Shown in pieces: positions 1 through 41,469 of a stretch of DNA of 41,469 bases. Below the pieces are notes generated by a model, which saw only the letters and a list, made by a program, of their open reading frames with translations, was not told the DNA's origin and searched no databases. The position numbers and the translations under genes were made by a program. The number at the start of each line of letters is the position of its first letter. The stretch's first letter is position 1. The stretch comes from a bacterium (GTDB lineage: Bacteria; Sysuimicrobiota; Sysuimicrobiia; Sysuimicrobiales; Segetimicrobiaceae), in NCBI GenBank assembly GCA_035703895.1, contig DASSXJ010000169.1, positions 1 through 41,469 on the forward strand, written 5' to 3'.

Positions 1-700
1 CGGGGGCGAAGAACGCGCTGCCGGTCTTGAGCAGGCTCACGATCTCCGCGCCGCCCTTCCGAGTGCGTTCCGCGAGCGCCGCGATCTGCTCAGGGGGGAG
101 CAGGGTGGCGAGCGGGATGCCTCCGACCGTCGCGAGGCTGCTCAGCGGGACCATGTGCGTATCGCTGTGAGCACCGATCACCATCGCGGAGACATCCTGC
201 ACCGAGACGCCGAGGGCCTGCGCGATGAACGTCCGAAACCGGGTGCTGTCGAGCGCGCCGCTCTGCCCCATCACCCGTTCTGGGGGGAATCCGCTCACCT
301 TGAAGGCCAGGTACACCATCACATCGAGCGGATTGGTGACGACAATCAAGTGGGCGGTCGGTGAGCGCTTGGTCACCTGCTCGGTCACGCCTCGGACGAT
401 CCCGGCGTTTGTGGCGAGGAGGTCCTCCCGGCTCATCCCAGGCTTGCGGGCGATCCCGGCAACGATCACGACGATATCCGAATGCGCGGTCTCATCGTAT
501 CCGTTAGTGCCGGTAATACGGAAGTCGACGCCTTCGATCGGCTCCGCTTCCATGAGATCCAGCGCCTTCCCCTGGGGCATCCCCTCGATGACGTCCACCA
601 GCACCACGTCGGCGAGCCGGTGCGAAAGCATCCACTGGGCGGCCGAATGCCCGACATTTCCGGCTCCGACAATCGTCACTTTTGCCCGCGTCCTGACCAC
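1..700 (-). CDS. mdh: Malate dehydrogenase, LDH-like type (3' end outside window)
   Basis: NAD-dependent oxidation of malate to oxaloacetate in the TCA cycle, cytoplasmic. My translation of the minus strand gives an N-terminal Rossmann motif GAGNVG, an acidic end to beta-2 (VLVDV), the mobile-loop segment [10 protein letters not shown] with substrate-binding arginines, [17 protein letters not shown] and [11 protein letters not shown] with the catalytic His. This order is typical of the LDH-like malate dehydrogenases. About 233 residues are visible of an expected 310-320, so the C-terminus lies left of position 1. I start at GTG 700 because GGAGGG lies seven bases upstream and the Rossmann strand follows within a few residues. 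It is the last visible gene of the sdh-frd-icd-mdh run, 19 bases after icd. Lactate dehydrogenase is the main alternative; the TCA context favours mdh. Confidence 0.9.
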
Positions 701-719
701 CCGGTGTCCCTCCAATGCC

Positions 720-1964
720 TCACATGCTGTCGATGACGGACGTGGCGAACTCGCTGGTGCGCACCTCGTGCGCGCCCTCGGTGAGCCGCGCCAGGTCGTA
801 GGTCATGATCTTGCGACGGAATGTTGCTTCCATTCCTTTGATGATCAGGTCCCCCGCCTCCCGCCATCCGAGGTGCTCCAGCATCATCACCCCGGACAGG
901 ATCAACGACCCGGGGTTCACCTTGTCCTGGTTTGCGTACTTGGGTGCGGTACCGTGCGTCGCCTCGAACACCGCGTGGAAATCGCTGATGTTCCCACCCG
1001 GCGCCATGCCGATCCCACCCACCTGAGCGGCCACCGCGTCGGAAATGTAGTCACCGTTGAGGTTGCCGGTGGCGATGACATCGAACGACCTCGGCCGGGT
1101 CAGCAGGTGTTGGAACGTGACGTCGGCGATGTAGTCCTGGATCAAGATCTTCCCGGACGGGATCTTCCCGCGGTGCTTCTCTTCGACCTCGCCCCAACGG
1201 ATCGTCCGATCGCCGAACTCTTCGCGGGCCAATTCATAGCCCCACTGCGCGAACGCCCCCTCAGTGTACTTCATGATGTTGCCCTTGTGCACGAGGGTGA
1301 CGCTCCGGCGGCCGTGGTCGATCGCGTACTGGATGGCCTTGCGGACCAGCCGCTTGGTCCCAAACGGGCTCATCGGCTTGAGCCCGACCCCGGCGCCCTC
1401 GCGGATCTTCCACTTGAACTCGCGGCCCACAAAGTCGATCAGCTTCTTGGCCTCGGGGGTGCCGCCCGCAAACTCGTACCCGACGTAGATATCCTCGGTG
1501 TTCTCCCGGAACACGACGACGTCCACCTGCTCCGGGTGGCACACCGGGCTCGGCACGCCCTCGAAGTACCGCACGGGACGGATGCACGCGTACAGGTCGA
1601 GCTGCTGACGGAGCGACACGTTGAGGCTCCTGAACCCACCCCCGATCGGGGTCGTCAGCGGGCCCTTGATCCCGACGGTGTAGTACTCGAACGCGCGCAG
1701 GGTATCGTCGAGGAGCCAGGTCCCGAACTGGGTGTGGGCCTTCTCCCCCGCGAAGACCTCGAACCACACGATCTGCTTCCGCCCGCCATAGGCCTTCTTG
1801 ACGGCCGCTTCCAGCACGCGCACGGTCGCCCGCCAGATGTCGGGTCCGGTGCCGTCGCCCTCGATGAACGGGATGATCGGAGTGTCGGGGACGTGCAGCG
1901 TGCCGTGGCGGATTTCGATCCGCTGCCCCTCGCGGGGAGGGGTGAGCGTCTCTAGGTTCAGCAT
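720..1964 (-). CDS. icd: Isocitrate dehydrogenase, NADP-dependent
   Basis: Converts isocitrate to 2-oxoglutarate and CO2 with reduction of NADP. The 414-residue protein matches the E. coli Icd family over its full length: [10 protein letters not shown] near the N-terminus, the substrate segment RSLNVSLRQ (which holds the serine equivalent to the phosphorylated Ser113 of E. coli), the RPVRYFEG segment and the FRENTEDIY motif. The cofactor segment [18 protein letters not shown] contains the Lys-Tyr pair that favours NADP over NAD. Start ATG 1964 has AAAGGAA a short way upstream. It sits between frdD (52 bases upstream) and mdh (19 bases downstream), in the same direction, and was probably transcribed with them. 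No aceK-like kinase is in the window. Confidence 0.96.
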
Positions 1965-2016
1965 CCCCCCGGTTCCTTTCTTCCGAGGATCGGGAGAAGA
2001 GCCCGCCAGTAGTCTT

Positions 2017-2364
2017 TCACAGCTTCATGAGGACGACCACGGTAAGGATGGTGCCGACAATGGCACTGCCGTAACACGCGAAGGCCACGAGACCCCGGCC
2101 GCCCTTTAACCCTAGGTCGACGAGCGCGAAGCGGAACCGGTGCGCCCAATGGAAGAGTGGGAGCGAGATCAGGACGAAGAGGTAGAGCCGGCTGATCGGG
2201 TGGGAAACCAGCGCAAGCACCCGGTCGTATTCGAACGACTCCCGAACCCAGCCCGCGGGCCCCGCGATCCCGGTGAGCACGATGTGGACCGGTACAAGGA
2301 AGGCGGCAACGACTCCTCCGACCGCGAAGAGCGCCCACCAGAACGGATCGTTTGACCTGGCCAT
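2017..2364 (-). CDS. frdD: Fumarate reductase membrane subunit D
   Basis: Small hydrophobic anchor that with FrdC fixes FrdAB to the membrane and helps form the quinone site. The 115-residue protein has three predicted membrane helices (about 8-32, 50-75 and 90-114) and motifs like those of E. coli Frd[13 protein letters not shown] near the start, YDRVLAL and [19 protein letters not shown] in the middle. Length is close to the usual 119. Start ATG 2364 lies three bases after the frdC stop, with GGAAG upstream. Family assignment follows from these motifs and from the gene order frdABCD. Confidence 0.88.
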
Positions 2365-2367
2365 TTC

Positions 2368-2757
2368 TCACTTCCACCACAGCACAATGGACGTCATGGC
2401 GATGGAGGCGCCAATCCACGCTACGTAAGTGCCACCCACGACGATCAGCGGTGGCACCCTCCGCTCTCCGAACTGCATTCGCATCGCCATCGGGGTGAGA
2501 TTGAACCACGTGACGGTGTGGAAGAGTGCGGCGGCGAGCACCAGGACATGAAAGACGATCATCCCGGGGGATGCAAGAAACCGCAGGTAAGCCTCGTACG
2601 CTTCGCGTCCCTTGGCAAGGTTGTGCAGCATCAGCAGGAAGAGTATCAGATAGGCGACGATGAAGACGCTGGTCAGCTCCCGTATCATGAAGAGAAAGTA
2701 GGCGCGGTTGGTGAGCCACCAGGTAGGTGACATGGGACGGTGATACGGGCTCATCAT
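2368..2757 (-). CDS. frdC: Fumarate reductase membrane subunit C
   Basis: Membrane anchor of quinol:fumarate reductase. The 129-residue product has three predicted helices and closely follows the E. coli FrdC pattern: [10 protein letters not shown] at the N-terminus, a helix over roughly 25-45, and [12 protein letters not shown] in the second helix. It should therefore be a haem-free, type D anchor like the E. coli one. Start is uncertain: ATG ATG at 2757/2754 follows GGGGGAG directly and overlaps the frdB stop; a GTG at 2766 is also in frame. The tight overlap with frdB implies translational coupling. Confidence 0.9.
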
Positions 2758-3503
2758 CTCCCCCACGGCCAGAGGACGCTCTTAAACCAATCGATGGTGC
2801 TGGACACCTTGGCCTGCTGGATGGCCCCCGCAGGATCGACGTGTGCCGGACAGACGACAGTGCATTCGCCAACGAGGGTACACTCCCAGATGCCCTCATC
2901 GCCGGCGACGATCTCCTGGCGCTGCGGGCGTCCCTGGTCGCGCGAGTCCATGCTGTACCGCTGGGCCAGGGCGGTCGCCGCCGGGCCCAGGAAGCGATTA
3001 TCCATGCCATAGACCGGGCAGGCGGAGTAACAGAGCATACAATTGATACACATGCTGAACTGCTTGTACCGATCCAGCTCGGCCGGATTCTGGAGGAACT
3101 CCCCCTCGGAGAGCGGTCTCTCCTCCTTGCGGATGATCCAGGGCTTGATGCTCGTGAGCTTCTCCATAAAGTCGTCCAAGACGATCACCAGGTCGCGCTC
3201 GACCGGGAAATTCGCCAGCGGCTCGACCCGTACCGGGGCCGGGTAATAGTCCTTCAAAAAAGTGGCGCAGCTGAGCTTCGGAACCCCGTTGATCATCATC
3301 CCGCAACTGCCGCACACGCCCATCCGGCAGGACCAGCGATAAGAAAGGGTTCCATCAATCTCGTCCTTGATGTAGTTGATGGCATCTAGGACCACCCAGT
3401 CGTCGCGATACGGGACACGATACGTCTGCAAGGTGGGCGCGGGGTCTTGCTCCCCTCGGTACCTGAAGATCTCCAAGGTCATCGTCGCCGCCGGCATCTT
3501 CAT
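2754..3503 (-). CDS. frdB: Fumarate reductase iron-sulfur subunit
   Basis: Electron-transfer subunit linking FrdA flavin to quinol. The 249-residue protein has an N-terminal ferredoxin domain with [2Fe-2S] ligands Cys59, Cys64, Cys67 and Cys79 ([10 protein letters not shown]). A C-terminal domain carries [12 protein letters not shown] (Cys152, 155, 158, 162) and [12 protein letters not shown] (Cys208, 214, 218) for the [4Fe-4S] and [3Fe-4S] centres. Length matches E. coli FrdB (about 244). The start ATG overlaps the frdA stop as ATGA; later in-frame ATGs at 3497 and 3482 are possible. Part of frdABCD. Confidence 0.95.
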
Positions 3504-5245
3504 CTCCCGTACACGCGTTCCGCGGGCGGCCAGCGGGTGATGACGACATTCAGGTATTCGATCCGCGGCGCACCGCCGGTTCGATAAGCCATGCTGTGCT
3601 TGAGGAAGCGTTCGTCGTCGCGCTTCGGATGATCGGTCCGCTGGTGTGATCCGCGCGACTCGGTGCGCGCCACGGCCGAATGGGCGATCGCCTCAGCGAC
3701 ATCCAGCATGAAATCGAGTTCGAGCGCAGATGTGAGTTGGGTGTTGAAACTCAGGCTGCGATCGTCGAGGCGGATGTTCGAGAACCGTTCGCGGAGCCCC
3801 GCCAGCCGGTCGCAGGTCTCCCGGAGCGACGCCTCGTCGCGGTAGATGCCGGCGCCGGCCTCCATCGTCCGGGTCATCTCGGTCCGCAACGTTACAATGC
3901 GCTCGGTGCCCCCCTCTTTCCGGATGAAGTCGCTGGCGATGCGCTGCTGCTCGTCGCGTGCCTGGGCGGCCAGGGCCGTGCGGTCGATCTCCGAGTGCTC
4001 CAAGGCGAACGTGGCCGCACTCTTGCCCGCCCGGGCTCCGAACACCAACAGCTCCGGCAGCGAGTTCGACCCCAGCCGGTTCGCCCCGTTGATGCTGACG
4101 CAGGCGACTTCGCCCGCGGCGAACAGGCCGGTCAGGGATGACGCGCCGTGCACGTCTGTGTGCACACCCCCCATCATGTAGTGCACGACCGGCCGGACCG
4201 GGATGGGCTCGTACACCGGGTCGATGCCGACATAGCGGCGCGCGAGCTCGCGCAGGAAGGGGAGGTCTGCATTGATCTTCTTCTCGCCCAAGTGCCGCAT
4301 GTCGAGAAGCACGACCTCCCCGTAAGGACCTTCGATGGTACGACCCTTTTGGGCCTCCTTCACAAACGCCTGCGACACCTTGTCTCGAGGCCCCATTTCC
4401 ATGGCCCGCAACCGCGGCCAGGGCTCCGGGGGGCCCAGGCCGTAGTCCTGCAGATAGCGGTAGCCATCCTTGTTGACGAGGATGGCCCCCTCCCCCCGGG
4501 CCCCCTCGGTGATGAGGATACCCGTGCCCGGCAGCCCCGTGGGGTGGTATTGGACGAATTCCATGTCCTTGAGCGGCACCCCGGCCCGATAGGCCATGGC
4601 CATCCCGTCACCGGTCTTGATGGCCCCGTTGGTGGTAAAGGGAAAAACGCGACCCGCTCCGCCCGTACAAAGAATCACCGCCCTGGCCGCGATCAGCCGG
4701 ACGTGCCCGGTGCGCATCTCGATGGCCGTGACGCCTTGACATCGGCCATTCTCCACGAGCAGCTTCGTCGCGAACCACTCGTCGTACCGCTTGATCGCAG
4801 CGAATTTCAGCGAGGTCTGGAACAGGGTATGCAGCATGTGGAAGCCGGTCTTATCGGCCGCAAACCATGTACGCTCGATCGTCATCCCGCCAAAGGGCCG
4901 GACGGCGACGCTTCCGTTCGGATCGCGGCTCCAGGGGCAGCCCCAATGCTCGAGCTGGATCATCTCGCGTGGAGCTTCCTTGACGAACGCTTCGACGGCA
5001 TCCTGATCCGCCAGCCAATCGGACCCGCTGATCGTGTCGGTCATATGGTCCTCGACGCTGTCGTTCTCTTTGATCACCGCGGCGGCGCCCCCTTCGGCCG
5101 ACACGGTGTGGCTGCGCATCGGGTAGACCTTCGAGACGATCGCGATGTCAAGCTCGGGATTCGTCTCGGCCGCGGCGATGGCAGCGCGCAGCCCGGCCCC
5201 CCCGCCGCCGATGATGACGATGTCGTGCTGGATGATCTCTGCCAC
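3500..5245 (-). CDS. frdA: Fumarate reductase flavoprotein subunit
   Basis: Catalytic subunit interconverting fumarate and succinate with covalently bound FAD. The 581-residue protein has the dinucleotide motif [12 protein letters not shown], the FAD-attachment segment [10 protein letters not shown] with His46, then [30 protein letters not shown], and a C-terminal HRxDHPKRDD-type region. These blocks are much closer to E. coli FrdA than to SdhA of the neighbouring set. Start GTG 5245 was chosen because it gives the normal family N-terminus; the open frame continues far upstream through sdhB. AGGAG lies only about one base before it, so initiation is probably coupled to the sdhB stop five bases upstream. 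Confidence 0.94.
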
Positions 5246-5249
5246 TCTC

Positions 5250-6002
5250 CTAGGTGCCCCGCGGCTCCTTCTTTTTCCCGAACACCCGGAGGAGCGACCG
5301 CCAGGGATCAAAGTAGTCGTCCGCCATGCGCTCCTTGAGGGGGATGATGGCGTTATCGGTGATGTGGATGTGCTCCGGGCAGACCTCCTCACAGCACTTG
5401 GTAATGTTGCAGAACCCGATCCCGCCGCTCCCTCGGAGGAGGTCCGTCCGCGAGAGCGTGTCCTTGGGGTGCATTTCCAGGGCGGCAACCCGCACCATGA
5501 ATCGGGGGCCCATGTAGCGGTCGAACCCATCGTGCTCCCGCAGGACGTGGCAGACGTCCTGGCAGAGGAAGCACTCGATACACTTCCGGAACTCGAAGAG
5601 CCGTTCCACGTCCTCGGGATACATCTTCCATGGTCCGGGGTCATACGGGCTGGGTGTAAACGGCGGGATCTGCTTGTTGACCCGATAGTTCCAGGAGACA
5701 TCCGAGACGAGGTCTTTGATGACAGGAAAGGCTTTCATCGGCCGCACAGTAATCGGCTCGCCCTTGAAGTCGTCCACGCGGGTCTTGCACATCAACCGGG
5801 GGTGACCATTGATCTCCGCACTGCACGACCCGCACTTCGCCGCCTTGCAGTTCCAGCGGCACGCAAGGGTGCCATCCAGGTGAGCCTGGATGTAATGGAT
5901 CCCGTCGAGTACAACCATGCCTTCGGTAACGGGCACCCCGTATGTGACCAGATCACCACCTTTGGCATCACCGCGGAATACGTGGAAGGTCGCCTCCGCC
6001 AT
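5250..6002 (-). CDS. sdhB: Succinate dehydrogenase iron-sulfur subunit, Sdh1 type
   Basis: Electron-transfer subunit of the first of two complex II-like enzymes here. The 250-residue protein has [2Fe-2S] ligands in [13 protein letters not shown] (Cys52, 57, 60) plus Cys72, then [11 protein letters not shown] (Cys141, 144, 147, 151) and a [12 protein letters not shown] block (Cys198, 203/204, 208). It differs clearly from FrdB of the next operon segment and resembles mycobacterial Sdh1 SdhB, from recall of the family. Start ATG 6002 is preceded by a strong AGGAGGAG; the open frame extends upstream but without family similarity. It follows sdhA by eight bases. Confidence 0.93.
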
Positions 6003-6010
6003 TTCTCCTC

Positions 6011-7729
6011 CTAGGCCGTCTGTTGGATGAGCCGGGCGAGGTCGAGCGGCATCTGCGGGACCGGCCGCGTCGTCGCCTTCATCTTGCCGTCGCGGTACAC
6101 GACGACGTTCAAGGTCCCCCACTGGGGGTCTTGGTTGGGGTAGTCCAGGCGCCAGTGTGCCCCGCGACTCTCCTGACGCTCGATCGCCGACCGGAAGATC
6201 GCTTCGCACAGCGTCAGCATGAAGCGGACGTCGCGGCACGCGTGCCACCCGGGATTGAAAAGCCTCGAGCCTCCGACCCGGAGTCCCTCGACGCGCTTCT
6301 GCAGCGCCCCCACCTTTTCGAGTCCTTGGGCAAGCCCCTCTCCGGTCCGCGCGATCCCGGCGTGTGTGCTCATCACCTCTTGCAACTCCTCGTGCAGACC
6401 GAAGGGATTCTCCTGTCCGTCCCCCTCGAACGGGCGCTGGAGTAGGGTCCGCTCTTCTTCGGCCTGGTGCTCGTCCACCTGCGGCGCGGCGCGGAGCCCC
6501 CCGACGTAGGCAGCCGCATGCTCGCCAGCCCGCTTGCCGAAAACCAGGAGGTCGCCCAGCGAGTTACCTCCAAGCCGGTTGGCGCCGTGAAGTCCCGCAG
6601 CCACCTCCCCGACGGCAAACAGGCCAGGCACAGTCGTCGCCCCAGTCCCCGCTTCCACGCGCACGCCACCCATCACGTAGTGGACCGTTGGCGCGACTTC
6701 CATCGGGGACTTCGTAATGTCGATATTCGCCAGCTTGAGGAACTGCTCGTACATGCTAGGCAGTTTCCGTTTGATGAACTCCGGCTCCCAGTGGGTGATG
6801 TCCAGAAACGCCCCGCCATGGGGGCTTCCGCGCCCCGCCCGAACTTCCTCATAGATGGACCGCGCGACTACGTCCCGACTGCTGAGCTCCTTTTTCTTCG
6901 GGTCGTACCGCTCCATGAAGCGCTCGCCCAGACTGTTCCGGAGGACTCCACCCTCCCCGCGGACCGCCTCGGTCACCAGGATGCCCCGCACGCCGGGAGG
7001 CCAAACCATCCCGGTAGGGTGGAACTGCACCATCTCCATGTCCATGAGTTCGGCGCCGGCATCGTAGGCCATCGCACACCCGTCCCCGGTGCACTCCCAG
7101 GAGTTGCTCGTGACCTTGTAGACTTTGCCCCACCCGCCGGTGGCCAGGATCACAGCCTTCGCCCGGAAGAGCACGAACCGCCCATCTTCGCGCCGGTAGC
7201 CAAACGCCCCGGCGATCCGTTCCGCGTCCTTGAGCAGCCAGGTGAGCGTCACCTCCATGTAGACCTCGATCCTACTGTGCACCGCCTTGTCCTGGAGCGT
7301 CCGGATGAGTTCAAGCCCGGTCCGGTCACCGACGTGACAGGCCCGCGGGTAGGTGTGGGCCCCGAACGGACGCTGGAGAATTTTTCCATCGGGTGTGCGG
7401 TCGAATAGACCTCCCCACTGTTCCAACTCGTACACACGGTCGGGCACTTCCCTGGCAAAGATCTCCACCATGCGATAGTCATTGATCAGCTTACCGCCGC
7501 GCATGGTATCGATGAAGTGTGCCTGCCAGTTGTCCCTAGGATCCACGTTCCCGAGGGCCGCAGCGATCCCCCCCTCCGCCATGACCGTATGGGCCTTGCC
7601 GAGGAGCGACTTGCACACCAAGCCGACGGAGAGCCCAGCCTCCACCGCGGCGATCGCCGCACGCATGCCGGCGCCTCCCGCGCCGATTACCAAGACGTCG
7701 TGCTCGAATGTCTCGTACCAGTCAGCCAT
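6011..7729 (-). CDS. sdhA: Succinate dehydrogenase flavoprotein subunit, Sdh1 type
   Basis: Oxidises succinate to fumarate using covalent FAD. The 572-residue protein has VIGAGGAGMRAA, the FAD-attachment segment KAHTVMAEGG with His47, GGLFDRTPDGK, the HVGDRTGLELIRTLQ block, and the substrate-region motif QFHPTGM. The FGAHTYPRACHVGDRTG region is characteristic of the mycobacterial Sdh1 group rather than the FrdA/SdhA group of frdA in this window. Start ATG 7729 has GGGAGG six bases upstream. It lies 24 bases after the sdhC stop and eight bases before sdhB, so it sits in a compact operon. Confidence 0.94.
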   Translation of the reverse strand: MADWYETFEHDVLVIGAGGAGMRAAIAAVEAGLSVGLVCKSLLGKAHTVMAEGGIAAALGNVDPRDNWQAHFIDTMRGGKLINDYRMVEIFAREVPDRVYELEQWGGLFDRTPDGKILQRPFGAHTYPRACHVGDRTGLELIRTLQDKAVHSRIEVYMEVTLTWLLKDAERIAGAFGYRREDGRFVLFRAKAVILATGGWGKVYKVTSNSWECTGDGCAMAYDAGAELMDMEMVQFHPTGMVWPPGVRGILVTEAVRGEGGVLRNSLGERFMERYDPKKKELSSRDVVARSIYEEVRAGRGSPHGGAFLDITHWEPEFIKRKLPSMYEQFLKLANIDITKSPMEVAPTVHYVMGGVRVEAGTGATTVPGLFAVGEVAAGLHGANRLGGNSLGDLLVFGKRAGEHAAAYVGGLRAAPQVDEHQAEEERTLLQRPFEGDGQENPFGLHEELQEVMSTHAGIARTGEGLAQGLEKVGALQKRVEGLRVGGSRLFNPGWHACRDVRFMLTLCEAIFRSAIERQESRGAHWRLDYPNQDPQWGTLNVVVYRDGKMKATTRPVPQMPLDLARLIQQTA

Positions 7730-7753
7730 TCACGCCTCCCACAAGATCCCAGG

Positions 7754-8482
7754 CTAGAACAAGGCCGGGTCGACGATCTCTTTCGCCATCAGCAGGCGCA
7801 GGTAGACGTCGACGGCGACGACGGAAAAGAGGCTCGCCCATGCCCACACTGCGTGCTCGTGGTTCAACGGCGTCACCCACTGCCACAGGCGAAAACGCGC
7901 TCGGCCGCCGCTGGCGCAGGAGTAGCAGTCGAGGTTGCCGCCAACGATGTGGCGGAACGCATGGCAGCCGAGCGTGTACCCGGAGAGTAGAACGACGTTG
8001 GCGAGGAACAGCAGCGAGCCCAGGTGGATCCCGAAACGCCCGTTAAACACAAACGCCTTGATCGCATCGATCCACAGGAAGACGAGCACCACGATTGCCG
8101 CGTACAGCAGGTAGCGGTGGAGGTTGTTGAGGACGAAGGGAAACGATGTCTCGCCGCTGTACTGACGGCGGGACTCAGGGATCATGCACGAGATGGGGTC
8201 GGCGAAGTAGGAGCGATAGTACGCCTTGCGGTAATAATAGCAAGTCGCCCGGAACCCGGCTGGGGCCCACAGCACCCAAAACGCCGGCGAGATCGGGATG
8301 GCAGCGATCGTCACCGGAGGCGAGTAGAATGGCGAGAGGTACGACCCGATAGACCCGTGCCCCTGGAACGCTACCCAGGTCGCGTAGACCACGAAGCCCG
8401 ACAGGATGGTAACGGTGGCGGCCGGCTGGAGCCACCAGGGCATGGATGAGGCATACGAATGCGTCGCCGCATGGTCGGCCAT
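7754..8482 (-). CDS. sdhC: Succinate dehydrogenase membrane anchor, Sdh1-type SdhC
   Basis: Integral membrane subunit expected to bind quinone for SdhAB. The 242-residue protein has five predicted helices, roughly residues 23-41, 57-75, 122-140, 150-172 and 213-233. Between and within them are the conserved segments TCYYYRKAYYRSYF, SGETSFPFVLNNLHRY and GYTLGCHAFRHIVGGNL followed by CYSC. The pattern matches the single large anchor of mycobacterial Sdh1, which is reported to hold a membrane-embedded Rieske-type FeS cluster. The Cys/His-rich segments here would fit that, but the ligands are inferred. It is the promoter-proximal gene of the sdh-frd-icd-mdh run, divergent from the gene at 8616. 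Confidence 0.85.
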   Translation of the reverse strand: MADHAATHSYASSMPWWLQPAATVTILSGFVVYATWVAFQGHGSIGSYLSPFYSPPVTIAAIPISPAFWVLWAPAGFRATCYYYRKAYYRSYFADPISCMIPESRRQYSGETSFPFVLNNLHRYLLYAAIVVLVFLWIDAIKAFVFNGRFGIHLGSLLFLANVVLLSGYTLGCHAFRHIVGGNLDCYSCASGGRARFRLWQWVTPLNHEHAVWAWASLFSVVAVDVYLRLLMAKEIVDPALF

Positions 8483-8615
8483 GAGACTCTACCCGACTCC
8501 GACGTGGGACTGGGGAGCCTATTCCGCTCCGTCAGAGTCGTTTCCTCCCCCACTGACGACGCGCCCGCGCAGTATACTTGTTACGCCGAAAGCACTGTCG
8601 CTATGGAGGATGCCA
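8483..8615. promoter_or_regulatory. Divergent intergenic region between sdhC and aspA
   Basis: This 133-base region must hold promoters in both directions. A TATACT at 8573-8578 is a good -10 for the plus-strand gene; the best -35 (CTGACG, 8553-8558) is only 14 bases away, so the match is incomplete. An inverted repeat, 8495-8504 with 8530-8539, pairs ten of ten positions if one G-U is allowed, and would form a hairpin just upstream of the sdhC start. No clear minus-strand promoter was found. Confidence 0.4.
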
Positions 8616-10037
<1,422 letters not shown>

Positions 10038-10067
10038 GCCCGCGCCGGAGGACCGAGGGGGTGGGCG

Positions 10068-10922
10068 ATGCACATCTCGTTGTCCGACCTGCTATGGGTG
10101 TTTTTCATCATCTCCTTCCTCCAACCGCTGCTCTCCCGACAGTGGCAGCAGACAAGCCGCCTGCGGCTGTTCCAGCAGCTGGAACGCAGCCGGGGCAGCC
10201 GGGTCATCGCCCTGATCCACCGCGAAGAGACGATGAGCCTGCTGGGGTTTCCGATCGTCCGGTACATCGACATCCAGGACTCGGAGGAGGTGCTGCGGGC
10301 GATCCGGCTGACGCCGCCCGAGATGCCGATCGATGTCATCCTCCACACGCCCGGCGGGCTGGTGCTCGCGGCGGAGCAGATCGCACGGGCGCTCCGCGAT
10401 CATCCGGGGCGGGTCACGATGTTCGTCCCGCACTACGCGATGTCGGGCGGCACCCTGGTGGCCCTGGCCGCCGACGAGATCGTCATGGACCCCCACGGGG
10501 TGCTGGGCCCGGTTGACCCGCAGCTCGGCAACCATCCCGCCGTCTCGATCATCGCCGCAGTGAATCGCAAGCCGGTGGAGCGCGTTGACGATGAGACGTT
10601 GATCCTCGCGGACATGTCCCAAAAAGCGCTGCAGCAGGTCCGGGCGGTCGTGGTCGAGTTGGCGTCGCGGCGGCTTCCGACCGACCGGGCGGAGGCGCTG
10701 GCCGCGCGCCTGACCGGCGGCGGCTGGACCCACGACTATCCGATCACGGTGACGGAGGCGCGGGAGCTCGGATTTGCGATCTCCACGGAAATGCCGAGAG
10801 CCATTTACGATATGATGCAACTCTACCCGCAGTCGGGGCGCCGCCGGCCCTCCGTGGAATATGTGCCGCTTCCCTACCGGGCGCCGGCCGCTCCCCTCCC
10901 GCGCGACCGCGAACACCGCTAG
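10068..10922 (+). CDS. Membrane-anchored ClpP-like serine proteinase (SDH_sah/DUF114 family)
   Basis: Predicted membrane-bound serine protease of the ClpP/crotonase fold. The 284-residue protein begins with one hydrophobic helix (residues about 5-22). A region like VILHTPGGLVLAAEQIARAL (about 90-109) follows, then PHYAMSGGTLVALAADEIVMD with the likely nucleophile Ser126, and DPHGVLGPVDPQLG. These are the marks of the family named for serine dehydrogenase proteinase (PF01972), as I recall it. The C-terminal 25 residues are proline- and arginine-rich. It is 30 bases after aspA, same strand, so possibly co-transcribed; the functional link is unknown. Substrate unknown; membrane-protein quality control is a general guess. 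Confidence 0.75.
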   Translation: MHISLSDLLWVFFIISFLQPLLSRQWQQTSRLRLFQQLERSRGSRVIALIHREETMSLLGFPIVRYIDIQDSEEVLRAIRLTPPEMPIDVILHTPGGLVLAAEQIARALRDHPGRVTMFVPHYAMSGGTLVALAADEIVMDPHGVLGPVDPQLGNHPAVSIIAAVNRKPVERVDDETLILADMSQKALQQVRAVVVELASRRLPTDRAEALAARLTGGGWTHDYPITVTEARELGFAISTEMPRAIYDMMQLYPQSGRRRPSVEYVPLPYRAPAAPLPRDREHR

Positions 10923-10950
10923 GGCGGGGCGGGCGGGAGTTTCCGTCGGG

Positions 10951-11508
10951 TCAGCGAGAGGCGATCCAGGTCACGTCGGGTCGCCCCGACATGTGGTTGG
11001 CCGCGCGCGCCAACACGAAGAGGAGATCGGAAAGCCGGTTGACATACTTCAGAAGCTCGGGGTTGACCGGCTCTTGCCCGGCGAGCCGTACGATCTCCCG
11101 CTCCGCCCGGCGGGCGACTGTACGCGCGTGGTGGAGGGCGGCGGCCGCGGGCGTGCCGCCGGGGAGCACGAACTCGCGTAGGGCCGGCAGCATGGCCTCG
11201 AAGCGATCAATCTCCCCTTCGAGGGCTGCCACCCGCTCCGCGGGCGTGCGCATCACGTGCCCGGCTGCCCGGGAAGCCGCGTCGGGCGTCGCAAGCTCGG
11301 CCCCAAGATCGAACAACTGATGCTGCAGGCGCTCGAGGACGCCGTCGATCTCCTGGGGCATCTCAGTCGAGCGGGCTAGGCCGATGACCGCGTTCAACTC
11401 GTCGACGGTGCCGTAGGCGCAGACCCGAAGGGCGTCCTTCGAGACCCGTTCGCCGCCGAAGAGGCTCGTCTCGCCGCCATCCCCCGTTCTCGTATAGATT
11501 CGCGTCAC
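10951..11508 (-). CDS. Cob(I)yrinic acid a,c-diamide adenosyltransferase, PduO type
   Basis: Transfers adenosyl from ATP to cob(I)alamin to make coenzyme B12. The 185-residue protein starts with TRIYTRTGDGGETSLFGG, the ATP-binding N-terminus of PduO-type adenosyltransferases, then VDELNAVIGLAR, and ends with the helical segment YVNRLSDLLFVLAR. Length is normal for the family. Start GTG 11508 is chosen because it gives the family N-terminus, although its ribosome-binding site is weak; another GTG at 11568 is in frame but would overlap the upstream peptidase gene by 53 bases. It lies seven bases after that gene. No B12-dependent enzyme or other cob gene is in the window. Confidence 0.9.
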   Translation of the reverse strand: MTRIYTRTGDGGETSLFGGERVSKDALRVCAYGTVDELNAVIGLARSTEMPQEIDGVLERLQHQLFDLGAELATPDAASRAAGHVMRTPAERVAALEGEIDRFEAMLPALREFVLPGGTPAAAALHHARTVARRAEREIVRLAGQEPVNPELLKYVNRLSDLLFVLARAANHMSGRPDVTWIASR

Positions 11509-11515
11509 GGGACGC

Positions 11516-13549
11516 TCATTCGTCCGCGGCCACACCCTCTCTACGCAATGCGGGGGCCGCGGCGTCACGCTCGCTCCGACCTGCCATCACGTAGGTGCGG
11601 AACCAGGCCAGGATGTGCTTCAGCCGTTCGATGCGATGCTTGGGCTGGCCGTTCCGGGAGAGATCGTGGCTTTCCCCCGGGAACCGGACGAACAGCGTCG
11701 GGACGCCCTGCTTCTTGAGCGCTACGAAGAGCTGCTCGCCCTGCTCGATCGGGCAGCGCAGGTCGTTCTCGCTGTGGAGAATCAGGAGCGGCGTCCGCAT
11801 CTGACGCACGTAGGTGATCGGCGACCGCTCCAGATAGAACTCCGGCGATTCCCACGGATCACCGGGAAACTCCCAGAACCCCTTCTGATACGCGAGGTCC
11901 GAGGTCCCCCACTGGCTGTACGCGTTACTGATGCTCCGCATCGTGACGCCGGCCGCAAAGCGTTGGGTGTGCCCCACCACCCAGTTGGTCATAAACCCAC
12001 CGTAGCTGCCCCCCGCGACACCGAGCCGGTCGGGATCGATCCAATCGTAGCTGGCGAGCGCGTGATCGACTCCGCGCATGAGGTCCGCGTAGTCCTTCCC
12101 ACCCCAGTCGTGGCGGGTGGCCGCGGTGAACGTCTGCCCGTATCCCTGACTCCCGCGTGGGTTCATGTAGATCACGCCGTACCCCGAGGCGGCAAGCACT
12201 TGAAGCTCGTGGAAGAACGCGTTCCCGTACGCGCCGTGAGGCCCGCCATGAATCTCGAGCACCGTCGGGATCCGCTTCCCGGGCGTCGTGCCGCGGGGCC
12301 GTAACGCCCAGCCCTCGATCTTCCACCCGTCCACGCTGGAAAATTGAAACCGTTCCGGGACGGCGAGGGCCAAGGTCCCGAGCGATGGGCCGTTCCAGTC
12401 CGAGAGCCGTCGAAGCGGGGCCGCGCCCGCCCCCAGCTCCTGGACCGCGAGCTCCCCTGGGGTCAGCGGATCGCTTTCCACACAGACCACCCGCCGGGCG
12501 CTCCGGTCCAGCGAGCACCCGATCAATTCGTGATCTCCTGCCGTCTCTTGACGCACCGCGCCATCGAGGACGGCGGCCGACGCAATCTGCGTGTTGCCGC
12601 CGTCGGCGTACATAAAGAACACCCGCGATCCGTCGGGCGCCCAGCTGAGGCCGCCGGCGCCGGGGTGCGCGCGCGTGTCGGAGATCACGTGATGATCGGC
12701 GCTCCGGTCGAACCTTCGCGTCAAGCATGTAGGATCGCCGCCGGTCACTCGAACGATCCAGACTTGAGCATTGGTCGCCCCCCGGCACGCATTGTCGTGC
12801 CCAACGTACGCGATGCGGGTGCCGTCGGGAGACCAGGCAGGCTGCCCCGCAGGTCCGATGCCCCGGGTCAGGCGGCGCGGGGATCCCCCTCCCTCGACGG
12901 CCGCAACCCAGATGTCGGTCACGTTGGTGAGATCGGCGTTCGGGTCGGGGTTGGCCGCGTAGGCGATCGACTTCCCGTCCGGCGACCAGGCGGGGTTGGT
13001 GTGGTCGCACTCCTCATGGGTCAGCGGATGCGCCTCGCCGCCGTCCGCGGGAAGCACCAGCACCTGCTTCCAGCGTCCGTCCCAGAACCCCTCGCCGTCC
13101 AGCTTATAGCGCAGCCGTGAGATCACGCGGACGTCGCTCTCGTCCGGCCCGGGCTTTGGTTGCGGTTTTCCGACGAGGGCCAGCCACCGGCTGTCGGGCG
13201 ACCAGGCCAGCTCGGATGGCACGGAGGCGCCCGAGGTGAGAGGTCGGGCCTCCCCACCGTCCGGATCGATGATCCAGATCTGCTTCTCTCCGCTCCGGTC
13301 CGAGATGAACGCGATCCGCCGGCCGTCGGGGGACCAGCGGGGGCTCGTGTCGCGGCCCCGCGCGGTGGTCAATTGTCGCGGCGCGCCGCCGTTGGTCGGG
13401 ACGATCCACAGATGAGTGTGGTAGGCGTTGGCCCCGCCGTCGGCGGTCGTCACCGTGCAGACCACGCGAGACCCGTCCGGAGACAGTTGCGGGTCGCCGA
13501 CGATCTTGAGCGCAAGCAGATCCTCGATGGTGACCTCACGCAGGCTCAT
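11516..13549 (-). CDS. S9 family peptidase (acylaminoacyl-peptidase/prolyl oligopeptidase type)
   Basis: Serine peptidase with an N-terminal beta-propeller and a C-terminal alpha/beta-hydrolase domain. The first 400 residues contain repeated TolB/WD40-like blades, seen as recurring WSPDG motifs. The C-terminal domain has the oxyanion region EIHGGPHG, nucleophile motif GGSYGGF (Ser515), the acid in SENDLRCP (Asp596) and His628 in GESHD, the order expected for S9 enzymes. No signal peptide is visible, so it is probably cytoplasmic, cleaving acylated or short peptides. A GTG at 13552 and ATG at 13549 are adjacent; ATG lies eight bases after GAGGAGGAG and is preferred. Overlap or short spacing with the adenosyltransferase gene suggests co-transcription. 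Confidence 0.92.
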   Translation of the reverse strand: MSLREVTIEDLLALKIVGDPQLSPDGSRVVCTVTTADGGANAYHTHLWIVPTNGGAPRQLTTARGRDTSPRWSPDGRRIAFISDRSGEKQIWIIDPDGGEARPLTSGASVPSELAWSPDSRWLALVGKPQPKPGPDESDVRVISRLRYKLDGEGFWDGRWKQVLVLPADGGEAHPLTHEECDHTNPAWSPDGKSIAYAANPDPNADLTNVTDIWVAAVEGGGSPRRLTRGIGPAGQPAWSPDGTRIAYVGHDNACRGATNAQVWIVRVTGGDPTCLTRRFDRSADHHVISDTRAHPGAGGLSWAPDGSRVFFMYADGGNTQIASAAVLDGAVRQETAGDHELIGCSLDRSARRVVCVESDPLTPGELAVQELGAGAAPLRRLSDWNGPSLGTLALAVPERFQFSSVDGWKIEGWALRPRGTTPGKRIPTVLEIHGGPHGAYGNAFFHELQVLAASGYGVIYMNPRGSQGYGQTFTAATRHDWGGKDYADLMRGVDHALASYDWIDPDRLGVAGGSYGGFMTNWVVGHTQRFAAGVTMRSISNAYSQWGTSDLAYQKGFWEFPGDPWESPEFYLERSPITYVRQMRTPLLILHSENDLRCPIEQGEQLFVALKKQGVPTLFVRFPGESHDLSRNGQPKHRIERLKHILAWFRTYVMAGRSERDAAAPALRREGVAADE

Positions 13550-13674
13550 CACAAGATCTCCTCCTCAGGATCCCCGGCCGAGCAGTGGGGGCGGCAGACC
13601 ATCGGTCCAAGAACACACCCGGTGTCCTCATCGTTCTGCGACGGGCGCGTGCGTCCCTCCGGCCGCCTCCGCCG

Positions 13675-14409
13675 TCACCGCCCCAGCGCGAGCCGCTGAG
13701 CGAGTTGGATCGGAAGACCCCGCGCCGTCATCTTCGCCTGGGTGGCCGCGAAGGGATAGGGGAGACGCTGGAGCGTCACGGTACGCGTCTCGGTATCGAG
13801 CAGCAGGTACGAGGCGCGTGGATCTCCATCCCGCGGCTGCCCGACGCTCCCGACGTTGACGATGTACCGGGACGACCGGGCGAGCGGGACGCTGTCGCCC
13901 GCCGGCAGGGCCCGCGCGCTCACTGTCCCGTCGGCCTCCAGGATGAACGTGCCGGGGACGTGCGAGTGCCCGACCAGGCAGAGCGAGAACGCGTGCTCAG
14001 AAAAGATCGCGAGCGAGGTCGGAAGATCGAGGATGTATTCCTCGAAGGGGTCCCGCGGGCTTCCGTGGACGGCGAGGAAGTCGTCGATCACGAGCCGGTC
14101 GGGCAGCGTCACCAGCCATCGGCGTGTGTCCTCGCTCACGACGCCCATCGTCCACTCGATGGCCTGGCGCGCAAGTGGGGTGAACACGCTGATGTCGAGC
14201 GCGCCGATGGCCGCGAGGTCGTGGTTCCCCGCGATGACCGGACCCGCGAGTCCTCGGATGCGCTCGACACACTCGTTGGGATCGGGGCCGTACCCGACCG
14301 TGTCGCCGAGGCAGAGACAGACGTCCGGCCGGCCGCGGCGGACGTCGGCCAGGACGATCTCGAGGGCCTCAAGGTTCCCGTGAACATCCGACAGCACTGC
14401 GTATCGCAC
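13675..14409 (-). CDS. Metallophosphoesterase at the end of the his operon
   Basis: Calcineurin-like phosphoesterase, 244 residues. Metal-binding motifs occur in family order: SDVHGNLEAL, GDTVGYGPDPNEC, GNHD, VHGSPRDP and GHSHVPG, followed by NVGSVGQPRDGDP. Proteins with this motif set are widespread and mostly uncharacterised. The start is GTG 14409, with AGGGG upstream; the frame is open further upstream but would overlap hisIE. It lies 16 bases after hisIE in the same direction, as last gene of the his run. The operon otherwise lacks a histidinol-phosphate phosphatase (HisB here is monofunctional), so that activity is a possible but unproven role. Confidence 0.85.
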   Translation of the reverse strand: MRYAVLSDVHGNLEALEIVLADVRRGRPDVCLCLGDTVGYGPDPNECVERIRGLAGPVIAGNHDLAAIGALDISVFTPLARQAIEWTMGVVSEDTRRWLVTLPDRLVIDDFLAVHGSPRDPFEEYILDLPTSLAIFSEHAFSLCLVGHSHVPGTFILEADGTVSARALPAGDSVPLARSSRYIVNVGSVGQPRDGDPRASYLLLDTETRTVTLQRLPYPFAATQAKMTARGLPIQLAQRLALGR

Positions 14410-14425
14410 AGAATGACCCCTGACC

Positions 14426-15085
14426 CTACCGCCGCCGTTTGCCGAGCTCGGCGAAGACGTCGTCCGGACTGAGGCCGAGGAACACAAGGAGCGCGATCGA
14501 GTGAAACCAGAGGTCGGCGGTCTCCTCGACGAGCCGCTCGCGGGTTTCCTTGCGGGCGGCCCGCGTCACCTCTGCCGCTTCTTCCATAATCTTCTCGTTG
14601 AGCCGCGCCAGGCCCTCGGCGAACAGCCCGGCGGTGTACGATCCTTCGCGCGGGCGCGCCCGCCGGTCCGCCAGCACCGTGGCGATCTCGTGGAGGACCC
14701 GAGCTGACCCAACCGGTGGCGCGGGCGGCGGGCCGTTCTCGGGCTCGATCGCCGCCTCGCCCTGCCGCTCGGCAACGGACCGATAAAAGCAGGTTCGATG
14801 CCCGGTATGGCAGGCGGGTCCGGTTTGTTCCACACGGAGCAGGACGGCATCACCATCGCAATCGGCGCGGATCGCGGTCACCCGCTGGGTATGGCCCGAC
14901 TCCTCCCCCTTCCGCCACAACCGCTGGCGGCTCCGGCTCCAGTACCACGCCTGCCCGGTCTCGAGGGTCCGCCGCAGCGCCTCGCGGTTCATGTGCGCCA
15001 CCATCAGGACCTCGCCGGTGCCGGCGTCCTGCGCCACCGCGGTGACCAGGCCGCTCGGGTCGAACCGGAACGTATCGCTCTCCAT
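14426..15085 (-). CDS. hisIE: Bifunctional phosphoribosyl-AMP cyclohydrolase/phosphoribosyl-ATP pyrophosphatase
   Basis: Catalyses steps two and three of histidine synthesis. The 219-residue protein has the HisI domain first (about 1-115): [30 protein letters not shown], and the zinc-site segments ADCDGDA and [10 protein letters not shown]. After a proline-rich linker (about 117-127), the HisE domain carries [16 protein letters not shown] and EETADLWFH, the metal-binding helices of the MazG-like fold. Fusion of the two is common. It is 20 bases downstream of hisF. Confidence 0.95.
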
Positions 15086-15105
15086 AGGCCCAATCCCCCC
15101 GCGGA

Positions 15106-15864
15106 TCAGCGGCGCACCGGAATCCCGGCCGCAGCCATGTGCGCTTTCGCCTCGGCGATGCTGTGCCGGCGGAAATGGAACATCGACGCGGCAAGCACGG
15201 CGTCGGCATCCGCCTCCCGTATCACGTCGACGAAGTGCCGGGGATGGCCCGCGCCCCCGGAGGCGATGATGGGAATGCGGACCGTGTGTGTCACCGCCCG
15301 CGTCAGCGCCAGGTCGTACCCTTGCTCATGCCCGTCCTGATTCATGCTCGTCAGGAGGATCTCCCCGGCCCCCCGATCGGCCGCCTCACGGGCCCACTCG
15401 ACCGCATCCCGCCCCGTTGGCGCGCGTCCCCCGTGCGTGTACACTTCCCACCGGCCGGGGGCGATCTGCCGCGCGTCGATCGCCACCACGATGCACTGGC
15501 TCCCGAACCGCAGGGCGGCTTCCCGAATCAGCTCGGGTCGCTCGTGCGCGGCGGTGTTGATCCCGACTTTGTCGGCCCCGGCGCCGAGCATCCGTCGCAG
15601 ATCCTCGACCGTTCGGAGCCCGCCCCCCACCGTGAACGGGATCGTGAGCACCTCCGCCGTCCGACGGACGACCTCCTCCATGATCCCGCGCCGCTCGTGG
15701 GACGCCGTGATGTCCAGGAACACGACCTCGTCGGCTCCCTCTCGATCATACAGAACGGCCAGTTCCACCGGATCCCCGGCGTCGCGGAGATTCACAAAAC
15801 TCGTGCCCTTGACGACCCGGCCGGCGTCAACGTCGAGGCAGGGAATGACGCGTCGTGCCAGCAT
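15106..15864 (-). CDS. hisF: Imidazole glycerol phosphate synthase cyclase subunit
   Basis: TIM-barrel subunit that uses ammonia from HisH to make imidazole glycerol phosphate and AICAR. The 252-residue protein begins [20 protein letters not shown], with catalytic Asp11, and has Asp130 in VVAIDARQ. The phosphate-binding loops GGGLRT and [10 protein letters not shown] are also present. Length is as expected. Start ATG 15864 is four bases after the hisA stop. Confidence 0.97.
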
Positions 15865-15868
15865 CGAC

Positions 15869-16591
15869 TCAGGCGGCGGCCGCCAGCAGGTCCTCGAGCC
15901 GCACCAGGCCCTCGTACAGCGCCCGCCCCACGATCACCCCTTCGAGTCCCATCGCCTCGAGGGGACGCAGGTGCTCAATATCCTCGACCGAGGCAACCCC
16001 GCCGGCAGCGATCACCGGCACGGTGACGCCGCGCAGGAACCGCTCGATCGCGGCCACGTTGGCGCCTCCGAGCGTCCCATCCGGATCGATGTCGGTATAG
16101 ATGATGCGCGGCGCTCCCGCGTCGATGACTTGAGCCGCGGCCGCGGCGGCGGCCGTCCCCGTGCGGGTCACCCAGCCCTCCGTCCTCACTTCGCCGTCGC
16201 GCGCATCGATCCCGACCACGATGCGGTCGCCGAACCGACGGCAGGCCTCCTGCAAAATCTCTCGGCGGGACAGCGCGACGGTGCCGAGGATCACGCGGGC
16301 GGCGCCCGCATCGAGCCACCGCTCGACCGTCGCGAGATCCCGCATCCCCCCGCCTACTTCGACCGGGATGGCCGCCGCCTTGATGAGGCGCTGGATCGCG
16401 TTCGCGTTGGCCTGGGCGCCCGTGAACGCGCCGTCGAGGTCGACCACGTGCAGCCAGCGTGCGCCCGACGCCACCCACCGCAGGGCCGCCGCGGTAGGAT
16501 CGGCATCAAAGAGGAGCTCATGGTCCGCCGCGCCTTGAATGAGGCGCACGCAGCGGCCGCCCCGGACATCAACCGCGGGGAGCACCAACAC
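15869..16591 (-). CDS. hisA: ProFAR isomerase (phosphoribosylformimino-AICAR-phosphate isomerase)
   Basis: Isomerises the ribose of ProFAR to PRFAR. The 240-residue half-barrel repeat protein begins [17 protein letters not shown] (general base Asp8) and has [27 protein letters not shown] and the second phosphate loop IAAGGVAS. Start GTG 16591 has AGGTGGG six bases upstream and overlaps the end of hisH by 23 bases; the long open frame upstream of it has no HisA similarity. The overlap implies coupled translation with hisH. Confidence 0.94.
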
Positions 16592-17195
16592 CGGCGACCC
16601 ACCTGGCGAAGTTCTCCAACATCCGGATCCCGACACCGCCCGATTTCTCGGGGTGAAACTGGGTGGCCCACACGTTGCCGCGGCCGACCACCGCGGCAAC
16701 CGGCCCCCCGTACTCCGCCATCGCGGCGATGAGCCCGTCATCCGCCGGCACCGCATGGTATGAGTGGATGAAGTACACGTGATCGCCGGGGGTGCACCCG
16801 TCGAGCAACGGAGACGGACGCAGAAGTCTCAGGGCGTTCCATCCCATGTGGGGGATCTTCACGCTCCCGGAGAGGCGAACGACCCGGCCCGGGAACAGGC
16901 CGAGCCCGCGATGTACCCCGTCCTCCTCGCTTTCCTCGAACAATAGCTGCATCCCAAGACAAATTCCTAGAAACGGCCGGCCGGAGTCCACAAACGCCCG
17001 GATGCGATCGGCAAATCCCTGGGACCGGAAGCGGGCCATCGCCGGGCCGAACGCCCCGTCCCCTGGAACGACGAGCGCGGCGGCCCCCTCGAGGGGGGCC
17101 GGTTCGTCGATGATGCGGACCGCCAACCCTTGGCGCTCCAGCGCCTTCTGAATGCTCCTGAGGTTCCCGGCCCCGTAGTCCACGACCGCGATCAT
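16569..17195 (-). CDS. hisH: Imidazole glycerol phosphate synthase glutaminase subunit
   Basis: Class I glutamine amidotransferase that feeds ammonia to HisF. The 208-residue protein has [11 protein letters not shown] at the N-terminus, the nucleophile elbow GICLGMQ (Cys79), and QFHPEKS with His180 and Glu182 completing the triad. The last residues run into the hisA start region, so the C-terminus is slightly longer than in many homologues. Its ATG overlaps the hisB stop as ATGA. Confidence 0.96.
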
Positions 17196-17782
17196 GTCAG
17201 GGTTCCCTTAGTCGACGGCACGCCCTGCACCCGCGGATCCAGCCGCACCGCCCGGTCGAGCGCAAGCGCGAGCGCCTTGAACATCGCCTCGATAATGTGG
17301 TGGGCATTCCGGCCGTGCACGAGGAGGATATGCAGCGTGATCCCCGCGTTTGTGGCAAACGCCCTGAAGAACTCTTCGGTCAGTTCGGTGTCGTACTCGC
17401 CGAGCCGCTGCCGCGGCACCGCCACGGCATAATGTAGATACGGCCGCCCGCTCACGTCCACCACGGCGAGCACCAACGCCTCGTCGAGCGGCGCGTGCTC
17501 GGAGGCGAACCGGGCGATTCCGGCCCCATCTCCCAACGCATCCCGGAGCGCCCGCCCGAGCGCGATCCCCACGTCCTCGACGGTGTGATGGGCGTCGATC
17601 TCCAAATCCCCGGAGGCGTTGACGGTCAAGTCGAACCGGCCGTGTCGGGCGAGCTGCGCCAGCATGTGGTCGAGGAACGGCAGACGGGTCGACCCGGTGA
17701 AGGCGCCGCTGCCGTCGAGGTTCCACATCACCTCGACCTGGGTCTCCGTGGTCTTTCGGACCGTCCGGCCGATGCGGCTCAA
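17192..17782 (-). CDS. hisB: Imidazoleglycerol-phosphate dehydratase
   Basis: Dehydrates imidazole glycerol phosphate. The 196-residue protein has the manganese-binding motifs FLDHMLAQLARHG, DAHHTVEDVGIALG and NAHHIIEAMFKALA. It consists of the dehydratase domain alone, with no HAD-type histidinol-phosphatase domain as in enterobacterial HisB. The start is a TTG at 17782 that overlaps the hisD stop (TTGA), with GGGGAGGG about five bases upstream; no ATG or GTG gives a better N-terminus. The open frame continues upstream antisense to nothing recognisable. Confidence 0.94.
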   Translation of the reverse strand: MSRIGRTVRKTTETQVEVMWNLDGSGAFTGSTRLPFLDHMLAQLARHGRFDLTVNASGDLEIDAHHTVEDVGIALGRALRDALGDGAGIARFASEHAPLDEALVLAVVDVSGRPYLHYAVAVPRQRLGEYDTELTEEFFRAFATNAGITLHILLVHGRNAHHIIEAMFKALALALDRAVRLDPRVQGVPSTKGTLT

Positions 17783-19089
17783 TCCGGCCCTCCCCTGGCC
17801 TGAACGGCCAGCACATGCGCGGGGAAGTCCTCGTAGTGCCCCAGGCGCTCGACGACCGGCCGCACTCGCGCCAAGCCTTCCGCGGACAGGTGCGCTACCG
17901 ACGTCGCCTTGAGATAGCTGAGCACCGTCACCCCCGAGGTCACGCGTGCAAACCCGCTCGTCGGCAACGCCGCGGGTACGCCGATCGCGTAGTTGCCTGC
18001 CGAGAACGGCGTGTGCTGACCGAGCAGGATCTCTCCGGCGTTGCGGATGCGCTGCAGCGTCGCATACGGATCCCTCGTCGCGACCTGCAGGTGCTCGGGC
18101 GCATAGAGATTGACGAATGCCACCGCTTCCTCCATCGAGCCGGCGACGATCACCCCACCGTAGTGGCTCATCGCGGTCTGCGCGAACTGACGCCGCTGGA
18201 CCGGCAGTTGGTCCAGATACCGCGGCATGCGCTCGTGGACTTCCGCGGCGAGCGACTCGGCGGTCGTGACCAGAATCGCGGCAGAATCCGCGCCGTGCTC
18301 GGCCTCGTTCAGCAGGTCGAGGGCAAGTCGGTCCGGATCGGCGGACTCGTCGGCCAGGATCATCGATTCGGTGGGGCCGAGGAACGAGAGCAGCCGGACG
18401 CCGTAGGCCTGGACGGCGATCTGCGCGGCGGTCACATACGGATTTCCTGGGCCGCCTAGGAGTTGGACCCGGGGCACGGACGCGGTCCCGCACGCCAGCG
18501 CGGCAATGCCCGCGACGCCGTTGCAGCGGAATACCTGCGACACCCCGAGCAGATCAGCCGCGACCAGCACCGCCGGATCCGCGCTGCCGTCTTGGCGCGG
18601 TGGAAGGACGATGGCGATCTCCTCCACGCCGGCGACGACGGCCGGGGTTACCAGCGTGATCAAGGTCGAGGGAAAGGCCCCTTTCCCGCTCGGAATGTAC
18701 ACGCCGACGCCTTCCACGGGCGTGTATTTGACGCCGGCGGTGATCCCCGGTTCCATCTCCTCAAGCTGGACGCCCGGCGGCCGCAGCCACTCGTTGTACC
18801 GACGGGCCCGCTCGATGCTGCTCGCCAGCGCCGACCGCAGCCCGTCGTCGACCACGTCGTAGGCGCGCCGCATCTCTTGACGGTCGACCCGCAGACGGTC
18901 CGGCGAGAGGGTCACGCCATCGTACCGCTGCGTGTATTCCACCACGGCGGCGTCGCCGCGCTGCCGGACATCCTCGACGATGGCACGCACGTGCGCGACC
19001 CGCTCGGGATCAAACACCTCCACCCTCGACCGCTGCAACATCTGCCGGAGCCGCTCAGGGGGGGCCTGCCCCAACCGAAGAATGTCCAC
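17779..19089 (-). CDS. hisD: Histidinol dehydrogenase
   Basis: Zinc enzyme that oxidises histidinol to histidine in two NAD-dependent steps. The 436-residue protein has VYIPSGKGAFPSTLI, FLGPTESMILADESADPD, LNEAEHGADSAAI with catalytic/zinc-binding residues, YAPEHLQ and the C-terminal zinc His in HLSAEGL. The start is GTG 19089, ten bases after an AAAGGAG. It follows hisG and overlaps hisB. Confidence 0.96.
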   Translation of the reverse strand: MDILRLGQAPPERLRQMLQRSRVEVFDPERVAHVRAIVEDVRQRGDAAVVEYTQRYDGVTLSPDRLRVDRQEMRRAYDVVDDGLRSALASSIERARRYNEWLRPPGVQLEEMEPGITAGVKYTPVEGVGVYIPSGKGAFPSTLITLVTPAVVAGVEEIAIVLPPRQDGSADPAVLVAADLLGVSQVFRCNGVAGIAALACGTASVPRVQLLGGPGNPYVTAAQIAVQAYGVRLLSFLGPTESMILADESADPDRLALDLLNEAEHGADSAAILVTTAESLAAEVHERMPRYLDQLPVQRRQFAQTAMSHYGGVIVAGSMEEAVAFVNLYAPEHLQVATRDPYATLQRIRNAGEILLGQHTPFSAGNYAIGVPAALPTSGFARVTSGVTVLSYLKATSVAHLSAEGLARVRPVVERLGHYEDFPAHVLAVQARGGPD

Positions 19090-19105
19090 GTGGACCGCTC
19101 TCCTT

Positions 19106-19759
19106 TTATGCCGATGATCGGGGCCGAGCCGCGGCAGCGGTCCGGAGGCGCTCGACCACCGTCTGCACCGCCTCGGCGCGCGTGCGCAGGCTCACCCGAT
19201 TCACGACGAGGCGGGCGGTCGAGCGAAACACCTCCGCCACCTCCACCAGATGGTTTTCAGAGAGGGTGCGCCCGGACATCACCAGGTCGAGGATGCCGTC
19301 GGCGAGCCCGACCTGTGGGGCCAGCTCCACCGTGCCGTTCAGTTCGATGATCTCCACCGAACGTCCCCGGCTCCAGAAGTACCGTTCTGTCGTGCGGGGG
19401 TATTTCGTCGCGATGCGGATCGGGCTCAGCAGCTCCCACGCCGCCGCCCGTTCCTCCGGGAACGCCACCACCCCCCGGCATGCGCCGAACCCGAGATCGA
19501 CGAGCTCGTACACATCCCGGCCCTGCTCGAGGAGCATGTCCTTCCCGGCGATCCCGAGATCCGCGGCGCCGTGCTCCACGTAGGTCAAGAGGTCCGCGGG
19601 CTTAGCCACGAGCACCCGCACGGTCTCATCGACACACGGCAGGATGAGGCGCCGCGTCGACCGCCAGGCGTCGAAGGTAAGATAGCCTGCCGCCTCGAGC
19701 GTTCGCATCGAGTCCTCCAGCAGCCGCCCAGAGGCGACCGCCACCGTGAGGCCGTTCAT
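19106..19759 (-). CDS. hisG: ATP phosphoribosyltransferase, short form
   Basis: First committed step of histidine synthesis, joining ATP and PRPP. At 217 residues it is the short HisG that lacks the regulatory ACT-like C-terminal domain and needs HisZ. Visible motifs are LTVAVASGRLLEDS, VEHGAADLGIAGKDML, RIATKYPRTTERYF, and ELNGTVELAPQVGLADGI with DLVMSGRT (PRPP loop). Start ATG 19759 overlaps the hisZ stop as ATGA. A longer open frame upstream is the hisZ antisense-frame shadow. Confidence 0.96.
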   Translation of the reverse strand: MNGLTVAVASGRLLEDSMRTLEAAGYLTFDAWRSTRRLILPCVDETVRVLVAKPADLLTYVEHGAADLGIAGKDMLLEQGRDVYELVDLGFGACRGVVAFPEERAAAWELLSPIRIATKYPRTTERYFWSRGRSVEIIELNGTVELAPQVGLADGILDLVMSGRTLSENHLVEVAEVFRSTARLVVNRVSLRTRAEAVQTVVERLRTAAAARPRSSA

Positions 19760-21003
19760 GGCGGCGTGAGGAGATCGGCGAGTGCCACGGAGCGTTCGGG
19801 GCCGCGCGCCTCCCGGACGATCGCGCGCGCTCCAGCCACGAAGACCACGCGGGGCACGCCCGCTGCGATCGCTTCGCGCGCGACTTCGTCCCATGGCCGG
19901 CCGAGAATCTCAACCGTCACCGATAGCTCGCGTTCGCGCAGCGCGCCGGCGAGCCGCAGCGCATCGACGCGGGCGCCGTCCGCAAAGGTCACCGCCACGT
20001 CCGGCGTCCACCCGGACTCCCCGGGGTCGGAGGACGCCAGCACGCGGTCCACCCGCACGGCAAACCCCGTGGCGGGATACGGCGCGCCGAACCCCTCGAG
20101 GAGCCGATCGTACCGGCCCCCGCCTAACAACGAATAACCCAACGCCGAGGTGTGCCCCTCGAACACGATCCCCGTGTAGTACTCGAAGTCTCGAATGATG
20201 CTCAGATCCACCCGCACGATGTCCCCGACCCCGTAGGCGGCGAGCATCTTCATCAAATCCTCAAGATCGCCCAGCACGCGCTCGCTCTCGGGGGTGCCGG
20301 CGAGACGGCGGGCGTCGTGAATCGCGCTGGGGCCGCTCAGGACGGGCAGGTGGGAGAGCGCGTCGGCCCGCGCCGGCGGGATCCCGTACCGGTCGAGGAT
20401 CGCGCGGAGTCCGACGAAGTCCTTTTGATAGAGGAACGCGCGGACCTCCCGGGTCCCCTCATCGGGCAGGGCCAGGCCGTCCAGCATGCCCCGCAGAAAC
20501 CCCACGTGCCCCAGACTGATGGAGCATCCCTGGGTGCCGGACGCCTCGAGCGCCTCCACCGCGAGGGCTACGATCTCCGCGTCCGCTTCCAGGGTGCCCG
20601 CGCCGATCAACTCGCATCCCACCTGAGGAAACTCCCGCAGCCGGCCCGAGCCGGTCTCCGATCCCCGGAAGACCTGGCCGGCGTAGGCGACCCTGAGGGG
20701 CAAGGGATGACCGCGCAGGTGGGTGGTGATGAGCCGCGCGACCGAAGTCGTCATCTCGGGGCGGAGCGCAAGCAGCTCACCACCCCGATCAACGAGTTTG
20801 AAGAGACGGTCCCCCGCCTCCGTGCCCTCGCCGCGGACCAACGTATCGAAGTACTCCATCGTCGGAGTCACCACTTCCCGGTAGCCCCACCGCTGCATCC
20901 GTGTCAGGATGCGGTCGCTCACCTTGCGGGCCCGGGAAGATTCGCCCGGGAGAAGATCCCGCATCCCTGGGGGCACCTGCTGCCAGCGTTCACGCCGCAG
21001 CAT
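19756..21003 (-). CDS. hisZ: ATP phosphoribosyltransferase regulatory subunit
   Basis: Histidyl-tRNA-synthetase-like protein that combines with short HisG to form the active, histidine-sensitive enzyme. The 415-residue protein has class II synthetase-like segments: PPGMRDLLPGE, ALRPEMTTSVARL, FRGSETGSGRLREFPQVGCELIG and LLGGGRYDRLLEGFG. A C-terminal region (about 320-415) resembles an anticodon-binding-like fold, so this is the longer HisZ form. A true HisS is less likely because it sits directly before a short hisG. It is the first gene of the his operon, about 37 bases downstream of the proximal promoter's -10. Confidence 0.92.
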   Translation of the reverse strand: MLRRERWQQVPPGMRDLLPGESSRARKVSDRILTRMQRWGYREVVTPTMEYFDTLVRGEGTEAGDRLFKLVDRGGELLALRPEMTTSVARLITTHLRGHPLPLRVAYAGQVFRGSETGSGRLREFPQVGCELIGAGTLEADAEIVALAVEALEASGTQGCSISLGHVGFLRGMLDGLALPDEGTREVRAFLYQKDFVGLRAILDRYGIPPARADALSHLPVLSGPSAIHDARRLAGTPESERVLGDLEDLMKMLAAYGVGDIVRVDLSIIRDFEYYTGIVFEGHTSALGYSLLGGGRYDRLLEGFGAPYPATGFAVRVDRVLASSDPGESGWTPDVAVTFADGARVDALRLAGALRERELSVTVEILGRPWDEVAREAIAAGVPRVVFVAGARAIVREARGPERSVALADLLTPP

Positions 21004-21039
21004 GCGCTCGCCCCCTCACGTGTCTCATTGTGGCGTCCT

Positions 21040-21055
21040 CTTTATCGTGATAAAG
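21040..21055. promoter_or_regulatory. Perfect palindrome over the his promoter -10, candidate operator
   Basis: CTTTATC-GT-GATAAAG: two 7-base arms with a two-base spacer. It covers the -10 (21041-21046) of the proximal his promoter, the ideal place for a repressor. The nearest regulator gene is yerC (TrpR family), about 470 bases upstream; TrpR-family HisR/YerC proteins are reported to control his genes in Gram-positive bacteria. Binding is inferred. Confidence 0.6.
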
Positions 21056-21069
21056 CACTACAGTGTCAA
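21041..21069 (-). promoter_or_regulatory. Proximal sigma70-type promoter of the his operon
   Basis: On the minus strand there is a perfect TTGACA (21069-21064), a 17-base spacer and GATAAA (21046-21041, four of six). Transcription would begin near 21034, leaving a leader of about 30 bases before hisZ. Confidence 0.65.
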
Positions 21070-21082
21070 AGTACACCCGGCC

Positions 21083-21112
21083 ATGGTACCACACGCTCGG
21101 CCGCGCGGTCAA
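21083..21112 (-). promoter_or_regulatory. Distal promoter-like site upstream of hisZ
   Basis: TTGACC (21112-21107), 18-base spacer, TACCAT (21088-21083) on the minus strand. It would give a second his transcript starting about 42 bases upstream of the proximal one and not covered by the palindrome. Match is moderate. Confidence 0.4.
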
Positions 21113-21131
21113 TGCCCATTCGGGGTGCCGG

Positions 21132-21545
21132 CTATGCGGACGCGGCTCGGGTCCGTGAGCGACGGATGAAGACGATGGCGATGGCGAGGCCGGCGATGAG
21201 GGCGAGCGGCGGCGCGGCGTACAGAATCAAGGAAATACCTCCGGGCCCGGGCTCGGCCAGGACGCTCTCCCCAAACTGCCCCACGAAATAGCGAAGGATC
21301 TGATCGGAGGTCTCCCCGGCCTCGAGCTTTTGCCGGATGATCACCTTCATCTCCCGGGCCAGGGCGGAATCGCTCTCGGCCACCGTCTGCCCGGCGCACA
21401 CCGGGCACATCAGTTGCCGGGCGATCGCATAGACGTGATCGTCGAGCGATGCCCCCGACGCCGCCGCGGCCAGGATCGCCCACGCCGCGAGCGCCGTGAC
21501 GGTAGAGAGGAGGACGCGCGTCGCGCGCTCAGCGGCGCGGCTCAC
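21132..21545 (-). CDS. ccmH: CcmH/CycL/NrfF-family cytochrome c maturation protein
   Basis: Thiol-disulfide protein of cytochrome c maturation system I, thought to act on apocytochrome c outside the membrane. The 137-residue product has an N-terminal signal/TM helix (about 11-32), the LMCPVCAGQTVAES motif with the redox Cys pair, and a C-terminal TM helix (about 107-128) followed by arginines, the usual CcmH layout. Start GTG 21545 lies right after GGAGGCGGAGGC and overlaps the yerC end by 17 bases. No other ccm or cytochrome c gene is in the window, so it is an orphan here. Confidence 0.85.
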   Translation of the reverse strand: MSRAAERATRVLLSTVTALAAWAILAAAASGASLDDHVYAIARQLMCPVCAGQTVAESDSALAREMKVIIRQKLEAGETSDQILRYFVGQFGESVLAEPGPGGISLILYAAPPLALIAGLAIAIVFIRRSRTRAASA

Positions 21546-21864
21546 GCCTCCGCCTCCGTCCCTCGACAGGGGCCGCATACCCCATACGCTTCAGCACCAG
21601 GGCGTACCCGTCCGCTCCGTAGGTGAGAAACCGGCGGACGCGACTGATCGTGGCCGATGAGGCTCCCGTTCGGGCGGCGATCTCCTCATAGGTTTTCCCC
21701 TGGTGCAGCATTCGGGCGACCGCGAAGCGCTGCGCGAGGGCCCTGACCTCCCCGATCGTGCAGACGTCCTCGAAGAACCGGTAGCATTCTTCTACGGTGC
21801 GGAGCTGCAAGACCGCCCGAAAGAGGGAGTCGGCCAGAGGACCCCGGAGTTTCGGATTCACCAC
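21529..21864 (-). CDS. yerC: YerC/YecD-family TrpR-related regulator (HisR-like)
   Basis: Small DNA-binding protein of the TrpR superfamily. The 111-residue product contains the YerC core: a helical dimerisation part (LRTVEECYRFFEDVCT), then GEVRALAQRFAVARML and the helix-turn-helix KTYEEIAARTGASSATISRVRRFL, and ends with an arginine-rich tail. Length fits the family (about 100). The start is uncertain: GTG GTG at 21864/21861 comes just after the panE stop without a good ribosome-binding site; an ATG at 21900 would overlap panE. Its place before the his promoters and his operon supports a role as histidine-responsive repressor; the ligand is not shown by sequence. Confidence 0.85.
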   Translation of the reverse strand: MVNPKLRGPLADSLFRAVLQLRTVEECYRFFEDVCTIGEVRALAQRFAVARMLHQGKTYEEIAARTGASSATISRVRRFLTYGADGYALVLKRMGYAAPVEGRRRRREPRR

Positions 21865-21865
21865 G

Positions 21866-22807
21866 CTACGCGCCGTGGGTGGCCGCAGCCTTCCGCTCAT
21901 GAGGGCGGAGCACCGCGACGACTGCAAAGTTCAGAGGCGTGGGCACACCGTATTGGCGCCCCATCCGGACAACCGCGCCGCAGAGAGCGTCGAGCTCCAT
22001 CCGCCGGCCCGCCGCGAGATCGTTGTAGAGGGACGAACGCGTGTCAAACCCACTGCCCTTCACCAATCGCTCCGCCACTGCCATCTGCCGCTCCACGACG
22101 TTGTCGAGAGGGATCCCCTTGGCGGCCCCCACTGCCGCGGCTTCCTCCATCAGCCCGCGATACATGGCACGGGATTCGGCATGCGACAACACCTCTCCCA
22201 CGGGGACACGCGTCGTGGCGGTCATGCCCGCATTCGCGCAGATGAAGACAAACTTCTCCCACAGCCGGAGTCGGATCACCTCTGTCGCCTCGGCCGCCAC
22301 ACCCGCACGCGCGAGCATCGTCTCGATCGCGCGGACCCGGGCCGTCGTTCGACCGTCCATCTCGCCAAAGATGATGTCCCCGGTCGAGCCGGTGTGGGCG
22401 ATCACGCCGGGGCTCTCGATCACGGCGGAGACGTAGGTGACCCCGCCCAGGACGTGCCGGTGACCATACATCTCTCCCAGCCGGTCCTCGGTCTCAACCC
22501 CGTTCTGCAGGCAGAGGATCGCGGTGTCGGGGCCCGCCACCGGCCGGATCGCCTCCGCCGCAGAGGCGAAATCGTACGTCTTGACGGCAAACAGCACGAG
22601 GTCCACAGGCCCGGCTTCGGCCGCGCGGTCGGTTGCGCGGACCGGCAGGGTGAAATCGCCGTCGGGGCTCGTGACCCGGAGGCCGCCCGACTGGAGCGCG
22701 CGCAGGTGAGCGCCCCGGGCAACGAAGACCACTTCTTCGCCGGCCCGCTGGAGGAGGCCCCCAAAGTAGCCCCCCAGACCACCAGTTCCCATCACCAGAA
22801 TCCGCAT
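21866..22807 (-). CDS. panE: 2-dehydropantoate 2-reductase family protein
   Basis: NADPH-dependent reduction of ketopantoate to pantoate for coenzyme A synthesis. The 313-residue protein starts MRILVMGTGGLGGYFGGLL (Rossmann GxGxxG), then VLFAVKTYDF, LQNGVETEDRLGE, LWEKFVFICANAGMTA with the catalytic Lys and conserved Asn, and a C-terminal helical domain with SSLYNDLAAGRRMELD. The start ATG 22807 lies 13 bases after the leuB stop; a longer frame begins inside leuB. Ketopantoate derives from 2-ketoisovalerate, the valine precursor, which explains its place in this operon. A broader ketoacid reductase role is possible. Confidence 0.88.
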   Translation of the reverse strand: MRILVMGTGGLGGYFGGLLQRAGEEVVFVARGAHLRALQSGGLRVTSPDGDFTLPVRATDRAAEAGPVDLVLFAVKTYDFASAAEAIRPVAGPDTAILCLQNGVETEDRLGEMYGHRHVLGGVTYVSAVIESPGVIAHTGSTGDIIFGEMDGRTTARVRAIETMLARAGVAAEATEVIRLRLWEKFVFICANAGMTATTRVPVGEVLSHAESRAMYRGLMEEAAAVGAAKGIPLDNVVERQMAVAERLVKGSGFDTRSSLYNDLAAGRRMELDALCGAVVRMGRQYGVPTPLNFAVVAVLRPHERKAAATHGA

Positions 22808-22820
22808 GGATGACCGCTGA

Positions 22821-23903
22821 TCAGTGGAACCGGGCGAGGACGGCATCGGTCATCGCTGCGGTCCCGAGCGCGGGGCGGTTGCCGGCCATGTCCGCCGTCC
22901 GGCTTCCGTCCGCCAGTGCGCGAAGAACCGCTTCTTCGATCGCCGACGCGGCGGCTTCGTGACCGAGTCCGTAGCGAAGCAGGAGCGCGCCGGTCAAGAT
23001 CGCGGCCAGCGGATTCGCGATCCCTTTGCCGGCGATGTCGGGCGCGGTCCCGTGCACCGGCTCGAACAACCCCGGCGGGTGGTCGCCAAGGCTGGCCGAC
23101 GGCATCAGGCCGAGCGACCCCATCACGCCCGCCGCTTCATCACTCAGGATGTCGCCGAACATATTCTCGGTCACGATAACGTCGAACTGTTTGGGGTTGA
23201 CCACGAGTTGCAGCGCGCAGTTGTCCACAAGCATATGCTCGACCCTCACGTCCGAAAACTCTCCCGCCGCCTCGGTCGCGACTTCGCGCCACAGCCGGGA
23301 GGTCTCGAGCACGTTGGCCTTGTCCACGGAGGTGACTTTGCGACGGGGCCGCGTCCGGGCGAATTCACAGGCCTTGCGGACGACCCGGCGCACCTCGGCG
23401 GCCGAGTACGGCAAGGTATCCATCGCCGCGACCTCGCGGCCCTGCCCGGTGCGGGACTGCGCGCCGAAGTACAAGCCCCCGGTCAGCTCACGGACGATGA
23501 GGATGTCTGCGCCTTCGACCACCTCCCGCCGCAACGGAGAAGCGGCCAGGAGGGCGGGAGATATCGTGGCCGGGCGCAGGTTGGCGTAGAGCCCAAAGGT
23601 CTTCCTCAGCGTGAACAGCGCCTGCTCGGGGCGCAGCTCTCGCGGGCCGCGGTCCCACTTCGGGCCACCGCACGCCCCGAGCAAGATCGCCTCGGAACGC
23701 CGGCACAGCTCTATCGTGTGCTCGGGGATGGGATGACCGACGGCGTCGATCGCTCCGCCCCCCGCGATGCCCTCCTCAAACTCGAGCCCAAGCTCGTACC
23801 GGCGATCGACCTCCGCCAGCACCCGCACGGCCTCGCCGATGACCTCGCGGCCGATGCCGTCCCCGGGGATGACGGCAACGCGACGAGTGCGTGCAGCGCT
23901 CAT
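22821..23903 (-). CDS. leuB: 3-isopropylmalate dehydrogenase
   Basis: NAD-dependent oxidative decarboxylation of 3-isopropylmalate in leucine synthesis; in a citramalate route LeuB also handles 3-methylmalate. The 360-residue protein has [28 protein letters not shown], the Lys-Asn-Val substrate segment [16 protein letters not shown], and [18 protein letters not shown]. Absence of the icd-type RENTED and NADP-selective Lys-Tyr supports LeuB. The start overlaps the cimA stop by four bases. Confidence 0.96.
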
Positions 23904-25483
23904 CGCGATGCCCCAACCCGTTCACCGAGCAGCACGTACTCCAGGCTGTCGACGAGGGCCTGCCAAGATGCCTCGACCACGTTCTCCGAGACCCCGACGG
24001 TCCCCCACGTCCGGACGCCGTCCGTCGACTGGATCAGCACCCGCACCTTGGCCGCCGTGGCGGCGTCGGCGTTCAGCACGCGCACCTTGTAGTCGACCAG
24101 ACGCACTTTGCCGATCTCCGGGTAGAAGCGCTCGAGCGCCTTGCGGAGCGCGCGGTCGAGCGCGTGCACCGGGCCGTTCCCTTCGGCCGCGGTGTGCTCT
24201 TCCTGGCCGTCGACGGCCAGACGGATGCTCGCTTCCGCGGCCGCCTCTCCGTGGGGCCCCTTCTCGACCATGATCCGCAGCCCTTTGAGGGTGAACGCGG
24301 GGCGGTGCTGGCCCAACGTCCGCCGCACCAAGAGTTCGAACGACGCCTCAGCGCCCTCAAACTGAAACCCGGCATGTTCCAGCTGCTTGAGCTGGCCGAG
24401 GATCTCGCGGACTTCCGGCCGGTCCTTACTAAGGTCCAGTCCCATCTCTTCGGCCTTGTAGAGCACGTTCGCCCGCCCGGAGAGGTCGCTCACCACCACG
24501 CGGCGCTCGTTGCCGACCGATTCCGGAGGCACATGCTCATACGTCGGCGGATGGGCCATGACGGCGCTCACGTGGACGCCGCCCTTGTGCGCAAAGGCGT
24601 TCTTCCCCACGAACGGCTGGTATTCATTCGGAGCCATGTTGGCCAGCTCGCTCACAAACCGGGCGAGCTCCCCAAGACGGCGGAGGGAGGCCTCCGGCAC
24701 ACACTCGTATCCCAGCTTCAGCTGCAGGTTCGGGATGATCGAGATGAGGTTGGCGTTGCCGCACCGCTCGCCGATGCCGTTGACGGTGCCCTGAACGTGC
24801 ACGGCCCCGGCCCTGACCGCTACGATCGCGTTGGCGACTCCCACCTCGCCGTCGTTGTGCGTATGGATGCCGAGCGGCCCATCGATCGCCGCCCGCGCAG
24901 CCTCGAGGCCTGCGCGAATCTCAAACGGCAGGCATCCGCCGTTGGTGTCGCAGAGGACGACGACGTCGGCCCCGCCGGATCGGGCGGCGGCCAGGGTCGC
25001 GCGCGCATAGTCCGGGTTGGCTTTCCAGCCATCGAAATAGTGCTCGGCATCGTAGACGACCTCGACACCCCGGGCCTTAAGATACCGCACCGAGTCTTCG
25101 ATCATCCGCAGGTTTTCGTCGAGCGTGGTGCGCAGCGCTTCCCGCACGTGCAGATCCCACGTCTTCCCGAACACGGCGGCAGTGGGGGTGCCGGCCGCCA
25201 GCATCATCTGGAGATTCTCGTCCTGCTCCGGTGCGATCCCCGCGCGGCGCGTGCTCCCGAACGCGGTGATCCGCGCGTGCCGCCACGAGCGGACGGCGGC
25301 CTGCGCGAAGAATTCCAGGTCTTTCGGGTTGCTGCCCGGCCAGCCGCCTTCGATATAATCGACGCCAAAGTCGTCCAACCGCTCCGCGATCGCGAGCTTG
25401 TCCTGGGCCGACAGGGTAATCCCGGCGCCCTGGGTGCCGTCCCGGAGGGTGGTGTCGTAGAGGGCGATGCGCACGGCGGCCAC
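23900..25483 (-). CDS. cimA: Citramalate synthase
   Basis: Condenses acetyl-CoA and pyruvate to citramalate, giving 2-oxobutyrate for isoleucine without threonine deaminase. The 527-residue protein has the HMGL-like TIM barrel: [18 protein letters not shown], the [17 protein letters not shown] segment specific to the CimA group, [30 protein letters not shown], and the C-terminal regulatory domain (from about 390). It differs from LeuA next door, which has the IPMS pattern. It lies between leuA (three-base gap) and leuB (ATGA overlap). Confidence 0.94.
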
Positions 25484-25486
25484 GGG

Positions 25487-27019
25487 CTAGCTGTAGACGT
25501 TGGTCATCCAGTGCTGGCGCTCATGGATAATCTTGTTGACGGCGGCGAGGTACGCCTTCGCGCTCGCCTCCAGGACGTCGGTGCTCGTCCCACGCCCGAT
25601 AAAGAGTCCGTCCCCGTCACGCACCTTGACCGTCGCTTCACCGATGGCATCGGTCCCCCCGGTGGCGGCCTTGATCGCGTAGTCCGCCAGGGACGGGCTC
25701 AGGCCGACGATCTTGTTGATGGCGTTGTACATCGCATCCACCGGACCGTCTCCGGTGGCTTCCTGGGTAAACAGCTCCCGACCCCGGGTCAGCGTGATCG
25801 ACGCCATCGGGGGGAGTGTGCTGCTCGTGGAGATGTGAAAGGACTTCAATCCGAAGGTATGCGGCGTCCCCCGCAGCTCGCCTTCGACCAGCGCCAGGAT
25901 GTCGTCGGTCGTGACCTGCTTCTTCTTGTCACAGAGCGCCTTGAACTCCTCAAACGCGCGCTGCAGGTCGACATCAGACAGCCGCACCCCGTTGCTTTCC
26001 AGGAGGTTCTTGAAGGCGTGGCGGCCAGAGTGCTTACCGAGCACGAGCTTGTTGCTGGGGATGCCGATCGCCTCCGGGGTCATGATCTCATACGTCTCAC
26101 GGTTGGCCAGGACGCCGTGCTGATGGATCCCGGCCTCGTGGGCGAAGGCGTTGTCGCCGACCACGGCCTTGTTGGGCTGGACGGGAATGCCGGTGATCGC
26201 GCTGATGAGGCGGCTCGTGCGATAGATCTTCGTCGTGTCGACGGACGTCTCGAGCTTGTAGTGGTTCCGGCGAGTGTGGAGCGCCATCACGAGCTCCTCG
26301 AGCGACGCGTTGCCGGCGCGCTCGCCGATCCCATTCATCGTGCACTCGATCTGGCGGGCGCCCACCTGCACCGCCGCCAGGGAGTTGGCCACCGCCAGTC
26401 CGAGATCATCGTGGCAGTGGACGCTCCAGATGACTTTGTCGCTGTTGGGGACGCGCTCCATGAGCGTCCGGAGCAAGGACGCGTACTCCTCGGGGGAGGC
26501 GTAGCCCACGGTATCGGGGACGTTGATCGTCGTCGCGCCGGCCTTGATCGCGCCCTCGAACACGCGGCACAGAAACTCCTGATCCGACCGGCTGGCGTCC
26601 TCCGCGGAGAACTCGACGTCGTCCGCAAACCGCCGCGCGTATCGCACCGCTTCGACCGACGCCTCATACACCTGGTCGGGAGTCATCCGGAGCTTGTGCT
26701 CCATGTGAATCGGAGACGTGGCGATGAACGTATGGATCCGGGGGCGCGCGGCCTCCCGCACTCCCTCGACGACCGCGTCGATGTCCTGGCGATTCGCTCG
26801 GGCCAGCCCGGCGATCGTGGCCTCCCGCACCTCGCGCGCGATCAATTGAACGCCCTCGAGGTCACCCTTGCTGCTGATGGGAAACCCGGCTTCGATGATG
26901 TCCACGCGCAGCGCTTCGAGCGCCCGGGCGACCTCGAGCTTCTCCTCGGTATTCATCGTGAACCCGGGAGATTGCTCGCCGTCCCGCAAGGTGGTGTCGA
27001 AGATCCGAATCCGCTCCAT
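25487..27019 (-). CDS. leuA: 2-isopropylmalate synthase
   Basis: First committed leucine step: acetyl-CoA plus 2-ketoisovalerate. The 510-residue bacterial-type protein has [43 protein letters not shown], the [16 protein letters not shown] metal site, [14 protein letters not shown]-like segment, [17 protein letters not shown], and the C-terminal leucine-binding regulatory domain. Start ATG 27019 follows the ilvC stop by 43 bases. Confidence 0.96.
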
Positions 27020-27062
27020 GGCCTGCTCCTCCTGCGTCGTTCGGTGCGTCCCGCGAGCCTGC

Positions 27063-28112
27063 TTACCGCTTGGCCTTCGCTTCGGTTTTCCTCCCGGCGG
27101 GCCGCGGCGCGTTGCCGTCGCGCCGCAACCACGGCATCATGGCCCGCAGGTGGCGCCCGATCTCCTCGATGGGATGCTCGGCCTCCTGGCGGTATCGGGC
27201 ATTGAACACGGGCCGGCCGGCCTCGTTTTCGAGGATCCATTCCTTGGCAAAGACGCCGGTTTGGATCTCGGCGAGAATCCGCCGCATCTCCGCGCGGGTC
27301 TCCTCGGTGATGATCCGGGACCCCCGCGTGAAATCCCCGTACTTCGCGGTATTGCTCACCGAATACCGCATCAACCCCAGCCCACCCTCATAGATGAGGT
27401 CCACGATGAGCTTCATCTCATGGAGGCACTCGAAGTAGGCGATCTCCGGGGCGTAGCCGGCCTGCACGAGCGTCTCGAACCCCGCCTTGATCAGCTCCGT
27501 GATTCCCCCGCAGAGGACGGTCTGTTCTCCGAACAGATCGCTCTCGGTTTCCTCCCGGAACGTCGTCTCGATCACGCCGGCGCGCAGGCTGCCGATCCCG
27601 TGGGCGTAGGCGAGCGCCAGGGCCTTGGCCTTCCCGGTGAAATCCTGGTGCACGGCCAGCAGCGAGGGGACCCCCCTCCCCTCGACATACATCCGGCGGA
27701 GCAGGTGCCCCGGGCTCTTCGGCGCGATCATGAACACGTCGGCGTCGGCCGGCGGCACGATCTGATTGAAATGGATGCTGAAACCGTGGGAAACGCCGAT
27801 CGCCTTGCCGCCCGTCAGGTGAGGCAGGATCTCCTCGCGGAAGACCCGCGCCTGAATCTCATCCGGGATGAGGATCTGGATGATGTCGGACTGGGCGGCC
27901 GCCTGCGGCACGGTCGTGACCTCGAGGCCATCTTGGGCCGCGAGCTCCCAGGACCGGCTGCCTTTGTACAGGCCGACCACCACCGAGACCCCGCTGTCCC
28001 GCAGGTTTTGGGCCTGCGCGTGCCCCTGACTCCCGTAGCCGATCACGGCCACGCGCTTGCCGCGGAGAAGGTTCAGGTTGGCGTCCTGCTCGTAGTACAC
28101 CTTGGCCGGCAT
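27063..28112 (-). CDS. ilvC: Ketol-acid reductoisomerase, class I
   Basis: Converts acetolactate (or acetohydroxybutyrate) to the dihydroxy acid using NAD(P)H and Mg. The 349-residue protein has the Rossmann motif [19 protein letters not shown], a loop LYKGSRSW of the kind that binds the NADPH phosphate, [20 protein letters not shown], and the knotted domain with metal ligands in [12 protein letters not shown] and [11 protein letters not shown]. The last 20 residues are a basic extension. It lies between ilvN (14-base gap) and leuA. Confidence 0.96.
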
Positions 28113-28126
28113 TCGTGCGGGCCTCC

Positions 28127-28666
28127 TTAGGTGGGCTGGGTACCCCGGACCAGCGTCACCTGGCCGGTTCGCACCATCTCCCGAATCCCGTACTTTTGCA
28201 CCAGCGACAGGATCGCGTCGATCTTGTCCGACCGCCCGGTCACTTCCAGAGTCATCGTCTTCTCGGTCAAGTCGACGACGTTCGCCCGAAAAACGTTGCA
28301 GATCTCCATGATCTCCATTCGCGTCGCCGGTGTGGCGTTGAGCTTGATCAACGCCAGTTCCCGATCGACGGTGCTGAACCCGGTGACATCGTTGACCTTG
28401 ATGACCTCGATGAGCTTATTGAGCTGCTTGATGATCTGTTCAAGGACCTCGGGCTCGCCGTCCACGGCGATGATCATGCGGGAGACCGTGGGCTGCTCGG
28501 TCACCCCGACCGCCAGGCTGTGGATGTTGTAGCCTCGACGGCGGAAGAGACCCGACACCTTCGTCAGGACGCCGGGCGTGTTGTCGACCAGCACCGAGAT
28601 GGTATGCTTCATCCTCCGCACCGGGACCGGCGCCCCGGTCAGCACGTCCAGCACCGACGTCCTCAC
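28127..28666 (-). CDS. ilvN: Acetolactate synthase small (regulatory) subunit
   Basis: ACT-domain subunit that activates IlvB and gives feedback inhibition by branched-chain amino acids. The family core starts [23 protein letters not shown] and [12 protein letters not shown], followed by the C-terminal domain with [27 protein letters not shown]. The start is ambiguous: ATG 28612 gives the classical N-terminus (161 residues), but GGAGG directly abuts it. GTG 28666 overlaps the ilvB stop as GTGA, with GAGGGA upstream, and adds 18 residues; I use it because such overlaps are the rule here. Confidence 0.93.
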
Positions 28667-30393
28667 GTTCCCTCGATGATCATCTCCTTGATGGATTGTC
28701 CAGACGGGATCATCGGGTAGCAGTTCTCGCCCGGATCGCACTGCACGTCGACGACGCACGGCCGGTCGGTGACCTCTAGCGACCGCTCGATCGCCGGGGC
28801 GACCTCTTCCGGCCGGTGGACCGCGATGCCGACCGCGCCGAACGCCTCGGCCACTTTGGCGAAATCAGGGTTCCGCAGCCAGACGTGCGAGTACCGCTCC
28901 CGGTAGAACAGCTGCTGCCACTGCCGGACCATGCCCAGGCATTTGTTGTTGATGATGTAGATCTTAATCGGGAGACCCCATTCCACCGCGGTCGCCAAAT
29001 CCTGGAGCGTCATCTGGAACCCGCCGTCGCCCACGATCGCGCAGACGAGCGCATCAGGCCGCCCCATCTGCGCCCCCACTGCGGCCGGGAACCCGAACCC
29101 CATCGCGCCGAGGCCGCCGGAGGTGACCCACGTGCGGGGTTGTGTCGAAAGATAGAACTGGGCAGCCCACATCTGGTGCTGGCCGACATCGGTGACCACG
29201 ATGGCCCGCCCCCCAGTCGCCCGGTAGATCGCGTCGATCGCAAACTGCGGCTTGATCGTGTCGCCCTCTTGGCGGTACCGGAGCGGGTGACGCTCCTTCC
29301 ACTCGGCGATCTGCCGATGCCAGGCCTCGCAATCCGGCGGGGTCACCTGCGCGGCGAGTACACGGAGCGCCTCCCGGGCGTCTCCGACGATCGGGACGTG
29401 GGCCGGCTTGTTCTTGCCGATCTCCGCCGGGTCGATATCGATGTGAATGAACCTGGCCTGTGGCGCGAAGTCCTTGAGGCGGCCGGTCACTCGGTCGTCG
29501 AATCGCACGCCCACCGCGAGGATGATGTCGGCGGCGTTGATGGCGAAGTTGGCGTACGCGGTGCCGTGCATCCCGAGCATGCCAAGCGAGAGCGGATCCG
29601 TTTCCGGGAATCCCCCCTTTCCCATCAGCGTCGTGGTCACGGGGATCCGGGCTTTGCGGGCAAAGGCCGTCAACTCCGGCGCGGCGTTGCTGCTGATGAT
29701 CCCCCCCCCCGCGTAGACGATCGGCCGGGAGGCCTGGCTCAGCAGCGCGGCGGCGGCCGCGATCTGGTTGGGGCTCGGGACCGCGGGCGGCACTTTGCCG
29801 CTGCGCAGGGTGACCTGCTCGGGAAATTCGAACTCCGTCTCGGTCTGGGCGACGTCACGCGGAATGTCCACCAGCACCGGTCCCGGACGCCCCGTTGCGG
29901 CAATCAAGAAACACTGCAGGACCATCCGAGGGAGGTCGGTCGCCGTCTGAACGAGGCAGTTGTGCTTCGTGATCGACATCGTCATGCCCATCACGTCGGC
30001 CTCCTGGAACGCGTCGGTCCCGATCGCGAGGGTGCTGACCTGCCCGGTGATCGCCACGATACCCGCCGAATCCATCATCGCGTCGGTAATCCCCGTGAGA
30101 AGGTTGGTCGCGCCCGGGCCGGAGGTCGCCATACACACGCCGACCTTTCCGGTGACGCGGTGATAGCCGACAGCCGCGTGGGCTGCGACCTGCTCGTGGC
30201 GGACCAGCACGTGCCGGATCTGCCGGGCATCGTACAGCGCATCGTAGAGTGGGAGCGCCGCGCCTCCCGGATGCCCGAACATGACCTCCACCCCGGCGCG
30301 ATCGAGACATTCGATGAGCGCGCGGGCTCCGGACATGCGCTTGGTGGCGCCGGCCGCAACCTGCTTTGCCGCGGGCATCGTCTGTCGAGCCAT
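28663..30393 (-). CDS. ilvB: Acetolactate synthase large (catalytic) subunit
   Basis: ThDP- and FAD-dependent synthesis of acetolactate and acetohydroxybutyrate. The 576-residue protein has the N-terminal ThDP domain with catalytic Glu67 in VRHEQVAAHAAVGY, SGPGATNLLTGI, the central FAD domain with GVRFDDRVTGRL, and the C-terminal ThDP motif GDGGFQMTLQDL ending at IINN. First gene of the ilv-leu run, behind a T-box leader ending 46 bases before its start. Confidence 0.96.
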   Translation of the reverse strand: MARQTMPAAKQVAAGATKRMSGARALIECLDRAGVEVMFGHPGGAALPLYDALYDARQIRHVLVRHEQVAAHAAVGYHRVTGKVGVCMATSGPGATNLLTGITDAMMDSAGIVAITGQVSTLAIGTDAFQEADVMGMTMSITKHNCLVQTATDLPRMVLQCFLIAATGRPGPVLVDIPRDVAQTETEFEFPEQVTLRSGKVPPAVPSPNQIAAAAALLSQASRPIVYAGGGIISSNAAPELTAFARKARIPVTTTLMGKGGFPETDPLSLGMLGMHGTAYANFAINAADIILAVGVRFDDRVTGRLKDFAPQARFIHIDIDPAEIGKNKPAHVPIVGDAREALRVLAAQVTPPDCEAWHRQIAEWKERHPLRYRQEGDTIKPQFAIDAIYRATGGRAIVVTDVGQHQMWAAQFYLSTQPRTWVTSGGLGAMGFGFPAAVGAQMGRPDALVCAIVGDGGFQMTLQDLATAVEWGLPIKIYIINNKCLGMVRQWQQLFYRERYSHVWLRNPDFAKVAEAFGAVGIAVHRPEEVAPAIERSLEVTDRPCVVDVQCDPGENCYPMIPSGQSIKEMIIEGT

Positions 30394-30439
30394 GCTCGTG
30401 TCCCCTTTCGCGCATCCCAGCGACGCGACATTCCTACAT

Positions 30440-30486
30440 AAAAGAGAAACCGCGCGAAGCCCTCTAAGGACGGGACTCCCCGCGGT
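30440..30486 (-). terminator. Attenuator terminator of the T-box leader
   Basis: ACCGCG (30486-30481, the 3' half of the T-box sequence) can pair with CGCGGU (30454-30449), followed by UUCUCUUUU. Pairing of GGACGG upstream with CCGUCC (30471-30466) would form the alternative antiterminator. Both use the same bases, as required for a switch. Confidence 0.7.
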
Positions 30487-30706
30487 ACCACCTTAATTCC
30501 GTCCCGGCATTTCGGCCCGGACGGCTCTCGTCCCCGATCTCGGCGGGTTCCGGCGGGTGCTACTCGGCGCCCTGTGCGGCGACCTTTGGTTCCCGCAGCT
30601 CAGAGATGAGAGGCCGCAGCGTCGGATACTGGCTCACACCTGACCCAGCTCTCTCGGATCCGATGTGCTGCGTCCCGCTCTCTTCATTGCCCGGTATGGA
30701 AGTTAC
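30440..30706 (-). ncRNA. T-box riboswitch, probable leucine (CUC) specifier, controlling ilvB operon
   Basis: Uncharged tRNA senses amino-acid starvation here and permits read-through. The RNA has the T-box core GGTGGTACCGCG at 30492-30481, a stem I apical segment CUGGGUCAGGUGUGAGCCAG, an AGAGA-type internal loop, and pairing of GCAGC...GCUGC on both sides. Below it, AGAGA near 30680 pairs with UCUCU at 30606-30602. CUC at 30610-30608 followed by the conserved-type purine A sits exactly in the specifier position, predicting leucine; an AUC (Ile) in an overlapping register would be followed by U and fits worse. B. subtilis ilv-leu has the same Leu specificity. Confidence 0.88.
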
Positions 30707-30711
30707 CGCCG

Positions 30712-30740
30712 ACTGTACCAAACCCGGCGGGTTTTGTCAA
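30712..30740 (-). promoter_or_regulatory. Sigma70-type promoter of the ilv-leu operon
   Basis: TTGACA (30740-30735), 17-base spacer, TACAGT (30717-30712) on the minus strand. The spacer contains a perfect 15-base inverted repeat, AAACCCG-G-CGGGTTT (30720-30734), where a repressor could sit. Transcription should begin near 30705. Confidence 0.75.
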
Positions 30741-30783
30741 ATAAACCTTGGGTGAACAGGGTGAAGCGGTACGGGATGACCTC

Positions 30784-31194
30784 TTACCGGCCCAACACGC
30801 CGGTCATATATGCGCGGAGGACAAGCGCAGCGAGAAACAGGCAGACGAGCACGAGCCACCGCGATTCTCGAAAATGTGCGTCCTCTCCAGATCTCCGGTG
30901 AATCCATCCCCCGGGCCTCAGGCCGACCAGGCCCACCAGCGTGGCGAGAATCAGGGCACCATACATGAGATGGTACGCCGTTCGCGGGTGGGCTCCGCCG
31001 GCGAGCAAGGCGATCCCGAGGGCGACTTGCACGCCGAGGGGAATTTGGGCGAGCCACAGAATCCACCAGAAAACGTGCGGCATGGTATGGCGCCGGGTGA
31101 GATCGCCGAACGCGGCCAGGGCGATGCACAGTCCATCCCCCAACAGCGTGAGGAAGATGAGGAGCGTGTTGGCATGCCACTGCGCGAGGCTCAT
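30784..31194 (-). CDS. Four-helix membrane protein of unknown function
   Basis: I do not recognise the family. The 136-residue protein has four predicted helices (about 8-26, 38-60, 68-87 and 112-131), with histidines at helix ends (QWHANTLL, HPRTAYHLMYG) that could in principle bind haem; this is speculation. A short cytosolic loop rich in charge lies at about 90-108. Start ATG 31194 gives a sensible first helix; the ribosome-binding site is weak. It is transcribed divergently from the methyltransferase at 31251 and lies upstream of the ilv promoter. Confidence 0.6.
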   Translation of the reverse strand: MSLAQWHANTLLIFLTLLGDGLCIALAAFGDLTRRHTMPHVFWWILWLAQIPLGVQVALGIALLAGGAHPRTAYHLMYGALILATLVGLVGLRPGGWIHRRSGEDAHFRESRWLVLVCLFLAALVLRAYMTGVLGR

Positions 31195-31250
31195 AGCGCG
31201 TTCACCGCGGTGAGGTTCGGTCGATCGCACGGAGCTCCTGCCGGAGCACG
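31195..31250. promoter_or_regulatory. Divergent region with a 12-base palindrome
   Basis: TCACCGCGGTGA (31202-31213) is a perfect palindrome and candidate operator for one or both flanking genes. GCTCC-TGCC-GGAGC (31234-31247) is a small hairpin whose right arm contains the GGAG ribosome-binding site of the methyltransferase gene. No convincing -35/-10 pair was seen. Confidence 0.35.
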
Positions 31251-32027
31251 ATGATGAGCAAGGACCGCAAGCAGGCTGTGCAGGCGCAGTTCGGACGTCA
31301 GGCTTCCTTATATACAGTCAGTCAGGTCCACCGCGAGTCTACGGGGCTGGCGGAGCTTCTCCGCCTCGCGGCGCCGGCTTCGGGCGCGCGCGCACTGGAT
31401 ATCGCCACAGGCACCGGGTTCACCGCGCTCGCCGTGGCGCCGCAGTGCCGCCGGGTCATCGGATTGGACCTCACCCTCGGGATGGTGCGCGAGGCGCGGC
31501 GGCTCGCCGGCGAACGAAGGGTGTCCAACGTCCGGTTTTGCTTGGGAGACGCCGAGGCCGTGCCGTTCCGGGACAACACATTCGACCTCGTGACGTGCCG
31601 CCACGCGGCTCATCATTTTCCGAACCTCGCTCGGGCCTTCTCGGAGATGGCACGCGTGGCGTCCCCCGGAGGCCGCGTCATCCTCGATGACACCTGCACG
31701 CCCGAGGCCCCAGAACTCGCGGCGCTGATGAACGAATGGGAGGTGAGGCGCGATCCCTCACACGTCGCGAATCATCCCCCGAGTCTGTTGCGGGCGATGC
31801 TCGAGGAGAGCGGCCTCGAGGTGGACGCGGATACTATGACGCATGTGCCGCTGGTGTTCAGCGATTGGGTCCGGCGGAGCGGCATCCCGGAGTCCAACGC
31901 GGCCTCGCTGCGCGCCAGCCTAGCCGGCGCCGGCCCTGACGCGCGTTCGGCGTTCCGGATCGAGTCCGTACCCGGGGATGTCTGCTTCGCGTGGCCCGAG
32001 GTCGTCATCCTGGGCGTGAAGCGGTAA
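31251..32027 (+). CDS. Class I SAM-dependent methyltransferase, UbiE-like
   Basis: The 258-residue protein has motif I ALDIATGTGFTALA (about 46-59), the acidic end of beta-2 VIGLDLTLGM, GDAEAVPFRDNTFDLVTCR and PGGRVILDD, the order of class I methyltransferases of the UbiE/BioC type. The substrate cannot be read from sequence. Start ATG 31251 or 31254; GGAG is four or seven bases upstream, so 31254 is equally possible. It is monocistronic and faces a tRNA gene on the other strand 16 bases beyond its stop. Confidence 0.8.
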   Translation: MMSKDRKQAVQAQFGRQASLYTVSQVHRESTGLAELLRLAAPASGARALDIATGTGFTALAVAPQCRRVIGLDLTLGMVREARRLAGERRVSNVRFCLGDAEAVPFRDNTFDLVTCRHAAHHFPNLARAFSEMARVASPGGRVILDDTCTPEAPELAALMNEWEVRRDPSHVANHPPSLLRAMLEESGLEVDADTMTHVPLVFSDWVRRSGIPESNAASLRASLAGAGPDARSAFRIESVPGDVCFAWPEVVILGVKR

Positions 32028-32043
32028 CCTATCAGGTAAGCTC

Positions 32044-32119
32044 TGGCGCGCCCGGAGGGATTTGAACCCCCGACCTACGGCTCCGGAGGCCGGCGCTCTA
32101 TCCGCTGAGCTACGGGCGC
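32044..32119 (-). tRNA. tRNA-Arg, anticodon CCG
   Basis: Minus-strand cloverleaf: acceptor GCGCCCG/CGGGCGC, D-arm GCTC/GAGC, anticodon loop CTCCGGA with CCG at 34-36 (reads CGG), T-arm with GTTCAAAT, discriminator G and an encoded CCA (32046-32044). The top pair of the anticodon stem is C27-U43, a mismatch; all other stems pair. Confidence 0.95.
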
Positions 32120-32128
32120 GCTTCCATT

Positions 32129-32137
32129 ATTATAGCA
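32129..32137 (-). promoter_or_regulatory. Extended -10 promoter of the tRNA gene
   Basis: TGC-TATAAT on the minus strand (32137-32129), about ten bases before the mature tRNA 5' end. No strong -35 was found; the extended -10 could compensate. Confidence 0.6.
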
Positions 32138-32162
32138 GAGGACCGCCGCTGCGCGACTCATC

Positions 32163-33188
32163 TCAGACCGTCGCCGTTGGTCCCTGTGGTTGCTGCGGCG
32201 ATGGAGCCTGGGGAGCCGGCGGTTGGCGGAACCGTCGCTCACCGACAAGCACCAGGAGCACCGCCCCGAGCCCCCACGTCGCCACGGCGAGCCCGAGCAG
32301 ACCTCCGAGGCCGGGAATGCTAAACACGATCGCAAGGAGGACGGCGCCGATGATGACCTCGCGGACGGGGCCGGAGGGCCGGATCCGCCGCCCCACGACG
32401 AGGGCCACGGCGGTCGCGCCGAACTGCACCGCGGTGAAGACGGCGATCGGGACCAGCAGCACCAGTGTGAGCCCCACGACGCTGACGATCAATACGGCAG
32501 TGATCACGGCAACGAGGGGCCACCCCAAGAGTCCCGCGCCGAGGGCCAGCACCGGATCGCGCTCGAGCACACCGCCGAGCCGGGCGAGCGGACCGGGGAA
32601 AAGCGCGGCAAGCAGCCACGCCGAACCGACGAACAGGATCACCAGGGTCAGATGAATGAGCCAGAACAGCGACTTGAGCATGAGGAACGCAGCGGCAAAC
32701 ATGCCGGGGAACCACCACGACGCGGGAGGCACGGACTCACTCCCCGGCGGAATCGGCCCCGGCACCGGAAGGTACGTCGGCGGCGGCGATGGCGTCGAGC
32801 GCCGGCCGCCGATCGAGGCTCCGGGCTCGCGCCACACCGACCCGCCCACCGAGGTCACTTCACCGCCGACGATCGCGGTCGAGTACAGTACGACATTCCC
32901 ACCCGCTGCGCGTACCGAGCCGGCGACGTGCCCGCGGATCTCGACGTTGCCGCCGACCGCGACCGCATCGCCCTCAACGGTGCCGTCCACATAGGCGGTT
33001 CCACCGACGGCAACCACGTCCCCGTACACCGCGGTGCCGGCCGGCACCTGGAGATCCCCCACCTTCAAGAGCAGCTCCTTCGCCGACGATGGGGTGACAT
33101 TTCCGCTGATCAACACGGCACCCAGCACGACGGCGAGGATGAGCAGCATCGTGCGTGGCCTGAGAGATCTCTGTGTCGTCGTCATCAT
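32163..33188 (-). CDS. Bactofilin-like beta-solenoid protein with membrane domain
   Basis: The 341-residue protein has an N-terminal signal segment (about 13-36, ending SSAKE). A right-handed repeat region follows (about 42-125), with glycine-spaced hexads such as GDVVAVGGTAYVDGTVEGDAVAVGG that resemble the polymer-forming bactofilin repeat. After a proline-rich linker (about 127-155) come about five predicted membrane helices (about 160-325) and a proline/glutamine tail. Export suggests the solenoid lies outside the membrane, unlike cytosolic bactofilins. Start ATG ATG at 33188/33185 follows GGAG by eight bases. Function unknown; perhaps an envelope scaffold. Divergent from the glycosyltransferase at 33258. 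Confidence 0.75.
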   Translation of the reverse strand: MMTTTQRSLRPRTMLLILAVVLGAVLISGNVTPSSAKELLLKVGDLQVPAGTAVYGDVVAVGGTAYVDGTVEGDAVAVGGNVEIRGHVAGSVRAAGGNVVLYSTAIVGGEVTSVGGSVWREPGASIGGRRSTPSPPPTYLPVPGPIPPGSESVPPASWWFPGMFAAAFLMLKSLFWLIHLTLVILFVGSAWLLAALFPGPLARLGGVLERDPVLALGAGLLGWPLVAVITAVLIVSVVGLTLVLLVPIAVFTAVQFGATAVALVVGRRIRPSGPVREVIIGAVLLAIVFSIPGLGGLLGLAVATWGLGAVLLVLVGERRFRQPPAPQAPSPQQPQGPTATV

Positions 33189-33257
33189 CGTTCACGCTCC
33201 GTGCGTGAGGAGGAATTCCTTTTGCGGCACTGGAATAGAGGCCGCCCAGGAGGGGCC

Positions 33258-33890
33258 ATGCCTCGAATCGCGGCGATCATTCCGGCGTTCAACGAGGAAC
33301 GGACCATCGGCGATGTCGTCGGGGCAGTGAGGCGGTGTCCCCTCGTCGACGACGTGATCGTCGTCAGCGACGGCTCCCGTGACGCGACCGTGCTAGCTGC
33401 GCAACGACACGGGGCGCGTGTGATCGAACTTTCCGAAAACATGGGAAAAGGCGGGGCCATCGCCGCCGGGCTCGAATCCACGCCGGCCCAGGTCATCCTT
33501 CTGCTGGATGGCGATCTCGTCGGGCTCACCACCAAGCACATCGAGGATCTCCTCACTCCCGTCCTGGCCGGCAGGGCGGTCGTCAGCGTCGGCCAGATCA
33601 AGCGCGATTTGATTCAAACACTGTTCCCCAACTTCTCCGGACAGCGGGCATTGAAACGAGAGGTCCTGGAGGCGATCCCCAACCTCGAGAACACTGGATT
33701 CGGGATCGAAGCGGTCCTGAGCCGGCATGTCAAGACGTCCGGTCTTCGGGCGTGCACCGTGGAGTTGGGCCACTTGACTCACATCCCGAAACAGGAAAAG
33801 CATGGATTCCTCAGGGGGTACGTGGGCAAGCTCAAGGCAACCTGGCAGATCGCCAAGTGGAGCGGCCGAAACGGTGGCGCCAAGGCGTAA
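33258..33890 (+). CDS. Glycosyltransferase family 2
   Basis: The 210-residue protein has the GT-A nucleotide-sugar fold: IAAIIPAFNEERTIGDVV at the N-terminus, VIVVSDGSRDAT, NMGKGGAIAAGL and the metal motif LLLDGDLVGL. It lacks membrane segments, so it is probably a soluble or peripheral enzyme. Donor and acceptor are unknown; dolichol-phosphate-mannose-synthase-like GT2 proteins share this pattern. Start ATG 33258 has AGGAGGGG just upstream. It converges with comB, four bases apart. Confidence 0.88.
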   Translation: MPRIAAIIPAFNEERTIGDVVGAVRRCPLVDDVIVVSDGSRDATVLAAQRHGARVIELSENMGKGGAIAAGLESTPAQVILLLDGDLVGLTTKHIEDLLTPVLAGRAVVSVGQIKRDLIQTLFPNFSGQRALKREVLEAIPNLENTGFGIEAVLSRHVKTSGLRACTVELGHLTHIPKQEKHGFLRGYVGKLKATWQIAKWSGRNGGAKA

Positions 33891-33894
33891 CGCT

Positions 33895-34614
33895 TCACCC
33901 CGCCACCATCCGCACGCGCTCTCCCACCTTGGGTACCAGTGACGACCGATCGACCTCGGCGCAGTAGTCGAGATCGCCCGCCAGCCCAATCTCGATCACA
34001 TTCTGTCCGGCGCGTGTCTGGCGGAACAGCACGGCCGGATCCTCTACGCTTCGGTAGAGCATCCGGGCCGCCGACGCGGCATCCGTCAGGGTGAGATCGG
34101 GTTGCAGATCCACGGCGGCTGCTACGATAGCGCCCGCTGTGTACGCGTCATCGAGACTGAACCGACCTTCTCGACCCGCGCACATCACGGAGAGCTCGTG
34201 ATCGGCTCCGGCCGCCGCTGCGAGGGCGACCCGGGCCGCCGCCGTTCGGTTGCGAAGACAGCCCATGAAGATGGCGGCACCGTCACGGGCCGCATGGACG
34301 GCCCGGGTGCCGTTTGTGGTCGCAAACACCACGCGCCGCCCGGCCAGGCGAGCGTCCGAGAATGCGGGGGGGCTGTTCCCGAAGTCGAACCCGACCGGCG
34401 TGCGCCCGTGCTGCTCGCCTGCCAGCAAGACCTCTGAGTGTGCTCGGCGATAGGTCCGGGCCGCCTCAAGGGTGGGCGCGATCAACACCTCGGCACAACC
34501 CCCTTCGAGCATGGCGAGCACGGATGTCGTGGCCCGGATGACATCGATCACCACAACGATGCGGCCGCGGAGGGGCCCGGCTTCCTCGGGGAGGAACGCG
34601 ACGTGCACTTCCAC
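33895..34614 (-). CDS. comB: 2-phosphosulfolactate phosphatase family protein
   Basis: ComB hydrolyses 2-phosphosulfolactate in archaeal coenzyme M synthesis; bacterial members have unclear roles. The 239-residue protein begins VEVHVAFLPEE and has VVIDVIRATTSVLAM, GFDFGNSP, VFATTNGTRAV, SVMCAGREGRFSLDDAYTAGAIV and a C-terminal CAEVDRSSLVP. Start GTG 34614 gives the family N-terminus; GTG 34608 is an alternative, and neither has a strong ribosome-binding site. It starts five bases after the M48 gene ends, so translation may be coupled. Confidence 0.85.
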   Translation of the reverse strand: MEVHVAFLPEEAGPLRGRIVVVIDVIRATTSVLAMLEGGCAEVLIAPTLEAARTYRRAHSEVLLAGEQHGRTPVGFDFGNSPPAFSDARLAGRRVVFATTNGTRAVHAARDGAAIFMGCLRNRTAAARVALAAAAGADHELSVMCAGREGRFSLDDAYTAGAIVAAAVDLQPDLTLTDAASAARMLYRSVEDPAVLFRQTRAGQNVIEIGLAGDLDYCAEVDRSSLVPKVGERVRMVAG

Positions 34615-34619
34615 CAGGG

Positions 34620-35786
34620 CTAGAACACCGCGCCCCCGCCCGTGCCCAACTTCCTCTTCTGCGTGTCGTACGTGATCGCGTCGGCCAGCTGCTTCCGGAA
34701 CTGCTCGGCCAGCGCCCGCGGGGACATCTTGGAAAACGCGGCGTCTTGCGCGGTGACATCGAACAACCGGATCTGGCCGCCGATCACCGACCACTGATCC
34801 GTGATGTTCACGGCCCGGACATCGTACGGCCCGGGATCGGTGTTGAAGAATAGATTGAGCCGGTCGAGCAGCGCCTTGGCGCGCTCCGCCACCGGTTGCC
34901 CCGCCCCCCCTGCGCCCAACTGAATGACCGGCCGGCCGTCCACAAGGATGGTGACGGGTTGGTTGTCGACGGGAAACTGCGGGTCGAGCGCGAGCCGGAG
35001 GTACCCTTGCGCGACCCGGCGGACGATCGGGACGCCGCGCGTTACCAGGTCTCTCTGGATGTAGGCGACGCGCTCGTCCGGCCTCGGGTGATCGTAGTAC
35101 AGCTCCGCATAGTCCGGCTGACCGGTCAGCTTGTCCGCCTGGGCGAGATGTTCCATGAGCGTCAGCATCGCCACCGGAGAGTAGTTCGTCTTCGCAAGAT
35201 AGGTAATCCCGGTGAGGTCGGCCTCCTTCTCAAGATCGCGCTGATAGTTGGCGAGGGCCCCCTGGGTGGATACCGCGACACCGTACAGCGGTGCCGCCGA
35301 ATGCGCCAGCACCGCAATGGCCGCGGAGATGATGAGGGCCGGAAGCATGCGGCGCTGTCGCTCCTGTTGAATGAAGTAGTGCCGGTGGGCTACGTGGGTG
35401 AGCTCGTGCGCCAGCACCGCGGCGAGTTCGTGATCCGACCGCACGAACTTCATCATTCCTCTGGTAACGTACACCCAGCCGCCGGGGACGCCGAGGGCGT
35501 TCACGCCGGGGATATCGATGATCTTGAAATGATACTGAATATCCTGGCGGTCCACGACCCGAACGAGGGTGTCCGACACGGCGGTGAGCCGATCGTTCAT
35601 CACGGGATCGGTGACGACCCGAAAATGAGACTCGATCTCCTTGGCGGCCTGGGCGCCGAGCTTGACCTCGTCACTCGTCTGATCCGCGCGGGCACCCACG
35701 GGCAAAAGCAGCGCACAGAGGGCCGCGCCGAGAAAGACCGTCGCCGCCTGCCGTGTCCGTCTTGAGAACCCGAGATGACGCTGCAT
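34620..35786 (-). CDS. M48 family metalloprotease, exported
   Basis: Zinc peptidase of the BepA/M48 type, probably acting outside the membrane. The 388-residue protein has a signal peptide (about 11-34, ending GARADQ), the zinc motif HELTH at 127-131 within VLAHELTHVAHRH, and the third ligand in EKEAD (Glu188). One hydrophobic stretch at about 148-172 may be a membrane loop. The C-terminal part (about 235-388) lacks clear TPR repeats. Start ATG 35786 has AGAGG upstream. It is followed by comB. Confidence 0.9.
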   Translation of the reverse strand: MQRHLGFSRRTRQAATVFLGAALCALLLPVGARADQTSDEVKLGAQAAKEIESHFRVVTDPVMNDRLTAVSDTLVRVVDRQDIQYHFKIIDIPGVNALGVPGGWVYVTRGMMKFVRSDHELAAVLAHELTHVAHRHYFIQQERQRRMLPALIISAAIAVLAHSAAPLYGVAVSTQGALANYQRDLEKEADLTGITYLAKTNYSPVAMLTLMEHLAQADKLTGQPDYAELYYDHPRPDERVAYIQRDLVTRGVPIVRRVAQGYLRLALDPQFPVDNQPVTILVDGRPVIQLGAGGAGQPVAERAKALLDRLNLFFNTDPGPYDVRAVNITDQWSVIGGQIRLFDVTAQDAAFSKMSPRALAEQFRKQLADAITYDTQKRKLGTGGGAVF

Positions 35787-35853
35787 AGGCCTCTACGCGG
35801 AATCACGGAGCCGTGAACGCCGTCCTAAGCCCGGCTCCCTCGCGCACCCTTCC

Positions 35854-35859
35854 ATTATA
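35854..35859 (-). promoter_or_regulatory. -10 element upstream of the M48 protease gene
   Basis: Perfect TATAAT on the minus strand in an AT-rich patch (35851-35870) about 68 bases before the start codon. The best -35 at the right distance is CAAAAC, so the promoter is only half supported. Confidence 0.5.
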
Positions 35860-35926
35860 TACAATCTATACCCACGGTTTTGCATCCTTACCCTTCTAAG
35901 ATCCGGGCCGGGGCGCACGGACTCTC

Positions 35927-36637
35927 TCAGCGAGGGCGGGCAACCATGACGGCGATCAGTCCGGCGATGGCAACGATCTCTCCAAGAACCGCAGCCCGTG
36001 CCGTGCGCGGAGAGGCGCCGCGGCTGTTATATGGGGCCGCGGCAATGAAGACCCCCAAGCGATCCGTGTTCGCCAGAACCTGCTGGCTGCCGGTAAACAC
36101 CTGCGCCGTCAGAGGGACCCACGCCGGCTCGCCCAGCCGTAGAAGCTGAGGGGCGTGCACCGGGTAGCGGAGGACGATGGTGGCGGGAGCCGTGAGCACG
36201 GCCGGCGCTCCTGAAGCCGCATAACTGGCTTCGACCCTGTACGCGTTTCCATCGAAGCGGCGCGCATTCGGGGGCGGAGCGACCGTGGCCGGATCGAGGG
36301 GGGTAATCTTCACCTTCACCGTCGACTCGCCTGCCTGGGATGCGAGAACGCCTTGGGGAAGAGTGACCAGGGCTTGATCGTCATCGGTGGAAATCTCGGA
36401 CGCCCGCGACGGAGGACCGAGGGCGACGGTCCCGGATCCCGGCAAGGCAGGCTGGTTGTCCCGCACGCGCCAGGCCGGTGGATGCACCCAGCGGTAGGGA
36501 GGCAGCGGAACGAGACCGTCATACAGCAGCCTCGTGGGAAATGGCCACGCGAGTAAGACGGTTCCGAGGTAGCAGGCCACGGCCGCGACCCCACCGACGA
36601 GCCAGGCCGCGGCCCCGCGCGCGCGGGAACGGCTCAT
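35927..36637 (-). CDS. Two-helix membrane protein of unknown function
   Basis: The 236-residue protein has an N-terminal helix (about 10-30) and a C-terminal helix (about 213-232) flanking a domain of about 180 residues with several proline-rich segments (LPPYRWVHPPAWRV), a likely extracytoplasmic part. I recognise no known domain. The start ATG 36637 is 34 bases after the TatD stop; the open frame continues far upstream but antisense-frame to TatD and without similarity. It may be co-transcribed with tatD. Confidence 0.6.
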   Translation of the reverse strand: MSRSRARGAAAWLVGGVAAVACYLGTVLLAWPFPTRLLYDGLVPLPPYRWVHPPAWRVRDNQPALPGSGTVALGPPSRASEISTDDDQALVTLPQGVLASQAGESTVKVKITPLDPATVAPPPNARRFDGNAYRVEASYAASGAPAVLTAPATIVLRYPVHAPQLLRLGEPAWVPLTAQVFTGSQQVLANTDRLGVFIAAAPYNSRGASPRTARAAVLGEIVAIAGLIAVMVARPR

Positions 36638-36671
36638 AGGGTCGCCACGGCGTCGCGCACCCAGCGGAGCA

Positions 36672-37463
36672 TCACGATCCGGCGGCGAGGCGGATCGCCT
36701 CGTCCGAGAGCGCGAAGACGCTCCGAGCATTCTGCGCGAGGGCGGTTTCAAGTGATGCACTGTCTGTTCCGCGGGCGGCGGCCAGGGCGCGCGCGGTGTG
36801 GACCAAAAACGCCGGTTCGCACCGGCGTCCTCGGAACGGCTCCGGAGCCAGGTACGGGGCGTCGGTCTCCACCAGCAGACGATCGATCGGGAGGGCCCTT
36901 GCCACCTCCCGCAGTCCCGCGGACTTCGCGAAGGTGAGCGGGCCGGCAAACGAGAGCATCCATCCGGCGGCCGCGCAGCGCAGGGCCATATCGGGAGTGC
37001 CGGAAAAGCAATGGAGGACGACCCGGGCCGCCCCCTCCTCTCGGAGGATCTGTTCCACGTCCTCGTGCGCCTCGCGATCATGCACGACAAGCGGGAGATC
37101 CGCCTCGCGCGCAAGGCGGATCTGCGACCGAAACGCCTTGATCTGATGGGTGCGAGGGGCGTGGTCGCGATAGTAGTCCAGCCCAACCTCTCCGATCGCC
37201 ACAACCCGAGGATGACGGGCCAGCGTGGCGAGCGCCTCGAAATCCGCCTGGGTCGCGTTCCCGGACGCCTCAGGATGGATTCCCACTGCGGCCACCACGG
37301 AGGAATATCGCTCAGCCAGCGCGAGCGCGCGGCGGCTCCCATCGACCGAGGTTCCGGCCGAGACCATCAGCGCCACACCGGCCGACGCGGCGCGCGCGAC
37401 CACTTCGTCGCGATCCGCATCGAACGCGGGCGCATCCAGATGTGCGTGTGCGTCAATCCACAT
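36672..37463 (-). CDS. tatD: TatD family metal-dependent hydrolase
   Basis: TIM-barrel DNase/hydrolase, 263 residues. Metal ligands are visible in family order: IDAHAHLD (His6, His8), AIGEVGLDYY (Glu), VVHDRE (His), VLHCFSG (His) and LLVETDAPYLAP (Asp). TatD-type DNases act in DNA repair or turnover, but many members have unclear substrates. Start ATG 37463 follows GAGAGG; the upstream extension to 37511 lacks support. The short hairpin 35 bases away separates it from the TraG-like gene. Confidence 0.9.
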   Translation of the reverse strand: MWIDAHAHLDAPAFDADRDEVVARAASAGVALMVSAGTSVDGSRRALALAERYSSVVAAVGIHPEASGNATQADFEALATLARHPRVVAIGEVGLDYYRDHAPRTHQIKAFRSQIRLAREADLPLVVHDREAHEDVEQILREEGAARVVLHCFSGTPDMALRCAAAGWMLSFAGPLTFAKSAGLREVARALPIDRLLVETDAPYLAPEPFRGRRCEPAFLVHTARALAAARGTDSASLETALAQNARSVFALSDEAIRLAAGS

Positions 37464-37497
37464 CCCAGGCCTCTCGCGCGGCGGCACACAAACCCCA

Positions 37498-37530
37498 TCC
37501 ACGGCGCCCACAAAGATCGGGCGCCGTGGA
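37498..37530 (-). terminator. Perfect 12-bp hairpin between traG-like gene and tatD
   Basis: TCCACGGCGCCC and GGGCGCCGTGGA arms (37498-37509, 37519-37530) with a nine-base loop. On the minus strand it lies 20 bases after the traG stop, followed by GGGGTTTGTG, a weak U-tract. It most likely ends the ssb-traG transcript. Confidence 0.6.
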
Positions 37531-37550
37531 CGGACAGCTGGAGACGGCTT

Positions 37551-39179
37551 CTACGCGCCGGGGAGCTCTCCTCCGGTTGCCGCGGGCCCCGGAACGCCTC
37601 CAGAGGGCCGTGGGGGAACCCGACGGGCAGGCGCTGCAGACACGGCGTCCGGAGAGGCCACGGCGAGGGGCGGCGCCGGCCGACGGCGCAACGGAAACGG
37701 CGGAGGGGAGATTGAGAAGCCGCGGATCGCATAGTAGCGCGCCTGCCACAGTGGGAGGGGTCGAGCCGCGCCTGCCAGTGCGATCACCGCCCCGTCGGGA
37801 ATCCGCGTGAGATCCTCAACCGCCATAAGTGGGCGGACGTGCGGACGCACCGTCGTGCTGCGATCTCCCCGGCCCCGGGTCGTCACCGATACGGCCGGGA
37901 CGGTCGTGCGGCCCAGCCACGCGCTGATCATTCGGGCGGTCTCGAGATCTCCAGCCCGGAACAGCAGCTTTGTCTCTGTGTTCCCGACCAAGGTCCGGGC
38001 TTCGACCCGGCCGTAGACTTCCTCGATCTGACTCAGCACTTGGACGCCGAGCAGGACGCTGATCCCGCGCTCCCGGAGCGTCGGGAGCGATTCGCTGAGG
38101 CCGGGGAGGTATCCGAATTGCCGGAACTCATCAAGATACACGCGCACCGGGACGCGGAGTCCCTCGCGTTCCGCCAGCTCGATCAACTCATCGAGCAGAT
38201 CCGCCACCAACCATGCGATCAAGGGCTGCTGCTGGGGGGCGTCGGCCTCCGGCATCAGGATGTACAGCGCCGATGGTCCCCGGCCCAAGGCGGTCAAGTC
38301 GAAGTGACGTGCCGTCGCCTCCACCACCAGCGGATCGGCCCAAGGCGCCAACCGTTCGAGCAGGCCGGTGACCGCCGCCTCCTGCACGCGCCGCTCCCGC
38401 GCCGAGAAGATCCCGTGCCGCTCGCGGACCTCGGCGACGCGGCTGGATCGGAGCGTCTCCCGGATGCACGCCGGCCCTCCCATAACGAGGCGGTAGACGG
38501 CACCAACGGTGTGACCGCCCCGAGGACGGTCCTGCTGCACATGCAGAAAGAGCAGCATCGCGAGATCCGCGGTGGCGGCGGCGTAGACGTGCGCGTCGCC
38601 AGAGAGATTCCGGGGCGTCGTGTTCTGGACGAGCAGGGTCGCCTTGCGTTGCGCCGATCCGATCGAGTCAACGCGGGACAGCGGGTTGTAGCCAATCGAC
38701 CCCTCGAAGTAAGGGCAGAACAGGTGGGCCCGCGCCCCATACCGGCCCGCTGTCACGTTCCAAAGGGACCGCGGGCCGGTCTTGACATCGAGGACCACCA
38801 CACTCTCGCGGGCAGGGTCGCGAAGAAGGAGGTTGGGGGCGATCGCCCCCGCGGTCTTCCCGGTCCTCGACGGACCCACCACCAGCACGTGGCCGGAGAG
38901 TTGCTCCTCCGTCAGGTAGAGAGGCGTCCGGGAGCGGCCCCACAGGCCGAGCAGAAATGGACCTCGGGCCGCGCACGGAGCCGCATCCTTCCAGGTCCCC
39001 CAACGCGCGCCGGCCAGGGGGCTCGGCCGTTCTTGCAAGACGCGCCCAGCCCGCAGGAACGCGATGATCAGCGTCACGGTCAGCGTGAGCGCCCAGGACA
39101 TCGCGGCAAGACCGCCGTGCGCTCCCAACCAGACCACCGCTGCCAGAAGAACGATCCGGCCGATCCGATACCATCTCAT
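37551..39179 (-). CDS. TraG/VirD4-like type IV coupling ATPase
   Basis: Conjugative DNA-transfer ATPase family, membrane-bound. The 542-residue protein has two N-terminal helices (about 7-42), Walker A GPSRTGKT (102-109), Walker B VRVYLDEF (345-352), and the GVQVLSQIEEVYG and NTETKLLF segments of the motor domain; the tail from about 500 is proline/alanine-rich. This is shorter than many coupling proteins but contains the core. Its ATG overlaps the stop of the replication-relaxation gene as ATGA. No relaxase or mating-pore gene is visible in the window. Confidence 0.85.
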   Translation of the reverse strand: MRWYRIGRIVLLAAVVWLGAHGGLAAMSWALTLTVTLIIAFLRAGRVLQERPSPLAGARWGTWKDAAPCAARGPFLLGLWGRSRTPLYLTEEQLSGHVLVVGPSRTGKTAGAIAPNLLLRDPARESVVVLDVKTGPRSLWNVTAGRYGARAHLFCPYFEGSIGYNPLSRVDSIGSAQRKATLLVQNTTPRNLSGDAHVYAAATADLAMLLFLHVQQDRPRGGHTVGAVYRLVMGGPACIRETLRSSRVAEVRERHGIFSARERRVQEAAVTGLLERLAPWADPLVVEATARHFDLTALGRGPSALYILMPEADAPQQQPLIAWLVADLLDELIELAEREGLRVPVRVYLDEFRQFGYLPGLSESLPTLRERGISVLLGVQVLSQIEEVYGRVEARTLVGNTETKLLFRAGDLETARMISAWLGRTTVPAVSVTTRGRGDRSTTVRPHVRPLMAVEDLTRIPDGAVIALAGAARPLPLWQARYYAIRGFSISPPPFPLRRRPAPPLAVASPDAVSAAPARRVPPRPSGGVPGPAATGGELPGA

Positions 39180-40018
39180 CGTCGTCCCTCCGTTCCATCC
39201 GGCGGGACGACCCCACCCGAGAGCCCCAACAGAGCGTCCGGCGGAAGCACCGGGTCCAGGCCAACCGAGTCCGCGAGCCCCGCCGGAAGTTCGGCCGCGG
39301 TCCCGGCCCAGAACCGCTCCAGGCCGGACTCAGCGGCCAACCGCGCGGCGACAGCGGCGCGACAGGCGTCCTTGCAGGCGAACAGGATCCAACTCAAGGC
39401 GCGGGCCTCCCAGATGGGCTCTACTCGTCGCATCTCGGCCACCCGCTGGAGGTAACGATACCGCCTGAACTTTGCGGCCAGAGCGGCGGCGGCCATTGTC
39501 CCCTGATCGAGCTCAACGCAGTACATCCACGCGGCGCCACCGGCCGCGGCGGCCAGGATCATGGCGTCTGGGACCACGCGCGTGTCGTCGAGATCAACCC
39601 CGGCGTGGTGGCTTCCATACCAGCGAAACGGTCCCAAGCGACGCTCTCGGTACAGCGTGCACAGGTCACAGAAAATCTGGTTCGTGGCGATCAGGTGATC
39701 CATCTGGAGGGCGGCCAGGGCGTCCGAGCGGGGTGTTCCGTGAACAGATTCTCCAAGTTGAGCCGCGACCGCGCGGCCGAGGGGCGTCAGGCACCAGAAT
39801 GCCCGGCGGTCGTCAAACGTCCGGTGCGTAAGACAGTCTATCACCCCGCGACGGCGCAGCAACGTCAGCCGCTGAGACGTGGTCGTGAGGGACGCGGAGA
39901 AAAAGCAAGCTTGCCGGATCTGCGTCGTGGTGAGGTAGCGCAGTTCGCGCAGAAGCGTGACGAGCGCGCAATCACGCGGGGTCATCCGCATGATCGCGGC
40001 CGCGGAGTCGGAGCCCAT
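39176..40018 (-). CDS. Replication-relaxation family protein (winged helix)
   Basis: Family seen mostly on mobile elements next to TraG-like genes; biochemical role unclear. The 280-residue protein starts with a winged-helix region (about 10-95): RDCALVTLLRELRYLTTTQIRQACF and SQRLTLLRRRGVIDCL. The central part has DHLIATNQIFCDL, VPDAMI, CVELDQGT and FRRYRYL, segments that I recall from the replication-relaxation domain (PF13814). Start ATG 40018 is nine bases after AGGAAAGGAG; ATG 40027 abuts that site and is less likely. Confidence 0.75.
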   Translation of the reverse strand: MGSDSAAAIMRMTPRDCALVTLLRELRYLTTTQIRQACFFSASLTTTSQRLTLLRRRGVIDCLTHRTFDDRRAFWCLTPLGRAVAAQLGESVHGTPRSDALAALQMDHLIATNQIFCDLCTLYRERRLGPFRWYGSHHAGVDLDDTRVVPDAMILAAAAGGAAWMYCVELDQGTMAAAALAAKFRRYRYLQRVAEMRRVEPIWEARALSWILFACKDACRAAVAARLAAESGLERFWAGTAAELPAGLADSVGLDPVLPPDALLGLSGGVVPPDGTEGRR

Positions 40019-40350
40019 TTCGATCATCTCCTTTCCTACCGATGTCACCGCACGGATCTCAGGGCTGCATGGATAGCCGGCCGACGTCAAGCCGTTGTGG
40101 GGGAACCCGGCGGCACGCCGTCACCCGTGGTGAGGGGTACGAGACGATGATAGTGAACCGGTCGTGCGGGGGGAGCGCAGGGCATGAGGGTTCCACGACC
40201 GGGCCTCCGGTCCGGCGGTCCCCTCAACGCCGATCGATCAGGATGGGCGGATCAGGCTAGCAGGTCACGGCCGGAGTGCGGCCGCGGGCAAACGGGGTAC
40301 GTGCGCCGGCCAAAGCTCCGGGCGGATGGATCAGCCGGGCGCAGCTGACG
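40019..40350. other. Intergenic region between ssb and the replication-relaxation gene
   Basis: I see no coding gene in these 332 bases. The clearest structure is an inverted repeat, CCGGTCGTG (40158-40166) and CACGACCGG (40194-40202), with a 27-base spacer. A second, weaker one is CGGCC-7-GGCCG near 40270-40285. Either could be a terminator remnant, protein-binding site or transfer origin. Confidence 0.5.
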
Positions 40351-40764
40351 TTAGGCGCTCTCGGGCGAGGCTTCAGGGTCCTCGATCACATCGGGATGAG
40401 CTTCCCCGGCCTCTTCGGAAGATCGATCGACATCGGCCTCGACCTTTGGCTTGTCGAGGAACCACACGCGATCGCCGATCACTTCGGTCACCCGGCGGCG
40501 TGCGCCGTCCTGGGTCTCGTATGAACGGGTCTGGAGCCGCCCCTCTACGGCGACCAGGCGGCCACGGCTGCAGTATTGTCCTACCTGCTCTGCGAGCTTT
40601 CGCCAGGCAACGCAGTTGATAAAATCCGCGTCGCGGTCTCCCGCCGCATTCTTGAAGTCGCGGTCGACGGCAAGCGTAAACTGCGCCATGGGATGTCCGT
40701 TGCTTACGTAGCGTAGTTCTGGATCTCGAGTGAGTCGTCCAATCAGCTGAATGCGGTTCAGCAT
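40351..40764 (-). CDS. ssb: Single-stranded DNA-binding protein
   Basis: OB-fold protein that coats single-stranded DNA. The 137-residue product has MLNRIQLIGRLTRDPELRY, GHPMAQFTLAVDR, FINCVAWRKLAEQV and GRLVAVEGRLQTRSY (OB-fold over about 1-108), then an acidic tail. The tail ends in EASPESA and lacks the conserved acidic DDDIPF-type tip that recruits partners, suggesting a specialised, element-borne SSB. Start ATG 40764 has GGAGGGAGC upstream; the extension to 40785 is unneeded. First gene of the ssb-relaxation-traG run. Confidence 0.92.
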   Translation of the reverse strand: MLNRIQLIGRLTRDPELRYVSNGHPMAQFTLAVDRDFKNAAGDRDADFINCVAWRKLAEQVGQYCSRGRLVAVEGRLQTRSYETQDGARRRVTEVIGDRVWFLDKPKVEADVDRSSEEAGEAHPDVIEDPEASPESA

Positions 40765-40911
40765 CGCTCCCTCCTCTCCGATCAAAGATACTCTCTGAAC
40801 CTGTGACCCGGAGCTCTACGCGATTTCGACCTGAGGCTCCACGATGGGCCGCCCCGTCTGCACCTGCCGCTGCCATCGGCCTGCGACAGATCCTCACCGT
40901 ACATTGCCTGC

Positions 40912-40940
40912 AGAGTAACAGAGTGATGTTATAATGTCAA
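40912..40940 (-). promoter_or_regulatory. Candidate promoter of ssb
   Basis: TTGACA (40940-40935), 17-base spacer and TGT-TACTCT, an extended -10 (hexamer 40917-40912, three of six). It would give a leader of about 140 bases before ssb. Confidence 0.45.
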
Positions 40941-41234
40941 GATATACATATGTTCGGGCAATAGCGGTGAAACGCGGCAGAGGTGTTTATGGACGTGCTT
41001 ACAGGATGCGCCGAGCCGGCCGATTCCGGCGGGTTCGGGACATTCTAGGGTGCCGTGAGGAACACGACCATCAGTATCCGGTCTGGCAGTCAAATAGGCA
41101 ACCTCTGATTCTTTCTACAAAGTTCGTTGAACCACGTTTACCCTGCGGCGCCCGCAACCCGGCGTACAGCGACGCCAAAGGCCAGTTAGTTCAACAAAGA
41201 GCGACGGACCTCGATACGTGATGCCCGAGGTCCT

Positions 41235-41260
41235 ACCATCCCGTGCCAACGGGTGGTTTT
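41235..41260 (+). terminator. Terminator-like hairpin
   Basis: ACCA-(T)-CCCGT, loop GCCA, ACGGG-TGGT, then TTT: a nine-pair stem with one bulged T, followed by a short U-tract. It could end a plus-strand transcript from the TATAAT near 40930. Confidence 0.4.
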
Positions 41261-41334
41261 GCGGTGCAAAGGTCGCGGGACGTGCAAATTAACCCCAAAT
41301 TGACTTCTTCCCACAAACACTGGGTTCAACGTTC

Positions 41335-41347
41335 TGCTACACTGTAG
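41335..41347 (+). promoter_or_regulatory. Extended -10 with small palindrome before the last gene
   Basis: TGC-TACACT (41335-41343) is an extended -10 about 29 bases before the ATG at 41372. CTACA-C-TGTAG (41337-41347) is a perfect palindrome overlapping it. No good -35 was found. Confidence 0.4.
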
Positions 41348-41371
41348 ATGCTCCCCATTCGACAAAGGCAT

Positions 41372-41469
41372 ATGAAGGCGGTGGTTCGCATGAGAGTCGG
41401 GGCTGCCCTGACGCTCGCTTCGCTCTTAGCTGTTTTTGGAATCGGACTCAATACCGACGCAAAGCCGGG
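41372..41469 (+). CDS. Secreted or lipid-free exported protein, N-terminal fragment
   Basis: Only the first 32 codons are in the window. My translation gives a basic start (MKAVVRMR) and a hydrophobic stretch (about 9-24), then NTDAKPG: a typical Sec signal peptide with a probable cleavage near residue 30. AAAGG precedes ATG 41372; ATG 41390 is also in frame and would shorten the basic part. Product unknown; the gene continues to the right. Confidence 0.55.
   Translation, partial: MKAVVRMRVGAALTLASLLAVFGIGLNTDAKP

Follow-up and report, generated by a model that had tools for sequence, protein, structure and literature searches.

The his locus and its regulator

The window (the whole stretch of DNA that was analysed, 41,469 nucleotides) belongs to a genome of the phylum Candidatus Sysuimicrobiota. 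Its minus strand carries, in this order, ilvC, leuA, a cimA-like gene, leuB, panE, yerC, a ccmH-like gene, the candidate operator, hisZ, hisG, hisD, hisB, hisH, hisA, hisF and hisIE. The names ilvC, leuA, cimA, leuB and hisH come from reading the translations and from matches in relatives, and those of panE, yerC, ccmH and the other his genes come from family models. The first gene of the his operon, hisZ (19756–21003), matches TIGR00443 with 329 bits, over the cut-off, and is followed by hisG (19106–19735, TIGR00070), hisD (17779–19089, TIGR00069) and hisB, encoding IGPD (17192–17800, PF00475); the starts of hisG and hisB are approximate. The gene at 16569–17195 is called hisH from its place in the operon order and from its translation, read as a glutamine amidotransferase, and the segment 14426–16756 holds hisA, hisF and hisIE (PF00977 twice and PRA-CH/PRA-PH).

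The regulator gene yerC (hisR) lies at 21529–21861 and encodes a protein of 110 amino acids. An alignment places its start at a conserved GTG at 21861 (VNPKLR) rather than at that of the longer listed open reading frame. The protein scores 136.8 bits against TIGR02531, whose cut-off is 42.2 (E 2.6e-40), and also matches the Pfam Trp_repressor family (E 2.4e-28). The closest solved relatives are 3g1c (E 1.9e-29), 3frw and 3kor. The DNA-reading residues Ala80, Thr81 and Arg84, with a Tyr for Arg69 (TrpR numbering), are present in the pattern TYEEI...SATISR, in which SATISR is the DNA-reading helix, and this pattern is kept across the phylum and in 3g1c and 3kor. There is one copy of yerC in the genome, and the earlier assignment of a YerC/HisR-like regulator of the TrpR family, made from the letters of the window, is well founded. 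The same reading put yerC just upstream of the operon. It is indeed upstream and on the same strand, but it is not directly adjacent: yerC ends the ilv/leu/panE gene run, and a CcmH-like cytochrome c biogenesis gene (21132–21578, minus strand; PF03918, E 1.2e-27), whose listed start lies about 50 nt inside yerC, stands between yerC and hisZ. This arrangement is that of the window's family; in the remaining families of the phylum no ccmH-like gene was seen between the two.

The probable operator core

The palindrome CTTTATCGTGATAAAG occupies positions 21040–21055 and consists of two perfect 7-bp arms around a 2-bp centre (CTTTATC-GT-GATAAAG), exactly as the sequence-only reading described it. 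Symmetry alone is weak evidence, since the window contains seven perfect palindromes of this 7+2+7 geometry; the one at 21040–21055 is the only A/T-rich member in a window of 66% GC. On the his strand the core reads CTTTATCACGATAAAG, and it is assigned as the inverted core of a HisR operator from its match to cacTTTAnnnnnnTAAAgtg and from its conservation before hisZ. According to PMC9413887, cacTTTAnnnnnnTAAAgtg is the motif of most Gram-positive HisR sites, and the motif in Proteobacteria is TrpR-like. The proposed comparison with published HisR motifs turned out favourably: the core and the C/G edges agree exactly, and the outer cac/gtg letters are partly matched.

The site is not scattered through the genome. 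A scan of all 4,384,633 bases for the 16-mer found no second copy with up to two mismatches, and even the bare core TTTAN6TAAA occurs at only four places. In the remaining three no C/G edges were seen; two of them are copies of one repeat beside dehydrogenase-like and hydrolase-like genes and the third is in C122. The candidate operator has no counterpart in the rest of the 4.4 Mb genome, and a wider HisR regulon in this genome, which had been considered, was rejected because the scan gave no second site.

An array of half-sites at 8-bp steps

Two further half-sites, in direct orientation on the minus strand, lie upstream of the core. The first, CTGTA (21059–21063), is 8 bp upstream of the core half-site and corresponds to a column peak at -16; the other, CTTTG (21067–21071), is 16 bp upstream and corresponds to a peak at -24. 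These peaks come from scoring CTTTA and TAAAG at each offset in one sequence per genus from 18 genera. In that set CTTTA half-sites recur every 8 bp, at -24, -16 and -8, and the inverted half-site appears at +3 and weakly at +11. Beyond the core, only the offsets -24 (3.33), -16 (3.17) and +11 (3.22) have more than three of five matches, against a background of 0.96 (sd 0.22), and the outer peaks are spaced exactly 8 bp in each arm. The window itself is without the +11 half-site and has ACGCC there.

The periodicity recurs in a second set of 27 hisZ-proximal cores from further genomes, mostly Bacillota, which were picked by the core alone and share a few members with the 15 sites of a first, weaker test. 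Peaks are again found at -24 (z 9.5) and -16 (z 9.9), with a peak sum reached by none of 2000 flank shuffles, and +11 gives z 2.3 only. A near-perfect array, CTTTAgcgCTTTAccaCTTTAgcagagTAAAG, is present at one locus (L201). On the opposite strand, half-site scores are elevated at -5 and -13 as well, which keeps to the 8-bp register; this comes partly from the shared TA, and it is as dimers placed in tandem and displaced by 8 bp would require. For TrpR, the binding of tandem dimers to operators is documented (PMC8745587), and half-site steps of 8 bp are what TrpR-type tandem dimers have. By analogy, the array suggests that several HisR dimers may sit side by side on the operator as on trp operators. 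The main text of PMC9413887 mentions an 8-bp spacer for TrpR and makes no mention of tandem HisR sites.

The strongest competing explanation is that HisR binds the single 20-bp palindrome only; the outer half-sites, at -16 and -24, would then be remnants or belong to the promoter and contribute nothing to binding. In its favour, the motif as published spans 20 bp, a 20-bp site in poly-G flanks sufficed for binding in vitro, and the outer half-sites fall short of the core in strength. Against this, they are the sole strong CTTTA/TAAAG columns beyond the core, they keep an exact 8-bp register in two phyla, and the signal is lost in shifted registers. Binding confined to the palindrome is regarded as unlikely.

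A variant of the pattern occurs upstream of hisZ in two relatives (L128 and L131, in G001 and G004), with runs like CTTTATCGGTTTAGCGTGATAAAG; here the -16 half-site is a perfect CTTTA and the core has G as its outer letter, which gives the impression of an array moved by one step.

The his promoter

Promoter scanning found only one promoter-like match between 20900 and 22000, TTGACC-18-TACCAT with an extended TG at 21112–21083 on the minus strand. The -35 box TTGACC is at 21107–21112 and the extended -10 box TGGTACCAT at 21083–21091. The pattern TTGAC-N17/18-TAnnnT is present in all 30 his upstream regions aligned on the operator, and the extended TG of TGnTAnnnT is present in 27 of them; the gap from the -10 box to the operator core ranges from 16 to 29 nt. 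The transcription start predicted from the promoter boxes alone is near 21076, which would place the centre of the operator at about +29 in the window and some 18–31 bp downstream of the predicted start across the aligned regions. The core is also downstream of a recognisable -10 box in 26 of the 27 further sites, mostly of Bacillota, with a median gap of 23.5 nt.

The sequence-only reading had instead proposed a promoter with a perfect TTGACA and a 17-nt spacer whose -10 box was covered by the palindrome. The letters are there on the minus strand, TTGACA at 21069–21064 and GATAAA at 21046–21041, the TTGACA overlapping the CTTTG half-site, and in some Bacillota sites the core does lie close to the -10 box (gap 0–11). 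However, GATAAA lacks the final T of a -10 box, the TTGACA is found at that place in this genome only, TTT alone being conserved there in other genera, and the conserved promoter stands further upstream in all 30 relatives. This candidate was rejected on account of the unconserved TTGACA and last T, so that TTGACA-17-GATAAA as the working promoter, with HisR over its -10 box, now appears very improbable. Judged by conservation, the TTGACA and GATAAA letters are parts of putative repressor half-sites at 8-bp spacing.

Sites whose core is near the -10 box tend to have downstream half-sites in place of upstream ones. This is a trend only, with array direction and distance from the -10 box related by rho 0.38 and -0.38 (p ~0.05, uncorrected). 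In two loci of Halanaerobiales type (L192 and L195), the core abuts the -10 box, and additional half-sites are found downstream, at +11 and +19, rather than upstream. A general description, to which we give a slight preference, is that HisR operators may consist in general of three to five CTTTA half-sites repeated every 8 bp, bound by tandem dimers and mostly located just downstream of the start; the array would extend from the inverted core in the direction that brings the start region under cover.

Distribution across the phylum

The comparison covers 43 genomes of the phylum, all in one order. Among them yerC is found in 31 and hisZ, counting strong and near-cut-off matches, in 32; 29 have both and nine have neither, so that 38 of 43 are concordant (Fisher p 2e-5, with kinship and assembly gaps ignored). 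The operator precedes hisZ in every one of the 29 genomes with both genes, and it scores 11–12 of 12 positions in 28 of these; the exception, G007, has a degenerate core with 9 of 12. Two genomes that are 98–99% complete (G019 and G022) have hisZ but no yerC, and no operator at their loci (L221 and L222), and the association of operator and yerC gives a Fisher p of 0.002 with kinship ignored. No T-box was found in the stretch searched of these two loci. One further genome (G021) has the operator while yerC was not found, on a contig that ends about 650 nt upstream of hisZ.

That another regulator uses the site, with yerC merely a neighbour, might be supposed from the position of yerC behind ilv, leu and panE and from the ccmH-like gene that intervenes before hisZ in this genome. 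The site matches the HisR consensus and keeps company with yerC even where the two are more than 1 kb apart (G020 and G032), which makes this supposition hardly credible.

Exact symmetric sites in the phylum are found at his only, except for one within a coding frame in G027, and for this reason HisR would seem to act locally in this phylum, on a single operon; the other matches are mostly asymmetric TGAAG forms. The locus of ANGP1 (now Candidatus Segetimicrobium) and a relative have the same operator sequence (L045 and G018), and the assignment of the window to Candidatus Sysuimicrobiota follows from this. On one contig (C173), a stretch with TTTAATAGGATAAA occurs twice, at 1277 and 2326, with about 1 kb between the copies (L150 and L151).

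The his leader RNA

That the inverted repeat, which does lie within the predicted 5' leader, acts as an RNA hairpin of an attenuator or terminator is the least credible explanation of all, as its loop would be of 2 nt with no U run, the folding of the leader does not surpass that of shuffled sequences (z 0.90), no Rfam match or terminator was found, and the direct repeats, unneeded for RNA pairing, are also conserved. Rfam models gave no T-box or His leader in the his leader, the only match in the window being a tRNA gene at 32047–32119 (minus strand). A 12-codon leader open reading frame with two His codons (MRHVRGRAHAAA, read by eye) was set aside, as it has too few His codons and no terminator.

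Proposed circuit and comparison with known systems

The palindrome is very probably the operator of YerC/HisR, a histidine repressor of the TrpR family, on the promoter of hisZGDBHAF(IE). When histidine is plentiful, histidine-bound HisR dimers would occupy the inverted core at 21040–21055, and the half-sites that follow at intervals of 8 bp, as far as 21071, would probably be taken by further dimers alongside. With the promoter at 21112–21083, the bound dimers would then lie over roughly +6 to +37, where the transcribed region begins, and obstruct RNA polymerase; a fall in histidine would release HisR and allow the his operon to be expressed. The DNA itself shows the family of the regulator, the operator consensus and its retention alongside yerC, the promoter and an 8-bp period; from these we infer that HisR binds here, probably in tandem dimers, that histidine is its co-repressor in this phylum and that its effect is repression rather than activation. 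The histidine circuit of regulator, target operon and operator that had been proposed at the outset is strongly supported by the consensus match, by the single site per genome at hisZ, and by an operator that is present in 29 of 29 genomes with yerC and hisZ and missing in the two near-complete hisZ genomes without yerC.

As described in PMC9413887, the HisR of R. gnavus binds a 20-bp site with histidine and not without it. The system considered here resembles the HisR (YerC) regulons of Firmicutes, Actinobacteria and Synergistetes in that source in regulator family, single copy number and his operon target, and both have the operator core TTTAnnnnnnTAAA with C/G edges. It differs in having one target only, in having no strict operator site upstream of yerC at the phylum loci, which bears on autoregulation, and in its operator, which is described there as a 20-bp palindrome and here belongs to an array with 8-bp spacing that lies downstream of the promoter. 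The taxa given with HisR in PMC9413887 are Firmicutes, Actinobacteria, Proteobacteria, Synergistetes, Dictyoglomi, Elusimicrobia and one Mollicute; Sysuimicrobiota is not among them, and the range of HisR control would be extended to a phylum known from metagenomes. With a single target, the circuit lends itself to testing. What may interest specialists is the half-site array: its presence in two phyla provides a concrete model of HisR binding, in tandem dimers like those of TrpR, that is unseen in the 20-bp motif, and it predicts that assays on isolated 20-bp sites capture affinity and cooperativity incompletely.

Escherichia coli TrpR (PMC8745587) is of the same protein family and has the same 8-bp spacing, and several dimers per operator is the likely mode for both. 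The half-site is CTTTA here and GNACT there, the co-repressor differs, and the TrpR operator motif TGTAcTnGTnnACnAgTACA, compared by eye, is not present at the site. Proteobacterial HisR, with the motif TGTAnTArnnnnyTnTTACA, has the same function on the his operon, but its operator sequence differs and hisR is there the first gene of the operon.
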